DNA from: Niabella yanshanensis
Lineage (GTDB): Bacteria; Bacteroidota; Bacteroidia; Chitinophagales; Chitinophagaceae
NCBI RefSeq assembly: GCF_034424215.1
Contig: NZ_CP139960.1
Coordinates: 372,001 to 436,000 of the forward strand
Length of the DNA stretch: 64,000 bases
Direction of reading: 5' to 3'
Position 1 is the stretch's first letter; every line of letters begins with the position of its first letter. The position numbers were made by a program, and so were the translations under genes. The notes under the pieces are model-generated. The model was not told the DNA's origin. It ran no database searches and was given only the letters and a program-made list of their open reading frames with translations. This document shows positions 1 to 64,000 of the stretch, piece after piece.

Positions 1-429
1 CTGGGCTTCCCTTTCCCTGAAAAACAGGTCAATATGTAATGAACTAAAGACTTGAATATAAAAAAGCAGATTTGGGCCACTGTTTTGAAGTATTTGCGTG
101 CCGGTCATTCGGGGAAGTCCTGCCATTTGGTTATAGACCATGTAAAGTAATATCCATAGTATATAATATAAGGGCGCTGTCAGCAAGTGCAGCATAAACC
201 TAAGCTGCATTTTAAGTTGAGCCCATTTCCTGAAATGGAGCCACCATACCGGGAGGCAGGCCATCGTCATGATAATGCAGTCAATGAATATTTCTTTTAG
301 AAAAGCAGCGGTGATGCCATGAGAAAATAAACGGGGGGTACCGTAGAGGATACTCATTACCAGTAGTATGAATATAAAAAGACTAATCTCTCTTCCGGCG
401 ATTTTCTCTTTTCGTAACGGTAAGTTCAT
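1..429 (-). CDS. LytS-type sensor histidine kinase, N-terminal part (cut by window edge)
   Basis: An open frame of 143 codons starts with ATG at 427-429 and runs off the left edge without a stop. It begins MNLPLRKEKIAGREISLFIF and holds several hydrophobic helices (about residues 16-35, 44-62, 80-102, 118-132) with short charged loops. This matches the membrane part of Bacteroidetes LytS/YpdA-type kinases, whose His_kinase domain would lie beyond the edge. The divergent LytTR response regulator starting at 536 is the usual partner and is the main reason for the call. No kinase motif is visible in the window. Confidence 0.6.
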   Translation of the reverse strand, partial: MNLPLRKEKIAGREISLFIFILLVMSILYGTPRLFSHGITAAFLKEIFIDCIIMTMACLPVWWLHFRKWAQLKMQLRFMLHLLTAPLYYILWILLYMVYNQMAGLPRMTGTQILQNSGPNLLFYIQVFSSLHIDLFFREREAQ

Positions 430-535
430 CTCGAAGGATATTTTTAAGTTTGATTATGGGAATCAAGTCCCGGCCTGGTAATGAAAAATCTTTGCAAATC
501 TATGTATCTTGTAGCACTAACTAAAGCCATGGTTT

Positions 536-1264
536 ATGTCTAAACGGTCCGTATTAATTATTGATGATGAAGAGCCTGGAAGAAGGCTGGTCAGGCAGTA
601 CCTTGAGCCATACGCTAATTTCAGGGTAATAGGAGAGTGTGCTAATGGTCTGGAAGCCGTACGTGATATTAACTTCATGGAGCCTGATCTAATTTTTCTT
701 GATGTACAAATGCCAGGCGCCGGTGGCCTCGAAGTGTTGAAGCGTGTTGAACATATTCCTCATGTGATATTTACGACTGCTTATGACCGATATGCCATAG
801 ATGCTTTTGAAGCGAATGCCGTCGATTACCTGCTAAAACCTTATACCAGGGAGCGTTTTGAAAAGACGATGACCCGGCTCGAGCAACAGGATTCATCTCC
901 GGCAATTGATGTTATTAACAACCTGCTGCCCCAGGAAGGGTTTGCAGATCGTATACTGGTAGAACATCGAAAGCGATACAAAAATATTCCGGTCGCTGAA
1001 ATTTTATATCTTAAGGCATGTGGCGATCATACAGAAATATATACTAAAACGGTGACCTATTTAAGTTCAATGGGTATCAGCTCTTTGGCTGAAAAGCTCA
1101 ACCCCAGGTCATATGTGAGACTGCATCGTTCAACCCTGGTAAACATGAATCATGTAAAAGAAGTATACCGGGATTTGGGAAAGATATTTGTGGTGATGCA
1201 AAACGGCGTAGAATTGAGTGTTGGCCGCAACTATCAACCGCTAATCAAAGAACTCATGGTATAA
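536..1264 (+). CDS. LytTR-family response regulator
   Basis: A 242-residue two-domain regulator. The receiver domain (about 1-120) has the acidic pair D10/D11, the phosphoacceptor D56 in FLDVQMPG, the TTAYD segment near 79-83 and K100 in LLKPY. The LytTR DNA-binding domain covers about 138-242, with the typical segment YVRLHRSTLVNMNHV and a C-terminal VGRNYQPLIKEL. Proteins of this kind are phosphorylated by LytS-type kinases and bind promoter DNA. The kinase is probably the divergent gene at the left edge, about 105 bp away. Length and residues are intact. Its targets cannot be told from the window. Confidence 0.93.
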   Translation: MSKRSVLIIDDEEPGRRLVRQYLEPYANFRVIGECANGLEAVRDINFMEPDLIFLDVQMPGAGGLEVLKRVEHIPHVIFTTAYDRYAIDAFEANAVDYLLKPYTRERFEKTMTRLEQQDSSPAIDVINNLLPQEGFADRILVEHRKRYKNIPVAEILYLKACGDHTEIYTKTVTYLSSMGISSLAEKLNPRSYVRLHRSTLVNMNHVKEVYRDLGKIFVVMQNGVELSVGRNYQPLIKELMV

Positions 1265-1604
1265 TTCTCTACGCAGCCCTTATTCCCTGTGTGATTTCGG
1301 TGCACCGGCTTCTGAAAAGGAAGTATGCTGAGATCCTGGTGCAGGTGTAACCATAAGTTTAACCCGATTCCGATTGTTGCCTGTGAAACCCTGGGCGTTA
1401 AGATAACGGCTGCAGCAGTTGCTACAGCTTATCCTGATTGTTTCCGTACCTGCTAATGCAATTGCGGAGTACATGATTCCATTATTTTTCATCATTTACA
1501 TTTCTTCCAAAACTAGTTGGGGCATGTATTAGGTTCGTTTATAATCGATGAACAACCTTATCGGCCTGCGAGATACTCAGAAAGCAGCTGAAATTGAATC
1601 CCGT

Positions 1605-2312
1605 TTATGGGGCAACATACTTTAGCCTGTACTCTTTAATGGCTAGTGTATCACGCGCGCCCAGTGTTTTTATAAACAACTCATTGAATTGGTTGTGCAC
1701 CTTGCCAAAAGCCAGGTCTTCGCGTTCACCCTGATCATTATAGCGAACCAGTTTATAATAGAGTAATGAAACTTCAAGCGATTGATCAGTTTCATTTACA
1801 ACATACTGGTAATTATAAGTACCGTTTGAATTGATGTCAAATTGATATTTGAAAAGTTCAGACTGTACAATCGGATCCAGATCCACCCGGTTGGTAACCT
1901 TGGATTTCAGGATAGTAATATCATTTTGTCTTTTGATTTCAATGATATCAACCACATATTTGACTTGCTCATAGCTGTTGTAGGTAAAAGAGGTATTCTT
2001 GTAATTGTTGGCATCGGGTTCTATAAAGCCAGATTGGTAGTGAATCGTCCCAGTCCCGGTGTTGGTAGTGTATTTTCTTTCCAGGAAACTTTGCAAACTC
2101 TGTTGATTACTACCCCCATTAAGTTCTACACCTCCGACAAAAAAGCGCATCTCGGATACAGGACTCAGCTGATCAAATGATAATTGCACCGGGAAGTCGG
2201 GAGCTGCAATTTCTTTCTCTTCTTTGCTGCAGGAATTTACGGCAAAAGTCAGGCATAAAAAGAATGATATTAAGTATAAGTAACGAAATGATGCGATCAA
2301 AAGTGAATTCAT
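1605..2312 (-). CDS. Hypothetical lipoprotein
   Basis: A secreted lipoprotein of 235 residues when read from the ATG at 2310-2312. The frame opens earlier, at 2375, but only the inner start places a signal peptide at the N-terminus: a hydrophobic run followed by AVNSCSKEE, a Bacteroidetes lipobox. The mature part is polar and rich in beta-forming stretches. It contains repeated Asn/Thr/Tyr segments and no catalytic motif I recognise. The flanking gene is convergent. The function is unknown. A surface-exposed anchoring or binding role is only a guess from the lipobox. Confidence 0.7.
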   Translation of the reverse strand: MNSLLIASFRYLYLISFFLCLTFAVNSCSKEEKEIAAPDFPVQLSFDQLSPVSEMRFFVGGVELNGGSNQQSLQSFLERKYTTNTGTGTIHYQSGFIEPDANNYKNTSFTYNSYEQVKYVVDIIEIKRQNDITILKSKVTNRVDLDPIVQSELFKYQFDINSNGTYNYQYVVNETDQSLEVSLLYYKLVRYNDQGEREDLAFGKVHNQFNELFIKTLGARDTLAIKEYRLKYVAP

Positions 2313-2533
2313 GTGTAATAATTTTGAATCTATTATTGGGAACCCGGTAAAAATAACATAATTATCCTTTACCATTGGTTCAGTCAGTGGAGAGTGATTA
2401 TCGATGTACAGGAAGCGTCTATTATATGTTTTATTGGAGTTAGCAATACCGACGGCGTTCTTTGAACTTAAGAAAGTGTAAGCTTTATTACAGTGTAAGG
2501 CTTTAATAACGGTTCGTTAGCACCGGCCTGCAC

Positions 2534-2695
2534 TTATTTATCGGGAACTTCGTAAGACTGATTATCAAGAATAGCGAAAATGGCGTTGTTGAGACGATTT
2601 AAATCAACATCGAAGTTATTGCAACGCAAAATAATTAGCCGGTCCTCGCTAACTGCGACAGGAAAGTGGTTGAGAAAAATAAGACTCACACACAT
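2534..2695 (-). CDS. Possible small protein or gene remnant, 53 aa
   Basis: A 53-residue frame, ATG at 2693-2695 and TAA at 2534-2536, lies in the 460-bp gap before the histidine kinase. It reads MCVSLIFLNHFPVAVSEDRL, followed by a regular alternation of hydrophobic and acidic residues ending NQSYEVPDK. The composition is far more protein-like than the surrounding DNA. It has no signal peptide and no clear ribosome binding site. It could be a real small gene or the 3' end of a decayed larger one. I do not recognise the family. Confidence 0.3.
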   Translation of the reverse strand: MCVSLIFLNHFPVAVSEDRLIILRCNNFDVDLNRLNNAIFAILDNQSYEVPDK

Positions 2696-2834
2696 TTAAC
2701 AATTCTACAGGGCAATGCATGCATTCTTGGTATACCTTTGGATTACAGCCTTTTTTGTTTTCCTTCATTAGTCCTTGACTGATGATGCAGGAGAGATACT
2801 TGAATCGTAAAACCAGACTATTGAAATTACTATT

Positions 2835-3665
2835 ATGATTTTATTTTGGCTAACCTTGCTGTTGTTGGTTACAGTCTTGATAGCGTTTCTTATTTACCAA
2901 TACCGGCAATTACAGCTGGCGCGCGTCCGTATCCGTCTGTTGGAAGCTTTAGAGTCAGAAAAGGACAAATTATTTACTGTAATTGGGCACGACCTCAATG
3001 GATTTGTTAACATGGGGCATGCGGGTTTACAACTATACCGGTTGGGAAATTTGACGCAGGATGATAAGCAAGCTCTATTGGATGAACTGGAAGAGAAATT
3101 CTATACGGCTTCCGTAACGCTCCAGAGTCTGCTCAACTGGGGGAAATCACTTTTTAAAGGCTTAACTATTAATCCGGGTGTATTTGATGGCACTGAGTTA
3201 ATAGAAGCTGAACTCAATCTGGCAAAAGCAACCATAAAAAACAAAGCTATTAGGGTAATCAACAAAATGCCCGTTCCACAGCCGGTATATACAGATATGG
3301 ATCATTTTAAATTTATCATCCGGAACCTTGTATCAAATGCTGTAAAGTTCTCCCGAACAGCCGGGGCAATTACTATTGGTACGATTGATAAAGGTCAGGA
3401 GGGTTTTGTGGTGATCGTAGTAACGGATAGCGGCATTGGTATGGCAAAGGAAAAATTAAAACAGGTGTTCTTTCCTTTTGGACCCAGTACAGAGGGAACC
3501 GCTAAAGAAAAGGGGAATGGTATAGGACTCATGCTGTGCAGGGAGTATGCCCGGCAGAACGGGGGCGAACTGTGGGCGGAGAGCAGGGATGGGGCGGGTA
3601 CTTCGTTTTATTATGCTGTAAAAGTTCATTTGCACCACCTGAAATACCCGGTTCGACTGGATTAG
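2835..3665 (+). CDS. Short membrane-anchored histidine kinase
   Basis: A 276-residue kinase with one N-terminal membrane helix (about 2-22), a short coiled linker, a HisKA-like segment with H52 in FTVIGHDLNGF, and an HATPase_c domain (about 150-265). The ATPase domain shows the N box RNLVSNAVKFS, G1 DSGIGM and G2 GNGIGLML. There is no sensor domain. In Bacteroidetes this layout usually forms only the C-terminal third of TPR or 7TMR-DISM kinases, so the gene may be a truncated copy or may work with a partner sensor. No response regulator is adjacent. The catalytic residues look intact. Confidence 0.88.
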   Translation: MILFWLTLLLLVTVLIAFLIYQYRQLQLARVRIRLLEALESEKDKLFTVIGHDLNGFVNMGHAGLQLYRLGNLTQDDKQALLDELEEKFYTASVTLQSLLNWGKSLFKGLTINPGVFDGTELIEAELNLAKATIKNKAIRVINKMPVPQPVYTDMDHFKFIIRNLVSNAVKFSRTAGAITIGTIDKGQEGFVVIVVTDSGIGMAKEKLKQVFFPFGPSTEGTAKEKGNGIGLMLCREYARQNGGELWAESRDGAGTSFYYAVKVHLHHLKYPVRLD

Positions 3666-3913
3666 TATACACATGGAAACCCAGATAAATAAAAAATCTT
3701 CAGCATACTACTACAGTGTGTTGATAGCTTGCCTGGTGTATATTATAAAATTTCTTTAGTTGTGGCACGATATTGTATATATTCAAAACAGTGGTAATCT
3801 TGTGGAATTGACGGATGTTATTGGTTATTTTCAAGACTACAACATGAGACTTCTCTTTAATCAGACTTAAACATTCAAGATATCAAAGAGCGTGTTAGTA
3901 GGGCTAATACGAA

Positions 3914-3933
3914 CCCGGCATGTTGTTGCCGGG
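3914..3933. repeat. GC-rich hairpin, first of a tandem pair
   Basis: CCCGGCA at 3914-3920 pairs perfectly with TGCCGGG at 3927-3933 around a 6-nt loop. It sits 9 bp before a second hairpin and about 250 bp after the histidine kinase stop. It could be part of a two-hairpin terminator or an RNA element of its own. Confidence 0.5.
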
Positions 3934-3942
3934 AGGGCTTAT

Positions 3943-3970
3943 ACCTCCTGTTTCTACAGGAGGTCTTTTA
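3943..3970 (+). terminator. Rho-independent terminator-like hairpin
   Basis: ACCTCCTG at 3943-3950 pairs with CAGGAGGT at 3957-3964 around the loop TTTCTA, followed by TCTTTTA. It could end transcription coming from the histidine kinase at 2835-3665, although it lies about 280 bp past the stop. Confidence 0.5.
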
Positions 3971-4802
3971 TAAGAATATCGCCGGCCTGATTCATTATGT
4001 TGCGTTTAAGAATAGAAACCGGACTAAGAGCAATGGCACATAACATACAAAACTGACAATCCCAAAACAATAAAACAAGCTGCATAAGAACCGTTTTTTC
4101 ATTTTTCAAGCCAGCCCCATCAATCGCAAAATAAAATCCGATAAACTTGCCGGCTCCAAAATCAAAAAACCGTCCCAAATACTTTTGAGACGGTTTCGTT
4201 GAACCTCATTTGCTAGCAGGGCTTGCTATGAAACTACATAAGGCAGTTTCCACGAGATCCTGTGTTAAGGGCTAATCCTCGGGCTATACCAATTAAGGTT
4301 ATATAAATTATCAAACTATGTTTTATATATTGGTCTCAATCTATGCGCCAGCTTAATTTCAATCATATGCAATCCTATTGATGGTGGAGTACTCCGGTAT
4401 CTTTCTGCATACAAAGCCTCCATTATTATGCCATACCTCGGTTTTTAAATAATTTATATGCAATAATGATAAATATATAGGCTATAAATATATCGGGTTA
4501 TAAAAAATACCAAAAATGTGTCCCCAAAATTCTATTGATACGGTAAATGCTTACATCAATAAAAGCAACTTATGTTGTAAGTAACCCGAATTATATCTTG
4601 CATTGGCTTAATACTTATCCGTTTACTTCCTGTTTTGCAGGGTAATACTACTATTCCGGCAGCCCATCATGTAGTGGCCGTTACAAACTTATTATTTCAT
4701 AATTCCACAATTATAAGATGTTACAAAACATTCACATATACTGCGCGCTTTTGCACAATCTTTGCAAATAGTATATTATCACCAACCTTAAAATTTAATA
4801 TT
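3971..4802. other. Long intergenic region, no convincing gene
   Basis: About 830 bp, AT-rich, with only short unconvincing frames. A frame on the minus strand at 3954-4178 encodes 74 residues but starts inside a terminator stem, and I do not accept it. A minus-strand terminator at 4162-4198 has no gene feeding it, so a small RNA from the minus strand between about 4200 and 4600 is possible. The last 60 bp before 4803 should hold the promoter of the DUF3606 gene; TTTGC boxes near 4750 and 4762 are candidates. Confidence 0.5.
4162..4198 (-). terminator. Strong minus-strand terminator without an obvious gene
   Basis: Read on the minus strand, AAACCGTCTCAAA (from 4196 to 4184) pairs with TTTGGGACGGTTT (4180 to 4168) with one mismatch and a 3-nt loop, and the second arm runs on into a TTTTTT tract. 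The plus-strand version has a poor T-tract, so the minus strand is favoured. Confidence 0.6.
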
Positions 4803-4989
4803 ATGGCAGACGACAAAAACAAAAAATGATGCCCGCGATCGAAACCAGGTAGCTGGTGGTGAGTCTTACGAAGTTGACTATATCGCGAGGAAGCATGGTG
4901 TAACGCGGGAACAGGTGGAAGAAGCTATCAAAGCAGTAGGTAATCAACGCGATAAAATTGAAGCTCATTTAGCTTCCGGTAAAAAATAA
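4803..4989 (+). pseudogene. DUF3606 protein gene with a frameshift in an A6 run
   Basis: From the ATG at 4803 the frame reads MADDKNKK and stops at once (TGA at 4827). Dropping one A from the run at 4821-4826 restores a complete small protein: MADDKNKN, then DARDRNQVAGGESYEVDYIA through to LASGKK, ending at TAA 4987. This is the DUF3606 pattern, a small protein with N-terminal MADDK and a helical core of unknown function. The untouched downstream frame suggests a recent mutation, a sequencing or assembly error in the homopolymer, or slippage during expression. A terminator follows 68 bp later. Confidence 0.8.
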
Positions 4990-5056
4990 AGTTGGCTTCA
5001 AAGTAAATAAGAACCACGAGGGTGTTAAACGGTAGCACTCTCTAACCGGTAAGGCG

Positions 5057-5094
5057 ACAAGCTTTTTCATTAATATGAGAAAGCTTGTTTTGTT
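5057..5094 (+). terminator. Rho-independent terminator of the DUF3606 gene
   Basis: ACAAGCTTTTTCAT (5057-5070) pairs with ATGAGAAAGCTTGT (5075-5088) with one mismatch around the loop TAAT, then TTTGTTG. It closes the DUF3606 unit and separates it from the transpeptidase gene, which argues for the inner start of the latter. Confidence 0.8.
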
Positions 5095-5180
5095 GTATGC
5101 TGTTTTACTCACAGAAAGCAAAATTTCTTTTATCAACCGAGTTTGGTATGGTTTTCAGAGGTTATACGCAAATTTCGTTT

Positions 5181-6518
5181 ATGGTTCAATTCAATAGATT
5201 ATTCTTATTCATGTGCTGTAGTGCGGGTATACTCTTTATATCAGCAGGCTGCAAAGATAAACTCGGGAGCAGCAATAATTATACAACTGATGAAGTGAAA
5301 CAGGCAGCAGCTCTACCCTCTGCAGACAATATTGCTTTTACCTTGCCGGTACTGGACGCATTATTTTTTGAAGATGGATTTGAGGCGCAGATAAAAGAAG
5401 AATTGAAATTAACGGATGATCAGTTGCGTCAGCTAAAATCAGTGTCAGGATCTTATGTAGCGGCCCTTACGGAAGAGGGTAATAATTTGGGCTCGGCGAG
5501 GCAGGCAAATAGTTCGGCGCTCGCTCAACTAAAGAAGATTATTGGGGAGCAGAAAGCCAGCACTCTGTTGAATATAGTAGCTGCGCGATATGCCAACGGT
5601 GATATCGCAGCTCTGTTACCGGTAAAGCCAAACGCAGTGCCTTCAGACACAAGAATTGTCGTCAATGCGCCTGCCTTTCGTATGGACGTTTATGAAAATG
5701 GTGAATTACTAAAAACCTACCGGATCGGAATCGGTTATCCTGAATTCCCGCTTCCAACAGGCATGAGAGCCATTACTAATATTATTTTTAATCCTACCTG
5801 GACACCTCCGGATGAAGCCTGGGTGAAGGGTAAATTTAAACCGGGCCGCAAGGTTTCGGCTGATAGTAAGGATAATCCTCTCGGTGTGATCAAGATTCCG
5901 ATTGGTATGCCTTCATTAATTCATGGGGGAAAAGTAACAGAAAAGCTGGGCAATTTTGCATCGCATGGTTGTGTAGGGCTTACCAATGACCAGGTTCAGG
6001 ATTTTTCAGCATTGGTGGGACAGATTTCCGGTACGCCAATTACATTAGACAGTATAAAAAGCTTCGAAAAAAATAGGGCAAAAACAAAAACGGCTAAACT
6101 TAACAGGTTAATACCGGTAGAGCTGCGCTATGAAACCATAGTTGCAGAAAATGGCCGGCTTATTATTTATCGCGACGTTTATGAACGTGGCACCAATACG
6201 CTGTCTGAAGTGGAGAAAATATTAGGAATCTATGGTATCAGTTTGCAAAGCCTCCCTCAGCCCGAGCAGCATGCTATACAAACAGCGCTGCAGGAAATGA
6301 ATCTGGATGCGAATGGAAAGCCCATAGCAAACCTGGGTATCAATCCTGATAGCACAAAAAACATTTCGGATTCAGACACAGAGCACAGCGTAAAAAAAGG
6401 TAAAGTAACACGTTCTGTTAAAGGGAAGACACAGGTAGTGGTAGCTGTTGCGGCATTACATTCAAAAGGATATCCCGCTCCTGTAAATCTGGATGCGGGG
6501 AAGCTTACTCATCAGTAA
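5181..6518 (+). CDS. L,D-transpeptidase (YkuD domain) lipoprotein
   Basis: A 445-residue lipoprotein read from the ATG at 5181. The frame opens at 5085, inside the upstream terminator, so the inner start is preferred; it gives a signal peptide with lipobox ISAGC. An N-terminal helical region (about 40-150) is followed by a YkuD domain (about 155-285) with conserved His in IHGGK and the catalytic motif SHGCVGL (H262, C264). A Lys/Ser/Thr-rich tail follows. Such enzymes make 3-3 cross-links in peptidoglycan or attach proteins to it in the periplasm. No LysM or amidase domain is seen. It appears monocistronic. Confidence 0.9.
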   Translation: MVQFNRLFLFMCCSAGILFISAGCKDKLGSSNNYTTDEVKQAAALPSADNIAFTLPVLDALFFEDGFEAQIKEELKLTDDQLRQLKSVSGSYVAALTEEGNNLGSARQANSSALAQLKKIIGEQKASTLLNIVAARYANGDIAALLPVKPNAVPSDTRIVVNAPAFRMDVYENGELLKTYRIGIGYPEFPLPTGMRAITNIIFNPTWTPPDEAWVKGKFKPGRKVSADSKDNPLGVIKIPIGMPSLIHGGKVTEKLGNFASHGCVGLTNDQVQDFSALVGQISGTPITLDSIKSFEKNRAKTKTAKLNRLIPVELRYETIVAENGRLIIYRDVYERGTNTLSEVEKILGIYGISLQSLPQPEQHAIQTALQEMNLDANGKPIANLGINPDSTKNISDSDTEHSVKKGKVTRSVKGKTQVVVAVAALHSKGYPAPVNLDAGKLTHQ

Positions 6519-6697
6519 GGATAATTAGCACCCAAAAAGCTTAACCAGACGAATTAAAAAGATAATACACCACGACCCCAATAAGAATGTTGGTAAATCA
6601 GATCTGCCAAGGATCTATTGTTGCACCAAATTAACCCGGCAAATCAAGAGCTCTAAATTTTCATTGGCTCTTTATTCAATTTTATGTAGGTTTGCTG

Positions 6698-6775
6698 AAA
6701 CATAGCACGGGGTGCCTTTGAATGGCTGAGATCATACCCGTTACCTGATTTGGATAATGCCAACGTAGGGATGCA
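6698..6775 (+). ncRNA. TPP riboswitch (THI box)
   Basis: The conserved thiamine-diphosphate aptamer core is present: CACGGGGTGCC (6706-6716), GGCTGAGATCATACCCG (6724-6740), ACCTGATTTGGATAATGCC (6743-6761) and CGTAGGGATGC (6764-6774). All the purine-rich pyrophosphate and pyrimidine-sensor segments match the consensus. The aptamer ends about 70 nt before the chosen start of the methyltransferase gene. A small hairpin TTGAAA / TTTCAA (6778-6795) follows. No terminator is visible, so control is probably at translation or by another mechanism. It places the next four genes under thiamine diphosphate control. Confidence 0.93.
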
Positions 6776-6843
6776 AGTTGAAATATCTGTTTCAAGCTCC
6801 ATCGTTTGATATCTGTCAGGTGATGGTCTTAAAAAAAAATGAA

Positions 6844-7566
6844 ATGGATATCAAAAAATTCTCCACAGACTTAATACCGCGGGAACAGCAGAACTGGCAA
6901 GGCAGGCCAGAATGGTTTTTCAATCGTGAACATACTGATACCTATGAGCAATGGTATGAAGGACGCTATAAACGCGCTGAACTGTGGCAGAAAAAAGTTA
7001 TGGAACAATTGGTTGGTGCCGATCGGCGGGTAAAAACATTGCTGGAGTTTGGCTGCGGAACAGCTCGTTTTACCCGGTGGTGGCAGCAAATAGGTATAGA
7101 AGCCACCGGAGGCGATCTTTCTCCGCTGATGCTCTCGCAGGCTAAACATCTTTTTCAGGGCGACCTGGTTATGGCAGACTCCCATCACATGCCTTTTAAA
7201 GACCATAGTTTTGATGCCCTTGCATTTATTACCACATTTGAATATTATAAAGATCCTGTGAAAGTTATTCGCGAAGCAGCAAGGGTGGGCAGGTATGGTA
7301 TAGCAATGGGCATGATGAACCGTAATTCTACCAAAGTAGCAAGACGTCGAGTTCAGCAATTATTCGGTAAAAACCCTTTTTATATCACAGCTACTTTTTA
7401 TACCCCAAAAAAATTAACGAATATTATTCATAGAGCCCTGGAAGGCCGGGAGTATGTTATTCGCTGGACCTGTACCGGGCTCCCGGGTTGGTTTCCAGTT
7501 CAGCAATGGGGGCTTCCCCTGGGTGATTTTTTTGGCTTGTATGTACAGTTTAAAGATGTAGCCTGA
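6844..7566 (+). CDS. Class I SAM-dependent methyltransferase in the TPP-riboswitch operon
   Basis: About 240 residues from the ATG at 6844; ATG 6823 and TTG 6778 are upstream alternatives, the last lying against the riboswitch. Motif I LLEFGCGTARFTRWW binds SAM; an acidic residue after strand 2 (GGDLSP), MADSHHMPFKDHSFDAL and TTFEYYKD complete a Rossmann methyltransferase. The C-terminal part (about 160-240) is Trp- and Phe-rich and specific. The gene overlaps the next one by one base (TGATG). A Trm112-like protein ends the same operon and could activate it. The substrate is unknown; thiamine-related chemistry is inferred from the riboswitch only. Confidence 0.85.
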   Translation: MDIKKFSTDLIPREQQNWQGRPEWFFNREHTDTYEQWYEGRYKRAELWQKKVMEQLVGADRRVKTLLEFGCGTARFTRWWQQIGIEATGGDLSPLMLSQAKHLFQGDLVMADSHHMPFKDHSFDALAFITTFEYYKDPVKVIREAARVGRYGIAMGMMNRNSTKVARRRVQQLFGKNPFYITATFYTPKKLTNIIHRALEGREYVIRWTCTGLPGWFPVQQWGLPLGDFFGLYVQFKDVA

Positions 7567-8621
7567 TGAGTGAACAGCAGGGTAAGGTAAACCAGCAGGT
7601 GTTTGAAACATTTATTCATCACAACTGCGGCCGGCAGCGTGAAGAAGTTCTCACAGGCCCCGGATTTGGTGTAGATGTATCTGTTATAGATTTAGCTGCA
7701 GGCATGGTTCTGGCACTTACCAGCGACCCTTTGTCTCTAATCCCTTCACTTGGATTGCAGGAGTCGGCATGGATGTCGGTTCATTTAATGGCCAATGACA
7801 TGGCCACTACTGGTCATGCACCCATGTATGGACAATTTGTACTTAATCTTCCGTCCTCCTTCTCAAAAAGCGACTTTAAAATTTATTGGGAATACATTCA
7901 CCAATTTTGCCTCGAAATAGGAGTCGCCATAACCGGTGGACACACAGGTTTCATTGAGGGTCAAAATTCTTCTATTGCGGGAGGGGGTACTTTGGCAGCG
8001 GTGCTACCTAAGGATCGGTTACTATTGTCTCAACTGGCGACGCCGGGAGATGTTATTTTAGTAACCAAAACCTGTGCACTGTCATCGTCGGCTATACTGG
8101 CAATGAGTTTTCCTGAAACAGTCAGGAACAGGGCTGGAGCGGAGCTGTACCAAAAGGCATGCGAATCGTTTTATCACACCTCATCATTGCCGGATGCTTT
8201 ATCGGCTGTAAACTCAAATGGCGGTAATGCGGGTGTTACTGCTATGCACGACGTAACTGAAGGCGGTGTGTTGGGTGCTATTTATGAACTATGTGTTGCG
8301 TCCGGATGCGGAGCGGTTATATACAATGATAGCCTGCCTGTGGATGATGCTCCTGCCCGTATCTGCGAAGTTTTTGATTTGGACCCGCGTTATTGCGTAG
8401 GTGCGGGAGCAATGATCATTGCCTGTAAGAAAGAGTCGTCGGGCGAGGTTATTGCCAGGTTGGCCAGTCGTAATATTCCCTGTGTGGAAGTTGGTGAACT
8501 GCGCGAAAAGCAAAACGGCATCATCCTCGTCGAAGGTGATGAAAAAAACAGGTTGACATATAGAGAAGCTGACCCATATTGGGAAGTATTTTATAAAGCA
8601 TTGAAAAGCGGCTGGAAATGA
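7566..8621 (+). CDS. PurM/HypE-like (AIR synthase-related) ATP-dependent enzyme
   Basis: A 351-residue protein of the PurM superfamily (PurM, ThiL, HypE, SelD). The N-terminal AIRS domain shows GFGVDVSVID, the conserved TSDPLSLIP and the MANDMATTGHAP helix; the C-terminal domain has AMHDVTEGGVLGAIYEL and the glycine-rich GAGAMIIAC. The MHDVTEGG form is closest to HypE. Family members use ATP to phosphorylate or activate a substrate. In a TPP-controlled operon a ThiL-like kinase role is tempting, but the canonical ThiL signature is not seen. No hydrogenase genes are nearby, so a true HypE role is unlikely. It overlaps both neighbours by 1-4 bases. Confidence 0.82.
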   Translation: MSEQQGKVNQQVFETFIHHNCGRQREEVLTGPGFGVDVSVIDLAAGMVLALTSDPLSLIPSLGLQESAWMSVHLMANDMATTGHAPMYGQFVLNLPSSFSKSDFKIYWEYIHQFCLEIGVAITGGHTGFIEGQNSSIAGGGTLAAVLPKDRLLLSQLATPGDVILVTKTCALSSSAILAMSFPETVRNRAGAELYQKACESFYHTSSLPDALSAVNSNGGNAGVTAMHDVTEGGVLGAIYELCVASGCGAVIYNDSLPVDDAPARICEVFDLDPRYCVGAGAMIIACKKESSGEVIARLASRNIPCVEVGELREKQNGIILVEGDEKNRLTYREADPYWEVFYKALKSGWK

Positions 8622-9268
8622 ATCGGAAAATTCAAGGCGAGATTTATCTTATTGTTGATCCCTCAGGCAACCAGGATAAATTGTTAAATAACCTGGAAAA
8701 AATTGTCAGTGAGAAAATTGCAGCGGTTCAGATATGGGATAACTTTCTTCCCAACGAAACTCCGCTACAGTTGATAAAACAGGTGCGTCATTTGTGCCAT
8801 TCCCAAAACATACCGGTGCTGATCAATAACCGGTGGGAATTATTAAATAGAATCAATCTGGATGGTGTTCATTTTGATAAAAAGCCGCATGATATTGTTC
8901 ATTTAAAGCGGAAAATAGGTCGGGACCTGATTATTGGTATTACATGCAACAATGACCTGTCTACTGTTCGATGGGCAGATGAAAACCGGCTTGACTACAT
9001 TTCATTTTGCTCTATGTTTCCTTCTTCAACCGCTAATAGTTGCGAGTTAGTAAACTTTGATACAATCAGAAGCGCACATGCGATAACTAATATGCCGTTT
9101 TTTCTGGCAGGCGGTATCAATCCTGACAACATACATACACTGGCTGCATTGAGTTATTCAGGTATTGCTGTGGTCTCAGGAATAATGAATGCCGCAGATC
9201 CCCTGGATCAACTAAAAAGCTATCAGGTTAAAATTAAAGAAACTAAAAATGCGATTAAGTACTATTGA
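8618..9268 (+). CDS. ThiE/TenI-like thiamine-phosphate synthase homologue
   Basis: A 216-residue TIM-barrel protein resembling ThiE and TenI. Recognisable ThiE landmarks are AVQIWD (usual AVQLRDK), IPVLINNRWEL (usual LIINDR), LDGVHFDKKPHD, IGITCNN, DYISFCSMFPSS, FFLAGGINPDNI and SGIAVVSGIM. Several binding residues differ: the Arg/Asp of QLRDK and the HLGQED motif are missing. Genuine pyrimidine/thiazole coupling is therefore uncertain. It starts 4 bases inside the upstream gene (ATGA) and its end overlaps the next start by 20 bp, so it is translated with its neighbours. It may couple a modified pyrimidine or act as an isomerase like TenI. Confidence 0.82.
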   Translation: MNRKIQGEIYLIVDPSGNQDKLLNNLEKIVSEKIAAVQIWDNFLPNETPLQLIKQVRHLCHSQNIPVLINNRWELLNRINLDGVHFDKKPHDIVHLKRKIGRDLIIGITCNNDLSTVRWADENRLDYISFCSMFPSSTANSCELVNFDTIRSAHAITNMPFFLAGGINPDNIHTLAALSYSGIAVVSGIMNAADPLDQLKSYQVKIKETKNAIKYY

Positions 9269-9554
9269 AAAACTATGTTGTTCCTTTGATAAAGCTGAAC
9301 TCGAGTTAACAGTCATTACCAGGGACATCGAAGATCAGGTTATAGAAGGTATATTATGCTGCAGGCATTGCAGGAGAGTCTATCCCATTGTATCTGGTAT
9401 ACCTATTATGAGTCCGGATGAATACCGGGAGCAAAAGCTGGAGCAACCTTTACTGGAGCGTTGGGGGAAAGGTAATGTCATGCATAATTTCCGGCTCCCC
9501 GGAAAAGCTGAAGATGATATGTCTGAGGGAGATCCGGCCGTGTTGGTGGGCTAA
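9249..9554 (+). CDS. Trm112-like zinc-ribbon protein
   Basis: A 101-residue protein. The core STIEKLCCSFDKAELEL ... IIEGILCCRHCRRVYPIVSGIPIM matches the Trm112/UPF0434 fold: two cysteines in CCSFDK, a CCRHC knuckle and the hallmark YPIVSGIPIM. Trm112 proteins bind and stabilise SAM methyltransferases in eukaryotes and archaea; bacterial homologues are less understood. Its presence in the same operon as a methyltransferase fits that role. The C-terminus (from residue 65) is polar and not recognised. The 20-bp overlap with the ThiE-like gene fixes it as the fourth operon member. Confidence 0.75.
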   Translation: MRLSTIEKLCCSFDKAELELTVITRDIEDQVIEGILCCRHCRRVYPIVSGIPIMSPDEYREQKLEQPLLERWGKGNVMHNFRLPGKAEDDMSEGDPAVLVG

Positions 9555-10632
9555 ATACGGTTATAAGTTAGCGGTATGGAGATACAATTGGTTGCCTGCG
9601 ATCGTTTGCCATAAAGAGTAAGCGATTTTTAAACCGACCAGCTGCGCCATCGTGGTCCGCCTGGTTGTCTTTGATATCTGGTTTGCTGCTTTTGGAACAT
9701 TAAAGTGTTCCTTATCGTGGATTTGCATAAAAAATGCAGGGATAGTAACTCGTTAAGTTTTTCAGATTTCTGGCTTGCCGGTATATGAATTTTATTGATC
9801 GGTATATTCTCATATCAGGCCTGTCTGAGGTAATGTGCAGAGACGTTGTTTATTGAATAGACACACAATCTCCGTTGTCCTTGTAGGGCGAGGCAATACA
9901 GCTTCCGTTTGCAATTGCTCAGGGCTTGAGAACAGCTGCAATACGCGGTTTATATAGCACTAACCTTGACGTCAGAGCAGAATATAAACAGCTGTAGTCA
10001 CTACTACAGATCAGGCTTGAGATGAAAACAGGCTTATGTTACGCGCCTGCAACCGCATAGGATATAACGGGCTTTAACCGGAATCAACGATTAATGCTTT
10101 ATCACGGCGCTGCACACAAACCTCTCTGGATAATTTTCTATAATTACGGTTTAGCCGATTGGCATAATTATCCAATTCAGAATTAAATTACCAGGTATTT
10201 AGTTTCTTGAATATTATAGTTTGTTTTAAAATTCATTATTGATTTAAGGGCTTTTCTTGAAGAATTTTGATAGTTGTATTAAAGAGCACTAAACTTCGCT
10301 GTTGATTAATAGAGCAAAGCTTGTTTGAAATTCGCCTTATTAGTATTCGCTGGTTGTTCTCGGTTCATGAGGGCTTTCATGTGGTTAGAGATACCTGCGG
10401 CTAACAGATTCAAATATACAAATTGTCGGCGAACAAAAAAAATGGTGTGGGAAAACAATAGCTAAATTATTGTAATCATGCATATTGTCACTATTGGGTG
10501 AGTTGTATATGGATAGCTTTTTTTTGGCGGATGCTACATGCATCGGTTACGATAATTTATAAGCAGGTAAGACACTATAATTCCAGAAAGCTATTCAGTT
10601 TCCAAAAGGATTAGAACCTGAGTTAATCATTT
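9555..10632. other. Gene-free interval of about 1.1 kb
   Basis: No frame with recognisable coding character on either strand. A hairpin CTGTAGT / ACTACAG lies at 9992-10009. The remainder is AT-rich with scattered T-tracts. It may hold decayed sequence or an untranslated RNA, but I see nothing that supports either. Confidence 0.5.
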
Positions 10633-11418
10633 TCATTCTGTCGGGTGATTGGAGATGTGAAAATATCGCGGATCGGGATACACAAACTCGTACCCCATCT
10701 CGTCAGTTATTTTTTGAGACAGGACAAGTTTACCGCCCGGCTTTGGCAATGGCAGGACATTGAGTTCTGTTTGCCAATTGATGACAGCTCTCTTCGAGGG
10801 GTGTAAGGGAGCTACAAGATTGTAAAGCCCCGAACGCGTAGCATTCACAATGAGCAGCTCAACCACCTTGCAGATATCGAGAAAGTGTATATGATTGACT
10901 TCTGTGTCTAAGTCAGCGACTTTATATTTATGAAGTAAACGTTCATCGCCCATTAATCCTCCCAATCTCAGTATATTTACCTGTTTGAATAATTGTTTGA
11001 TTTCCTTTTCTCCTGTGCAATTTTCAGCCGGCAACCTTTCTTCTGTAACTTCACCGGTTAAGTCTTTATATACCCCGATCGAACTCATTAAAATAAGCGT
11101 TCCTTCAAATTTTAATATAAAACCGGATAGGTTCCGTATCCTGGTATTTAACACTTGCTGTTCCGCTCTCTTTGAAAAAATGGGTACTGTAATAATGATA
11201 TGATCGAGGTGCGATAGCTTCTGCCAGGGACTTTGTTGGGACTCCCTGTTATGTGTTTCAAAGTTGACAATTTCAGGATGAAATCCTTCTGCCCTTAAAA
11301 GCTCGACTTTATTTTCGGTAGTCACCGTGGTATGTATCTCGTAATCATTGCTCAGGTGTCTGGCTATCCGGTATCCCAGCCAACCACATCCTATGATGCC
11401 CACTTTTCCCTTTAGCAT
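10633..11418 (-). CDS. NAD(P)-binding SDR-like protein
   Basis: A 261-residue protein with an N-terminal Rossmann fold, VGIIGCGWLGYRIA (GxGxxG, residues 7-13). It resembles the extended short-chain dehydrogenase / YeeZ-type epimerase family: MSSIGVYKD around 110-118 is the usual SS.GVYG region, and INILRLGGLMG follows. The canonical YxxxK pair is not clear, so catalysis is doubtful. It lies on the minus strand 133 bp downstream of the MBL-fold gene and may form a unit with it. The substrate is unknown. Confidence 0.75.
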   Translation of the reverse strand: MLKGKVGIIGCGWLGYRIARHLSNDYEIHTTVTTENKVELLRAEGFHPEIVNFETHNRESQQSPWQKLSHLDHIIITVPIFSKRAEQQVLNTRIRNLSGFILKFEGTLILMSSIGVYKDLTGEVTEERLPAENCTGEKEIKQLFKQVNILRLGGLMGDERLLHKYKVADLDTEVNHIHFLDICKVVELLIVNATRSGLYNLVAPLHPSKRAVINWQTELNVLPLPKPGGKLVLSQKITDEMGYEFVYPDPRYFHISNHPTE

Positions 11419-11551
11419 AATCTGTTTTTTGAGTCAATATTACGTATGAAATTGGACGCATTGCGACAATAGTCTTCCGGAGCAGCAAATTATGCCTGGT
11501 GTCTCGTAACCTGGCTGATGATCATACGCTAATTTGAAGCAGCACTGGTTC

Positions 11552-12376
11552 CTAAAACAAAGCTAACTGGCTCCGGGTCTGTGGTACCCTTATGGCAGCT
11601 GACTTATTACCGGAAATTGCATAAACAGGTGTTTCCTGGTAACGGGATGCGACTATGATATTAGTACCACCGGCCTGTTCCATAAACAGATCCCGAACGA
11701 GATCCGGATGATTATTATCGGCAGAAAGATGAGAAAGAAGCAGGTGGCTCATATACGCTGGTTTACAGGACAGAAAAAGAGCCAGGGCTTCTTTATTGGA
11801 CAGGTGCCCGCGACCACCGCGGATTCTGTTCTTTAAATGATAAGGATAACGTCCGTTCTGTAACATTACTTCGTCATAGTTGGCTTCCAGAAAGGCGGCA
11901 TGACATCTTTTAAAGTGTGTACTTAGATTATTACAAACTTTGCCAATATCTGTGAATACCCCAACACAGGTGGCGCTGCTCTCTACAGTAAAACTGTGTG
12001 GGTCTGCAGCGTCATGATTTTTTAAGAAAGAATTGATCAACAAACCGCCAATAAGAATAGCGGTGCCTGCTACCAGTGGGCGGACCAGGTTGGGATCCAG
12101 CTTTAAACCAGCGTGCTGAAATGTAGTGGAAGAAATGTATACGGGCAGCTGATGTTTTCGGGAAAGTACTTCGAGGCCGCGTATATGGTCGCTATGTTCA
12201 TGAGAAATAAATATGGCTTTAACTTTTTTCATAGCGAGGCCCAGCCGGTGCATTCTTTTTTCGGTTTCTCTGCAGGACAGGCCGGCATCAATTAATACGG
12301 CATCTTCATCGTTACCGATATAATAACAATTACCATTACTGCCGGAGTTGAGAGATGTTAAATAGAGACTGGACAC
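11552..12376 (-). CDS. MBL-fold metallohydrolase, YycJ/WalJ type
   Basis: A 274-residue metallo-beta-lactamase-fold protein. The N-terminus LYLTSLNSGSNGNCYYIG and the metal motif ISHEHSDHIRG (HxHxDH) are characteristic of the YycJ/WalJ group. Further ligands are in FLEANYDEVML and HLSNKEAL / HLSADNNHPD. WalJ proteins are thought to be nucleases acting in DNA metabolism in the cytoplasm; the exact substrate here is not shown. Length is normal. It starts with ATG at 12374-12376. Confidence 0.87.
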   Translation of the reverse strand: MSSLYLTSLNSGSNGNCYYIGNDEDAVLIDAGLSCRETEKRMHRLGLAMKKVKAIFISHEHSDHIRGLEVLSRKHQLPVYISSTTFQHAGLKLDPNLVRPLVAGTAILIGGLLINSFLKNHDAADPHSFTVESSATCVGVFTDIGKVCNNLSTHFKRCHAAFLEANYDEVMLQNGRYPYHLKNRIRGGRGHLSNKEALALFLSCKPAYMSHLLLSHLSADNNHPDLVRDLFMEQAGGTNIIVASRYQETPVYAISGNKSAAIRVPQTRSQLALF

Positions 12377-12484
12377 GCTGCAAATTAGTCTTTTTATTGA
12401 AACAGGGTAAACTAAAAATGGAAAAAAGCCGCATACCGGCTTACAATGTATTCATAAAACTGATAACTAGTAAAAATCACCTCC

Positions 12485-12513
12485 AAAAACAAAAACCGCC
12501 TTATAGCGGCGGT
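12485..12513 (-). terminator. Rho-independent terminator
   Basis: ACCGCC (12495-12500) pairs with GGCGGT (12508-12513) around a 7-nt loop. On the minus strand it runs into TTTTTGTTTTTGG. It lies about 120 bp past the stop of the small secreted protein at 12634-12975 and insulates the MBL-fold gene. Confidence 0.75.
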
Positions 12514-12633
12514 CTTTGTGAGCACGTCTTACGTCTCAATACTTTTTACCCGGCATAACCTCATATTCCCTTTCACTGTAAAAGTTACGATCTTGTAAGC
12601 GCCGCTTCGTTCAGGGAGAGCATATTTTTGAAT

Positions 12634-12975
12634 CTAAATCTCCCTGTTTTCTTCTTTCTTTGGAGAAAACTCTTTGGAAGTGATGAATTCTTCACCAGTA
12701 ATAGCATACACCGTTGGAGAGATAGAAGTCCAACGGGAATTTAAGATGGCAGTGGAATTGTTTCCTTTAACAACCCGGTTTAAACTGTCTTTAGGCATTT
12801 TCCTGTCTTTTTTAGATCTTTTTTTGTCCCTTGGCATTCGGGTCGTATCGTCGGGTATCGGCCTGCCCACTGTGTCGGGTACCGGCCTTCCGGTTGTATC
12901 AGTTTGAGCAGAAGCTGATCCTGCCAATAACAGGGTACAGGCCACTAGCGCCATTTGAGTTGCAACTTTTTTCAT
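12634..12975 (-). CDS. Small secreted protein with Pro/Asp/Arg-rich repeats
   Basis: A 113-residue protein with a clear signal peptide (MKKVATQMALVACTLLLAGS, cleavage after SASAQ). Next come short repeats, TTGRPVPD, TVGRPIPD, TTRMPRD, then a basic stretch KKRSKKDRKMPKD. The C-terminal part contains SPTVYAITGEEFITSKEF, reminiscent of the end of small Bacteroidetes secreted proteins. No domain is recognised. It is transcribed alone and closed by the terminator at 12485-12513. Confidence 0.65.
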   Translation of the reverse strand: MKKVATQMALVACTLLLAGSASAQTDTTGRPVPDTVGRPIPDDTTRMPRDKKRSKKDRKMPKDSLNRVVKGNNSTAILNSRWTSISPTVYAITGEEFITSKEFSPKKEENREI

Positions 12976-13854
12976 TGTACAAAATGTTTAGATGTTATTA
13001 ATAGGACAAGATTGTCCGGTTTAGATCAGGTATTGTAGGTTTGACGTAAAGGATTAATTTGTTTTAATACACGTCCGGCTTCCTCAAATTATAGAAGATA
13101 GAAACTTGTTGTAAGATCGCCTGTCGTTGATGATGTTCTTGATCTTAACTGCAATACCTGTGCCCGCCGCTATTCGATTTATAAATAATTGAAAAGTAAT
13201 AAAGCAGATTTTGAAGGCGCGATATTAATCTATGTAGTGTGCATATAATTACTCTGCTTAGTGGAATTTAATATACGATCCCATGTCATTATCTAAGAAG
13301 CAACCAATTGTATACTTGAGGCACTACTGAAAAATATAAGAAGGTAAAATGACCCTTAAAACCTGGTATAAATCAATAAATAGATATGTTGTTAAAGGCT
13401 TTTGTTGAAGCTGATGTACTTTCGATTTGTCTTCGAAAGGGTACCATAATGTTAGATTTGACTGAAAATAGCGGTAAGTATCGATAAAAGGAGGCACCTG
13501 GTAAATCATCAGTAAAGAACCTTCTAAGTCAAACCTGGATTAGTTACGAAAGCTGCTGTTGCAACTATATTAACTGAGGTGCTGTACCAGGAACGGACAG
13601 TTGCGGTTAGCGCAGACTCCATTTTTAGAAATTTGGAAAAGTGATCCCGTGCAAACCGGTTGGAGGCTTTCATCCGCAAAGGTCAGGAAATCGGGGTCAT
13701 GAATGTAAAAACAAACCAACTCACGGATAGTAATGCTGTCCCCGCGAAAAAATTTGCGGTACAAAAGGCACGGTTAGTACCGCTACTCAGGAAATTACCT
13801 TCCTGTAATTAAGCTAGTAAAACAGAATGAAGATTTATACAATCTATTGGTTGT
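12976..13854. other. Intergenic region without a convincing gene
   Basis: About 880 bp. Two minus-strand frames of 61 and 64 codons (13324-13509 and 13570-13764) lack recognisable motifs and good starts, so I leave them out. Nothing else stands out. Confidence 0.5.
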
Positions 13855-13885
13855 TATAAAAAAGGTAGCTCATTAAAAGCTACCT
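13855..13885 (-). terminator. Terminator of the DUF4142 gene
   Basis: AGGTAGCT (13863-13870) pairs with AGCTACCT (13878-13885) around 7 nt. On the minus strand the hairpin runs into TTTTTTAT, 29 bp past the stop of the DUF4142 gene. Confidence 0.85.
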
Positions 13886-13913
13886 CTCTCTTCGAAATAT
13901 TTATCTGTTTAAT

Positions 13914-14492
13914 TTACTTCGAGTTTTCTATAGTTTGTACATGGTCCAAATGAGTTCGTAGTACAGGAAGCGTTTTGTCGATGAACGCCTTCAACTCAGC
14001 ATCTTTTACATTTTTTTGTCCATCCTCAAAAAGTTCGACAGTTTTTTTGTGGTCTTTTACCATTTGGTCAATATAAGCTTTGTCGAAGTCCTTACCGGTC
14101 TTTGCATTAATGTCTGCCGCCTCTTTTTGCATTTCTTCACTCGGTGCTGCAGGCAGTGTAATACCTTTAATGCCCGCAAGCGATTTTAATTCGTCATTGG
14201 CTTTTGTATGATCGGCGACCATCATAGCGGCAAATTCTTTGACCTTAGGGTCAGTTGCTTTAGCCTGGGCTGATTGTCCCAGCTGTACTTCAGCTAATCC
14301 CCCGTTAGCCGCTTCTACTGCAAATTTACTGTCGGCTTCGGCAACGGCAGGTTGAGTGCCCGAAGTAGAAGCGTCTTCTATTCTGGCCTCATTAGTGCTA
14401 TCAGCCTGTTCTTTGGGATCTGAGTTGCCTGCGTTGCCGCAGCTTGCCAAAATAAATGCCAGCGCAACAGCGGGTATTGTTAAACGTTTCAT
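13914..14492 (-). CDS. DUF4142 lipoprotein
   Basis: A 192-residue lipoprotein. The signal peptide ends in FILASCGNAG (Cys18). An acidic low-complexity linker (about 20-55) is followed by a helical DUF4142 domain (about 55-190): SKFAVEAANGGLAEVQLGQS, AMMVADHTKANDEL, and KAYIDQMVKDHKKTVELFED. The conserved DHxKxxxxL helices resemble ferritin-like bundles. The role is unknown. The gene ends at a strong terminator. The gene at 14534-14779 lies just upstream on the same strand. Confidence 0.92.
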   Translation of the reverse strand: MKRLTIPAVALAFILASCGNAGNSDPKEQADSTNEARIEDASTSGTQPAVAEADSKFAVEAANGGLAEVQLGQSAQAKATDPKVKEFAAMMVADHTKANDELKSLAGIKGITLPAAPSEEMQKEAADINAKTGKDFDKAYIDQMVKDHKKTVELFEDGQKNVKDAELKAFIDKTLPVLRTHLDHVQTIENSK

Positions 14493-14533
14493 AGAATGTT
14501 ATGGGTTTTAAAATGAATAAATACAACTAATTA

Positions 14534-14779
14534 CTATCTTAAAGAATATACCTCCGACCTGTCATGCACGAGTAGTTCCAATCTTTTTTCTCTCGCTTTC
14601 CGCTTTGCCTCAGTGACTGTTTCACAGTTGCCAGTCAGGTATTCTTCCAATTGGTCTGAGAGAATCAAACGGATATGCCCTTCTGTACGATCAATTTTGA
14701 AAATAAGAGACCTGTCTGTGGCTATTTCTATAGAGCCATGGCGGCGCCAGTTTAACGGAGATATATGGTCATTTTTCAT
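14534..14779 (-). CDS. Small hypothetical protein, 81 aa
   Basis: An 81-residue hydrophilic frame with ATG at 14777-14779. It has an alternating beta-like centre (SIEIATDRSLIFKIDRTEGHI) and a basic helical C-terminus (TEAKRKAREKRLELL). It has no signal peptide or known motif. It sits 42 bp upstream of the DUF4142 gene on the same strand and might be co-transcribed. The coding call rests on amino-acid pattern and position only. Confidence 0.5.
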   Translation of the reverse strand: MKNDHISPLNWRRHGSIEIATDRSLIFKIDRTEGHIRLILSDQLEEYLTGNCETVTEAKRKAREKRLELLVHDRSEVYSLR

Positions 14780-15114
14780 AAGACGTGATTTTGTAACGAT
14801 TCATTGATACTTACAGAGACGCCGGTTTAGTTTTCTGTCTCAGCAATTCCAAAAACATGCCATACTGGTGGTAAAAAAGATGAGATAAGCCAGTGTGCTC
14901 AGTGCCAGAGCTATTATATCGTATAACGCTGCGTGGAGTCGTTCATATAATTTTCTTCTTAACCCGTTGATGTGGCAATAATTTCCAATATGTAGAACCG
15001 AATACACATTGCGGCTTAAACTGCCTCCAAAATTCCATATTAATTGTTTGCTGATTAGAATTTGCCAATGTACCTTTAAGTTCAGTAATCGAATAATAAT
15101 CCGCCTGAATACAT

Positions 15115-15513
15115 ATGACCTATTATTCCAAGGAGATAAGCAGAATAAAAAAAATATGCTACCATAACAAAGCCCAGGTGAACGCAATTGTAAATGTTAA
15201 ACAATATATTGACAGCAATATGAGCCACGAGTTGAATCTGGATTTACTGTCGCAACACCAGTTCATATCAAAATTTCACCTGCTTCGCCTTTTTAAAAGA
15301 TATTATGGTCTGTCGCCCAGACAGTACCTGCTTAACAAGCGGTTCAGTTATGCCAAAAAGTTATTGTTTGATGGTATAGCTATTTCCGAAGCGTGCTATG
15401 CTGCAGGCTTTACAAGCCCGGCTTCTTTCAGTACCCTTTTTAAAAATACGTTTGGTTATACTCCTGGTGAATTTCAAAAAAGAGCAATATTTACAAAGTC
15501 CTCACGTTGCTGA
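15115..15513 (+). CDS. AraC-type HTH regulator, DNA-binding domain only
   Basis: A 132-residue protein made almost wholly of the two-helix-turn-helix AraC domain (about 28-125): VKQYIDSNMSHELNLDLLSQ, then FHLLRLFKRYYGLSPRQYLL and the second motif ISEACYAAGFTSPASFSTLF...FGYTPGEFQ. There is no sensing domain. Just downstream lies a VOC protein (coding start 36 bp later), a common pairing in Chitinophagaceae, and the two probably form an operon. The ligand and targets are unknown. Confidence 0.88.
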   Translation: MTYYSKEISRIKKICYHNKAQVNAIVNVKQYIDSNMSHELNLDLLSQHQFISKFHLLRLFKRYYGLSPRQYLLNKRFSYAKKLLFDGIAISEACYAAGFTSPASFSTLFKNTFGYTPGEFQKRAIFTKSSRC

Positions 15514-15548
15514 ATCCCGAGCTTTATGGCACATTTAAATTCAACAGC

Positions 15549-15944
15549 ATGAAAATAAAGATTATCAGTATTCCCGTAAAAAGCCAGGAAAATGCGCTGA
15601 AGTTTTATACCGAAAAGCTAGGGTTCATAAAAAAAGTCGATGTACCACTAAGTGAGAATAATCGTTGGCTAACAGTGGTGAGTAAAGAAGAACCGGATGG
15701 CACGGAAATATTGTTGGAACCTTCACCACTTCATTTTGAACCTGCAAAACAGTATCAAAAAGCACTTTTCGAGGCCGGGATACCTTACACACAGTTTGAT
15801 GTAGAAAGTGTGCAGAAGGAGTATGAAAGACTCAAAAGCCTGGGGGTTGATTTTAGCGTGAAACCCACTGATATGGGTACCGTTATGATCGCCGTCTTTA
15901 ATGATACCTGCGGTAACAATATTCAGATAGTAGAAATGCTGTAA
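15549..15944 (+). CDS. VOC (glyoxalase/bleomycin-resistance-like) protein
   Basis: A 131-residue protein from the ATG at 15549. The frame extends back to 15507 and overlaps the AraC gene, but MKIKIISIPVKSQENALKFY is the typical family start. Two beta-alpha-beta-beta-beta units are visible: ALKFYTEKLGFIKKVDVP and the C-terminal half ending NDTCGNNIQIVEML, whose Gln/Glu residues are usual metal ligands. The family covers glyoxalases, dioxygenases and drug-binding proteins, so the reaction is open. Confidence 0.88.
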   Translation: MKIKIISIPVKSQENALKFYTEKLGFIKKVDVPLSENNRWLTVVSKEEPDGTEILLEPSPLHFEPAKQYQKALFEAGIPYTQFDVESVQKEYERLKSLGVDFSVKPTDMGTVMIAVFNDTCGNNIQIVEML

Positions 15945-16150
15945 TGGGTTTGCCAGGAACGCTTCGAAAAACAGTAAATCCGTACAACCGTTTCTTAATC
16001 CATTACGCATATCATTATATATCATAGTTTGTGGCGCATGCAAAGCCCGATGATTTAGCAATACCGGCGAAGCACGCGCTAGTATAGGTTGCAGCGTTCA
16101 GAGCTTAGTCCTCGCTATCCCGGGCTGGCTGAGGTTTACTCCTATTTACC

Positions 16151-16158
16151 TATTTTTG
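16151..16158 (+). promoter_or_regulatory. Candidate -7 element TATTTTTG
   Basis: TATTTTTG fits the Bacteroidetes -7 consensus TAnnTTTG and ends 1 bp before the first ATG (16160) of the AraC gene. If it is used, transcription would begin near 16165 and translation at the second ATG (16175). Confidence 0.4.
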
Positions 16159-16159
16159 A

Positions 16160-17053
16160 ATGCAAACATTGAATATGACCTTACCTGTACTTTCTATCCG
16201 TTTAATCGACGCGTATTCCGGTAGAGGAAAGTTGGATAACCAATTTCATGTTACCAGAACAGATGAATTGCCTTTTCCAATACATGATGTACCGGTTAAA
16301 GGTGATCATTTTGTAATTGTACTTTCTTTGACGGGAGAAACCAGGGTAAAGTACAATCTAAAGGAATATATACTGAGGCCACACGATATGTTTATACTGT
16401 CTCCCGCAGTAACACATCAGTTTGAGGCCACAGACAGCGGGCTCCTGCTAGGCGCTGGTTTTACTAAAGATTTTTTTTCAGAAGCGCTGATCCATCAAAA
16501 GCAGGTAAACTTATTCGATTTTCTTTCACCTGATATGGATCCTCATTACCGTCTCAGTGCTGAGGAAGCCGAAAACATGCACCGGCTGATGCTAATGTTG
16601 CGAAATTACTATTACAATAAAGAGCATGCCTTCCGGAAAGAAGTTTTATTTCATAGTTTCAACCTGTTTATGCTTGAAGCAGCCGCAATCATCAGGAAAT
16701 ACCGGCTTGAAAACGATGGTCACTCCACCCGAAAGGGAGAACTGCTTACTTCTTTTCTGCAATTGTTGTCCGTGCATTACAAAGACCAAAGAAGCGTTCA
16801 GTTCTATGCCGACAAGATTTTTGTCAGTGCAAAACATTTGACCAGAATGATAAAACAGCTGACCGGCAAAACAGTTTCGCAGCTGATTGACGAAATGGTT
16901 CTTGCTGATGCCAAAATACTTTTGGACCTGCCGGATCTAACCGTTGCTAACATCGCCGGTCAGCTCAATTTCAGCAACCAGTTTATATTTTCGAAATTTT
17001 TCAGGAGAAATACCGGGATGTCCCCCTCACAGTTTCGGTCTAAAGTGAAGTAG
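16160..17053 (+). CDS. AraC-family regulator with cupin sensor
   Basis: A 297-residue regulator. The N-terminal cupin-like part (about 20-130) contains VKGDHFVIVLSLTGETRVKY, HDMFILSPAVTHQF. The C-terminal AraC domain (about 195-295) has IFVSAKHLTRMIKQLTGKTV and a second HTH ending FRRNTGMSPSQFRSKVK. Such proteins sense small molecules and activate nearby or distant genes. Neighbours on both sides are separated by more than 200 bp, so the target is not evident. A candidate promoter just before the first ATG suggests that the inner ATG (16175) might be the true start. Confidence 0.9.
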   Translation: MQTLNMTLPVLSIRLIDAYSGRGKLDNQFHVTRTDELPFPIHDVPVKGDHFVIVLSLTGETRVKYNLKEYILRPHDMFILSPAVTHQFEATDSGLLLGAGFTKDFFSEALIHQKQVNLFDFLSPDMDPHYRLSAEEAENMHRLMLMLRNYYYNKEHAFRKEVLFHSFNLFMLEAAAIIRKYRLENDGHSTRKGELLTSFLQLLSVHYKDQRSVQFYADKIFVSAKHLTRMIKQLTGKTVSQLIDEMVLADAKILLDLPDLTVANIAGQLNFSNQFIFSKFFRRNTGMSPSQFRSKVK

Positions 17054-17388
17054 GCGGTTGCCTGCTTTGAGTAGCTTTGCAAAAGGTGCCAGGCTATAAT
17101 GTTCAATATGCTCCGAAGGTTTACCGGTTAAGTTAACAGGAGCAGGGCCTGATGCCGAATTGCTGTTACCCGGTACTTTAGCCCTATAGTACCAATAACC
17201 TCTAAGAATGAAATGAAAAGCGTAAATTGGACATATTTATGCCTCTTTTAGCCATAGATTTTTGCGGTTAATTGTTAAATTTTGGCGCCAGAAATTCAGA
17301 GATGGTTGAACGGGAGATATAAGGGTCTATACTCTGTCCGTTCGGATATCAGATTCATATAAGACAAAAAACTACAGGAGATCTCACA
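17054..17388. other. Intergenic region upstream of the pirin gene
   Basis: About 335 bp without a frame. It contains T-rich stretches (ATTTTTGCGG near 17257 and AAATTTTGGC near 17277) that may belong to the promoter of the pirin/oxidoreductase pair, but their spacing is not canonical. Confidence 0.4.
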
Positions 17389-18303
17389 ATGCTTGATATC
17401 GTTATACAGGCCCGCGAAGCTAATATAGTTCCGGGATTTGCTGTCCGGCGTATACTGCCTTACCAATTAAGAAGAATGGTTGGCCCGTTCATCTTCATGG
17501 ATCATGCCGGACCCGTTAATATCAGTTCGAAAGAGGTCCCCGATCTTGACGTTTTACCGCATCCGCATATTGGACTTTCAACGGTAAGCTATCTGTTAAG
17601 TGGTAATGTTACTCATCGGGATGGTCTCGGTATTGAACAGGTTATAAAGCCGGGTGAAGTGAACTGGATGACTGCCGGTAAAGGCATATCCCATAGTGAG
17701 CGCTTTGAAGATCCGGCTATGCTGGCCGATGGGGCGCTCGAGCTAATGCAAACATGGGTGGCGCTACCCGAAAGGGATGAGGAAGCCAACCCCTCTTTCA
17801 TGAATTATAAGGCGGAAGAATTACCCGTGTTTACAGAGAAGGGTATATGGATGCGTCTGATTGCGGGCGAAGCTTACGGGCTGAGCAGCAAAGTACAAAC
17901 CTCTTCTCCATTATTTTATGTTCATGTGGTACTTGACAAAAACACGCGTTTTGGACTACCAGTGGGACATTCTGAAAGGGGTGTTTATGTAGTAAAGGGG
18001 AAGGTAGAGGTAAACGGTGTTAGCTATGCCAGGGGGCAGCTGCTGGTTTTTTCAGTGGGCGTTGATCCTGTTATTACTGCCAAAGAAGCTTCAACTTTAA
18101 TGATGTTAGGTGGAGAGCATCTGGGCAAACGTCATATCTGGTGGAACTTTGTATCGAGCCGCAAAGAGCGTATTGAGCAGGCGAAGGAAGATTGGAAACA
18201 GGGGCGCATCATACTGCCTCCCAATGACAATCATGAATTTATACCGCTACCGGAAGATCAATACAGGCCGGGAACTGAGCCGCCACCCAATACATTATCA
18301 TAA
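17389..18303 (+). CDS. Pirin family protein
   Basis: A 304-residue bicupin. The N-terminal cupin holds the pirin signature: VRRILPYQLRRMVGPFIFMD, DVLPHPHIGLSTVSYLL, HRDGLG and GKGISHSER (metal-binding His residues). The C-terminal cupin covers about 180-240. Pirins bind iron; some act as quercetinases, others as regulators. The gene is followed 25 bp later by a luciferase-like oxidoreductase, and the two are probably co-transcribed, which suggests redox or electrophile stress. The C-terminal tail (RRKERIEQAKEDWKQG type) is standard. Confidence 0.93.
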   Translation: MLDIVIQAREANIVPGFAVRRILPYQLRRMVGPFIFMDHAGPVNISSKEVPDLDVLPHPHIGLSTVSYLLSGNVTHRDGLGIEQVIKPGEVNWMTAGKGISHSERFEDPAMLADGALELMQTWVALPERDEEANPSFMNYKAEELPVFTEKGIWMRLIAGEAYGLSSKVQTSSPLFYVHVVLDKNTRFGLPVGHSERGVYVVKGKVEVNGVSYARGQLLVFSVGVDPVITAKEASTLMMLGGEHLGKRHIWWNFVSSRKERIEQAKEDWKQGRIILPPNDNHEFIPLPEDQYRPGTEPPPNTLS

Positions 18304-18328
18304 ATAAAAGAATAAATATATAATACCC

Positions 18329-19351
18329 ATGGAAATAGGAATAGACAGTTTTGCCTCTGCAATGTATGGAAATGATGAGTTGAACGCGGCAGATGCTATG
18401 GAGCAGTTGCTGGACCGCATTGTAGCCGCGGATGAAGCAGGGCTTGGTTTTTTCGGCATTGGGGAGCATCATAAAAAAGAATTCCTCGATTCTGCACCGG
18501 ATGTGATTCTTGCAGCAGCAGCAGCCCGTACCAAACAGATCCGCCTGGGCAGCGCGGTCAAGGTCTTGAGTACCGATGATCCGGTAAGAGTTTATCAGGG
18601 CTTTGCTACACTTGATTTAATCTCTAAGGGCAGGGCGGAGCTGGTTGTAGGCCGCGGCTCCTCGGTTGAAGCTTATCCGCTTTTCGGCTTTGATCTGAAA
18701 GATTATGATGCGCTCTTTACCGAAAAGCTGCATTTGTTACTCCAGGTGCGCGATCATGAATTTACGACCTGGTCGGGTAAGTACCGGCCGCCGATACCCA
18801 ACCGTCCTGTTTACCCCAGGGCTTTACAGGAGAAATTGCCGGTATGGCTGGGTGTGGGAGGCACGCCGGAATCTTTTATAAGGGCCGGTTCTTTAGGCCT
18901 GCCGTTAATGGTAGCGGTTATCGGAGGAGAGACGGAGCGTTTTCGCCCGCTTGTCGACTTGTACCGGGAAGCAGGACATAAAGCGGGCTTCCATCCCGGG
19001 CAATTGAAGGTCGGTTTACATTCGCCTGGCTATGTGGCCGGTTCACGAGAGCAGGCCATAGCCGATTATTTTCCGGGCTATGCTGAATTATGGACCCGAT
19101 TAGGCAAGGAGCGGGGCTGGCCGCCGGTTACACGGTCGCAATTCAATTATTTGACAGCACCGAAGGGATCCCTTGTGGTAGGTGGGCCAGAAGAAGTAGC
19201 CGAAAAGATTTTGCGGCATAGTAAAGCTCTCGGAGGTATCGACCGGTTTGCATTCCAGATGGATAACGCCGGCCTTTCGCATCAGCAATTGCTACAATCT
19301 ATTGAATTGATTGGCAAGAAGGTTATCCCTCTTATTCAACAAGCACTGTAG
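18329..19351 (+). CDS. LLM-class flavin-dependent oxidoreductase
   Basis: A 340-residue bacterial luciferase-like protein with a TIM-barrel fold. Family landmarks are AADEAGLGFFGIGEHHKKEF near the N-terminus, QIRLGSAVKVLSTDDPVRVYQ, GRAELVVGRGSSVEAYPLFG and LPVWLGVGGTPESFIRAG. These enzymes use FMN (sometimes F420). The substrate is unknown. It lies directly downstream of the pirin gene and appears to be the second gene of a two-gene unit. Confidence 0.93.
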   Translation: MEIGIDSFASAMYGNDELNAADAMEQLLDRIVAADEAGLGFFGIGEHHKKEFLDSAPDVILAAAAARTKQIRLGSAVKVLSTDDPVRVYQGFATLDLISKGRAELVVGRGSSVEAYPLFGFDLKDYDALFTEKLHLLLQVRDHEFTTWSGKYRPPIPNRPVYPRALQEKLPVWLGVGGTPESFIRAGSLGLPLMVAVIGGETERFRPLVDLYREAGHKAGFHPGQLKVGLHSPGYVAGSREQAIADYFPGYAELWTRLGKERGWPPVTRSQFNYLTAPKGSLVVGGPEEVAEKILRHSKALGGIDRFAFQMDNAGLSHQQLLQSIELIGKKVIPLIQQAL

Positions 19352-19357
19352 TGAATT

Positions 19358-19385
19358 GTATCAGGCATTCGGCATTTGATATTTC
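19358..19385. repeat. Degenerate 7-bp tandem repeat
   Basis: Starting 7 bp after the oxidoreductase stop, four 7-bp units follow each other without gaps: GTATCAG, GCATTCG, GCATTTG, ATATTTC. The same kind of heptad series occurs at 61623-61678. Confidence 0.45.
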
Positions 19386-19429
19386 AGGATTGTTTATTCA
19401 CATGAATTAAAATATGGGGAATTAATGTT

Positions 19430-19714
19430 ATGGAAGTTATTGTAAAAGAGTTGGACGGTAAAGGATATGCTATGGCGAGGGAAAATGGAAAAAGGGCAGG
19501 GATGATGACCTACTCCATCGCCGGGGAGGCCTTGATCATAGTTGATCATACCGAGGTAGAACCCGACTTCAATGGCAAAGGGGTTGGTCAGCAAATGTTG
19601 TATAAAATTGTTGATATGGCAAGGGAAAAGCAGATAAAAATAATTCCGCTTTGTCCGTTTGCCGCAGCCATGTTTAAACGGACTGATAATATCAAAGACG
19701 TTTTAAAAGGGTAA
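19430..19714 (+). CDS. Small GNAT-family acetyltransferase (YidJ-like)
   Basis: A 94-residue protein of the short GNAT type (DUF/COG2388). The acetyl-CoA loop is visible: VDHTEVEPDFNGKGVGQQMLYKIVDMAREKQIKIIPLCPFA, with the conserved cysteine in PLCPFA and the VxPxxxGxGxG-type motif. Such proteins lack the N-terminal half of ordinary GNATs. The substrate is unknown. It is probably transcribed separately from the oxidoreductase, 78 bp upstream. Confidence 0.9.
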   Translation: MEVIVKELDGKGYAMARENGKRAGMMTYSIAGEALIIVDHTEVEPDFNGKGVGQQMLYKIVDMAREKQIKIIPLCPFAAAMFKRTDNIKDVLKG

Positions 19715-20248
19715 TTGTGAATAATGATGGAAATACTAAAGAAGATACCAGAAGCGATTGTAGCATCATTTAGCAACCGCGGTTCTGCACGCTTCGGTAT
19801 CTGTTAAAAAACATTTCCGCAAGTGTACAAGAGTGATCGCTCCCTTACGCCACTCCGGGTTAATGCATCTGTTGAAGAATTAAGGCCCCGGATTGCAACC
19901 TGTCCCTTGGTAGCATTGTTGTCTAAGCTTTCCTAAACGTTTTTTTACATTGCCAGTTAGTTCAGGAAATCAGCCAGGTTAGAAAATGCTGAAGTTGACC
20001 TCAGTTGTAGGCATACGCTGCTCTAATGCAAATCAATATACTTCCGGTTTAATAACCCTAATGTTTATCTCAAAGAGCGCAACGTTTTTGCAGAGCTTCG
20101 ATGGTACCGGTAATATTATATCTCCCTGACTATATAGAAAATAATACAAAGATCATAACGCTTATCTTTATGCCAATACCGACTTGGGGAACGGGAGATA
20201 AGCGATTATTTTTTATAAAGAATAAATTGAGTTTTGCAAAAAAAATAA
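19715..20248. other. Intergenic region without a gene
   Basis: About 535 bp with no supported frame on either strand and no strong hairpin. The 3' part is AT-rich and may contain the promoter of the hydrolase gene. Confidence 0.45.
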
Positions 20249-21136
20249 ATGAAAATCAGATTTATATGCAATAGAGAAAAACCTGTCGCCTGGCCGTTGA
20301 CTACAGTTCTTTTGCTGGCGGTACTTTTATTATCAACAGGATTTTGCAGCTGTAAATCTTTAAAACTGCGGAAGAGCGATGAGTATCATATTTCCGCTAA
20401 TTTAAAACTAGGCTACCCAACCCAGATCAAATATTTCCTGGTAGGTAAACAAAAGATACGGTGCTTAACTACCGGTAACCCGGATGGAAAAAATCTGCTG
20501 CTGGTTCATGGATCTCCCTCTTCCTTATCTTCCTGGATGCCGCTGTATGCTGATTCTGCATTTATGAACGCCTTTAAAATGATCGCGGTTGACAGGCCGG
20601 GCTATGGCTATTCCGATTTTGGAAAGGTGGAAACCAGTATTGCCAAGCAGGCTGAACTGGTAGAGGCCGTCATGGATTCATTGAAGCTATCGGCTACAAT
20701 ATTGTTAGGTAATTCTTATGGCGGACCCATAGCCGCGCAAATTGCCATGCGGCGACCCAAAAAAATAACGCATCTGGTACTACTCTCTGCATCAGTAAAG
20801 CCTACAGCCGAAAAGACTTACGGCATCAGTCACTTAATGATAGCGCCTGTTGTAAAGTATCTGTTCCCTGCCATTTTCAGGATGTCTTCTGAAGAGAAAT
20901 TTTCGCACGCCGCAGAGCTGGCCTTGCTTAAAAACTGGGACTCGATCGGGTCACCCACATCGATCATTCATGGAGACCAGGATCGCCTGGTATATTTTTC
21001 CAATGCCGAGTTTTTAAAAGAAAAGATACCCCATTCCAAACTATATGTAATGGAGGGTAAAGGACATGCGCTGATGTTTACGGATCCGGTATATCTAAAG
21101 CAGATATTGTGGAACGTATTGAATATAAATGACTGA
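20249..21136 (+). CDS. Alpha/beta hydrolase, predicted lipoprotein
   Basis: A 295-residue alpha/beta hydrolase. The N-terminus has a hydrophobic segment ending STGFCSCKSLK, consistent with a lipobox, so it probably acts in the envelope. The fold is shown by VHGSPSSLSSW (oxyanion region), VDRPGYGYSDFG, the nucleophile elbow GNSYGG (Ser in the centre), HGDQDRLV with the catalytic Asp, and EGKGHALMF with the catalytic His. All three catalytic residues are present. The substrate is unknown. Confidence 0.88.
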   Translation: MKIRFICNREKPVAWPLTTVLLLAVLLLSTGFCSCKSLKLRKSDEYHISANLKLGYPTQIKYFLVGKQKIRCLTTGNPDGKNLLLVHGSPSSLSSWMPLYADSAFMNAFKMIAVDRPGYGYSDFGKVETSIAKQAELVEAVMDSLKLSATILLGNSYGGPIAAQIAMRRPKKITHLVLLSASVKPTAEKTYGISHLMIAPVVKYLFPAIFRMSSEEKFSHAAELALLKNWDSIGSPTSIIHGDQDRLVYFSNAEFLKEKIPHSKLYVMEGKGHALMFTDPVYLKQILWNVLNIND

Positions 21137-21360
21137 TTTTAAAACATGAAGCTTACCGTACATAAAAATTTTTGTAAAATATGTAAATGCTTTTAGATCA
21201 CTTGATTAATAAAATTAAATAAACTTATTGTTAATATAAATAGACTTCTTATTGGCTATTAAATAACCACAAAATGGCACCAGCATTCCCGCTGATATGC
21301 CGGCAAAAACCTATTGATTGCTATAAAGGTTTAATGATCGGTTAAAGTCTTTAGAATAAA

Positions 21361-23013
21361 TTACATATTGTTAACATTTGCAGCTTTTTCACCTTCCAGA
21401 TACTGAATAAATGTTGAGGGAGACAAGCCAGTGTAAGTTTTGAAAATATTAGTAAACTTACTATGAGAAGAAAAGCCGGCTTTTTCAGCAAGGATGCTGA
21501 TCTTGTACTTTCTCCATTCGGGATCTTCTTTCAGGCTTTTTATGATATAGTTAATACGCAGATCGTTGATATAGCGGGTGAAGTCTTTTTGTTTATACTG
21601 CCTGAGTATATAAGAGAGATACTTAGAATTGGTATTCAGATGCGTTGAAAGAAAAGATAAGGAAATACTGGCAGCGGTAAAGAGATGTTGTTCTTCAAAC
21701 AAATTCAGGCCTGCCAGTATTCTTTGCTGGGTTTCTTCCGGCATAACCTGTTGATTTGCCTGTTTCCTGGCCAGTGGCTTTGCTACCTCGTTCTGCAGAT
21801 CATTTGTAGCATCGTCAGCTGCAACAGTTGTTAGCTCCGGCTGCAAAAGGGGGGGGATAAAATCGGGCACTGATGAGCCCGCGCCCCCGGTTTTTCCTTC
21901 TCTTTCAAAGTCGGCCATGAACTGGCTGAATCTTCTTTTTTGACGTCTTCGGTAAAAGTAAAAATAACTCGTGCCTGCGATAATGAAGATCGCTCCTAGG
22001 GCAATCGGAATGTTCCTGGCTTTGATAATGCGCTGAGACTCCAGGTTTTTGTTTTCCATTTTGATAAGGGCGCTGTCCAGGAACTTGGCACGGCTCGAAC
22101 TGATTTCATCTCTTACCGAATCCTGCTGTTGCCTTACCTTCTCGTAACCTGACAGATCTTTTACCTTTAAATAATATTGTTGTGAGGTTTTGTAAATCTC
22201 ATTTTTTAAAGGCAAATGCCGGGAGTCTCCGGCAACTTTCCCGGCGCTGTCCAGGTACGGTTTTGCCCTGGAAAGGTTTTCCTTTTGGATATATACTGCT
22301 GCAATACCATTATAGCAAAGGCCCTTGGTAATATTATCCGGCATATTGCTCATTAAGTTCAGGCTTTTTTGATAATGATGCAGCGCCCGTTTATAATCTG
22401 CCAGGTGAAAATAATTAAGGCCTAATAACTGTTCATTATCGGCAGTAAGGTACTCCTTATTCTGAGAGATATGGTCAAAGTTCTTTTGCGATTCCCTGAT
22501 ATATTGCAGGGATGCGTGATAGTCCTTCACCGCAATAGCATTATAGGCCAGCTCCTGGTAAATGAGGCCCATCGTACTTTTTACCATTTCGGGGTTATTG
22601 ATTCTGGGAACCATGGCAAGTGCGCGATCACAGTATATTTTGGATTTGCCATAGAGCTGCAGCATCCTGTATTGCGTGGCCAGGAACCCGCTGATCCGAA
22701 CCATCCAGTTATAGTCGGATGTCTTGCCGATGATTTTATAGGCCTCTTCCGCCAGTTCAGCAGCTTTGGTCAGGCTTTGCTGCTGCTGGTACAATGATGC
22801 GGAAAGCATCAGGCTTTTTGTTTTAAATAACGGTGTCGTTGAAACAGCAAAAAGCGAATCTGCCATTTGTAACGCCAGCTGCATGTCTTTTGGAGAGATC
22901 TCCAGGTACACTTTCGTATATAATTTGTTATAGGCATCAGGATCCTGGGCTGCTGCTTTAATTGAAAAAATACTGCAAACAGTGAGAAGCAGAAGGTAGA
23001 AAAATTTTTTCAT
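21361..23013 (-). CDS. TPR-containing membrane AraC-type regulator
   Basis: A 550-residue protein. It has a signal peptide (1-23, ending KAAAQ), then TPR-like helical repeats to about residue 315, one membrane helix (about 331-350, IPIALGAIFIIAGTSYFYFY) followed by a basic stop-transfer YRRRQKRR, a cytoplasmic linker and a C-terminal AraC HTH (about 440-535: STHLNTNSKYLSYIL ... AEKAGFSSHSKFTNIF..YTGLSPSTF). This layout, common in Bacteroidetes, couples a periplasmic sensor to DNA binding. The divergent secreted protein at 23429 is a possible target; no site was identified. Confidence 0.9.
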   Translation of the reverse strand: MKKFFYLLLLTVCSIFSIKAAAQDPDAYNKLYTKVYLEISPKDMQLALQMADSLFAVSTTPLFKTKSLMLSASLYQQQQSLTKAAELAEEAYKIIGKTSDYNWMVRISGFLATQYRMLQLYGKSKIYCDRALAMVPRINNPEMVKSTMGLIYQELAYNAIAVKDYHASLQYIRESQKNFDHISQNKEYLTADNEQLLGLNYFHLADYKRALHHYQKSLNLMSNMPDNITKGLCYNGIAAVYIQKENLSRAKPYLDSAGKVAGDSRHLPLKNEIYKTSQQYYLKVKDLSGYEKVRQQQDSVRDEISSSRAKFLDSALIKMENKNLESQRIIKARNIPIALGAIFIIAGTSYFYFYRRRQKRRFSQFMADFEREGKTGGAGSSVPDFIPPLLQPELTTVAADDATNDLQNEVAKPLARKQANQQVMPEETQQRILAGLNLFEEQHLFTAASISLSFLSTHLNTNSKYLSYILRQYKQKDFTRYINDLRINYIIKSLKEDPEWRKYKISILAEKAGFSSHSKFTNIFKTYTGLSPSTFIQYLEGEKAANVNNM

Positions 23014-23428
23014 AAGATGAGTGAAGTGGCAACGCTATTGTTGCCAAAGAACATGTTTAGATCGTAAATGTAGAACTTTGTTGGGGTTAAGTATTGTCAA
23101 ATATTTAAAAGTCAATTAGTTGTCTGTTCGTTTTCCGGAATTTGACAAACGGGAAGAAGTGAAACTTCCATTTATCATATAAATGTAGTCACCCTACATT
23201 CTAACCCCGGCATATTTATTTTTTTAAATTAATATTTATACTATCTGTTTTCCTGAATACAGCCACACAACTATTTTTTTCGCAGGTAACCGGTTTATAC
23301 TTTCGCCTCCGCCAATCAGAGTGGCTGTAACCTGATATAGCGTATCCCCCATGTCATAGAATAAGGTCCCAGTTAAGTCTGTAAACAACAGGAATTTAAA
23401 TAAATTCTAAACAATAAATACCTCTCAA
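23014..23428. other. Divergent intergenic region
   Basis: About 415 bp between divergent genes. It is AT-rich with a TTTTTTTAAATTAATATTT stretch near 23218-23236. Promoters for both genes must lie here; no clear TTTG / TAnnTTTG pair with the right spacing was found. Confidence 0.4.
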
Positions 23429-25036
23429 ATGCGAATTAAAATTCTGGCACTGATGACGTTATTATGCGGAATTCAGTCCCAAGCACAGAACCCGACACCT
23501 GTAAATTGCCTGGACGGACTGGCTTATATACTAACCAATGGAGAAGGTGGCCCCAGCCTGTATTCGATGGCCCTTTCAGCTACATCTCCAACTTTGGTTG
23601 GATCCCTTGGCACAACCGCCTTTAATGCTATCGGTTATAATGCGTCCGATAATTTCATGTACGCCATCAACCAGGCTGGCGAAGTATACCGGATCGGCGC
23701 CAATAGTTCCCGTACTGCTATCCCTGTATCTGATCCTAATAGCCTGTTAGGTCCGGGTTATACGGCCGGCGATATTTCGGCTAACGGTGTATATTATATT
23801 TATAGCAATACCTTACAGCGATTTGTATCCATCGACCTTGCTTCGAGCACTCCCGTTGCCAATCTGGTCAATTATACTATTGCTGCGGGACAAACATTAA
23901 CAGGAACTATCGACGACTTCGTTTTCCATCCATCCGATGGTAATATTTACGGGGTAACCAGTACCCGACAGTTGTTCACCTTTAATGTTACCACGAACCT
24001 GCTTACGATCAAAGGCAATGTAAGCGGTACACTGACTGCTACCGGAACCAAAGGCACCACTTTTATGGATGCTGCCGGTAATATGTACGTTGGTCAAAAC
24101 AGTAACGGCACCTTATATCGCATAGGGAACCCGGCTGTCGGCAGCTCCTGGACATCTACCTCTTTTTCTACTGCACTTGCCAGCCTTGATGGTCAACCCT
24201 TTGATGGCGCCCGTTGCGCCAGCGTAGTACCGCCGGCAGCGAATAACGACGAAAGAGAGCTGACCGAATTTGCTCCGGTAACACTGGATGTTATCAACAG
24301 CAGCACCCCGGGTATGGGTAAAGACGGGCAGGGAACCTATCCACTCGATGTTACTTCAGTTGTTCTTTACCCATCAGAAAACGGGGCCGCCGCAGGATCA
24401 AACACTATAGAGCTTACCGGCAAAGGCACATTTACTCTCAACCCATCTACCGGTATTGTAACATTTACGCCGCTGTCAGGATTTACCGGTGAAGCGGTTA
24501 TCTGGTACACTGTTGAGGATACCAATGGTAACATATCCAACCGGGCATTTGTCAGAACTTTTGTAGCTGACGGAACAGTGTTGCCCGTTCGCTTCGATGC
24601 TTTTTCGGCCCTCTTAACACAGGGACATTTACAGGTAAATTGGACCACCCTGTCTGAAACGGAAAACAGTCACTTTGATATCGAAGTGTCAGCAGATGGC
24701 GACCATTTTAAGTCAATCGGTACTTTGAAAAGCCAGGCCCAAAATGGCAACTCAGATGCTGCATTACAATATCAGTTTACGCTAGATTCCAATCAAACAG
24801 CTGCATTGTTAGGTGTATCCCTTTCACTGTCCATTCTCGCATTTGCCACTGGCAGAAGCCGGAAGAGAAAATGGGTATTATCCGCTCTTACAGCCATTAT
24901 GCTCATAGGCTATGCATCCTGTTCAAAGCAAGACACCACGGTTACCGGCGATCAAGCCTTATTCGTGCGCATCAAACAAGTAGATAAAGATGGAAAATAT
25001 ACTTATAGCAAGGTAATCCGCGCGGCGATAAAGTAG
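23429..25036 (+). CDS. Large secreted protein with an odd membrane insertion in its C-terminal domain
   Basis: A 535-residue protein with a signal peptide (ends QSQAQ). Residues about 25-265 form a beta-propeller-like part (repeated GNIYGVTSTRQLFTFN and similar), and about 275-385 a cadherin-like domain (GKGTFTLNPSTGIVTFTPLSGF). The C-terminal part starts like a T9SS-type domain (LPVRFDAFSALL...VNWTTLSETENSHFDIEVS) and ends in the typical RIKQVDKDGKYTYSKVI. Between them, residues about 458-499 hold two hydrophobic helices split by RSRKRK and ending GYASCSK, which is unusual. A terminator follows 20 bp after the stop. Confidence 0.75.
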   Translation: MRIKILALMTLLCGIQSQAQNPTPVNCLDGLAYILTNGEGGPSLYSMALSATSPTLVGSLGTTAFNAIGYNASDNFMYAINQAGEVYRIGANSSRTAIPVSDPNSLLGPGYTAGDISANGVYYIYSNTLQRFVSIDLASSTPVANLVNYTIAAGQTLTGTIDDFVFHPSDGNIYGVTSTRQLFTFNVTTNLLTIKGNVSGTLTATGTKGTTFMDAAGNMYVGQNSNGTLYRIGNPAVGSSWTSTSFSTALASLDGQPFDGARCASVVPPAANNDERELTEFAPVTLDVINSSTPGMGKDGQGTYPLDVTSVVLYPSENGAAAGSNTIELTGKGTFTLNPSTGIVTFTPLSGFTGEAVIWYTVEDTNGNISNRAFVRTFVADGTVLPVRFDAFSALLTQGHLQVNWTTLSETENSHFDIEVSADGDHFKSIGTLKSQAQNGNSDAALQYQFTLDSNQTAALLGVSLSLSILAFATGRSRKRKWVLSALTAIMLIGYASCSKQDTTVTGDQALFVRIKQVDKDGKYTYSKVIRAAIK

Positions 25037-25055
25037 CCGGCCGTTTGCCAACCCT

Positions 25056-25088
25056 AAAGCCGTTTCAAGAAATTGAGACGGCTTTTTC
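25056..25088 (+). terminator. Rho-independent terminator
   Basis: AAGCCGTTTCA (25057-25067) pairs with TGAGACGGCTT (25074-25084) with one mismatch, loop AGAAAT, then TTTC. It ends the secreted-protein gene. Confidence 0.9.
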
Positions 25089-25381
25089 GGGGTGCTATAC
25101 AGTTCATTTCCTGTTTTAAAATATCAGCCACGAGTATAGTAAGTTTATAATGGCACTGTTGCTTGCCGGCACTATACAATTGTCATCTTTTTGCACAAAA
25201 AAACTCAAAAGCTCAATACTTTTTGTCTTTTGAATACCATAGTTATATAATTTAAGTAATAGAAAATATTTACAGAGCAAAGCAACTAGTAATTGACAAA
25301 AGTGAGCATGATCAGTGGCAGGAAATAAACTGACAGCCATCATTTTCAGTTAACTGAGAAATCCAGAGCCTTCTAAATTGA

Positions 25382-25786
25382 ATGAGCGCCAAAAAATTGA
25401 TCCTTATCGTAGACGATGATTACGTTTACAAGCTGGTTACTTCGCGGATGATACATCTTTGCTGTACCGAAGCTAAAATTATATGCGCGACAAACGGGCT
25501 GGAAGCCCTGGAAATTATTGAGTCCCCACTACACAATAATTCTGTTCAAATGCCGGATATCATTCTGCTGGATATAGAAATGCCCGGGATGAACGGGTGG
25601 GAATTTTTACACGCCCTTTCATCTTTTTCGCAGCGACGTGTGGAAAAGCCCGATATATACATAGTTAGTTCATCTATCGATGAGGTAGATGAAGAAAGAA
25701 TGCGAATTTATCCGGCGGTAAAAGAATTGCTCGTTAAACCATTTTCAGCGGCTAAACTGGGATGGATCTTAAATCAAAAAACTTGA
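25382..25786 (+). CDS. Single-domain response regulator
   Basis: A 134-residue receiver domain without an output domain. D11-D13 form the acidic pocket, D64 in ILLDIEMPG is the phosphoacceptor, SSS at 96-98 holds the conserved Ser/Thr, and K119 lies in LLVKPF. It closely resembles the regulator at 52572-52976, including the unusual DDDYVYKLVT and YPAVKELLVKPF segments, so the two are paralogues. No kinase is adjacent. Such proteins act in phosphorelays or bind partner proteins. Confidence 0.93.
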   Translation: MSAKKLILIVDDDYVYKLVTSRMIHLCCTEAKIICATNGLEALEIIESPLHNNSVQMPDIILLDIEMPGMNGWEFLHALSSFSQRRVEKPDIYIVSSSIDEVDEERMRIYPAVKELLVKPFSAAKLGWILNQKT

Positions 25787-26101
25787 TGGATCCCGCATCC
25801 ATACCAGTCTTTACTATAAGACCGAATGCCTGGTAAAGTATTGATCCGGTACTTTATCTGATGGTGCTTATACTTCGTAAACAGGCTTGCAGGCTATGTT
25901 AATAATTTTATGCAGATACACACTACTATCACCGGATCTATTTTAAGGTAGGCTCGTTAGGATAAAGCTACTACCTATTATTGTTGTTAGCTGACGCTAT
26001 AGCAGTTTTTGCAAAATTATAATAAATCAGCTGCATCAGGCTACAAAACCGGTAATGCCGAATTAAATAATTGTTGCCCGCCCTAAAAGGCCAATCTGAT
26101 T

Positions 26102-26137
26102 TTTGGTTTATAAAATAAAAAATGCAACTTTGTGGCA
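26102..26137 (+). promoter_or_regulatory. Promoter with overlapping 15-bp zinc-locus operator
   Basis: TTTG (26102-26105), 19 bp, then CAACTTTG (26125-26132) fits the Bacteroidetes -33/-7 layout with one deviation in the -7 box. TGCAACTTTGTGGCA at 26123-26137 matches TGCAACATTGTTGCA (31356-31370) at 13 of 15 positions and covers the -7 element. A repressor bound here would block the promoter of the His-rich protein gene. Zur is the expected regulator from gene content, not from direct evidence. Confidence 0.6.
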
Positions 26138-26156
26138 AATTTTGAAAAAGCCTGTT

Positions 26157-26498
26157 TTGTATAATAATGTATGGATAAAAAAAGCAACGGGAATATTGTT
26201 CCTGGTGGTGCTGCTTTTTTCATACAGTGTACAGGCCTTGCACCATCATAGTGAAGCATCCCGAAATAATACCACAGGTTATAAGATCTCGTTTGTTAAA
26301 GGAGACAGCAATCGACATTGCGACATTTGTGATCAAATCGAGCATCAGCCAACTTTTGACCTGGCCTTTAATGCTTCATTAATATGCTCTCTGAGTCCCG
26401 GAGACTCCGTTCATGGCGGACGCTACCGTATCGGGTTTAATACATCCATCTTACAGGGATTCTCCAATAAAGGGCCACCCTTTACCCTGACTTCATAG
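26157..26498 (+). CDS. Small His-rich membrane-anchored protein of the zinc locus
   Basis: A frame of 114 residues if read from TTG 26157, which lies downstream of the promoter. An open frame from 26103 exists but would begin upstream of the transcription start. After one hydrophobic segment (ATGILFLVVLLFSYSVQ) comes LHHHSEAS and later HCDICDQIEHQPTF, both suited to metal binding. The end is FSNKGPPFTLTS. Similar small His/Cys proteins occur beside Bacteroidetes metal genes. A zinc-binding periplasmic role is inferred from motifs, operator and neighbours. The start codon is uncertain. Confidence 0.65.
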   Translation: MYNNVWIKKATGILFLVVLLFSYSVQALHHHSEASRNNTTGYKISFVKGDSNRHCDICDQIEHQPTFDLAFNASLICSLSPGDSVHGGRYRIGFNTSILQGFSNKGPPFTLTS

Positions 26499-27000
26499 AG
26501 AGTGCTCATAGAAGCGGTCACTCCGGTATTTTAGCGAGGCTAACTAAGGCGGAGAGCTGTTTAGGTTTTTTTTGAAGACTGCTTCCAACCCAGTGGTTAT
26601 ATAATTGTGGTGGCCATTATAGAAAGTAGTTTGAAATGTATGGCTATGCAAGCGGCTTTCAGTCTTTCGAGCCTTCCTGGCAGATGCGGCAAGGCTCCTG
26701 ATTCCAGTTGTTGATCCAGCCCAATCATTCACATCAAATATAAGCCGTAGATGGGCGTTAGTGTACTGAAGCGTGCAGCGAGCGATAATATGTAAGGATT
26801 TCCTAACGGAGCACAAGTCCTTACAAATACCACACAGGGTAACTTCCCTGTATACAATTTAGAATTCGATCAGACCGGCAAAACCATGTTTTATCAGTTG
26901 CATTTAGACATGTAGTGGTTTTCATTTAACAATGTTATTGATTCATCTGCTCAACAAATTATACAGACGGACAATAAAATTCTAATTCAGAAAATATAAA
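26499..27000. other. Intergenic region before the alkaline phosphatase
   Basis: About 500 bp. A minus-strand frame at 26544-26816 (90 codons) lacks recognisable features. Near 26925-26937, TAACAATGTTA resembles the core of the 15-bp operator but keeps only about 9 of 14 informative positions, so it is at most a weak site. Confidence 0.4.
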
Positions 27001-28398
27001 ATGAAAAGAAAAGATTTCTTTAAGACTTCATCCCTCGCGTTTTTAGGAACAGCGTTAACTCCGTCAATTTCCGCCAACTCCCGTACCGGAAAAAGGAGCT
27101 TTCAAACCGCGAAAAATATCATATTTCTTGTAAGTGATGGTATGAGTAACGGTACCCTTTCTATGGCCGACCTGTTGATGCAGCGCCAATACGGGAAAAG
27201 AAGTACCTGGTTAACTTTATACGACGAGCATTTGGTATCCCGCGCATTGATGGACACAGCGTCAGCCAATTCCTTTGTAACTGATTCAGCGGCCGCCAGC
27301 AGTTCATGGGGTGGTGGCATAAGAGTCAATAATGGCGCATTGAATGTGAATGCGGATGGGTCGGAAAATAAGCCCATTCTACAGAAATTTAAAGACGCCG
27401 GAAAATCGGTGGGTTGTGTTACAACCGTGCCGATAACCCATGCAACACCTGCCGGTTTTTGTGTTACCAGTAAAAAAAGAGATGACCAGTCCGAAATCGC
27501 CTTAAAATATTTATCGCTTCGTTTTGATGTTATGATGGGAGGCGGGTTGGAATACTTTAGTAAGGAAAAAAGAAGCGATAGACAGGATGTATTCAAGCTT
27601 TTTAAGGATAGCGGTTTCGCAGTAGTGCGTGACAAAAAAGCAATGCTTGAATTGGATCATAACAAACCGGTATTGGGCGTTTTTCACGAAGCAGGCCTTC
27701 CCTTTGCTTTGGATGCAGCCCATCAGCCGGAGAAGAGCAATCTGCCTACCCTGGCTGAAATGACCGGGAAAGCCATTTCAATCTTAAGCAGGAATCAGAA
27801 GGGTTTTGTTCTGCAGGTGGAAGGAGGAAAAGTAGATTGGGCGGCCCATGCCAACGACTGTGGCGCCCTGCTTTACGATCAGCTTGCTTTTGACGAAGCA
27901 GTAAAAGTGGCGTTCGATTTTGCGCAAAAGGATAAAGAAACCCTGGTGGTTATTACTACCGATCATGGCAATGCCAATCCCGGATTATTCTATGGCAGTA
28001 AAGCAAATAGCAATTTTGATACTATTATAAAACACAGGTTTACCAATGAATGGATTTTGAATGGAGTTAATAGTCAGACTTCGGCTACTTTGTTAAGGGA
28101 CCGGGTGATGGAGGCTCAGGGATGGATTTTGACAGATGAAGAAGCCAGAGAACTATTGGCTTACTACGTCCATCTATCCGACGAGGGACTATACAATCCC
28201 CGCCATCTCCCGTTTAAACGGTTTGCCCAACTCCAGGAAAAGCACACATCGGTGGGATGGGGCTCAATGGATCATTCGGGAGATTATGTAGAGCTGGCCA
28301 TGTACGGTCCCGGCCGCGAACTATTGCAACCCTTTATTAAAAATTACGAATTGCATCAGCTGATGCTTGACGCGACAGCAATAAAACACTATAGCTAA
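27001..28398 (+). CDS. Alkaline phosphatase (PhoA-type fold)
   Basis: A 465-residue exported phosphatase. The N-terminus MKRKDFFKTSSLAFLGTALT resembles the export signals of Bacteroidetes Tat-like proteins. Motifs are FLVSDGMSNG (metal), the nucleophile region VTDSAAASSSW with the Ser in TDSA, THATPAGF, VEGGKVDWAAHANDCG, and the zinc ligands TTDHGN and MDHSGDYV. It hydrolyses phosphate monoesters and needs zinc and magnesium. It lies 33 bp before an ABC-transporter operon of the zinc-starvation type, so it may be a zinc-dependent enzyme made under zinc limitation or may serve that operon in another way. Confidence 0.93.
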   Translation: MKRKDFFKTSSLAFLGTALTPSISANSRTGKRSFQTAKNIIFLVSDGMSNGTLSMADLLMQRQYGKRSTWLTLYDEHLVSRALMDTASANSFVTDSAAASSSWGGGIRVNNGALNVNADGSENKPILQKFKDAGKSVGCVTTVPITHATPAGFCVTSKKRDDQSEIALKYLSLRFDVMMGGGLEYFSKEKRSDRQDVFKLFKDSGFAVVRDKKAMLELDHNKPVLGVFHEAGLPFALDAAHQPEKSNLPTLAEMTGKAISILSRNQKGFVLQVEGGKVDWAAHANDCGALLYDQLAFDEAVKVAFDFAQKDKETLVVITTDHGNANPGLFYGSKANSNFDTIIKHRFTNEWILNGVNSQTSATLLRDRVMEAQGWILTDEEARELLAYYVHLSDEGLYNPRHLPFKRFAQLQEKHTSVGWGSMDHSGDYVELAMYGPGRELLQPFIKNYELHQLMLDATAIKHYS

Positions 28399-28430
28399 AT
28401 TAATATTCTGCATCCTTCAATCTGATTGAA

Positions 28431-29057
28431 ATGATATTTACAAAAAATCTGTATTTCTCTTATAATGATATAAAATTTGATTTTCCGGATATCCATGTTT
28501 CTAACGGAAACGCTCTATTGATCACCGGGCCTTCGGGTAAAGGCAAAACAACTTTATTGCACCTGCTTGGCGGGTTATTGAAAGCTGATTCCGGACTGGT
28601 AGGTGTCCGGGGAACCGATATAACTGCTTTAAAAGGAAAGCATCTTGATCAGTTCAGAAGGAACAATATAGGCATCATTTTTCAGCAGGCGCATTATATA
28701 GCTTCCGTTTCAGTTGTTGATAATTTACTGCTGGCTTCCAACATTGCAGGCAAAAAACAACAAAGAGAACGGGCTATGCAGTTGCTCAACTTGCTGGGAA
28801 TAGCAGAAAAAGCAAAGAAAAAGCCAGGGGTGCTTAGCCTGGGCCAGCAACAGCGGCTTTCCATTGCAAGGGCTTTAATGAATTACCCGAATTTTCTGTT
28901 GGCAGATGAGCCCACTTCAAGTCTGGATGATAACAATTGCCTGAAGGTAACCGAACTGCTACTGGCTGAATCGAGGCATAGTAATGCAGCCCTTATCGTG
29001 GTTTCTCATGATCAGCGCCTGCAATCCTTATTCAATCAAAAAATAGTACTTCAATGA
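28431..29057 (+). CDS. ABC transporter ATP-binding protein (LolD/MacB type)
   Basis: A 208-residue ATPase. Walker A is GPSGKGKTT (33-41), Q-loop IIFQQAHYI, signature LSLGQQQRLS, Walker B FLLADEPTSSLD and the switch His in VVSHD. It belongs to the LolD/MacB group. It overlaps the permease gene by 4 bases. The set ATPase-permease-DUF3299 protein matches the Zur-controlled PA4064-PA4066 genes of Pseudomonas aeruginosa, which I use as the model for its zinc-related role. Confidence 0.93.
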   Translation: MIFTKNLYFSYNDIKFDFPDIHVSNGNALLITGPSGKGKTTLLHLLGGLLKADSGLVGVRGTDITALKGKHLDQFRRNNIGIIFQQAHYIASVSVVDNLLLASNIAGKKQQRERAMQLLNLLGIAEKAKKKPGVLSLGQQQRLSIARALMNYPNFLLADEPTSSLDDNNCLKVTELLLAESRHSNAALIVVSHDQRLQSLFNQKIVLQ

Positions 29058-30313
29058 TCAGGCTGGCTTTTAAGAATCTAATACATAACGGGCTGAGTTC
29101 AGCTTTAAGCTGGATCTCTTTGTCTTTAAGCGTTTGTATTGTATCGATACTGATGGTAGTACAAAACAATTATGAAAAACATTTTTTAAGAAGCATAGAC
29201 GGCATTGATATGGTGCTGGGCGCAAAAGGCAGCCCGCTTCAGTTAATATTGTCTTCGGTTTTTCATATGGATGCCCCAACCGGCAATATTTCTTTTGAGG
29301 AAGCTCAAAAATGGATGAATCATCCGTATGTGAAGCAGGCAATTCCATTAGCTTACGGCGATTCATATAAGGGCAGGGCCATCGTGGGCTCAGATCCGTC
29401 GCTGCTACGACACTATGGAGGCCGCATAACCGGAGGACGCATATTTGCCCAGGATTTTGAAGTGGTGATAGGGAGTAACACAGCGCAAAAGCTACTGCTA
29501 CAGCCGGGGCAACAATTTTATGGTGCTCATGGCCGGGACGAACATGGTGAGGAACATAAGGAGCACCCTTACACGGTTACAGGTGTGCTGGCTCCAACCG
29601 GAACTGTTTTAGATGATATAATTGTTAGCAATATTGAAAGCGTATGGAAAATACATGAACCCCATAGCCATGATCATCAGGTGCAGGCTACTCCCGGACA
29701 ACGGTTGCCGGGATCCAGCCCTGGTGCGCATCAGCACGGTGAAGTGGACAGATCAGGTGGGGCAAAAAAAGAACTGACTGCTGTTTTAATCCGCTTTAAA
29801 AATCCAATGGGAATAGTACAGCTACCCAGGATGATTAACACGCAAAGCAGCTTGATGCCGGCTATCCCGGCCATTGAGATCAACCGTATGTTTTCTACCC
29901 TGGGTATTGGAATTGATATACTGACTTATATTGGAGCAGGTATTATGCTGTTGTCGGCTTTCAGCATCTTTGTGTCACTCTACAATTCGTTAGCAGCAAG
30001 AAAATACGAGACGGCTTTACTTCGTGCAACCGGTACCTCCAGATGGAAGATTATTTTATTGTTTTTAAGTGAAGGGCTCCTGCTGGGTTTAGGAGGGGTT
30101 ATTGCCGGCATATTTCTTAGCCGGTGTCTTTTGCTTTTTATAACAGGTTATTTCTCTACAGCTTATCACATGAATATCGCGGTTGCAGGGGGGCTGCTCA
30201 ACCGGGAGTTGTATTTGATGGCGGGAGCGATGCTCATTACCCTTTTTGCTGCAATGATACCTGCATTAAAAGCCGGTTTTCTTAATCTTTCAAAAGCTCT
30301 GGCTCATGGATAA
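29054..30313 (+). CDS. FtsX-like ABC permease with His-rich extracytoplasmic insert
   Basis: A 419-residue permease. It has one N-terminal helix (about 15-35), a large periplasmic domain (about 40-290) and three C-terminal helices in an FtsX domain (about 290-415; KYETALLRATGTSRWKIILLFLSEG). The periplasmic part carries two His-rich runs, GRDEHGEEHKEHPY and HEPHSHDHQ, plus GAHQHGEVD, which look like a zinc-binding loop. It overlaps the next gene by 8 bases. It probably works with the ATPase before it. Whether it moves zinc or a carrier molecule is not shown by the sequence. Confidence 0.92.
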   Translation: MIRLAFKNLIHNGLSSALSWISLSLSVCIVSILMVVQNNYEKHFLRSIDGIDMVLGAKGSPLQLILSSVFHMDAPTGNISFEEAQKWMNHPYVKQAIPLAYGDSYKGRAIVGSDPSLLRHYGGRITGGRIFAQDFEVVIGSNTAQKLLLQPGQQFYGAHGRDEHGEEHKEHPYTVTGVLAPTGTVLDDIIVSNIESVWKIHEPHSHDHQVQATPGQRLPGSSPGAHQHGEVDRSGGAKKELTAVLIRFKNPMGIVQLPRMINTQSSLMPAIPAIEINRMFSTLGIGIDILTYIGAGIMLLSAFSIFVSLYNSLAARKYETALLRATGTSRWKIILLFLSEGLLLGLGGVIAGIFLSRCLLLFITGYFSTAYHMNIAVAGGLLNRELYLMAGAMLITLFAAMIPALKAGFLNLSKALAHG

Positions 30314-30866
30314 AATTAACAGGCCAATCATCTGGACGGCAGTAATCCTTTTGTTGATGACTACTGATTTTTCTTCCATGTGCAGGCATGAAGTAAAAGG
30401 TGCAAATGCCTTTACTTATCATATTGGTGGGGCGCCACCCGGTCGTAATGATCCAGCTCCCGGGTGGGACCGGTCACAAAACACAGCTGGTAAAATAAGC
30501 TGGAAACAACTTGCTGATGTAAGTTATGTCTTAAAATATAATAAGCAGTTTGACGGAGATATTATGCATCCGGTATTTGGCGCTGCTGTAAAAAAACTGG
30601 CCGGTAAAGAGTGGATGATAGAAGGGTATATGATTCCGCTGGATATAAAAAGCGGGCTGTATGCAGTGTCCGGCAATCCTTATGCCGCATGCTTCTTTTG
30701 CGGCGCAGCAGGAGTAGAGTCTGTTGTATCCTTAAAATTTAAGAATATGCCAAGACGTTACCAGACCGATGAGTATTGTTTAATGAAAGGGGTTTTGGCG
30801 CTCAATGATGACAATGTAAATGATTTTATATACCTGTTTAAAAATGCTGAAGAGGTTAGAAAATAG
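30306..30866 (+). CDS. DUF3299 protein
   Basis: A 186-residue exported protein. After a hydrophobic N-terminus it has the DUF3299 core: ISWKQLADVSYV, IMHPVFGAAVKKLAGKEWMIEGYMIPLD, and the cysteine pair in AACFFCGAAGVESVV. The protein is a standard partner of this type of ABC transporter (PA4066 in the Pseudomonas model). The CxxC could bind metal or be redox-active. It overlaps the permease gene by 8 bases, so it is the last gene of the unit. Confidence 0.88.
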   Translation: MDKINRPIIWTAVILLLMTTDFSSMCRHEVKGANAFTYHIGGAPPGRNDPAPGWDRSQNTAGKISWKQLADVSYVLKYNKQFDGDIMHPVFGAAVKKLAGKEWMIEGYMIPLDIKSGLYAVSGNPYAACFFCGAAGVESVVSLKFKNMPRRYQTDEYCLMKGVLALNDDNVNDFIYLFKNAEEVRK

Positions 30867-31318
30867 TGCCGCTGACGCGTTGTGAAATGGATGTGGTCAG
30901 AAATAACCTCTTTACCCGGGCTGAACAACCTGCATGTTACACCTGCCGTAAAATGATGCTGGAACTTTTATTAATGTTGATGTGGCCTTGTCGCATTACG
31001 ATATTGAGCATCGATACAACCCAGATTTAAGCGCATAACCATATACTGTACTTTGCAGACATTTGTGAAGAAAGGTATTCTTTAAATCATTCCGCCCTGA
31101 ATAGCTGTACGCTTACACACTTAAGTCAGTTTGCAATAAAGAACGGCGGCAGCATATTTATTGCTGTGTACCAATTTGCCGGAAAATCACCTTTGTCCGT
31201 TACAGACAGTCATGGAGTAAAGAATCACCGGACAGTTCTGCCGCGCGAAATGAACCCCTGATAGGAGGGGAGTGTAGTAGCTGTGTTAACAAGAGGAAGG
31301 ATAGAGAAAAATAATTAT

Positions 31319-31370
31319 TGCAACAATGATGCAATAATTAAAAATCCTCTATATTTGCAACATTGTTGCA
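31319..31370 (+). promoter_or_regulatory. Two 15-bp palindromic operators over the MerC-gene promoter
   Basis: TGCAACAATGATGCA (31319-31333) and TGCAACATTGTTGCA (31356-31370) are 7-1-7 inverted repeats, the second perfect; their centres are 37 bp apart. The first site also sits in a longer perfect inverted repeat, TAATTATTGCA (31312-31322) / TGCAATAATTA (31330-31340). The -7 box TATATTTG (31350-31357) overlaps the start of the second site, and the first covers the -33 area. The layout fits a Fur-family repressor, probably Zur given the genes controlled. Confidence 0.78.
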
Positions 31371-31388
31371 TAAAATAAAGTTTGTATT

Positions 31389-31742
31389 ATGAAATCAAGG
31401 ATGTTTGACCTGTTAGGTATTTCTGCGGCTGTATTATGTTTGATACACTGCTTGCTGTTTCCTGTATTAATGCTGATTCCTTTTGGGTTTGCTCATGACG
31501 CTTATATCGATTTGGGTTTTTTGTTAATTGGTACCGCTGTTGTTTATAATGTTACCCGCAATATATCTTCCAAAAGCTTAAAAATCGCCTTTTGGCTGGC
31601 TATCGGGTTAATTTCAATTTCGGTTCTGTTGCATCTGCTTTTTCACATTCATAGCCCTCTTATTTATGTCGGGGCAGTGGTGTTGATAACCGCTCACCTC
31701 ATCAATTTTAAAAATCATAGGCACGGCCCTTCCCGGTCCTGA
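31389..31742 (+). CDS. MerC-domain membrane protein
   Basis: A 117-residue protein with four membrane helices. The first helix contains AAVLCLIHCLLFPVLMLIPF with the paired cysteines and His typical of MerC; a His-rich loop (LLHLLFHIHS) and the tail NFKNHRHGPSRS follow. MerC proteins move mercury or other soft metals across the inner membrane. In Bacteroidetes they often lie beside Fur-family genes, and here the gene is preceded by a promoter fully covered with operators. A zinc role is inferred from that context. Confidence 0.88.
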   Translation: MKSRMFDLLGISAAVLCLIHCLLFPVLMLIPFGFAHDAYIDLGFLLIGTAVVYNVTRNISSKSLKIAFWLAIGLISISVLLHLLFHIHSPLIYVGAVVLITAHLINFKNHRHGPSRS

Positions 31743-31955
31743 AAAGGAGGTCCTGCTAACGGATCTTATACCAGGATAACAAAGCCATTGCTCCTGCTAA
31801 TATATGCTTAAGGCAGAACAGGAATACCGGTGAGACGCCTGGACTTATCATGCACTAACGCCAGTCCCGCTAAAATTTGGTCTCGTAATTCATCCGCCAC
31901 AGTTAATCCTGTCGCGATGATCATACCCGGCTATAACTAAATATTCATATACTTT

Positions 31956-33206
31956 ATGACACAAAACCGTAAATCCATTTCTCAGCAGCTCAATAAATCT
32001 CTTTTAAAAAAGCTTCCAGTAACCGTGTTGAGCGGTTTCCTGGGCGCCGGTAAAACTTCTCTTCTTAATCATATTCTACACAATAAGGCAGGGTTAAAGG
32101 TAGCGGTGATTGTAAATGATATGAGCGAGGTGAATATTGATGCCCGCCTGGTAGAGCGCGAAAATACTTTATCCAGGACAGAAGAAAAACTGGTAGAAAT
32201 GAGTAATGGCTGCATCTGTTGTATGCTTAGAGAGGACCTCATGGTAGAAGTTGGAAACCTGGCCAAAGAAGGAAGATTTGATTACCTGCTAATTGAAAGC
32301 AGCGGGATCAGTGAGCCGGTACCGGTTGCGCAGACTTTTTCTTATATCGATGAAACCAACGGTATCGATCTATCGCGTTTCAGTTATATTGATACGATGG
32401 TAACAGTGGTTGATTGTTTTAATTTTTTGAGAGATTTCAGCAGCACAGCATCCTTAAAAGACAGGCACCTTACTGATATGGAAGGCGACGACAGGTCTAT
32501 CGTCAACCTGTTAACCGATCAGATTGAATTTGCCAACGTCATTATTTTAAATAAGATTGATCTAATTGATAAAGACACAATAGGCGTATTGACTGCTGCA
32601 ATAAGCAAACTCAATCCTGGTGCCAGAATTATTCCAACCTCATTTTGTAAAACAGACCCCGCCAAAATTTTGAACACAGGTCTTTTTAATTTCGAAGATG
32701 CAGAAAAAGCTGCTGGCTGGCAAAAGGAGTTACAGGCTGAAAGTCACACAGCAGAAACCGAAGCGTACGGCATTAGTTCCTTTGTGTTCAGGGATCAGCG
32801 CCCTTTTCATCCTGAACGGCTCTGGGCCTATTTAAAGGATCGGTACCCACAAGGAGTGATCAGGGCCAAAGGGCTTTTCTGGCTTGCTTCCCGGCCGGAT
32901 GACGCCCTGAATTTCTCACAGGCAGGCGCCGTGTCAAATGTGGAAAACGCTGGTGTTTGGTGGTGCAGCATGACATTTCAGGAACGGATACGTTATGCGG
33001 CTTATGTTGATAACAAAGATATAATTGAAGGACGCTGGAGCCGGCAGTGGGGCGACCGTATGAATGAGTTGGTGTTTATCGGACAGGATCTGGACAAAGA
33101 AAGCATGATCCTGGATTTGGAACAATGTCTTTTACAGGACGATGAACAATATTTATTTGATATGCGATTCCGGTTCAGAGATCCATTCCCCTTAAAATTT
33201 CATTAA
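31956..33206 (+). CDS. COG0523-family GTPase (CobW/ZigA-type metal chaperone)
   Basis: A 416-residue GTPase. The P-loop is GFLGAGKT (27-34), the conserved metal motif CxCC is in NGCICCML (about 86-92), and IESSGISEPVPV and ILNKIDL (guanine specificity) follow. A CobW C-terminal domain covers about 260-405, with SFVFRDQRPFHPERLW. Zur-controlled members of this family are thought to deliver zinc to enzymes during starvation. No separate operator was seen in the 213 bp upstream, so it may be read from the MerC promoter. Confidence 0.92.
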   Translation: MTQNRKSISQQLNKSLLKKLPVTVLSGFLGAGKTSLLNHILHNKAGLKVAVIVNDMSEVNIDARLVERENTLSRTEEKLVEMSNGCICCMLREDLMVEVGNLAKEGRFDYLLIESSGISEPVPVAQTFSYIDETNGIDLSRFSYIDTMVTVVDCFNFLRDFSSTASLKDRHLTDMEGDDRSIVNLLTDQIEFANVIILNKIDLIDKDTIGVLTAAISKLNPGARIIPTSFCKTDPAKILNTGLFNFEDAEKAAGWQKELQAESHTAETEAYGISSFVFRDQRPFHPERLWAYLKDRYPQGVIRAKGLFWLASRPDDALNFSQAGAVSNVENAGVWWCSMTFQERIRYAAYVDNKDIIEGRWSRQWGDRMNELVFIGQDLDKESMILDLEQCLLQDDEQYLFDMRFRFRDPFPLKFH

Positions 33207-33256
33207 ATGCCGTGTCTGCAGTATGTGCGTGCGTAGGTTTCCAAAGATGTCTACAA

Positions 33257-34270
33257 TTATTGAGTAGATTTTCGAATATTAAGTGCAGAAGGAAGAACAG
33301 CTTTGTAATCGTTGGTAATGCTATGTTTCTTCTTTTCAATCATGGTGATCAGCGTTTCTGCGCTGTGTTTACCGATATCGAATGCGGGTTGCGATATGGT
33401 GGTCAGCGATGGGTTAAGCAGGGGCGCTGTCTCCAGCGTTGAAAAGGCCAGTACTTTAATACGGTCGGGGATAGGAATATTTTGGTCCGCACATACCAGG
33501 AGCGTTTGTATCGCCAGTTTTTCTACAGATGCTACGATGCCATCAATTGCCGGGAACTTTTCAAGGATGGAGGCAATCTGGTCGTAGATGTTTTTGTCGT
33601 TGCTGCAATTAATGATAAAAGGGTAAGTGGCAATTTCATTTCGAATCTTGTTGATCTCATTTGCAAAGCCCGAGAACCGGTTTTGGCAGATAGCCAGGGC
33701 ATCAGAAGTAGATAGAAAAACCGGGAAACGACAGCCTTTGTCTAACAGGTGCTTTGCTGCCAGTTCTCCACATTCATAATCATTAGTAACTACTTTAGGA
33801 GCCGCATAACCCTCCAGCTCCCGGTCAAAAAATACGACCGGTATATTTTTACTTCTTAAGCTAGAAATATGGGCGGTGTCCCTGGTTTCGCTTGATACAG
33901 AAATGAGTACACCATCTACGCGGCCATTATTGCAATGGTTGATGGCCTTTTTTTCCAGTTCGAAACTTTCATGAGAAAGATAGAACAGCACATGATAACC
34001 TTTTGCCAATGCTACCTCCTGTATACCATTAATAGCAAGAGAAAAAAAACTGTCTGCTACTTCCGGAAGAACTACGGCTATAGTTTTACTCTGTTGTTTA
34101 CGCAGGCTGCTGGCATATGGATTAGGGCTATAGTTTAACTCATTGGCCAGACTGACAATCTTCTTTTTGGTGGCATCACTGATCTCGTAACTATCTTTAA
34201 GTGCTTTTGAAACGGTTGCAATAGAAAGGCCGAGCCGCTGCGCCAATTCTCTTATTGTAATATTACCCAT
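33257..34270 (-). CDS. LacI-family transcriptional repressor
   Basis: A 337-residue regulator with an N-terminal LacI HTH (ITIRELAQRLGLSIATVSKALKD, about 4-25) and hinge helix (SYSPNPYASSLRKQQ), then a periplasmic-binding-like sugar domain (about 60-335). It is divergent from the inositol oxygenase gene, and a palindrome of the LacI type lies in the 236-bp gap. It probably represses the catabolic genes at 34.5-45 kb and is released by a sugar or inositol-derived ligand. Confidence 0.92.
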   Translation of the reverse strand: MGNITIRELAQRLGLSIATVSKALKDSYEISDATKKKIVSLANELNYSPNPYASSLRKQQSKTIAVVLPEVADSFFSLAINGIQEVALAKGYHVLFYLSHESFELEKKAINHCNNGRVDGVLISVSSETRDTAHISSLRSKNIPVVFFDRELEGYAAPKVVTNDYECGELAAKHLLDKGCRFPVFLSTSDALAICQNRFSGFANEINKIRNEIATYPFIINCSNDKNIYDQIASILEKFPAIDGIVASVEKLAIQTLLVCADQNIPIPDRIKVLAFSTLETAPLLNPSLTTISQPAFDIGKHSAETLITMIEKKKHSITNDYKAVLPSALNIRKSTQ

Positions 34271-34313
34271 GAGCCACCGTCTTTTTGGTCTTTTTTCTGA
34301 AATCCATTACAAT

Positions 34314-34335
34314 TTTACGAAAACGGTTTCGTAAA
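34314..34335. promoter_or_regulatory. LacI-type operator
   Basis: TTTACGAAA (34314-34322) and TTTCGTAAA (34327-34335) form a perfect 9-bp inverted repeat around ACGG. It starts 44 bp upstream of the LacI start codon, in the gap shared with the inositol oxygenase gene. Confidence 0.75.
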
Positions 34336-34393
34336 TAAAGATTTTCGAAATAATAAAAATTACAGTTAAAACATTGACTTTTGAATTGAACTT

Positions 34394-34407
34394 CGAAAAC
34401 GATTTGC
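34394..34407. promoter_or_regulatory. Second, weaker LacI-type operator
   Basis: CGAAAACGATTTGC shares the CGAAAACGrTTT core of the site at 34314-34335. It lies 100 bp upstream of the inositol oxygenase start and could give looping with the first site. A further TTTCGAAA palindrome is at 34343-34350. Confidence 0.5.
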
Positions 34408-34506
34408 ATAAACAACATACAAGGTCACTTTAGTGCTGTACAACCAGCAGGAAAAGACCAGCAAAGCGTTTCCTTCTGCCATTAATAAAACAACAAATTG
34501 CCAGTT

Positions 34507-35382
34507 ATGAATAATGAAAAGTTTGAGGCAGTACCTCTGGGTAATCTCGATGAATGGGAAGATGATCTTTTAAGACGCTATCCCGATCCGGACGCAATCG
34601 CCACTGCAAAGGCTACAGATGAATACAGGAATTATGAAACGCCTGCACGCGATACGGTAAAAGAGTTTTACCGGCTCAATCATAAACACCAGACTTTTGA
34701 CTTTGTTCTGCAAAAACGAAATGAATTTCTTCAGTTCAACAAGCGGGAAATGACTGTATGGGAAGCCTTTGACTTCCTGAATCAGCTGGTTGACGACTCC
34801 GACCCGGATACCGACCTGGACCAGATGCAGCACCTGCTGCAGACTTCTGAAGCAATTCGCCGCGATGGACACCCCGACTGGATGGTATTGGTTGGATTAA
34901 TGCACGACATGGGTAAAGTGCTGTGTCTTTTTGGTGAACCACAGTGGGCAGTGGTAGGAGATACGTTCCCGGTAGGATGCGCCTTTTCCGATAAAGTTAT
35001 TTTTCCCGAGTTCTTCTCCCAGAACCCCGATAATACCAACACTGCATATAACAGCAAATTTGGAGTATATGAGCCTAATTGCGGTCTTAGAAATATTAAT
35101 ATGTCCTGGGGACACGATGAGTATGTGTACCAGATGCTGAAAGATTATCTCCCTGAAGAAGGCCTGTACATGCTGCGTTATCACTCCTTTTATGCCTGGC
35201 ATCGCGAAGGTGGGTACGATCATTTGCTGGATGATCATGACAGGAAAATGTTAAAATGGGTACAGCTTTTTAATCCTTATGATCTCTATTCCAAGAACCC
35301 TGAGCCACCGGACTGGACGAAACTAAGGCCTTATTATGAAGACCTGGTATCGAAATATCTGCCATCCACTTTAAAATTCTAG
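34507..35382 (+). CDS. Myo-inositol oxygenase
   Basis: A 291-residue protein of the MIOX family, from the ATG at 34507; the frame opens at TTG 34498. Family landmarks are MTVWEAFDFLNQLVDDSDPDTDL, HPDWMVLVGLMHDMGKVL with the HD pair, GLRNINMSWGHDEYV, and MLRYHSFYAWH, giving the His/Asp ligands of the di-iron centre. It oxidises myo-inositol with O2 to D-glucuronate in the cytoplasm. It is the first gene after the LacI operators and precedes a SusC/SusD pair, an unusual place for MIOX. Confidence 0.95.
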   Translation: MNNEKFEAVPLGNLDEWEDDLLRRYPDPDAIATAKATDEYRNYETPARDTVKEFYRLNHKHQTFDFVLQKRNEFLQFNKREMTVWEAFDFLNQLVDDSDPDTDLDQMQHLLQTSEAIRRDGHPDWMVLVGLMHDMGKVLCLFGEPQWAVVGDTFPVGCAFSDKVIFPEFFSQNPDNTNTAYNSKFGVYEPNCGLRNINMSWGHDEYVYQMLKDYLPEEGLYMLRYHSFYAWHREGGYDHLLDDHDRKMLKWVQLFNPYDLYSKNPEPPDWTKLRPYYEDLVSKYLPSTLKF

Positions 35383-35446
35383 TAGCAACCATCACTAATA
35401 CTGTTTTAAACCTTAATTAATTTTTTTCAAGTCTTAAAAACTGCAT

Positions 35447-38400
35447 ATGATACAAACCTACAGGCGGTGCCAATGCACCGGCTACCTTTTTAGTGCCCTA
35501 ACGGTTATAATCCTTATCTTTTCCGGACTGTCGGCAACAGCACAACAGTCGCAGATTTCAGGAAGTGTAACCGATGATAAGGGTGCTGCACTTCCCTCGG
35601 TAACTGTTTCCGTAAAGGGAAAAGGTATTTCTACCAAAACCAATGAAGAGGGACATTTTGCCATAGCTGCCCGCATCAATGATGTGCTGGTATTTTCAGC
35701 TGTTTCCTACCTTACCCGGGAGGTAATCATAACTGCTGCAACCGAATACCAGGTGGTATTGGCCACTAATGCGGTTGCCATGAGTGATGTAGTGGTAGTG
35801 GGTTACGGTAAAAACTCCAAGCGAACGCTTTCCAGCGCTATTACTTCGATTAAACCCGAAGACCTCAACCGGGGCGCTATCGGGGATGTAGGCCAGTTAC
35901 TGCAGGGTAAGGTGCCCGGGTTGAATGTTACAGCCAGCGGTGATCCCAATCGCCCGGCCGCTATGATCCTGCGCGGCCATTCTACCATCAACAGTCCCGG
36001 CGGCCCTTTTTATGTAATAGATGGAATACCAGGAGCTGATATTAATGGCGTTGCGCCTGATGATATTGCCTCCATGGATATTTTAAAAGATGCATCGGCA
36101 ACGGCTATCTATGGAAACCGGGCCTCCAATGGTGTGATCATGGTTACAACCAAAAAAGGAAGAGCAGGCAAATTGCAGGCAGCATATAATGGCTATATAG
36201 GATTTGAGAATGTAAGCAGCAGCCTGGACCTGATGGATGCGGCTGCATTAAGAGCTTATTCTCAAAAAAATAATTATACGCCCAGCACTAATGATGACAA
36301 GGGGGCTAATACTAATTGGATGGAAGCCATTCAGAAAAAATCTGCTTTATCACATAACCACAACATTTCATTTAGCGGTGGAACTGAGAAAAGCATGTAT
36401 AGCGCCAGCCTTAACTATCTTAAAAAAGAAGGGATCATACTGCAAAGCGACCTGGAGCGCGTGATCGGGAGGATCAGCGCAGAACATCATGCACTCAACG
36501 ACAGGCTGACATTAGGTTTAAACATCATGAGCAGTAACAGCAAGGCGTCCAATGTACCCTTGCAAAATATGGTGTTTCAGCAGGCGGTGAAGTATAACCC
36601 CATGTCCCCCGTATATAACGAAGACGGAACATTTTTCGAGAACTTTAATAATACACAGTATTTTAATCCTGTTTCCATTATTAAGAATGCGGTTGACGAT
36701 ACCAAGTACGGATCTTTACAAGGTAACTTTACTTTAGAAGCGAAGCTGCCTTTTAATTTAACATACAATGCCAACCTGTCTTACCAGCGCAGTACCTGGC
36801 TGCATGGCGAATATTATAATAGCTACTATTCTCAAAACTACAGCACCGGTAGTTTTTATACCAATGGCGATCCGGGTGGTGGCCGAAGCCTGCGGAATTT
36901 TTATTCGAATGGCCTGGCTTACCGCAATTACTATCAAAATACTTCCAAAACCTTCGAAACCTTCCTGACCTGGGGTAAGAAATTAGGGCTGCATAATTTA
37001 AAAGCGGTGCTGGGTTATAGCTGGCAGCGAAATACCAATAACGATGGTTTACAAACCAGCCAGACCAATTTCATTAATGATTATACCACTTATTACAATC
37101 TCCGGTTGGGTAACTATCAGACTGTAAAAGGCTTTGCCGTGGATTACGGTGGTTCTATTTATGAAGAAACCAATTTTATTTCAGACTTCTTCCGTTTGAA
37201 TTATGATTTCAATGAAAGGATCTTGTTACAGGCGTCTATAAGAAGAGATGGAAGTTCGGTGTTTGGTAAAAACAAAGAGTGGGGCTATTTTCCTGCAGCC
37301 AGTATCGCCTGGCGTATTTCAGAATCAGCGTTTATAAAAAATGCCGGATTTATCAGCGATCTGAAGCTTAGGTTGAGCTATGGTGCAACCGGTAATGCAT
37401 TCGGGTTGGGCGCTTATAATGCACAGCGTCTTTATGACAAATCCGGTACTTACTACAGCGATGGGGTGTTCGCTGCATCCTTTAGATCAACGCAGGGCTC
37501 TAACCCTGACCTGCAGTGGGAAGTTACAGCTACCAAAAACGCAGGCCTCGACTATGGCTTTTTAAAAAACAGGATAACGGGTGCTATTGATATTTATGAA
37601 AAAACTACAACAGACATGCTGTTCCGTTACAATGTAGCGCAATCGATAGATCCCAGCGGGTGGTTATGGCTTAATGTTGGTAAAATACGCAATCGCGGTA
37701 TTGAATTCAATGTTAATATTGCCGCGGTTAACAAGAAGAACTTTACCTGGACTACCGGCTTGAATCTGGCCAGCAATAAAAATGTAATTCTTGACCTGAA
37801 AGGTCCTGAACAATATGGCGTAAATGCAGATTCTACTTACTACACACAGCTCGATGGCCCCGGCGCTACCGGCAGTCGTTTACAAATACTGACGGTGGGT
37901 GGTCCTTTAGGACAGTTCTATTCGTTTCAATATCTGGGCAAAGATGCTTCAGGAAATTCATTATTCCTGAAAGGTGACGGCACCGAAACCACAAATCCTA
38001 CCCAGGTTTCAGACTATCATTATCTCGGCAGCCCACATCCCAAATTGATGTATGGGTTTAACAATAGTTTCCGTTACAAAAATTTCGATTTGAATTTATT
38101 TTTGAGAGGTGTAATAGGCAACAAAATATTCAATGCTACCCGAGCCGATCTCTCGTATGTATTTACTGCCGGCCAAACCAATATCAGCCCGTACGCAGCT
38201 GATGATGCCAGAACGGATTCCAGAAATAATAATTATTCATCAAGATATGTAGAGAACGGATCTTACCTGCGATTTGATAATGCTACATTAGGTTATCGCT
38301 TTAACTTAAAAAGCGATTACTTCAGCAACCTGAGATTATATGGTACCGTAAATAACCTGTTTGTTATTACAAAATATAAAGGTATTGATCCCGAAATTAA

Positions 38401-38488
38401 TCAGGGTGGCGCATCGTTAGGGGTAGACTATAACAGTTTTTATCCTAAAACACGTACCGTTCTTATCGGTGTATCTGTTGGTTTTTAA
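35447..38488 (+). CDS. SusC-like TonB-dependent outer-membrane transporter
   Basis: A 1013-residue SusC-type protein. A signal peptide (ends SATAQQ) is followed by a carboxypeptidase-like domain (about 35-115; ISGSVTDDKGAALPSVTVSV), the VVVVGYGKNSKR TonB-box-like segment, a plug (about 130-240; GDVGQLLQGKVPGLNV, VIDGIPGADINGV, NRASNGVIMVTTKKG) and a long 22-strand barrel. With the SusD protein 17 bp later it forms an outer-membrane import complex. The ligand may be an inositol- or glucuronate-containing glycan, inferred from the neighbours. Confidence 0.95.
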   Translation: MIQTYRRCQCTGYLFSALTVIILIFSGLSATAQQSQISGSVTDDKGAALPSVTVSVKGKGISTKTNEEGHFAIAARINDVLVFSAVSYLTREVIITAATEYQVVLATNAVAMSDVVVVGYGKNSKRTLSSAITSIKPEDLNRGAIGDVGQLLQGKVPGLNVTASGDPNRPAAMILRGHSTINSPGGPFYVIDGIPGADINGVAPDDIASMDILKDASATAIYGNRASNGVIMVTTKKGRAGKLQAAYNGYIGFENVSSSLDLMDAAALRAYSQKNNYTPSTNDDKGANTNWMEAIQKKSALSHNHNISFSGGTEKSMYSASLNYLKKEGIILQSDLERVIGRISAEHHALNDRLTLGLNIMSSNSKASNVPLQNMVFQQAVKYNPMSPVYNEDGTFFENFNNTQYFNPVSIIKNAVDDTKYGSLQGNFTLEAKLPFNLTYNANLSYQRSTWLHGEYYNSYYSQNYSTGSFYTNGDPGGGRSLRNFYSNGLAYRNYYQNTSKTFETFLTWGKKLGLHNLKAVLGYSWQRNTNNDGLQTSQTNFINDYTTYYNLRLGNYQTVKGFAVDYGGSIYEETNFISDFFRLNYDFNERILLQASIRRDGSSVFGKNKEWGYFPAASIAWRISESAFIKNAGFISDLKLRLSYGATGNAFGLGAYNAQRLYDKSGTYYSDGVFAASFRSTQGSNPDLQWEVTATKNAGLDYGFLKNRITGAIDIYEKTTTDMLFRYNVAQSIDPSGWLWLNVGKIRNRGIEFNVNIAAVNKKNFTWTTGLNLASNKNVILDLKGPEQYGVNADSTYYTQLDGPGATGSRLQILTVGGPLGQFYSFQYLGKDASGNSLFLKGDGTETTNPTQVSDYHYLGSPHPKLMYGFNNSFRYKNFDLNLFLRGVIGNKIFNATRADLSYVFTAGQTNISPYAADDARTDSRNNNYSSRYVENGSYLRFDNATLGYRFNLKSDYFSNLRLYGTVNNLFVITKYKGIDPEINQGGASLGVDYNSFYPKTRTVLIGVSVGF

Positions 38489-38505
38489 CGATTAAAAAGC
38501 ATTTT

Positions 38506-40179
38506 ATGAATAATATTTTACAACGATTATTAATAGTAATAGCGGCAGGTTTAATTATGAGTTCCTGTCATAAAATTGAGGTAACCCCTAATTCATTATA
38601 TACTGAAGATGTGTTTCCGAAAACAGACGCTGAATTTCAGTCGGTATTAGGCACCATTTACACCAGTCTGCGGGGTCATTATTCGCTTGCTTATTGGTTT
38701 GCCCAGGAGCTGAGCTCCGATGAGGCAATATTGCCCGTGTATGGCGGCAACTGGTTCGACGGTCAGGGTTATATACAACTGCACCGGCACGACTGGAACA
38801 AAGACCATGGGTGGATCACCACCGTATGGAATGATGCCAATTCTATAGCCGGACTTTGTAACCAGACCATGTATATATTTAAAAATGCTCCTGAAGGCGA
38901 AAGTAAAAATACGGCGATTGCTGAGCTGAAAACACTGAGGGCATACGCTTACTGGGAGCTGCTTGACATGTTTGGCAATGTGCCCCTGGATACGATTTAC
39001 CCCAGTCCGGGTGTACAGGCTAAAGCTACAAGAGCCGAAGTATATAACTTCGTAGTGTCAGAATTGCAAACAGCCCTGCCATTTTTGAAAACGACTACAG
39101 GAAGTACAACATATGGGAAGGTGACCGCCTGGATGGCCAATGCTTTGCTGGCCAAGATCTACCTGAATGCTGAAGTATACGCTGGTACTGCAAAATACAA
39201 TGAATGCATTGCGGCTTGTGATGCCATTATCAGCTCAGGAAACTTTGCGGTAGAGCCAAGGGTATCCTACTTAAGCCAGTTTTATCCCACCAACGGTCCG
39301 GCTTTCAAGGAATTTATCTTTGCCATACCTTACGATCCATCTACCGATAACGGGTATTTATATCATGCCCGCTATGATCTTAACCGCAACCTGGGTATCA
39401 AGTACCGTTATTCCGGAAGCACACCTGGTAGCTATTCCTTTAGCCAGATCATACTGAACCAAACCACCGGCAACGGATTGATCAATGCCAGGCCAAGCGG
39501 GCCACGCGCTACGCTCTCCAGCTTTTATAATAGCTATTTTAGAAATGATGCGGGTGATATTCGTAAAGATCAATGGTTGGTAGGTAATCAGTTTTGGTCG
39601 GACGGTAGCCCGATGATGGTGAGAACCACCAAGAAAGGATATGATCAGTTTTACACCGGCGCTGATGGTGGCGACGCTTATACTTATCAGTTGTATATAG
39701 ATTCTGTTATCAGAGCAAGGCAAACCTTGGTGTCTATAGACCTGGGTAACGATGAAATAGCCTGGAATATGGGTATACGCAATATCAAGTTTCTTCCCGA
39801 CGTCAATTCGTCCAGCCGCAATCAAAGTAATGATGCACCTATATTTCGCTATTCGGATATTTTGCTGATGAAGGCTGAAGCTATTCTTCGTGGCGGTGCA
39901 GCTACTTCCGGTCACACCCCTTTGTCTCTGGTGAATATGGTGCGCAGCAACAGAACCACTTCAACCCCCTGGACCTCTGTTACTCTGGACGATTTGTATG
40001 CAGAAAGGGCACGTGAATTTACCTGGGAGTGCTGGCGCCGTAATGATATGATCAGGTTTGGCAAGTATGAAAATGCTTATGGTTTTAAGAGTAATGCCGA
40101 TACCTACCGTCGTATTTTCCCCATTCCCACCCAGGCCATGAATACTAATCCGAAATTGGTGCAGAACCCGGGCTACTAA
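38506..40179 (+). CDS. SusD-like outer-membrane lipoprotein
   Basis: A 557-residue surface lipoprotein with lipobox LIMSSCHKIE (Cys21). The helical SusD fold (TPR-like) is seen in AELKTLRAYAYWELLDMFGNVPL, ARAEVYNFVVSELQTALPFL and the C-terminal RYSDILLMKAEAILRGG ... LYAERAREFTWECWRRNDMIRFG. It caps the SusC transporter and captures glycan. It directly follows the SusC gene. Length and motifs are standard. Confidence 0.95.
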   Translation: MNNILQRLLIVIAAGLIMSSCHKIEVTPNSLYTEDVFPKTDAEFQSVLGTIYTSLRGHYSLAYWFAQELSSDEAILPVYGGNWFDGQGYIQLHRHDWNKDHGWITTVWNDANSIAGLCNQTMYIFKNAPEGESKNTAIAELKTLRAYAYWELLDMFGNVPLDTIYPSPGVQAKATRAEVYNFVVSELQTALPFLKTTTGSTTYGKVTAWMANALLAKIYLNAEVYAGTAKYNECIAACDAIISSGNFAVEPRVSYLSQFYPTNGPAFKEFIFAIPYDPSTDNGYLYHARYDLNRNLGIKYRYSGSTPGSYSFSQIILNQTTGNGLINARPSGPRATLSSFYNSYFRNDAGDIRKDQWLVGNQFWSDGSPMMVRTTKKGYDQFYTGADGGDAYTYQLYIDSVIRARQTLVSIDLGNDEIAWNMGIRNIKFLPDVNSSSRNQSNDAPIFRYSDILLMKAEAILRGGAATSGHTPLSLVNMVRSNRTTSTPWTSVTLDDLYAERAREFTWECWRRNDMIRFGKYENAYGFKSNADTYRRIFPIPTQAMNTNPKLVQNPGY

Positions 40180-40345
40180 TCATAAGCAACTACAGGAGGT
40201 TCCGGGTGTGAAGGCGGGGAATCTTCTTATTTAGTATATTTAATTGAGGTATTTGTTTGATGATGAGGTTTTCATAATCATTAAGATATGGTTACGGCCG
40301 CAAGTAACAGCGGAGTTATTATAAGTAAGCAATAAAAAATAGTTA

Positions 40346-41548
40346 TTGAAAAATATCGATAATGATCAATCAATCATTCCGGGCAAAAGGCTTTTGTCTC
40401 TCGATGCCTTAAGGGGATTTGATATGTTCTGGATTGTTAGCGGCGAAGGTATATTCCATGGAATTGCCGAAGCTATACAGCAGAAGAATGGATTGGTGCA
40501 GGATTCGCATACCTGGCAAATTGCCATAACCAGCAATCTCAGTTTATTAGAAAAGATGCTGGTGGGCATTAGCAACCAGTTACACCACTCCGTGTGGAAT
40601 GGCTTTACTTTTTACGATCTTATTTTCCCGTTGTTTATTTTTATTGCCGGCGTTAGCATGCCATTTTCGTACGCCAAACAATTGGCTGCCGGACCAGGAG
40701 CTAAGCGAAAGATTTATAGGGTACTGATAAAACGAACGCTCTTGCTAATATTGCTCGGCATGATCGTGAACGGGTTATTGCAATGGAAGCCTTTTGAAGA
40801 AACCCGTTTCGCCAGTGTGCTGGGACGTATAGCTTTGAGTTGTTTTTTTGCAGCTATTATTTATTTGAATGCATCGTTTCGCTGGCGTATTGCATGGCTT
40901 ATCATTATTCTTCTGGGCTATTGGACGGCAATGACGTTTATACCGGTTCCGGGCTTTGGCGCCGGCATGTTAACTCCCGACGGTAATCTGTCAGCCTATA
41001 TAGACCGGTTGTTCTTACCGGGAAAACTGCATCGGGGTGTTTACGATCCGGAAGGGTTGCTATCGACCATTCCTGCCATAGCTACGGCTTTGCTCGGCAT
41101 CTTTACCGGAGAAATGCTACGCAGTGTCCGGTATACAGCTACAAAGAAGGTATTGATTTTATCTCTTGCGGGCATTTGCATGATTCTTACCGGATTGGCA
41201 TGGAATACCGTGTTTCCTATCAATAAAACCATCTGGTCCGGCTCATTTGTTTTATATGCGGGAGGATGGAGTTTGCTGCTATTGACCCTGTTTTATTTTG
41301 TAATAGATGTACAGGGTATTAAAAAATGGGCCGGGCCTTTTGTTTGGCTGGGTTGTAATTCTATATTGATATATATGGCGGCACACGGCCTGGTTAATTT
41401 CCTGTCAACCTCAGAATTTATACTGGAAGGGATAACCCGGCGGATGGATGTCAGGTGGCATGATGCAATGTTATGGACGGGCGTTGCACTCATTCAGTTT
41501 GCTGCGCTTTATGGCCTGTATAAGAAAAAGATATTTTTAAGATTGTAA
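40346..41548 (+). CDS. DUF5009 / heparan-alpha-glucosaminide acetyltransferase-like membrane protein
   Basis: A 400-residue protein with about 10 membrane helices, starting at TTG 40346; no ATG fits better. The N-terminus RLLSLDALRGFDMFWIVSGE and WNGFTFYDLIFPLFIFIAGVSMPFSY are the family signature, and further helices run to the C-terminus. Relatives in the lysosome transfer acetyl groups to terminal glucosamine across the membrane. In Bacteroidetes they often lie in glycan-use loci. Here the substrate would belong to the SusCD-imported material. Confidence 0.88.
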   Translation: MKNIDNDQSIIPGKRLLSLDALRGFDMFWIVSGEGIFHGIAEAIQQKNGLVQDSHTWQIAITSNLSLLEKMLVGISNQLHHSVWNGFTFYDLIFPLFIFIAGVSMPFSYAKQLAAGPGAKRKIYRVLIKRTLLLILLGMIVNGLLQWKPFEETRFASVLGRIALSCFFAAIIYLNASFRWRIAWLIIILLGYWTAMTFIPVPGFGAGMLTPDGNLSAYIDRLFLPGKLHRGVYDPEGLLSTIPAIATALLGIFTGEMLRSVRYTATKKVLILSLAGICMILTGLAWNTVFPINKTIWSGSFVLYAGGWSLLLLTLFYFVIDVQGIKKWAGPFVWLGCNSILIYMAAHGLVNFLSTSEFILEGITRRMDVRWHDAMLWTGVALIQFAALYGLYKKKIFLRL

Positions 41549-41566
41549 CAACGATAAGCTTCACTC

Positions 41567-43198
41567 ATGCATACACTATTGCCTGCCGACTATGTGGTTT
41601 TCTTTGTGTACTTTATAGCAGTAGCTGCTTACGGCTATTATATCTATCATAAGAAAAAGTCGGGAACGATGAGTTCTAATGACTTTTTCCTGGCCGAGGG
41701 ATCGCTCACCTGGTGGGCTATAGGTGCGTCATTGATCGCATCCAACATTTCGGCCGAACATTTTATAGGAATGAGCGGCTCAGGCTTCGCGTTGGGCCTC
41801 GCTATATCCACTTATGAATGGATGTCTGCCGCTACACTTATCATTGTTGCCGTATTCATTATTCCGTTGTACCTGAAGAATAAGATATTCACGATGCCGC
41901 AATTTTTGGCTAAGCGGTATAGCGACCAGGTTAGTACTATTATGGCGGTGTTTTGGCTGCTGGTATATGTGTTTGTAAACCTTACCTCTATCATCTACCT
42001 GGGCGCATTGGCCATATCTTCCATTTCACCGGTGAGTTTTGAGTGGAGCATCGCGGGATTAAGTGTCTTTTCTGTTATTGTTACTTTAGGGGGCATGAAA
42101 GTGATCGGGTATACCGACGTGATACAGGTACTGGTATTGCTGATAGGCGGTTTGGTAACTACCTACCTGGCACTCTCTTTACTGGCAGACAAATTTGGGT
42201 TGGAAGGCAATGTACTTGAGGCGCTCGGTATATTGCGAAAGGAAGCTCCTGATCATTTTCATATGATATTCGATAAAACCAGTCCGCATTATAAAGAGCT
42301 GCCCGGTATGTCTGTTTTAATTGGGGGCATGCTCATCAACAACCTGGCGTATTGGGGTTGTAATCAGTATATCGTTCAGCGTGCGTTGGGTGCTGATTTG
42401 AAGACAGCCCGCAATGGCATTTTGTTTGCTGCTTTTCTGAAACTTTTGGTACCCCTTATCGCCGTGCTACCGGGTATCACCATGTATGTGATGCATCAGA
42501 ATGGCATGTTCCAGGAGGAAATGAAAGATGCAATTACGGGCGCTGTTAAACCCGATCACGCCTACCCAACGCTGATGAATCTCCTGCCCGCCGGTTTAAA
42601 GGGAGTTGCTTTTGCGGCACTCACCGCGGCTATAGTTGCGTCGCTTGCCGGCAAAGCCAATAGTATATCCACTATATTTTCTTTGGACATTTACAAAAAG
42701 TATTTTGATAAGAATGCCTCTGATAAAAAGGTGGTGCGGGTAGGCCGGTACGCCGTTATTATTTCGATGTTGATGGCTGCTATCGTAACACCTGCGTTAA
42801 AATCGCTTGACCAGGCTTACCAGTTCATCCAGGAATATGTCGGCTTTTTTTCTCCGGGGGTGCTGGCCATATTTTTGTTAGGCATGTTCTGGAAGCGCAC
42901 CACGGCAACCGCCGCCTTATCAGGAGCATTGCTTACTATCCCGGTATCCGCTATCTTAAAATTCCTGCCCGTATGGACTCAGGGCGCGTTCCCTGACTAT
43001 CCTTTCCTGGATCGGATGGCCATTACTTTTTTTATAATAGCGATCTTGATGATCGTGATTAGTTTACGAAGGCCCGCAAGCCAGGATAGTAATGCTATCA
43101 GGGTTGATAAAAGCTGGTTTAAAGTGTCCACAGAATTTGTAATCGGCTCTATATTTATTGGCGGTATTTTGATTGCTTTATACACGGTTTTCTGGTAG
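41567..43198 (+). CDS. Sodium:solute symporter (SSS family)
   Basis: A 543-residue symporter with about 14 helices. SSS landmarks include FFLAEGSLTWWAIGASLIASNISAEHFIGMSGSGFA, the NNLAYWGCNQYIVQRALGA region, and ALTAAIVASLAGKANSISTIFSLDIYKKYF with the sodium-binding Ser/Thr helix. Closest in style to sugar/inositol cotransporters. It is 18 bp after the DUF5009 gene. It probably imports inositol or a released sugar across the inner membrane for the oxygenase. Confidence 0.93.
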   Translation: MHTLLPADYVVFFVYFIAVAAYGYYIYHKKKSGTMSSNDFFLAEGSLTWWAIGASLIASNISAEHFIGMSGSGFALGLAISTYEWMSAATLIIVAVFIIPLYLKNKIFTMPQFLAKRYSDQVSTIMAVFWLLVYVFVNLTSIIYLGALAISSISPVSFEWSIAGLSVFSVIVTLGGMKVIGYTDVIQVLVLLIGGLVTTYLALSLLADKFGLEGNVLEALGILRKEAPDHFHMIFDKTSPHYKELPGMSVLIGGMLINNLAYWGCNQYIVQRALGADLKTARNGILFAAFLKLLVPLIAVLPGITMYVMHQNGMFQEEMKDAITGAVKPDHAYPTLMNLLPAGLKGVAFAALTAAIVASLAGKANSISTIFSLDIYKKYFDKNASDKKVVRVGRYAVIISMLMAAIVTPALKSLDQAYQFIQEYVGFFSPGVLAIFLLGMFWKRTTATAALSGALLTIPVSAILKFLPVWTQGAFPDYPFLDRMAITFFIIAILMIVISLRRPASQDSNAIRVDKSWFKVSTEFVIGSIFIGGILIALYTVFW

Positions 43199-43222
43199 CA
43201 GGTTTTTCTTTAAAATAAAAGC

Positions 43223-44986
43223 ATGAAGAGAAGTGATTTCTTAAAAATAGGAGGAATGGCTGCATTGAGCCCATTCATTGCAAAGGCTTCAGGCGGCAAT
43301 GGCCCGATATCTGTAGACACCGTGCTGATGGGCAGATTGATCCGGGCTAATGACGATCAGGCAGCGCTATTGATGAAATCAATCGAAAAGGATAAGCTTC
43401 GGTTTAGCCGGCTGATCGCCTACAATATCGCAACCTTAGCAGCGGCATATAGTGCAAAAGACTCTGTCTATTACCATCATAAGGCTGTTGTTGAAAAACT
43501 GGATATCCTGGTCAAATTTCTCGCAGCTGCACAGTCGGAAGATGGAACCGTTAATGCAGGTAACCTGGAGTCGCCGCCGGATACCGCTTTCTTAATAGAA
43601 ATACTGGGCCCTGCCGCTTCTATAATGCGAAGGGATCATAGCAGTGACCTGCAAGAGGTGCAGCAGGAGTTAAAACAAATAATGCTAAGGGCAGGCGAAG
43701 GATTAGTGACAGGAGGTGTTCATACCCCCAATCATCGCTGGGTGATTTCAGCAGCATTGGCCCAGATCAACCACTTATACCCGAACCGGAAATACCTGGA
43801 CCGTATTAATGACTGGTTAGGAGAAGGTGTGTTTACAGATGCTGACGGACACTACCCCGAGCGGAGCGGTATTTATTCAGGCGTTGAAAATGCGGCGTTG
43901 ATAACGATAGCCAGGCTAACCGGCAAAGCTTATCTGTACCAAGCCATAAGAAAGAATTTATCAATGTATGCTTATTACATCGAAGCCAACGGAGATCTGG
44001 TTGGTAACGACTCAAGAAGGCAGGATCAATACGAGTTTGCGGCGAAGCCTGCCACAACGCTTTATTTGTCCTACCGCTATATGGCTATTCACGACCAGGA
44101 TAAGCATTTTTCAGCTATTGCCCGAATGCTTGAAACCACCGACTCCTTTAATAAAGATATTTTGAGCCGGGCGCTGTTTAACTTTCTGGAAGATGCAATA
44201 TTGCAGCAGCAATTGCCTGCGGCGACACCCTTACCTGATCGGTACGAGAAATTATTTTCGACCTCGCATTTATTAAGAATAAAAGATAATAATACATCTG
44301 TCACATTATTTGGTGGTGTGGACTGGCCGTTGATTATAGCTTCCGGACGATCCAATTCTCCCGATTTTTTTTCCTATAGAAAAGGGAATGCTATTCTGAA
44401 ATATATGCGATTGTCATCCGGTTTTTTCAGTATGGGGTATTTTTATAGCGATGGGCTTAAAAAAGAGGGAAATAGCTACGTGCTTAGGAAAAAACTTGAA
44501 ATACCCTATTATCAGCCTTTGCCTGGGGAAAACCGAAAAACAGATGGCAATTATGAATTATCTCCCAGTATCGACGGACGTTTCTGGAATAAAATGGATT
44601 TCAGTAAGCGGCCGGCCAGTAATGTGAAAACATTGGAGACGATAGTTCGTTTAACTGAGAATAAAGGTGTCGTGCAACTCGAATTCCAGGTAAAAGGAAT
44701 GCAAGGTGTGCCGCTTACCATAGAAATGTGTTTTAAAGAAGGGGGGGCGCTTACCGGCCTGCAGGCTGCAGATGTCAATGGGAACTTTTTTTTAGAGCAG
44801 GGCATAGGCGAGTACCGTAATGGCAAAGATCTTATTAAGTTTGGACCCGGCACGGTTAGTCATAAAGGAGTAACCCATCTTGAAGGTGAACGTTATAGCA
44901 CTCATTTCGGAACCTTACGAACTCCCGGCGAGCACGTTTATATTACAGGTACAACGCCCTTTAAGCACATCCTTATTTTTAGTTAG
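43223..44986 (+). CDS. Heparinase II/III-like protein, putative polysaccharide lyase
   Basis: A 587-residue exported protein (Tat-like MKRSDFLKIGGMAALSPFIA). An alpha-helical toroid (about 30-340) is followed by a beta-sandwich (about 350-587). The segment HTPNHRWVISAALAQ and YPERSGIYSGVENAAL, with Asn, His, Arg and Tyr, resembles the active-site clefts of heparinase-like and rhamnose-glucuronate lyases. The exact family is not certain. It follows the symporter by 24 bp and ends the locus. Cleaving a glucuronate-containing glycan outside the inner membrane is the likely role. Confidence 0.6.
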   Translation: MKRSDFLKIGGMAALSPFIAKASGGNGPISVDTVLMGRLIRANDDQAALLMKSIEKDKLRFSRLIAYNIATLAAAYSAKDSVYYHHKAVVEKLDILVKFLAAAQSEDGTVNAGNLESPPDTAFLIEILGPAASIMRRDHSSDLQEVQQELKQIMLRAGEGLVTGGVHTPNHRWVISAALAQINHLYPNRKYLDRINDWLGEGVFTDADGHYPERSGIYSGVENAALITIARLTGKAYLYQAIRKNLSMYAYYIEANGDLVGNDSRRQDQYEFAAKPATTLYLSYRYMAIHDQDKHFSAIARMLETTDSFNKDILSRALFNFLEDAILQQQLPAATPLPDRYEKLFSTSHLLRIKDNNTSVTLFGGVDWPLIIASGRSNSPDFFSYRKGNAILKYMRLSSGFFSMGYFYSDGLKKEGNSYVLRKKLEIPYYQPLPGENRKTDGNYELSPSIDGRFWNKMDFSKRPASNVKTLETIVRLTENKGVVQLEFQVKGMQGVPLTIEMCFKEGGALTGLQAADVNGNFFLEQGIGEYRNGKDLIKFGPGTVSHKGVTHLEGERYSTHFGTLRTPGEHVYITGTTPFKHILIFS

Positions 44987-45011
44987 AGAATTTACCAAGC
45001 CGTTTTACAAC

Positions 45012-45049
45012 TAAAAAAGCTACTGTTAATGGTCACTAACAGTAGCTTG
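45012..45049 (-). terminator. Strong terminator shared by convergent genes
   Basis: AAGCTACTGTTA (45017-45028) pairs perfectly with TAACAGTAGCTT (45037-45048) around 8 nt. On the minus strand it is followed by TTTT (six T in total). It ends the alanine dehydrogenase gene. Confidence 0.9.
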
Positions 45050-45087
45050 CGTGTTGATCTTCGCGGGGTACGGATCAGGAAATAAGA

Positions 45088-46212
45088 TTAAAGTACTGAT
45101 AGTTCTTCTTCCAATACTTCGTTAAGGGGTAAACTCCACGCTTCTGCAACACCCTTGTACAATACCTTCCCATTAGCAATATTCAATCCTTTTTCCAACT
45201 CTTTATTCTCTCTGCATGCAGTTTGCCATCCTTTATCTGCTAATTGCAATGCGTAGGGCAATGTAGCATTGGTTAGTGCAAGAGTAGAGGTGTAGGGTAC
45301 GGCGCCGGGCATATTGGCTACGCAATAATGAACGATATCGTCAATAATAAATGTCGGATTTTCGTGCGTGGTAGGTGTGCAGGTTTCAATACAGCCACCC
45401 TGGTCAACAGCAACATCAACCAGCACGGTTCCGGGGCGCATCTCCTTGAGCATCTCCCGCGTGATGAGTAATGGCGCTTTAGCCCCCGGGATTAATACTG
45501 CCCCGATGATCAGATCCGCATCCTTTATCATAGTCCTGATATTATAAGTATTGGACATCATCGTAGTTACATTCGCAGGCAGGATATCAGCAAGCTGGCG
45601 TAGCCGGGGTAAGCTGATGTCCATGATAGTAACCTGCGCACCTAATCCTGCAGCCATCTTTGCAGCCTGGGTGCCTACTACGCCGCCGCCTAAAATCAAA
45701 ACCTTGCCCGGGGGAACACCTGGTACGCCGCCTAGCAGCACTCCACGTCCCTTCAGTGGTTTCTCAAGGCTTTTTGCTCCTTCCTGAACAGACATACGAC
45801 CAGCAACTTCAGACATTGGTATTAATAGGGGCAGGCTTCCGTCCTTTTTTTCCACTGTTTCATAAGCCAGGCAAACCGCGCCGCTTTCAATCATGGCCAT
45901 AGTCAAGGGTTCAGATGAGGCGAAGTGAAAGTAAGTGAAGACCAACTGGTCTTTTTTGATCAGGCTATATTCCTGCTTAATAGGTTCCTTGACTTTCATG
46001 ATCATTTCCGCAATTGCATACACTTCTTCAATAGAATCCAGGATGGCAGCCCCCGCAGCTATATATTCATCATCGCTAAAGCCACTGCCCGTCCCGGCAT
46101 TATGCTGTACATACACTTCATGACCGCGACCTGTCATTTCGGCCACACCAGCGGGAGTTAAAGCTACCCGGTTTTCATTATTCTTTATTTCTTTAGGAAC
46201 CCCTATGATCAT
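45088..46212 (-). CDS. ald: Alanine dehydrogenase
   Basis: A 374-residue enzyme from the ATG at 46210-46212; the frame extends to 46233, but MIIGVPKEIKNNENRVALTP is the family start. It has the AlaDh/PNT N-terminal domain (about 1-135), then the NAD-binding fold GKVLILGGGVVGTQAA. Other landmarks are YFHFASSE, VCLAYETVE, GSLPLLIPMSEVAGRMS and the C-terminal NMPGAVPYTSTLALTN. It deaminates L-alanine to pyruvate with NAD in the cytoplasm. The divergent Lrp-type gene is the usual regulator. Confidence 0.96.
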   Translation of the reverse strand: MIIGVPKEIKNNENRVALTPAGVAEMTGRGHEVYVQHNAGTGSGFSDDEYIAAGAAILDSIEEVYAIAEMIMKVKEPIKQEYSLIKKDQLVFTYFHFASSEPLTMAMIESGAVCLAYETVEKKDGSLPLLIPMSEVAGRMSVQEGAKSLEKPLKGRGVLLGGVPGVPPGKVLILGGGVVGTQAAKMAAGLGAQVTIMDISLPRLRQLADILPANVTTMMSNTYNIRTMIKDADLIIGAVLIPGAKAPLLITREMLKEMRPGTVLVDVAVDQGGCIETCTPTTHENPTFIIDDIVHYCVANMPGAVPYTSTLALTNATLPYALQLADKGWQTACRENKELEKGLNIANGKVLYKGVAEAWSLPLNEVLEEELSVL

Positions 46213-46399
46213 ATTTGAATTAATTTGATACAAAATTATTTACAGATAAAAAGTTTCTTTATTATTTTAAAAAAATAATTATTTTTTTCTGATTAACGGT
46301 ATCAATTAAGAAAAAAAATCTAAATTTATAGGAGAATAGGATACGAAAAAGAAAAAATGTGACTACCGTCTTTTAAAACAAAAATGCATTTAATGTATG

Positions 46400-46855
46400 A
46401 TGCCCGACGAAACGGATAAAAAAATCCTGCGTCTTTTACAGGAAGATGCTCATCTTACTTATAAGGACATCGCCAGGAAGATCAACCTATCTTTGACTCC
46501 GGTTCACGATCGCATCAAGAAGCTGGAACGGGAGGGCGTAATTCAAAAATATGTGACAATTTTAAATAAAGATAAACTAGGCAAACAGCTGATGGTGTAT
46601 TGCCAGGTAAGTCTGGCCAAGCAAACCTTTGATATCTCCGAAGTATTTAATGCTGCAATCAGAAACCTGCCTGAGGTGGTAGAGTGCAACCTGATTTCGG
46701 GAAACTATGATTACATGTTAAAAATAGTAGTGCCGGATATGGAAAGCTATCATACCTTTCATCAGAAAAAGCTATCCACGTTATCTGAAGTTTCCCTGAT
46801 TAATACCGTTTTTGTAATATCTGAAGTAAAGAATTCCTTTGCATTACCCATTTAG
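46400..46855 (+). CDS. Lrp/AsnC-family regulator
   Basis: A 151-residue regulator from the second of two adjacent ATG codons (46397 is the alternative). It has an AsnC HTH (about 3-60: DETDKKILRLLQEDAHLTYK, LSLTPVHDRIKKLEREGVI) and a RAM domain (about 68-145). It is divergent from alanine dehydrogenase, with 185 AT-rich bases between. This arrangement is typical of alanine-responsive control of ald. Confidence 0.93.
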   Translation: MPDETDKKILRLLQEDAHLTYKDIARKINLSLTPVHDRIKKLEREGVIQKYVTILNKDKLGKQLMVYCQVSLAKQTFDISEVFNAAIRNLPEVVECNLISGNYDYMLKIVVPDMESYHTFHQKKLSTLSEVSLINTVFVISEVKNSFALPI

Positions 46856-47028
46856 TATTTGATTTGCTTATAATGGAAGGCAATATATGCAGTTCATAAT
46901 TGAATAAGAAGATCCTGTAAGTTTTAAGGCAGTCGAATCATAAATGCAAACGCCTGTCACCGCCACGATTTGTACTACTTTTACCTGTGAATAATAAATT
47001 AATGACTGCTTTCTAACCCCTTTTTACA

Positions 47029-47896
47029 ATGATAAAAGATTTAATAACGATGGTGCGTGTCCTGAGGCAGGTAATGATACTTATGTTACTGGCGTTTTCA
47101 TCAGCGGTTTATGCACAGTTAAGCACGCCCGGGGTGTTTTAACTCAGCATGATTTTTCAACAAGGTGTCAGAGTTCCTGTTTGGGGGTCATTGAAGAAAA
47201 CGCAGTATTGTATGCCATAATGTTGTAGTGGGTGAGGTTTGGGTTTGTTCGGGTCAGTCCAATATGGAATATCGTATGCAGCGTTATCCAACCTATGCTC
47301 AACCCTTGAAAGGAGCTAACCTGGATGTTTTAGAGCTGCGAAAGCCGGAGAACGCCTCGATAAGAGTTTATAACCGTTCGCGCAACGGAGGTAGAACATC
47401 ATGGAGTAATGCTAATGAAGAAAGTTTGAAGGCAGCATCTGCCGCAGGTTATTTTTTTTCCAGGACTATACAGGAAAAGCTTAATACACCAATCGGTATT
47501 ATTACAGCTGCTGTTGGCGGTACCCATATTGAAGCATGGACGGCCCTGAGCGATTACCAGCGGTCGCCCATATTTAGACCGATGCTGGAAGCAAATAGTG
47601 GACTGGTTGACGGGCAAATGCCGGGCGCCTGGTATGACGTAATGATAGCTCCTTTGATACCGTTTGCTGTCAAAGGATTTTTACGGCTTGAGGTGGTTGA
47701 AATAGCCGGGTCTGATCATCAGTTTCATCCTGCTTTGGCAAAAATTCGGGGTAAGAACGAAGTACTTGTATTTCATCCGGAGATAAAAGATCCGCTGAAA
47801 GTTCGTTTGGGTTGGTACGAAACTGCAGTACCCAACCTGGTCAACGCTGATCAGTTACCGGTTACTCCGTTTAAGACAGGTTTCCAGGGGCGGTGA
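47029..47896 (+). pseudogene. Decayed sialate O-acetylesterase gene
   Basis: A start at 47029 gives a signal peptide (LLAFSSAVYAQ), a stop at 47140 (TAA), then the in-frame continuation MIFQQGVRVPVWG, a typical N-terminal piece of sialate O-acetylesterases. A frameshift and a missing stretch follow, and from 47222 the next frame reads VVGEVWVCSGQSNMEYRMQRYP, the esterase block I (GQSN serine). The frame continues to PFAVKGFL, where the expected WYQGESN is absent and a jump to C-terminal sequence follows. So there are an in-frame stop, a frameshift and two deletions. The product is not functional. Confidence 0.85.
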
Positions 47897-48025
47897 AAAG
47901 CTACTCAAGTTGTTTGCCCTCATCAGTTCCGTAAGAAATTAATCCCTTTTACGAAACTATGACTCCTTTTTACGGTAAGTGAACTGCCCGCTCGCGGCCA
48001 TTTTTGCAAAAAAAATATTGTAAAA

Positions 48026-48961
48026 ATGAGAAATCGCAACTTCAGCTGGCTAAGATTATGCACAGGTCTTATTTTCGGACTTCCCTATATCTGTATTGCT
48101 CAAAGCAATGACATTGAAATGAATGTAAAATTTCACCCTGTTTCAAAATATGTTCCTCCGCTGGATAGCGCTGCTAAAACAGGTAGCAGCAGGCTTATTG
48201 AAACGGCGTTTAGCGCTCATTTTGGTTTATATCAAAAGATCGACACCACTAACGGAAGGCTAAAACTATTGAATGGAGCGGTCTTCGGGAAGCACACAGC
48301 ACTGTCTAACACTGGATTTAATGAACAGGTCCTTCCCGAAGACCTTTATTCCGTTAGCGCTGCTGTTTCCTTTTATTCAGTTTTGAACCGGAAATGGGCT
48401 TATACATTATTTCTGAATTCGGCGCTTAATTCAGATTTTCTTTCAGTGGACTATAATGATGTCTTTCTTACGGGAGGGATACAGTTTATCAGGAACTTCT
48501 CGCCAAAACTCAGGTTGGGATTTGGCATTATTATTCATAATAACCTGGGCAAACCGATGTTCTGGCCCGGATTGTCTGTTTACTGGCGTTTTGGCGGGCG
48601 ATTCAACTTTGATATACGTGTGCCCGATGAAGGACAGGGATTGGCCTATACCGTTGCAGCAGGCTACCAGTACAATGATAGGCTCAGGTTTGCTTTTGCA
48701 TTTAAACCTCAGAATATTTCCTACGATGTAAAGATGAGAAAAGCTATAAATAACCGGCTGATGAATTTCTGGCAGCTGCCATTTGAATTGTCCGGTACTT
48801 ATACTAAAGGACATTTTGGATATACAGCAAACCTTGGTTTCTCTGCTCTCAGGAGCTTTGCCTATGCGGAAAAGGACCTAAGAAATATGTTTACAAAATA
48901 TCCTTATCATGGCTTGAATGCAAATCTTACATTTGGTGCAGGCGTAAGATATACTTTCTAA
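48026..48961 (+). CDS. Outer-membrane beta-barrel protein (DUF6268-type)
   Basis: A 311-residue protein with signal peptide (ends CIAQS) and about 12 amphipathic strands. The alternation is clear in LIETAFSAHFGLYQK, YSVSAAVSFYSVLNRKWAY and GFGIIIHNN, and it ends in YTF, as outer-membrane proteins do with a terminal aromatic residue. The GLSVYWRFGGRFNFDIRVPD region matches DUF6268. Its role is unknown. It stands alone, with about 130 bp between it and the decayed esterase. Confidence 0.8.
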   Translation: MRNRNFSWLRLCTGLIFGLPYICIAQSNDIEMNVKFHPVSKYVPPLDSAAKTGSSRLIETAFSAHFGLYQKIDTTNGRLKLLNGAVFGKHTALSNTGFNEQVLPEDLYSVSAAVSFYSVLNRKWAYTLFLNSALNSDFLSVDYNDVFLTGGIQFIRNFSPKLRLGFGIIIHNNLGKPMFWPGLSVYWRFGGRFNFDIRVPDEGQGLAYTVAAGYQYNDRLRFAFAFKPQNISYDVKMRKAINNRLMNFWQLPFELSGTYTKGHFGYTANLGFSALRSFAYAEKDLRNMFTKYPYHGLNANLTFGAGVRYTF

Positions 48962-49177
48962 ATATTATTGAGCTTTATGACAGATGAAAACCGTGAGGAT
49001 ACAGATAATATCTTTAGGATAGAAACTGATTAATCCGCAATTGAAATAGAAAACGTGATTTGTTATATGCAGTACTTAGGTTACAGTTGTGAGCGATTAG
49101 GGTAGCTATTTAAAACAGCCTATAAAAGAACAGTACAATAAATTTTAATAAAAGGTATTGATTTTAAAATACACCAT

Positions 49178-49393
49178 ATGGAGCATCAGCTAGTTGCCTA
49201 TTACAGGCTTGAGCTGGCTATTTCACATCAACAGGAAGTAGAAGAATGGATGGCTCAAAGCGCCTGTCATCAGAAAATATATGCGCATACTATTCGTATC
49301 TGGAAAGAAAGCAGGATAGATTTAGGCAGTGTGTCATACTGTAAAGAGCATGCCTGGCGAAGATTGCAACAGGTAATCCATCAATTGCTTTGA
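49178..49393 (+). pseudogene. N-terminal fragment of a FecR-type anti-sigma factor
   Basis: A 71-residue frame reading YYRLELAISHQQEVEEWMAQ ... HTIRIWKESRIDL...HAWRRLQQVIHQLL. It resembles the N-terminal helical domain of FecR proteins, where LWxxS and AWxRxxxxI segments occur. A normal FecR protein has more than 300 residues with a membrane helix and periplasmic domain, none of which follows. No sigma factor gene lies upstream. It is probably a remnant. Confidence 0.5.
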
Positions 49394-49452
49394 TGCTGAT
49401 GGTACTATTCATCTTTACAAGCGCCTGCACGGGCAACCGGATGAAATAGTTT

Positions 49453-49680
49453 TTATTTTACGGGGTCCAGAATTGCTTTTTTTACTTCACACAACATATT
49501 CCATCGTTGTGTTGCGATAACCGGTATGAGTTGTTTTGATTTGAGCAACGCTAGATTTTCCTGTACAAACAACGGCGCGTTGGTGTAAGTGGTAGCTGCG
49601 TCGATCTTCACTACCTGGGGAATAGTAATTTCATTAAAGAATTTCTCAATTTCAAAAAGTTGTATATCGGTAAATGTCAT
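49453..49680 (-). CDS. Small DUF6965-like protein
   Basis: A 75-residue protein: MTFTDIQLFEIEKFFNEITI, then PQVVKIDAATTYTNAPLFVQ, ending ATQRWNMLCEVKKAILDPVK. The pattern (helix ending in FF, then PQ.v.l....i.d...Fv, and a C-terminal helix with R...L) fits DUF6965, a family of unknown function in Bacteroidetes. No export signal is present. It stands alone on the minus strand. Confidence 0.6.
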   Translation of the reverse strand: MTFTDIQLFEIEKFFNEITIPQVVKIDAATTYTNAPLFVQENLALLKSKQLIPVIATQRWNMLCEVKKAILDPVK

Positions 49681-49886
49681 GGCTGCAAGATAAGGAACGA
49701 GGGGACTTGTTACGCCACTTTGGTTAAATTCCCGCTAACTATTCTTAATATTCTTACAGCAGTATACAATCCTTAATACTTCAACCGGGTGAATGCATCT
49801 TTATTGTACCACGAATGACTTGCAATAAGTGGTTTATTGACCTGTTATTGCACGTAAAGTGTTGGATACAGGGTTTCCGGTAGTAC

Positions 49887-50398
49887 CTAGGTGACGCTGT
49901 TACTGCCATGATACATTATAAATCCTCTGTCCTTGCTAAGGTATTGCTTTATTTTTTCAAAAGCCATTTGCAGATCACCGGCAATTACTTCTTTCAACTC
50001 ATCGCAATCCGGCATAAACCCAAGAATCCAGCTCTTAGCATCTTTGACAAGCTTTGTCAGCAATTCAAAAAAAACACCTTCTTCTTCAAAAATAGCTACC
50101 GGTGAAAGAAGATCCCCGGTATCTTCGTGTCGTCATAATCAATAGAGATAGATGGCCATTGCTGATGCCGGAGATCTTGTGGCAGATGAGTAGAAACAAA
50201 AAAAGGAAACACTCCCTGCGTTAAATTAAAATACCCATACTGTGCCTGTACGAGGTCCTGCGGGTATAGTAAACCCTGCCATTGAAGTACCTCTCTTTTA
50301 AAATGGATATCCGGAATGATATGATTATCCGTTAATGCCGTTCGGGCTATGACTGGGTGTATCTGTAAAGCATTATTTCGCAACAGGGTAATAACCAT
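49887..50398 (-). pseudogene. Unrecognised gene interrupted by a frameshift
   Basis: From the ATG at 50396-50398 a frame of 100 residues ends IDYDDTKIPGIFFHR and a stop at 50096. The adjacent frame then continues with clear coding character: PVAIFEEEGVFFELLTKLVK, then DAKSWILGFMPDCDELKEVI ... QYLSKDRGFIMYHGSN, to a TAG at 49887-49889. The shift lies at about 50095-50106. Together they make about 170 residues. I do not recognise the family, and no signal peptide is seen. A mutation or sequencing error are both possible. Confidence 0.65.
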
Positions 50399-50485
50399 CC
50401 CGTGATCCTAGGTAGTTACGGCTCTTTTCCGAAAAGTAGTGCTGGTGAAAAGAGCAAAATAGCCTGCAACCTGTAACTTTATCGG

Positions 50486-52429
50486 ATGTTAATCAAGTTG
50501 AAGCGTTTCGTTTTTTTGCTGATATCCTTGTTTTGCGCAGTTGTCACGCGGTCTCAAACAATAAACGGAGATGGAATAGATCCTGCCCGATATATAGGCC
50601 GGGACGTTTCCTGTTTCATAGATACTACGGCACAACTAACATTGCTACAGGTACAAGAGGCATATAAAATTAAACAATTCAGAAAAGGGCGTACCGATAT
50701 ATTAAATCTTGGCAATACTTCCGCAGCCATATGGGTACACTTTTCGTTAAAAAGAACGCAAAAGATCGCCAACTACCTGGTGGTAGATTATGCTAACATA
50801 GAACAGGTAGATTGTTATATCAGTTGGGATAGTCAATGGAGCCATTACAAAGCAGGGTCATTAACCGATGCCTCCAACGGAGTCAGGTCTACCAGTCAGT
50901 ATATTTTCCCGATTAACTTACCTGAAGACCAGGAAACAGCAGGAATATGGCTTCGGGTTAAAAGCAGGAATATAATGCTCCTGCCTTTGCAACTGGCCCG
51001 GGCCGACAATTTATACCTTATAGAAAACTCAGGTAACAGGGTGGTAGAACTTTGCTTTGTAGGCTTTCTCTTTGCACTATTGATCTTTCACTTGTTCCTC
51101 TACCTTACTGTCAGGGATCCTGCCTACCTCTATTACTGCTTGTATATATTATCCCTGGGTATTTATACAATTGGTTACCTCAGCGGGCATATTTACCTGC
51201 TGGGCGATTCTATTAAGAATTTCGTTTATAATTATCCGCACATTTTCTTTTCCATCGGCTTTGCAACCTCCATTTTAATCACCAACAGGTTCTACAATAT
51301 CCGGTCGATATCGCTGAATCTTTTCCGATGGACCAATATATTGCTTGGCGGCCTCTCTGGCTTGCTGCTACTAAGCGCTTTTGGATTTAAAGCCCAGGCG
51401 GCTATGGGGGCTCAGGTTTTTGGCCTGCTGGTGCCCTTAACTTTAATTATTACGAGTGTGTACGCTTACTGCGCTGCACGTAAAGCTGTTGTTTACCTGG
51501 GGGCAGCCTGGTTAACCTTTGTAGGTGCGGTTATTTATTACGTGCTTTGTCTCCAGGGAATATTGACGTTTCACCCTTATAGTCCTCTGATCCTTCAAAG
51601 CGGCGTTTTGCTGGAATTTATGCTGCTGGCGCTGGCGCTGGGCCGTCGATACCAGACTATCCTTGAACAACAAAGAAGGGTTGAGGCGGATCATTTCAAA
51701 CTGATGCAGATACATAATAATGAACTGGAGCAGGAAGTATCTAAACGTACTGAGAATTTAAAGGAAGTGATCAATCAGCTTAAAGCTTCTGATGAAGTCA
51801 AGAATAAACTTTTTTCAATTATTGCGCATGATCTTAGAACACCTTTTAATAGTTTGCTGTCGATATTGTCAACAGATGTCATCGATCTGCTGGACGAAGC
51901 CGAATTGAAAATGGTGCTTCGTTCCAATAGCAACCACTTTCAGCAGCTAAAGATAATGCTGGATAATATTCTTCATTGGGCCCGGTCCCAGATGGAGGAA
52001 GTACAGATAAACAAAGAGCATTTTGATATCATCAAAACAACCAACTTTCTGGCAACTGTTTATAAACCGATAGTGGAAGCAAAAGAAGTAAGTATACAGA
52101 TAAGTAGCCAAACCGGATCTCAATTTTGTATAGCAGATAAAAATCATATCCGTTTAGTACTCAGAAATTTGCTGGATAATGCAGTTAAGTATACCAATCC
52201 CTCCAGTAGTATTTTAATAGAAATTGATCAGGTATCAGACGCGGTACGTTTTAGCATTCAGAACAGCTTTATAGAATCCAATAATGACGGCCAAAAGGCG
52301 AGAACCACAGGATTGGGAATTAAGTTGTGTGAAGATTATCTAACCAGAAACGGAAGCTCGCTTAAGAAAGAAGTACTGGGTAACATTATAAGATTTAGTT
52401 TCCTTCTGCCTTCTGCTGACTTGAATTAA
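50486..52429 (+). CDS. 7TMR-DISM sensor histidine kinase
   Basis: A 647-residue kinase. It has a signal peptide (1-23), an extracellular 7TMR-DISMED2 domain (about 40-175, with AAIWVHFSLKR), seven membrane helices (about 185-395, starting VVELCFVGFLFALLIFHLFL), a coiled coil (about 400-435), HisKA with H448 in FSIIAHDLRTPF, and HATPase_c (about 535-645, RNLLDNAVKYT, TGLGIKL). The DISMED2 domain often senses carbohydrates. The response regulator 140 bp downstream is the likely partner. Confidence 0.94.
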   Translation: MLIKLKRFVFLLISLFCAVVTRSQTINGDGIDPARYIGRDVSCFIDTTAQLTLLQVQEAYKIKQFRKGRTDILNLGNTSAAIWVHFSLKRTQKIANYLVVDYANIEQVDCYISWDSQWSHYKAGSLTDASNGVRSTSQYIFPINLPEDQETAGIWLRVKSRNIMLLPLQLARADNLYLIENSGNRVVELCFVGFLFALLIFHLFLYLTVRDPAYLYYCLYILSLGIYTIGYLSGHIYLLGDSIKNFVYNYPHIFFSIGFATSILITNRFYNIRSISLNLFRWTNILLGGLSGLLLLSAFGFKAQAAMGAQVFGLLVPLTLIITSVYAYCAARKAVVYLGAAWLTFVGAVIYYVLCLQGILTFHPYSPLILQSGVLLEFMLLALALGRRYQTILEQQRRVEADHFKLMQIHNNELEQEVSKRTENLKEVINQLKASDEVKNKLFSIIAHDLRTPFNSLLSILSTDVIDLLDEAELKMVLRSNSNHFQQLKIMLDNILHWARSQMEEVQINKEHFDIIKTTNFLATVYKPIVEAKEVSIQISSQTGSQFCIADKNHIRLVLRNLLDNAVKYTNPSSSILIEIDQVSDAVRFSIQNSFIESNNDGQKARTTGLGIKLCEDYLTRNGSSLKKEVLGNIIRFSFLLPSADLN

Positions 52430-52571
52430 ACGATAGCTAAAATTTATAAGGATACCTGATTTTATATCACCGGAAGGTATTAGAAAAAAAAATTCAATGC
52501 TCTTGGGAAAGATAAGGTTACCTTTGGCTGGCAAAATATGAGAGCCCTTTATTTGCACCTTCTAAATACAA

Positions 52572-52976
52572 ATGAACGTCAGTAAGCTTATTCTTATTGT
52601 AGACGATGATTACGTTTACAAATTAGTTACGCGAAGGATGATTAGTCTCTGCTGCAGCAATGCAGAAATTATCTTCGCTGAAAATGGCCGAGAAGCCATC
52701 GATATACTCCAGGGAATGATTCAGGGTCCGTCTCAGCGCCTGCCGGATATTATTCTGCTGGATATTGAAATGCCCGAAATGAATGGATGGGAATTTTTGA
52801 GAGCTTTCTCTTCACTACCCGGGCAGGCAGTTAAGGATATTAAAATATATGTGGCCAGTTCTTCAATTGATGATCTGGACCGGGAGCGAACGCGAATTTA
52901 CCCCGCCGTAAAAGAACTGCTCGTTAAGCCCTTTTCTGTTAATAAAGTATCAGGCATCATCAACGGTGGAAGCTGA
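52572..52976 (+). CDS. Single-domain response regulator
   Basis: A 134-residue receiver domain, paralogous to the one at 25382-25786. D11-D13, phosphoacceptor D64 (ILLDIEMPE), SSS near 96-98 and K119 (LLVKPF) are all present. It follows the 7TMR-DISM kinase by 142 bp on the same strand and has no output domain. A TTTG-like box near 52523 and TTATTTG near 52549 could be its own promoter. Confidence 0.93.
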   Translation: MNVSKLILIVDDDYVYKLVTRRMISLCCSNAEIIFAENGREAIDILQGMIQGPSQRLPDIILLDIEMPEMNGWEFLRAFSSLPGQAVKDIKIYVASSSIDDLDRERTRIYPAVKELLVKPFSVNKVSGIINGGS

Positions 52977-53037
52977 TTCCCGTTATGTTAAAGTTTCATT
53001 TGCGACGGCAATTGAGGAGAACAGGACCTGAGATGCT

Positions 53038-54090
53038 TTAAGAGAATGATTGCCCCGGTTGAAGTTGATCAGCACTTCCTTCATCATTTTTCACATTTTT
53101 ATCTTGTTCGCTAAGATAGCCGGTACGCGCTATTTTGGCGGTTTGATGATGGCCGGTATGGCTCCACCCCGGAGGCATAATAATATATAGCAGTTTATTT
53201 TTTATACCGGGTGCTTTAACAATATCTTTCCACAAACATACAATTTCACCGAAGTAAGCATCCAGTATATTGTTTTGGTTGATCTTCCTGGTAATGCCAT
53301 ATTCAATTTTGATCTCACTCTTTTCATCCTGGTAAGTTTTGAACACCTTATCCCATATATTTAACAGGTTGCAGAAATTGGTATCCATATATAAAGGATT
53401 GCGCGCATGGTGAACACGATGGTGAGAGGGAGTCAGCAGGAATTTTCCTAAAAAACCTAAACGCCCGTTTTTAATGATATTTTCACCAACATGTATAAAC
53501 GATCCCCAAAGCCCATCAATAAACATTATCAAAAATAACAACGGCGGGCTCACGCCCAGTATGATGCAAATTGAAGTGCGGATAACATCGGCATAAGGTG
53601 CTTCCAGGAAAAAATGTGCAAAATTTACGAACAGGTTCATCTGCTGCGGTGCGTGATGGGTGGAGTGGAGGCACCATAATATCCTTACCTTATGTGCCAG
53701 AAAATGATAGACGAAATGGGCAAACTCCCAGATCACATATCCATATAAAAGCCAATACCAGGTGATATCTGTTTTGAAAATGGCCCATTGCTCGAAAAGG
53801 CCAATACAAAACCCCACGGCTGCTATGGAGATAAACCTGGATATAAACCGGTTAAGCACAAATACCATAAAGGATAGCTTATAATCTTCGATCTTAAATC
53901 GTTTGTACACAATGGCCCTGACAACTTCTATCAAAAGCAGCAGCGGTATGATGGGATAGATCAGGTTTTGAATTCCTGCCCAGGTAGTGAGTGAGCTGTA
54001 ATCATTTTTCTTCACCATTTCTATGATTCCGCCAATACCAAAGAAACCGATGAACTCATTGTACAATGTTTCAAAAATATTCATATGCAT
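53038..54090 (-). CDS. Sterol desaturase / fatty acid hydroxylase family protein
   Basis: A 350-residue membrane protein with several helices and the His-box motifs of the family: HFVYHFLAH (HxxxH), LHSTHHAPQ (HxxHH) and SHHRVHHARN (HHxxHH), which bind a di-iron centre. Members hydroxylate or desaturate lipids. MHMNIF gives two near starts (54090 and 54084). The C-terminal 40 residues are polar. The gene is transcribed alone; a terminator precedes it at 54137-54163. Confidence 0.92.
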   Translation of the reverse strand: MHMNIFETLYNEFIGFFGIGGIIEMVKKNDYSSLTTWAGIQNLIYPIIPLLLLIEVVRAIVYKRFKIEDYKLSFMVFVLNRFISRFISIAAVGFCIGLFEQWAIFKTDITWYWLLYGYVIWEFAHFVYHFLAHKVRILWCLHSTHHAPQQMNLFVNFAHFFLEAPYADVIRTSICIILGVSPPLLFLIMFIDGLWGSFIHVGENIIKNGRLGFLGKFLLTPSHHRVHHARNPLYMDTNFCNLLNIWDKVFKTYQDEKSEIKIEYGITRKINQNNILDAYFGEIVCLWKDIVKAPGIKNKLLYIIMPPGWSHTGHHQTAKIARTGYLSEQDKNVKNDEGSADQLQPGQSFS

Positions 54091-54136
54091 AGCTGTTATC
54101 GCCTCACTAATTTAACCATTGTTTCAATAAATAACA

Positions 54137-54163
54137 AAAGGTGCCTTTTTGAGACACCTTTTA
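54137..54163 (-). terminator. Terminator downstream of the beta-helix lipoprotein
   Basis: AAAAGGTG (54137-54144) pairs with CACCTTTT (54155-54162) around a 10-nt loop. On the minus strand the second arm ends in TTTT. It closes the gene at 54181-55920. Confidence 0.65.
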
Positions 54164-54180
54164 TTAAGTATAAAATGATA

Positions 54181-55920
54181 TTACCACCATCTCGGATCGC
54201 CGATGGTCCTTCCCTGAGCATTGGCTCGTAAGGGGCTCGTTGCATTTACAGTGAAGTCTCCGTTTTCTTTGTCCTTGTATTGGGGATCATATGAAAAAGG
54301 ATATTCTTTTATAGAGTTGGGATTAGCGTGATTGGCATCATTCATAATAAAACCTGGCGTCACTTCAGTCCAGACAGTATTGGGGTGCCTGAGTTCCCAG
54401 GTATGTATTGGCATGTTAGATGAGTTGCTGCCATATATAGTTGACTTGGATCGGACCTTAAAAAAGTTGGTGAAGGCTAATCTCTTTTCAAAATTGTTAG
54501 CGGTATAAGCAAAATTAAGGAAGAAATTTCCGCCAGATGTCAGGTTTGAGAAAATGTTGTTTTCGAAGATACATTTAGATGGAGCTTTAACCGCTTTAAA
54601 ATCGAATCCGCCCGCGGTGAAACTGCTGTCAACCGTATTGTTTTTGAATGTGAAGTCGATAACATTATTGGGATTTCTTTCTGCATCAATCGCAACAAAG
54701 ATCTTATTAGCCAGGTAAAACGTTGAGTTGCTGATTACTGCTTTCTTAAGCTGTGCAGCTCCTATATTTAATACTCCTGTTTCGTTATCTGCACCTAAAT
54801 GATGAAGAATAGAATTATTGATAGTTACCGATTCCATCACTTTACCAGTGCCACCATTCAGGTTAAATAAGCCCGTATGGTAATTACGAACGATACAGTC
54901 GTCTAATTTCAGCGAAACCAGGCTTTGACTGTTGCTGTGATTGACTACCCAGTCGTTCCATTGATGGTCAGCTGCGTCAGGTAGCTCCTGCTTATAATTA
55001 TCCAGCCTTGCGCCTGAAATTTCAAGGCCTTCCAGATTAAGGCCGGAAAGAGCTCCCTGCAACGACAACAATCTTGTGTAGAATCTGGGTTTGGCTTTTA
55101 CTCCTTCAGCAGCTTTAATAGTAATGATTTTATTGTCGATGGGGATTTCTATGGTTGCATAATTATAAATGCCTTCGCTGAGTAAAAGAATATCGTTGTT
55201 CCTGGCCGCTTTAATGGCATGAACCAGGTTGCTGTAAGGTTCCAGCTTCCAGGTGTTACCTTCAGGCTGTGCATGAGTTGCAAAAGTTTGTGTACCTAGA
55301 GGAAATTGGTCATTATAGATGGTAGCAACATATTGCATGTTGGCCGCCAGCGACGATACGGATGTTTGCCTGGCATTGAGATCCTGTGCTGACAGGTTGT
55401 GCCTGATTACTGCACCTTTAAATGGACGAAGTTCCATATGAGTTATCTTCCGGGATTGGCTACTACCTGACTCCTCCAGGTTGCTCCAGTTGAAGGTTAC
55501 ACCATTGGCTGTTACTTTATCCTCTGCAATCGAGTACAGAATATTATTTTCAACCGTTTCAAAGCTAAGCGTGGTCCAATCAGAGAATAAGCCATGCTGG
55601 CCTGAAGCTGCCCGTACCCGTACATGGTAAGTTTCTCCAAGGGGTAGCCGCCAGAAACTATGTTGATGGATGTCGCCATTAACTTCAATGTTTTCATTGA
55701 TCACCGAAAAATCAGCCATACGCGACAGCTCCAGCTGAAATGCATCATAACCACCACCTGATGGCTGCCAGGTAAGGTTAACCCTGCCATCAGATATGGC
55801 ATATTGCAGGTTGCTGACAGGCTCGGGCTGGAGCGGGGTCGATACTTCTTTCCGGCAGGAAAAAAGGGACACAAAAAGACATAGGTACAGCGCAAGGCTG
55901 TTTAATTTTAGATATTTCAT
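54181..55920 (-). CDS. Fn3 and beta-helix lipoprotein (DUF4957/DUF5123 type)
   Basis: A 579-residue lipoprotein with lipobox SLFSCRKEV (Cys22). A fibronectin-III-like domain (about 35-130; SDGRVNLTWQPSGGGYDAFQLE, YHVRVRAASG) and a second Fn3-like part are followed by a right-handed beta-helix (about 225-500: LVHAIKAARNNDILLLSEGIYN, and repeated N-x-x-V/I strands), then a C-terminal part with FMMNDANHANPNSIKEY-like and SPLRANAQGRTIGDPRWW. Such proteins occur in pectin loci and probably bind or degrade pectin. It is the only minus-strand member of the group. Confidence 0.85.
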   Translation of the reverse strand: MKYLKLNSLALYLCLFVSLFSCRKEVSTPLQPEPVSNLQYAISDGRVNLTWQPSGGGYDAFQLELSRMADFSVINENIEVNGDIHQHSFWRLPLGETYHVRVRAASGQHGLFSDWTTLSFETVENNILYSIAEDKVTANGVTFNWSNLEESGSSQSRKITHMELRPFKGAVIRHNLSAQDLNARQTSVSSLAANMQYVATIYNDQFPLGTQTFATHAQPEGNTWKLEPYSNLVHAIKAARNNDILLLSEGIYNYATIEIPIDNKIITIKAAEGVKAKPRFYTRLLSLQGALSGLNLEGLEISGARLDNYKQELPDAADHQWNDWVVNHSNSQSLVSLKLDDCIVRNYHTGLFNLNGGTGKVMESVTINNSILHHLGADNETGVLNIGAAQLKKAVISNSTFYLANKIFVAIDAERNPNNVIDFTFKNNTVDSSFTAGGFDFKAVKAPSKCIFENNIFSNLTSGGNFFLNFAYTANNFEKRLAFTNFFKVRSKSTIYGSNSSNMPIHTWELRHPNTVWTEVTPGFIMNDANHANPNSIKEYPFSYDPQYKDKENGDFTVNATSPLRANAQGRTIGDPRWW

Positions 55921-56401
55921 ATGTAAATCGTTTTGCTAAAAGTATCGCGAGCCGGCGGGCATTTCAATAGAGGAAATCGTGCAAGAAATGTAAATTATTC
56001 CTACATATTAAAACAAGATTAAGAAACCGGAATCTCCATTAGAAAACAGGATAAATATGCTGCGTTTGATTTGAGAAAAGATTGAAAAGGGCATATCGCG
56101 GCATTTGTTTTAGAGCAGATTTATAAAAACTAACACCTGATTTGATCTGCCGGGTGAACAAATAGGTCATAAGGCAGGACAAGGCAGGTTAGCAATGACG
56201 AAGCAATGTGCTAAGTTTATACCTATAATTAATACGGTTGCTGCAACTTCAGTGGTATAGCGCTTTAGGTTTATTTCCTGTGTCGTATAAAGCTGAGGAT
56301 GCTTCAGTTACACATTATGTCAAACAACTGTTGATGCTTCAGAGGTGTGAGACAGTCAGTATAAAAAATATCAAAGAACAACGTTAAACAAAATAATAAC
56401 T
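55921..56401. other. Divergent intergenic region of the pectin-type group
   Basis: About 480 bp between the divergent lipoprotein gene and the plus-strand unit. No frame is supported. It must contain promoters for both directions; nothing with a convincing -33/-7 pair was found. Confidence 0.4.
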
Positions 56402-56902
56402 ATGAAAGGGCTGATTTCACTATTGTTTTTTCTTGCATTTCGCTGTTTGGTTTATGGGCAAGCTGCCCTCTCAGATAGCAGCGTGTGCGCTGGTATATCA
56501 TTGGAGACAATAGAAGCTACATCTTTTCTTGGCCGCTGTGATAGCAACAAAAAAATCCCGTTGATCATTCCAAAGGGTGAGACCTTCATCATTACCGCGG
56601 TGGATTCCTGTAAATCCCAATCGGCTACCCGATTCCTATATGTTATCCGGTACAAAAAAGATTTTTTTGTGGTAGATACTACATTGGTTAAAACAATAAA
56701 TCCTAACGTCTTTAATCAATTCAGGTTAGTCAGAGATAAGTTTAAGTCTATGATGTATGGTGTATTTGCTGAGCATGTTCTTTTGAATCCACAGGATCTG
56801 GATAAGATCGATGAGGTAGATAAGAAGTTCCTCATTGCAACAATTGATATCATAAAGCGTCAAAAAAAACGGCTACTATCAGAGGGAAGTGACATAAACT
56901 AA
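56402..56902 (+). CDS. Hypothetical secreted protein
   Basis: A 166-residue protein with a signal peptide (MKGLISLLFFLAFRCLVYGQ). The mature part starts with cysteine-containing ALSDSSVCAGISLETIEATS, then an SH3-like beta region (IPLIIPKGETFIITAVDSC, FLYVIRYKKDFFVVD) and a helical basic C-terminus (LIATIDIIKRQKKRLLSEG). It belongs to no family that I recognise. The three cysteines at residues 28, 45 and 69 could form a disulphide. It lies about 500 bp before the DUF3826 genes. Confidence 0.6.
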   Translation: MKGLISLLFFLAFRCLVYGQAALSDSSVCAGISLETIEATSFLGRCDSNKKIPLIIPKGETFIITAVDSCKSQSATRFLYVIRYKKDFFVVDTTLVKTINPNVFNQFRLVRDKFKSMMYGVFAEHVLLNPQDLDKIDEVDKKFLIATIDIIKRQKKRLLSEGSDIN

Positions 56903-57417
56903 TGCTTATAAAGCATCCTATAAATGCTTCCGTTAAATACTAATTTCAGCGTCCCGGATCAGTCCCCCGCAGATACTGGTTCATCGGGCATTCACCTCCT
57001 ATTCTTTTCATCTATTCTGCTGCTCAGGAAGGTAATGGCGGAGATATTGACCTAGGGAAAACACATTCAGGGTTCTATACCCTGTGTCCTATGCCATATA
57101 CCAATTGTCAGTAGTTTTTACAGTATCCTCCTTCATCGGGCCGTTGTTTTATGGAAAGCAATTAGCTGGGTGAGTGGGTATGACTGTCAATTGAATAGTC
57201 TAACGTTATCACAGATTCCGGAATATTTTCAGATTTGGCTTTTAAGTTTGTAAAGTTGTGAAGTGTTAAATGTCGTCAGGCCCCGATAAAGAAACCTTTA
57301 ACAGATATTGCCGGTTTTTCATAACAATATGTATAGTTTTTGCAGGCAGCCGTTAACGTCGAAACACTTCAATCCATTAAAAAAGTATAAAAACGAGAGA
57401 TTACAAAATATTCTAAA
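56903..57417. other. Intergenic region without a gene
   Basis: About 515 bp. No supported frame. A hairpin-like CAGGGTTCTATACCCTG occurs near 57068-57084. The last 100 bp probably hold the promoter of the DUF3826/pectate lyase unit. Confidence 0.4.
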
Positions 57418-58092
57418 ATGCAACGATTGAAATTACATGCTATAGGTTTATTCGCAGCTTGTTCCTTAGTTCAGCCATGTTTTTGCCAGACAGGAACACA
57501 GAAAGAAGTGGCCGGTATAACACAAACCAATGCAACCACCAGCAGGGCAGCTGAAATAACTCAGAAACTAACAACACTTACTGAAAGTGACCGTTCCTCC
57601 ATACAGGCTATATTGAATAATCATTTCGAGGCGCTTCAGGTCATATTTGACAACCGAAAAATTGCTATGAAAAAAGCTGAAGGGAGTACGACAGATAAAG
57701 AACTGGCCGCCGCCAGGCAGCAAACAGCCTGGAATGCAGCAGTCGGCCAATTAAATAAAGCTTACGTGAATTTTTTGGGCAGTATATCCCGGCACCTGGG
57801 CGAAGAACAGGTGGAGGAGTTAAAAGATTTGATGACCGAAGGCGGCCTGCAAAATGAGTTTGACAGGTTTTTGGTACTGTTGCCCGGTTTGAAAGAAGTA
57901 CATAAGGCGCAAATTACAACCTACCTAAAAGAAGCAAGGGAAAATGCTATGGTGGCCGAAACTGCTGATGTGCGTAGTGATTGGTTTATTAAATATAGGG
58001 GTCGAGCCAATAATTACCTGGCCGCGGCCGGCTTTGATTTGCGTAAAGCAACTGAAGATCTGGAAGCCAGGGGAAGAGTGATCAAAAAATAA
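57418..58092 (+). CDS. DUF3826 protein (first of two)
   Basis: A 224-residue exported protein (signal peptide ending PCFCQT). The body is helical with the DUF3826 pattern: VIFDNRKIAMKKAEGS, LNKAYVNFLGSISRHLGEEQ, VEELKDLMTEGGLQNEFDRF, LPGLKEVHKAQITTYLKEAR and WFIKYRGRANNYLAAAGFDL. The family is found in pectin-use loci but has no proven function. The next gene is a homologue and then comes the pectate lyase, all on one strand. Confidence 0.88.
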   Translation: MQRLKLHAIGLFAACSLVQPCFCQTGTQKEVAGITQTNATTSRAAEITQKLTTLTESDRSSIQAILNNHFEALQVIFDNRKIAMKKAEGSTTDKELAAARQQTAWNAAVGQLNKAYVNFLGSISRHLGEEQVEELKDLMTEGGLQNEFDRFLVLLPGLKEVHKAQITTYLKEARENAMVAETADVRSDWFIKYRGRANNYLAAAGFDLRKATEDLEARGRVIKK

Positions 58093-58130
58093 TGATCTCC
58101 TTTTAATTGAAGTTAAAAATCATTTTTGTT

Positions 58131-58787
58131 ATGTCTAGTATGTCAGGGAGGATCACGTTGTTCATATCGATTGTTTTTATTACAATATCAGGCCAGGCAC
58201 AATCCTTTGATAGCAATTATATAAGTGTTGTTAATGACAGGGCTTTTAAAATTGCCCGGGAATTAAATATTGGAGATTCCACGAAGTTTTATATCGTAAG
58301 AGACAAAATTGCACGGCAATATATCAATGTAAGAGTACTGGATGAAAAGCTGGAAAAACAAATAAGTACCATCAAAACAAAGACGGCTCAGTCATCTTTG
58401 CTACAAACAGAATTGGAGGCAGTTCGTAATGAAGCAGGGAAGGAACGGAAAGCGATCAATGCTGCATTCGTTCAATCTTTATCAGAACAGCTCAATAGTC
58501 AGCAAATTGATAAAGTAAAGGACGGGCTTACATTCGGTTTGTTTCATGTAACCTATCATGTTTTTATGGATATGATCCCGTCTCTTAAAAAAGAAGAAGA
58601 GGCGTATATTTTCAATTCGTTAATAGAAGTACGGGATCTGGCAATGGCATCCGGATCCAGCAAGCTAAAAGAAACATTATTTGAAGAGTGCAGGGCAAAA
58701 ATCAACAGCTATCTTACCACGAGGGGATATAACCTGAAACTAGAACGGAAGAACTGGTACACAAAAACGGATGCACTGGTAAAATAA
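58131..58787 (+). CDS. DUF3826 protein (second of two)
   Basis: A 218-residue exported protein from the ATG at 58131; the frame opens at TTG 58107. It has a signal peptide (ends ISGQAQ). Its helices align with the previous protein: FVQSLSEQLNSQQIDKVKDG, DMIPSLKKEEEAYIFNSLIE, ECRAKINSYLTTRGYNLKLE. Both copies keep the C-terminal W/R-x-K-I-N-x-Y-L segment. They probably arose by duplication. The spacing is 38 bp. Confidence 0.85.
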   Translation: MSSMSGRITLFISIVFITISGQAQSFDSNYISVVNDRAFKIARELNIGDSTKFYIVRDKIARQYINVRVLDEKLEKQISTIKTKTAQSSLLQTELEAVRNEAGKERKAINAAFVQSLSEQLNSQQIDKVKDGLTFGLFHVTYHVFMDMIPSLKKEEEAYIFNSLIEVRDLAMASGSSKLKETLFEECRAKINSYLTTRGYNLKLERKNWYTKTDALVK

Positions 58788-58842
58788 CGTTGGAAACATT
58801 ACAGGCAAACACGGTTAATCAACAACACAATTATAAATTTTA

Positions 58843-60408
58843 ATGAAAAAATCTATCTTCTGGCCGCTGGCAGCAGGACTGTTAATTTCTATGACGCCAG
58901 GTGTTAAGGGACAGAATGGTCTGCCGGCGAATCCTGATAAAGCGGTGTCAGGGCAAATTCCTCCACATCCGCCTGTACTTCCGGAGGATGCTATTCCGGC
59001 TTTTCCCGGTGCATGGGGAGGTGGTATGTATACCAAAGGAGGCCGTGGCGGTAAAGTTATTACTGTAACTAATGTTAATGATGCCGGCCCGGGAAGTCTT
59101 CGGGCTGCATTGGAATCTAAAGGTCCGCGGATTATCGTTTTTCGTGTGGCGGGCACCATAAAGTTGAAAGATGACCTTTTTGTCAACGACCCTTACGTGA
59201 CGATTGCAGGTCAGTCAGCTCCCGGTGATGGCATTTGTATAGCAGGAACCCTTAATATCAATACGCATAACGTGATCATAAGGCATATCCGTGTACGTCG
59301 TGGCGTTTCAGAAGGCGGCCAGGGGGATGATAATATTGGAGGGTACCCCGAACATCACATTATTATAGATCATTGTTCAACCAGTTGGGGTATGGATGAA
59401 AATATTTCTCTTTACCGGTATATGGCGCCATCAAAAGACGGCAAAACAAAAATTAAAACCAGCATCAGGAACCTTACTATTCAGTGGACCATTTCGAGCG
59501 AGGCGCTTAATGCCAAGAACCATGCATTTGGGGGTACCTGGGGCGGCAACCCTGCTACCTTTCATCATAATTTGTTTGCGAGCAATACAGCCAGAAATCC
59601 ATCCATTGGTATGTCTGGCCCCTTTGACTTCCGGTATAATGTTATCTTCAACTGGCGTCATCGCTCTATCGACGGGGGAGATGAAACCTCTACCATTAAT
59701 ATAATGAATAATTATTTCAAGCCCGGTCCTGCAACCCTGGATGATGTACGTGGGGCATTTGCGCGCCTGGAACTGCGTAATGGCCTGTCACCGGCTGGCA
59801 GTTTAACAAAGGGCACCTGGTATCCAAAAGAGGAACCAAGGCCTGGAAAATGGTATGTGGCCGGCAATATCATGGATGGAAATGAAGCTGCAACCGGCAA
59901 CAACTGGTTTGCAATCCAGCGCACCAGGGAGCCTGGTAAAGGCGGCAATATCGACGGCGACGAGCTTAAAGCCCTGGCGAGGGTAAATACACCATTTGAA
60001 GCCTGGCCGGTGGCACCCCACCAAACTGCAGATGTTGTGTATGAAGCGGTGTTATCGAAAGTGGGAGCTACATTACCCAGGCGGGATGCAGTCGACAGGC
60101 GTGTAACAGAAATGGTACGTACAGGTAAACCTTTGACCGAAACAGGCATTATTAAAGATATAGCAGAAGTAGGTGGTTACCCAACGCTTACATTTAAACC
60201 GTCGGAACTAGCAGCTGACACTGATGGCGATGGAATGTCTGATGCATGGGAGCTCAAATACCAGCTAAACCCCAAAAATGTTAAAGATGCGGCTTTGGAC
60301 ACGGATGGCGATGGATATACGAACGTGGAGGAATTTTTAAACGGAACCAATCCGCGGGAAAAAATCGACTACCGAAATTTAGACAACAATATCGATACTG
60401 TTAGTTAA
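58843..60408 (+). CDS. Pectate lyase, PL1 type, with calcium-repeat C-terminus
   Basis: A 521-residue secreted enzyme (signal peptide ends GVKGQ). The PL1 beta-helix covers about 45-420: AFPGAWGGGMYTKGGRGGKV, AGPGSLRAALESKGPRIIVF, TIAGQSAPGDGICI, VIIRHIRVRRG, IIIDHCSTSWGMDENISLY and FHHNLFASNTARNPSIG. The C-terminus has DTDGDGMSDAWE and DTDGDGYTNVEEFLNGTNP, calcium-binding repeats typical of secreted Bacteroidetes enzymes. It cleaves pectate by beta-elimination. It is the enzyme of the pectin-type group. Confidence 0.93.
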   Translation: MKKSIFWPLAAGLLISMTPGVKGQNGLPANPDKAVSGQIPPHPPVLPEDAIPAFPGAWGGGMYTKGGRGGKVITVTNVNDAGPGSLRAALESKGPRIIVFRVAGTIKLKDDLFVNDPYVTIAGQSAPGDGICIAGTLNINTHNVIIRHIRVRRGVSEGGQGDDNIGGYPEHHIIIDHCSTSWGMDENISLYRYMAPSKDGKTKIKTSIRNLTIQWTISSEALNAKNHAFGGTWGGNPATFHHNLFASNTARNPSIGMSGPFDFRYNVIFNWRHRSIDGGDETSTINIMNNYFKPGPATLDDVRGAFARLELRNGLSPAGSLTKGTWYPKEEPRPGKWYVAGNIMDGNEAATGNNWFAIQRTREPGKGGNIDGDELKALARVNTPFEAWPVAPHQTADVVYEAVLSKVGATLPRRDAVDRRVTEMVRTGKPLTETGIIKDIAEVGGYPTLTFKPSELAADTDGDGMSDAWELKYQLNPKNVKDAALDTDGDGYTNVEEFLNGTNPREKIDYRNLDNNIDTVS

Positions 60409-60478
60409 GTTAATTTCAGTTGACCTTCAAATACTGAAATAGATACTTTAGATAATATTAAGACTGTTATTGGTCTCT

Positions 60479-60530
60479 AAATCTCACATTCATCGCTTTC
60501 AGCGAACTGATTGTGAGATTTATTTTTTTG
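60479..60530 (+). terminator. Terminator of the pectate lyase gene
   Basis: AAATCTCACA (60479-60488) pairs perfectly with TGTGAGATTT (60512-60521), with an inner CGCT / AGCG helix, followed by ATTTTTTTG. The hairpin lies 70 bp after the lyase stop. Its T-tract runs into the promoter of the next gene. Confidence 0.85.
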
Positions 60531-60531
60531 C

Positions 60532-60539
60532 TATATTTG
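60532..60539 (+). promoter_or_regulatory. Bacteroidetes -7 element TATATTTG
   Basis: TATATTTG matches TAnnTTTG exactly and is preceded by TTG (60511-60513) at 18 bp spacing. It sits 20 bp before the ATG of the small gene at 60560, and its -33 area lies in the terminator stem. Confidence 0.6.
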
Positions 60540-60559
60540 CCCCGCATAACTTAAAGAAA

Positions 60560-60754
60560 ATGAACATCAATGCAGTCTATCCTGACTTTCAGCACGAAGC
60601 CCATGAATTAAACAGGTATATTGAAGCTTCCGGAATTTTCAGTATTTTATTAAAGTGTGGTGACATTATTCATCACAGACCGATGCATGTAGAGGATTTC
60701 CGTAACTGGTTGAGCAGCCATGATATTGTGGATCTGCGTAGTAACGAAGACTGA
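60560..60754 (+). CDS. Small hypothetical protein, 64 aa
   Basis: A 64-residue hydrophilic protein read from the ATG at 60560. The frame extends to 60470, through the terminator, but the promoter fixes the inner start. It reads MNINAVYPDFQHEAHELNRY, then GIFSILLKCGDIIHHRP, ending NWLSSHDIVDLRSNED. A GDIIHHRP segment and an ordered alternation suggest a small folded protein. There is no export signal and no known family. Confidence 0.6.
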   Translation: MNINAVYPDFQHEAHELNRYIEASGIFSILLKCGDIIHHRPMHVEDFRNWLSSHDIVDLRSNED

Positions 60755-60995
60755 TCGATAGCGGTCAGGTAACCTTCGGCTCCGATATTTTTGTATAAAT
60801 GATCGGTATGATATCTCCTGCAAAAATTCGGGGAACAGGCAGCTCATTGCTGGCGCTATTTATATCTTGTTTTTTATACGCAAGACCAGCTTTGTTATTA
60901 TTTCCTGCCGGGGATAAATTGTTTTTTACTGTTGACACACTGTTGTCACAGGCAGGGTGGAGTTTTGTGTTATCAATCATCAAAAAACAAAAGAT

Positions 60996-61487
60996 ATGAG
61001 CACTACAACTACAATCGAACGCCCCATTATCAGCGCTGAAGAGTTATTGACCGCCTGGCAGGGGCACCGCAATCTTACCCGTAAGGTTATCGAAGCATTT
61101 CCGGAGAAAGATATGTTTACTTTTTCTGTAGGTGGCATGCGTCCTTTCGCAGACCTGATCAAAGAGATCATTACCGTATCTGCCGTAGGGTTAAAACAAA
61201 TTGTAACGGGTGTTATCACTCCGTTTGAAGATGCCATGCCGCAGATCAAAGAAAAAGCTGATTTGTTACAGGCATGGGATGAAGCGAGCGAGCAGATCAA
61301 TGTTTATTTTCCGCAGATCAGCGCCGAAAAATTTCATGAGGATATTAACCTCTTTGGTGAGTATAAGTTTCCTGCAATAGAAAATATCCAGTATTTCATT
61401 GACAACGAAATTCACCACCGTGCGCAGGCTTATGTTTACCTGCGCGCCCTGGGTATCGAACCTCCTTTCTTCTGGGATAGGTACTAA
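60996..61487 (+). CDS. DinB-family protein
   Basis: A 163-residue protein from the ATG at 60996, which is preceded by a purine-rich AAAACAAAAGAT. The frame opens earlier at 60957. The four-helix DinB bundle shows TRKVIEAFPEKDMFTFSVGG, MRPFADLIKEIITVSAVG and the metal-binding DNEIHHRAQAYVYLRALGIE. DinB proteins are metal-dependent enzymes, often thiol transferases. The neighbouring WYL regulator is convergent and is frequently found next to DinB genes in Bacteroidetes. Confidence 0.92.
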   Translation: MSTTTTIERPIISAEELLTAWQGHRNLTRKVIEAFPEKDMFTFSVGGMRPFADLIKEIITVSAVGLKQIVTGVITPFEDAMPQIKEKADLLQAWDEASEQINVYFPQISAEKFHEDINLFGEYKFPAIENIQYFIDNEIHHRAQAYVYLRALGIEPPFFWDRY

Positions 61488-61534
61488 GGTAATAATGGTG
61501 ACAAACCCTCAGGATAAGGGTAGGAGAGATCATA

Positions 61535-61578
61535 TTAAGCGGAGACAGCCTTCATTGCAACGGGTGTCTCCGCTTTAA
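61535..61578. terminator. Hairpin between convergent genes
   Basis: AAGCGGAGACA (61537-61547) pairs perfectly with TGTCTCCGCTT (61565-61575) around 17 nt. T-tracts are short on both strands, so it may work as a two-way terminator of moderate strength for the DinB gene. Confidence 0.6.
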
Positions 61579-61622
61579 TGCATTTACATGACGGTACTTT
61601 TGTCTGGTTAAGGGCAGTGCAA

Positions 61623-61678
61623 ATATCTCACTTCAAGTATCCGATATCCGGCATCTAACATGCAATATCTGGTACCTG
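61623..61678. repeat. Degenerate 7-bp tandem repeat
   Basis: Eight 7-bp units follow each other: ATATCTC, ACTTCAA, GTATCCG, ATATCCG, GCATCTA, ACATGCA, ATATCTG, GTACCTG, with the consensus near RTATCYG. The series resembles the shorter one at 19358-19385. Confidence 0.55.
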
Positions 61679-61697
61679 ATCTCCTTCTTTCAGCAAC

Positions 61698-62684
61698 CTA
61701 CATACTTTTGATCCGTTTGTCAATATTCTGTGTAAGCTCTTTTAGCCGCTGTTTCAGACTTTCGGGCTCAATAATATCCGATTTATCGGCCAATACAATA
61801 AACCAACGAAGGAAATACTCAGGTTCATGAGGAAAGTGAAAGGTCATCTCCGTTTTGCTGCCCAGTTTTTTTTCAGAAATAAAACCATATTGCTGGCGGC
61901 TATGCTGAACATATTTAACGTAATTATTGTCCATCATAATTCTGACCACTTCGTAAGTATCGAATTGTGGCTTTTGGAGATAAGCGGAAAGTTCTTTGTG
62001 TTGTAAGGTAAAGTCCGCATCCAGGCCGGTTATTTTAATAATGCGATCTGACCTGAAATTTCGATGTTCTCTCCTTAAATGGCAATAGGCCACCAGGTAC
62101 CAGTACTCTTTGTCGTGATATAAACCGATAGGTTCAATATTTCTTTCTGATGGCTGACTTGCATCAAAGGATTGGTACCTGATATACACCTGTTTCTTAT
62201 TAACAATACCATTCATCAGTATTTCTAATGCATTCGGTACCTCTTTATTAAACAGGTTTTTTTTGGGAGATACATGAATATTGGCATTAAGCTCATTTAT
62301 ACGGTCTTTATCGGTCCAGCGTAAAACCGATTTCACCTTGAACATAGCCGACTGGAAAGCGTTGCCCAAAGAGCGATCGGTAAAATGCTCCATCAGTTTT
62401 TCTGCTGCTACAAAACTTACAGCTTCTTCCCGGGTAAACATGACAGGGGGGAGTTTATACCCTTCCACAATAGAGTAACCAACACCAGCTTCCGAACTGA
62501 TGGGAACACCAGAGTTCTCCAATGTTTTAATATCCCTGTAAATAGTGCGGAGGCTCACTCCAAAACGATCAGCCAGTTCCTGTGCTTTTACAATGCGTTT
62601 GGACTGCAGCTGGGTTAATATAGCCACTACACGGTCAAATTTCTTCGGACTATCATCGTGTATTTCATCATCTATTGCGGCCAT
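61698..62684 (-). CDS. WYL-domain transcriptional regulator (YafY type)
   Basis: A 328-residue regulator. An N-terminal HTH_11 (about 16-70: DRVVAILTQLQSKRIVKAQE, FGVSLRTIYRDIKTLENSGV) is followed by a WYL domain (about 150-225: VYIRYQSFDASQPSERNIEP, LYHDKEYWYLVAYCHLRREH) and a WCX C-terminal domain (about 240-325). These sense small molecules or nucleic acids. The gene is convergent with DinB. A DNA-damage or stress link is inferred only from that pairing. Confidence 0.93.
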   Translation of the reverse strand: MAAIDDEIHDDSPKKFDRVVAILTQLQSKRIVKAQELADRFGVSLRTIYRDIKTLENSGVPISSEAGVGYSIVEGYKLPPVMFTREEAVSFVAAEKLMEHFTDRSLGNAFQSAMFKVKSVLRWTDKDRINELNANIHVSPKKNLFNKEVPNALEILMNGIVNKKQVYIRYQSFDASQPSERNIEPIGLYHDKEYWYLVAYCHLRREHRNFRSDRIIKITGLDADFTLQHKELSAYLQKPQFDTYEVVRIMMDNNYVKYVQHSRQQYGFISEKKLGSKTEMTFHFPHEPEYFLRWFIVLADKSDIIEPESLKQRLKELTQNIDKRIKSM

Positions 62685-62765
62685 CTTTTTTAATTGTGCT
62701 GCAATTTAGAAAGCTAAGTTGAGGATTGCAAATCTTTATAGACACAGGGACATTGCCGTAAAAAG

Positions 62766-62799
62766 AACAACCGCAGCACCCAAGGGCCCCGCGGTTGTT
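62766..62799 (-). terminator. Terminator of the choice-of-anchor I gene
   Basis: AACAACCGC (62766-62774) pairs with GCGGTTGTT (62791-62799). On the minus strand it runs into CTTTTTACGG, 24 bp past the stop of the gene at 62823. Confidence 0.8.
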
Positions 62800-62822
62800 A
62801 TAGTTGGGTAGATGTAAGGCTG

Positions 62823-64000
62823 TTAAATGGTTTTTGGCGTATATATAGTTACCATGCCATCGCCTTCGCTGCTAACAATCAGTAAGGACTTTTTGGTGGG
62901 GCTCATTCTTGCAGGAACAAACAATACGCCTTCAGGAGCATCGCCGGTTTTTACTAATTGTAAAAACCTGGGGTTTTGAGGGTTGGTAATATCATACATA
63001 GCCACAGCATCCACTCTTTCCATACCTACAAATGCCACATTTGTTTTACCTACTTTCCCGATCGTAATGCCTTCGGGTTCTACTGATTTATCATCGCTTC
63101 TGCCATCATCATAAGTGCCGAATTCATTTACCTTAACGTCCAGTTCATTTTTACTGTCAAAAACCTGTGCACCGGTCAGGCCATTCCATACGCTGAAAGA
63201 ACGTGCGCCAAAAGAGTATAATTCATCAAAATCGCCATCGCCGTCTTTATCTCCCAATGTAGTGGTAATGTTTAAGCGTCCCAGGGCCGTTTCTTTCTTC
63301 AAATCTGCTGCATTCGGGAATACGGTAGGATCAAGAATTACGTTTTTACTACCAATTCTTTTCGCCTCAACAAATATTTCTTTTTCAGTTGCATCTATAT
63401 ATTCCCGTGCATCTCCTTCATTAGCCGTAAACAGGTAAGGGATATTGTTCTGTTCTAAAACCGCAATAGCATCTGGCATATAAATACCTTTTACATTCCA
63501 GGTAGTCGCTTTATAGCCATTGTCTTTATCGCTGGGATCTATTTCATTTCCTGCCAAAGAATAATCTTTAAAACCAAGCGGAAAAATGTCTGTAATCGCT
63601 TTGCCGGTGATGTTTACTTTAGCTATCGCGTTATTTTCCTGTAAAGTAACCCAGGCGGTTTTTGAATCGGCAGATATCGTAATATATTCCGGTTCGATAT
63701 TCGAAGCAAAATCGGGATTGATTTGAGGACCAAAGATCCGGAAGCCTTTTGCCTTCAAAGCTGTTGCCTGGCTGGCAAATCCATCAAAATATAAGGTGGT
63801 TACAGCGTAATTATTTTCTGCTTCTATAATTGAGATGCTTCCTTTAGGATCTATTGAGTAATCAGCATTAGGCTCGCCTTCATTAGCGGTCATAATGAAT
63901 TTCCCGTCAGGAGAAATGGTAACCATGTCCGGAAGGGCGCCCACTGTCACAGATTTGATCTCGCTATAATCGGTTGTTTTAAGCAGAGCAACTTTCCCGT
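62823..64000 (-). CDS. Choice-of-anchor I / phytase-like beta-propeller protein (cut by window edge)
   Basis: An open frame runs from the right edge to the stop at 62823, giving 391 visible codons plus a partial one. A GTG at 63948-63950 is inside the frame, not the true start: the codons upstream read GKVALLKTTDYSEIKSV. The body shows the choice-of-anchor I repeats: VGALPDMVTISPDGKFIMTANEGEP, YITISADSKTAWVTLQENNA, LFTANEGDAREY, SVEPEGITIGKVGKTNVAFV. The fold is a seven-bladed propeller, found in secreted phytase-like or esterase-like proteins. The N-terminus, signal peptide and neighbour lie outside the window. Confidence 0.88.
   Translation of the reverse strand, partial: GKVALLKTTDYSEIKSVTVGALPDMVTISPDGKFIMTANEGEPNADYSIDPKGSISIIEAENNYAVTTLYFDGFASQATALKAKGFRIFGPQINPDFASNIEPEYITISADSKTAWVTLQENNAIAKVNITGKAITDIFPLGFKDYSLAGNEIDPSDKDNGYKATTWNVKGIYMPDAIAVLEQNNIPYLFTANEGDAREYIDATEKEIFVEAKRIGSKNVILDPTVFPNAADLKKETALGRLNITTTLGDKDGDGDFDELYSFGARSFSVWNGLTGAQVFDSKNELDVKVNEFGTYDDGRSDDKSVEPEGITIGKVGKTNVAFVGMERVDAVAMYDITNPQNPRFLQLVKTGDAPEGVLFVPARMSPTKKSLLIVSSEGDGMVTIYTPKTI

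Follow-up and report, generated by a model that had tools for sequence, protein, structure and literature searches.

In Niabella yanshanensis, a thiamine diphosphate (TPP) riboswitch aptamer stands ahead of four closely packed genes, which probably encode an undescribed route for the recovery or completion of vitamin B1. We give about even credence to the reading that this set is a self-contained thiamine-supply module, spread horizontally and controlled by TPP, which would act on an imported thiamine-related compound. The stretch of DNA analyzed, called the window below, comprises 64,000 nt (assembly GCF_034424215.1, NZ_CP139960.1, positions 372,001-436,000, forward strand). The features of the operon, in positions of the window, are as follows.

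6698-6788, + strand: TPP riboswitch aptamer RF00059 (70.1 bits, full model length)
6844-7566, + strand: class I SAM methyltransferase, about 240 aa (Pfam Methyltransf_11, 69.3 bits)
7566-8621, + strand: AIRS/PurM-superfamily ATP enzyme, 351 aa (Pfam AIRS_C, 71.6 bits; AIRS, 34.0 bits)
8618-9268, + strand: ThiE-fold (TMP-TENI) protein, 216 aa (Pfam TMP-TENI, 125.7 bits)
9249-9554, + strand: Trm112-like zinc-ribbon protein, 101 aa (Pfam Trm112p, PF03966, 31.1 bits)

All Pfam matches of the four proteins exceed the cut-off. The adjacent genes overlap by 1, 4 and 20 bases, in gene order, and the conserved start of the methyltransferase is the ATG at 6844, with a second in-frame ATG at 6823. The aptamer scores 70.1 bits, above the gathering score of 54.3, and is the sole Rfam match at the gathering score within the 64-kb window; the aptamers of three relatives score between 68.4 and 71.6 bits. 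The initial annotation of this DNA, which placed a TPP aptamer ahead of four packed genes with overlapping ends, is thus confirmed. Its statement that the set lacks ThiC, ThiD, ThiG and a thiamine transporter is borne out by the gene content as well, the operon consisting of the four genes only. A TPP-sensing riboswitch normally lowers expression at high TPP, shutting off TPP supply, and the present module would likewise be expected to turn off once TPP is abundant. Two further TPP aptamers occur elsewhere in the same genome, one before a TonB receptor and the other before pnuT and a flavin-monooxygenase-like gene; from these neighbors, the two mark import.

To describe the spread of the set, we scanned one genome per species, using the methyltransferase plus two peptide patterns as the seed. 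This yielded 155 relatives, and the best 80 of the 155 were used for locus comparison; these 80 loci represent 78 genomes, two of which hold two copies. A TPP aptamer precedes the methyltransferase in all of the best 80 loci, with 43-163 bases between its 3' end and the start codon, and a plain text pattern alone recovers it in 68 of them. In 79 loci the remaining three genes come next, always in this order, and the single exception (L099) ends at a contig edge. No extra gene was common to the flanks of more than 10 of 83 loci, counting frames of at least 90 residues. A search for co-occurrence of the four families behind a TPP aptamer, as had been suggested with the initial annotation, therefore came out clearly positive: with the order kept in 79/80 and the aptamer in 80/80 of these best loci, the set is not a chance grouping. 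Together with the lack of any other widely shared gene, this suggests that the four gene products work jointly in response to TPP status. Because the scan was seeded with the methyltransferase, sets devoid of it would escape. A search seeded with the ATP enzyme found close homologues in 4 of 59 genomes (own included), and all four carry the same aptamer and gene set, one of them in an assembly with frame shifts. Genome G003 is 72% complete and its module copy is frame-shifted, so absences in it weigh little.

The same 80 loci were used to look into the leader. The leader of the window folds with an anti-aptamer pairing. A conserved pairing of this kind is unsupported, the mean longest complement being 4.8 as against 4.7 in shuffles for the 68 of the best 80 loci that could be scored. 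A leader terminator was rejected too: 5 terminator-like sites lie in 6500-9800 of the window versus 2.9 in shuffles, and none on the + strand lies between the aptamer and the start codon.

The distribution of the module is patchy, and judging from sequence it seems to move between lineages. Carriers among the listed relatives include cultured environmental species of Pedobacter, Runella, Mucilaginibacter and others, and within its own genus the module is present in 3 of 17 genomes (own included). Among the matches listed, the copy in the window shares 75% identity with the one in Pedobacter chinensis and 64% with the one in the congener Niabella ginsengisoli; this comparison took in all loci with three genes, and figures were listed from 16 queries. 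A search of viral contigs with two peptide patterns found no relative of the ATP enzyme. On plasmids, all matches were below 60% identity (81 records for the ATP enzyme, 13 for the methyltransferase and 158 for the ThiE-like protein), and the search thus gave no plasmid copy of the module itself.

We took a census of thiamine genes in the carriers. From the 80 loci, 47 were chosen to thin repeated genera, of which 46 were used (without L033), and five genomes found earlier were added; since two of the 51 entries (G252 and G314) are the same genome, the census covers 50 carriers, those reached through loci being entered without completeness values. ThiC, ThiG, ThiD, ThiL, TPK and TMP-TENI were counted, and we set our own thresholds of more than 300 bits for a true ThiG and more than 130 bits for a full-length ThiD. 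ThiC is present in 6 of the 50 carriers, full-length ThiG in 5, full-length ThiD in 6 and a TPK domain in 8, and in 44 of the 50 all three of ThiC, full-length ThiG and full-length ThiD are absent. A single carrier ThiD passes the NCBI cut-off, and G316 holds a 107.6-bit ThiD fragment. A full thi pathway in every carrier, which had been named in advance as speaking against a thiamine-related role of the set, is thus not what we found. In the window's genome, ThiC and TPK have no match, the matches to ThiG (22-bit) and ThiD (51-bit) are partial, and one canonical ThiL (307.7 bits) is encoded apart from the operon; the ThiE-fold protein of the operon is the genome's only TMP-TENI match. As for the proposed check of whether carriers lack other thi genes, ThiC, ThiG and ThiD are mostly absent, and canonical ThiL is present in 50/50.

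These counts were set against the class Bacteroidia. ThiL is present in 212 of 217 genomes of the class; being nearly universal, its presence in carriers says little, and we dropped ThiL retention as a proof that the module makes thiamine phosphate (TMP). The TPK domain is about equally rare elsewhere, occurring in 43/217 class genomes (42/215 without two carriers) versus 8/50 carriers (Fisher p 0.69), and the idea of the module as a TPK replacement was dropped as well. A TPK-like protein missed by Pfam may exist in carriers, and one was seen by eye in Pedobacter. ThiC is rarer in carriers than in the class (6/50 versus 67/215, p 0.005), by a statistic that ignores relatedness and on hand-chosen genomes. 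Overall, 150 of the 217 class genomes lack ThiC, and 118 lack both ThiC and TPK. Among these 118, the module occurs in the window's own genome alone and is therefore not the general answer to a missing step.

Residues were then compared over all loci (79 or 80 of the best 80 of 155 relatives, plus the window), while the family alignments were built from 50 of these 80 loci and the window, L027 being included in some and left out of others, and the Trm112 alignment from 49 of 80 plus two. The third protein of the operon has the TMP-TENI fold (125.7 bits), and its PDB matches include ThiE (1.7e-23) and TenI (4.2e-14). Q38, W40, H85, T109, C131 and C142 are invariant, and the phosphate-loop glycines 165-166 are retained, as in ThiE and TenI. 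Unlike in these proteins, the ligands of HMP-pyrophosphate (HMP-PP) and magnesium are lost. In what we take to be B. subtilis ThiE numbering, with presumed roles as HMP-PP/pyrophosphate and Mg2+ ligands, R59 is replaced by W40 in 80/80 sequences from the best loci, K61 by N or H in 78/80, D93 by N in 67/80, D112 by P in 72/80 and K159 by A or S in 73/80. The earlier description of a ThiE-like barrel without several usual ligand residues agrees well with this replacement of Arg, Lys and Asp residues, seen in 67 to 80 of the 80 sequences. C131 and C142, on the other hand, are found in 80/80. A three-cysteine metal site is weakened as a candidate, Cys 110 missing in 5 of the 80 best loci. The protein misses the NCBIfam thiE cut-off (117.4 versus 145.1) and branches apart from canonical ThiE and ThiE2 of the same phylum (24 rows). 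With these ligands lost and two invariant cysteines present, it appears hardly an ordinary TMP synthase from its sequence.

PurM and HypE activate carbonyl oxygens using ATP, and the second protein shares the fold and the conserved acidic residues of the AIRS superfamily, to which HypE, SelD, ThiL and PurM belong. Its invariant residues are G6-K7, D37, D54, N77-D78, GGHT 124-127, H228, D229, T231 and E232. The closest fold is that of HypE (Z 35.0, rmsd 2.6, 323 aligned, 16% identity), followed by SelD (29.0), ThiL (28.7) and PurM (24.0; Z 19-24 among the matches listed), so the label PurM/HypE-like of the initial annotation fits. Unlike the known members, the protein falls below all NCBIfam cut-offs: its best match is thiL, at 76.7 against an equivalog cut-off of 184.15, and it scores 69.1 against 251.6 for HypE and 44.3 against 125 for SelD. 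It also lacks the cysteines typical of HypE and SelD. The chain ends G-W-K in place of the carbamoyl-carrying C-terminal cysteine of HypE, the last column holding K in 66 of 81 sequences and then T (7), Q (2), R (2) and N (2). Ahead of the invariant Lys 7, where SelD has Cys/Sec, the consensus of 51 rows has no conserved Cys. The Foldseek and VIA lists do not single out one function among HypE, SelD and ThiL. A SelD-like family of Crenarchaeota has been proposed, according to the abstract, to serve sulfur metabolism outside selenium metabolism (PMC4210487). It is likewise a SelD relative with a proposed role beyond selenium, found in different organisms and in a different context, and the abstract draws no link to thiamine.

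Among the four proteins, conservation is highest in the methyltransferase, with a mean column identity of 83% (52 rows) as compared to 65, 58 and 54% for the others. Its PDB profile matches include the 18S rRNA N7-guanine methyltransferase BUD23, which is a Trm112 partner, and its fold matches include the Haloferax Trm112-Hvo_0019 complex; generic methyltransferases rank above both in the respective lists. Assigning a substrate from the fold was given up, the matches being generic and the single-chain model poor (mean pLDDT 71.2, residues 1-33 below 50). In the Trm112-like protein, Cys 11, 38 and 41 are conserved in 80/80 and Cys 10 in 78/80 of the best loci. It matches the Trm112p domain PF03966 at 31.1 bits against a cut-off of 22, and misses the cut-off of NCBIfam Trm112_arch (56.8 versus 77). 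Its nearest solved structures by sequence are archaeal Trm112, namely 6zxw, which we take to be such a structure, and 6f5z, the Haloferax Trm112 complex according to the fold list. As for Bud23 and archaeal Hvo_0019, a gene for a small zinc protein sits beside one for a class I methyltransferase; in contrast to those systems, the pair here lies behind a TPP aptamer with thiamine-type partners. We infer a complex of the two, the methyltransferase probably being active only together with its predicted Trm112 partner. To our knowledge, if this reading is true, no Trm112-methyltransferase pair had been linked to a vitamin before.

For the module as a whole, we infer a salvage role. The substrate would be an imported thiamine-related compound, such as a degraded, oxidized or partial vitamin, and the product TMP or a thiazole or pyrimidine phosphate, from which the separate canonical ThiL would complete TPP. 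The methyltransferase and Trm112 could, as one holoenzyme, methylate the substrate itself or a position on it that serves for protection or activation. The HypE/SelD-like enzyme would activate the oxygen of a carbonyl or hydroxyl group at the cost of ATP, by phosphorylation or dehydration. The ThiE-fold protein has kept its phosphate-holding loops and lost the HMP-pyrophosphate and Mg2+ site; its pair of invariant cysteines may carry out the final step, in which a bond or ring is made. The 6 of 50 carriers that also have ThiC fit salvage, and three catalytic proteins would be too few for de novo synthesis. Stated in full, the proposal has three enzymes at work, namely a methyltransferase activated by Trm112, an ATP enzyme resembling HypE and a ThiE-fold enzyme that depends on cysteine. 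Together they would build thiamine phosphate, or rebuild it, with no need of ThiC, ThiG, ThiD or a classical TMP synthase, and their genes would form a B1 cassette portable between Bacteroidota; this version we hold tentatively, at somewhat less than even confidence. We know of no described thiamine enzyme that performs chemistry of this kind.

Several other explanations have to be weighed against salvage. The module might contribute part of a new biosynthesis, making the pyrimidine or thiazole half (or TMP) from ordinary metabolites independently of ThiC and ThiG, with a PurM-like ring closure. The 44/50 carriers without ThiC, full-length ThiG and full-length ThiD would suit this, as would the fold common to PurM (Z 19-24 among the matches listed) and HypE (Z up to 35), both carbonyl-oxygen activators. 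Nevertheless, we regard it as unlikely, given three catalytic proteins only, the retention of ThiC in 6/50 carriers and the import genes behind TPP aptamers in the window's genome. More improbable is an ordinary TMP synthase and kinase, in which the ThiE-like and the ThiL-like protein would catalyze the usual coupling and phosphorylation and the other two genes would be passengers. The replaced HMP-PP/Mg2+ ligands (67 to 80 of the best 80 sequences) and the scores of both proteins under the NCBIfam cut-offs (117.4 < 145.1; 76.7 < 184.15) argue against it, despite the 125.7-bit TMP-TENI fold and although, among NCBIfam models, the ATP enzyme scores highest with thiL (76.7 bits). Moreover, full-length ThiD is missing from 44/50 carriers, canonical ThiL is already there in 50/50, and a methyltransferase conserved at 83%, above the 65, 58 and 54% of the others, does not look like a passenger.

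The constancy of the SAM methyltransferase, a partner in 4/4 genomes of the ATP-enzyme-seeded search, could instead point to a modified thiamine, either a methylated cofactor or an antivitamin, for which TPP would serve as the starting material or as a signal. We give this little credence: a switch that normally lowers expression at high TPP has the wrong sense for TPP as a substrate, and no gene of any kind is common to more than 10 of the 83 flanks. Of the thiamine-related roles put forward in the initial annotation, salvage or a variant route is thus the best reading, whereas a modified or methylated end product is less likely, because the usual effect of a TPP-sensing switch is to stop the supply of TPP. 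The enzymes that pair with Trm112 in archaea and eukaryotes modify tRNA, rRNA or release factors, and BUD23 is among the PDB matches, so that the methyltransferase and Trm112 might methylate RNA or protein, TPP control tying translation to vitamin status. This we consider very improbable, since it leaves the constant ThiE-like and AIRS genes unexplained and generic methyltransferases rank higher in the PDB profile and fold lists.

Thiamine metabolism is regarded as nearly complete. The many Bacteroidota without the main thiamine genes, together with a constant TPP-controlled cassette, suggest that there may be at least one further way to obtain TPP. No description of the four-gene module was found in the literature searched, which covers the field incompletely. 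The TPP regulon of Bacteroides thetaiotaomicron, as given in the main text of its description, comprises thiSEGCHF-tenI, OMthi and pnuT-tnr3, and the word methyltransferase is absent from that main text (PMC5613172). There, TPP aptamers precede thiamine genes, and the window's genome likewise has a TonB receptor and a PnuT-type transporter under aptamers; it differs from that regulon in lacking ThiC and ThiG and in having the four-gene module as its third TPP-controlled operon.

The genome of the window is a single contig of 5.54 Mb. Rfam gave one match at gathering score in the window, a TPP aptamer, which is followed by four genes with overlapping ends:

5085-6518, + strand: L,D-transpeptidase-like gene, left of the module on the same strand
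6698-6788, + strand: TPP aptamer (Rfam, 70.1 bits)
6844-7566, + strand: methyltransferase gene, first of the four
7566-8621, + strand: AIRS-superfamily protein gene (ATP enzyme), second
8618-9268, + strand: TMP-TENI protein gene (ThiE-like), third
9249-9554, + strand: Trm112 protein gene, fourth

To the right of the module, about 1.1 kb with short frames only precedes genes on the opposite strand.

The ATP enzyme was searched in 59 genomes, the window's own and its relatives. Close homologues appeared in four of them, namely the window's genome, G002 (Niabella ginsengisoli), G003 and G018; the remaining matches (at most 38 bits) were paralogues such as ThiL. The same four-gene set follows a TPP aptamer of 68.4-71.6 bits in G002, G018 and G003, with different neighbours, and the G003 copy is interrupted by frame shifts. 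Module genes seem frame-shifted both in G003 (locus L028, several frames) and in G002 (locus L026, an odd start of the ThiE-like gene); since canonical ThiL is also split in these two assemblies, the frame shifts are probably sequencing errors.

A scan with the methyltransferase alignment, one genome per species, yielded 155 relatives, and the best 80 were analysed, all of them Bacteroidota by record titles, Balneolaceae included. The other three genes follow the methyltransferase in the same order in 79 of these 80 loci, the one exception being L099, where the contig ends. A covariance model built on six TPP aptamers, one from a genome also among the 80, located one aptamer 5' of the methyltransferase at every locus (80/80, E <=1.2e-13), its end lying 43-163 bases from the start codon. 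Gaps between the genes are mostly -23 to +20 bases. Comparison of the flanks revealed no further gene common to more than 10 of 83 loci. The constancy of the aptamer and of the gene order, together with the absence of any other widely common gene, defines the unit as the aptamer plus four genes. The co-occurrence that the initial annotation suggested looking for is found among the best 80 of the 155 relatives.

The module is patchily distributed. It was found in 2 of 217 Bacteroidia in an even sample (E 1e-60) and in 3 of 17 genomes of the window's genus, own included. The window copy is closer to those of other genera (Pedobacter chinensis, 75% identity; Ferruginibacter, 74%) than to that of its congener Niabella ginsengisoli (64%), which suggests that the module has been transferred between lineages. 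The Pedobacter chinensis copy is 88% identical to that of Ferruginibacter, versus 80% to that of a Pedobacter MAG. Two copies occur in Arenibacter sp. F26102 (L059 and L064, one contig, 92% identical) and in A. arenosicollis (L051 and L066, two contigs, 89% identical). A Christiangramia MAG carries a second TPP aptamer shortly downstream of the module on the opposite strand (L067:8819-8910, minus strand; 39.8 bits with R1, our own aptamer model).

Conservation is highest in the methyltransferase, where 110 of 240 positions are identical in 81 sequences; 14 of the 110 fall within residues 21-40, which are mostly of low confidence in the single-chain model. The PDB matches of the methyltransferase include BUD23, and its fold matches include the Haloferax Trm112 complex, with generic proteins ranking higher in both cases. 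The Trm112 protein has retained its cysteines, and its nearest relatives are Trm112 proteins of archaea. We infer that the two likely form a holoenzyme.

For the ATP enzyme, the top NCBIfam matches were thiL (76.7 bits), hypE (69.1) and selD (44.3), each far under cut-off. AlphaFold modelled it with good confidence (mean pLDDT 93.1), and the nearest fold is HypE (Z 35.0, rmsd 2.6, 323 aligned), followed by SelD (Z 29.0) and ThiL (Z 28.7); HypE has a C-terminal cysteine, whereas the ATP enzyme lacks it. D37, D54, D78 and D229, acidic residues that correspond to the metal site of the superfamily, are invariant in 81/81 sequences, as are GGHT and the N-terminal Lys, so the enzyme is probably active. 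More distant relatives lie on archaeal and other plasmids, with 27-35% identity in the 15 records listed out of 81. On the three Haloarcula plasmids inspected (L123, L127, L128) a relative of 29-30% identity is divergent from genes for a thiamine-binding protein and a thiamine transporter. This hint of thiamine is weak, because the relative in Acaryochloris is near hydrogenase maturation genes, that in Halobacterium adjoins alkaline phosphatase and CoA transferase, that in Acetoanaerobium has no thiamine-type neighbour by eye, and a search of four loci detected no TPP aptamer.

The ThiE-like protein matched solved structures of ThiE (1.7e-23) and TenI (4.2e-14), and is under the NCBIfam thiE cut-off (117.4 < 145.1). 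In a tree of 24 rows, with a very long lone TenI row, it branches separately from both canonical ThiE and a second form in Bacteroidota, here named ThiE2. The earlier claim that this barrel lacks usual ligand residues was confirmed at five positions, presumably ligand sites as numbered after B. subtilis ThiE: R59 is Trp in 80/80 aligned sequences, K61 Asn or His in 78, D93 Asn in 67, D112 Pro in 72 and K159 Ala or Ser in 73. The phosphate-loop glycines are kept in all 80, Ser 187 in 79, Gln 38, His 85, Thr 109, Cys 131 and Cys 142 in all 80, and Cys 110 in 75. Judged from these residues, binding of HMP-PP and Mg2+ in the ThiE manner is scarcely possible, and the protein may still hold a phosphorylated thiazole.

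We surveyed ThiC, ThiG, ThiD, TPK, ThiL and TMP-TENI in 50 distinct carriers (51 handles, G252 and G314 being one genome). ThiC was present in 6/50, full-length ThiD in the same six, full-length ThiG in five (remaining matches partial, at most 36 bits), a TPK domain in eight and canonical ThiL in all 50. By hand count, the operon protein is the sole TMP-TENI match above cut-off in 35/50, with the borderline G281 scored as having a second. Background frequencies in the class sample were 67/217 for ThiC, 43/217 for TPK and 212/217 for ThiL, and 118/217 had neither ThiC nor TPK. ThiC is rarer in carriers (6/50 versus 67/215, p 0.005, kinship ignored); TPK frequency gave p 0.69, and TPK and ThiL frequencies are not informative. 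In the carrier Pedobacter namyangjuensis (G316), fragments of ThiD (116-residue frame) and of a TMP-TENI protein, the latter interrupted by a stop, look like a decayed canonical thi operon (L122, G316:C12 ~708,000-717,000).

The window's genome has two further TPP aptamers, one in front of a TonB receptor and the other in front of pnuT with an overlapping monooxygenase-like gene (L005:12073-13898; G000:C1 ~3,676,000-3,677,900, minus strand). With these, the TPP-controlled genes seen are those for import, one oxygenase-like enzyme and the module. The monooxygenase-like protein is similar to flavin monooxygenases of group D (HsaA 76 bits, HpaB 48, DszC 30, all under cut-off), and we know of no described thiamine role for such a pnuT-linked protein.

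An increase in TPP supply is very probably the module's role. Most of the observations are explained if it salvages or repairs a thiamine-related compound taken up from outside, given the importers, the few enzymes, the patchy spread and the presence of ThiC alongside the module in a few carriers. A literature search in an incomplete collection returned no description of the four-gene set. In PMC3766115, the words methyltransferase and monooxygenase are absent from the main text, and Bacteroidaceae is the only family of Bacteroidota among the table entries inspected.

The pair of pnuT and monooxygenase recurs in Mucilaginibacter aquariorum (L111:140-1866), behind a TonB receptor, with a phosphodiesterase-like protein and ThiE2 encoded next; the aptamer there was detected by our own model only (32.4 bits, E 2.9e-8). 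In a Pedobacter cluster (L113:1314-5465, L112, L115 and partly L114), a TonB receptor follows one or two TPP aptamers. ThiE2 is also present, as is a protein that is TPK-like by eye and has no Pfam or NCBIfam match. The aptamers of this cluster score 20-40 bits with R1, those of L113 and L115 falling under the Rfam gathering score.
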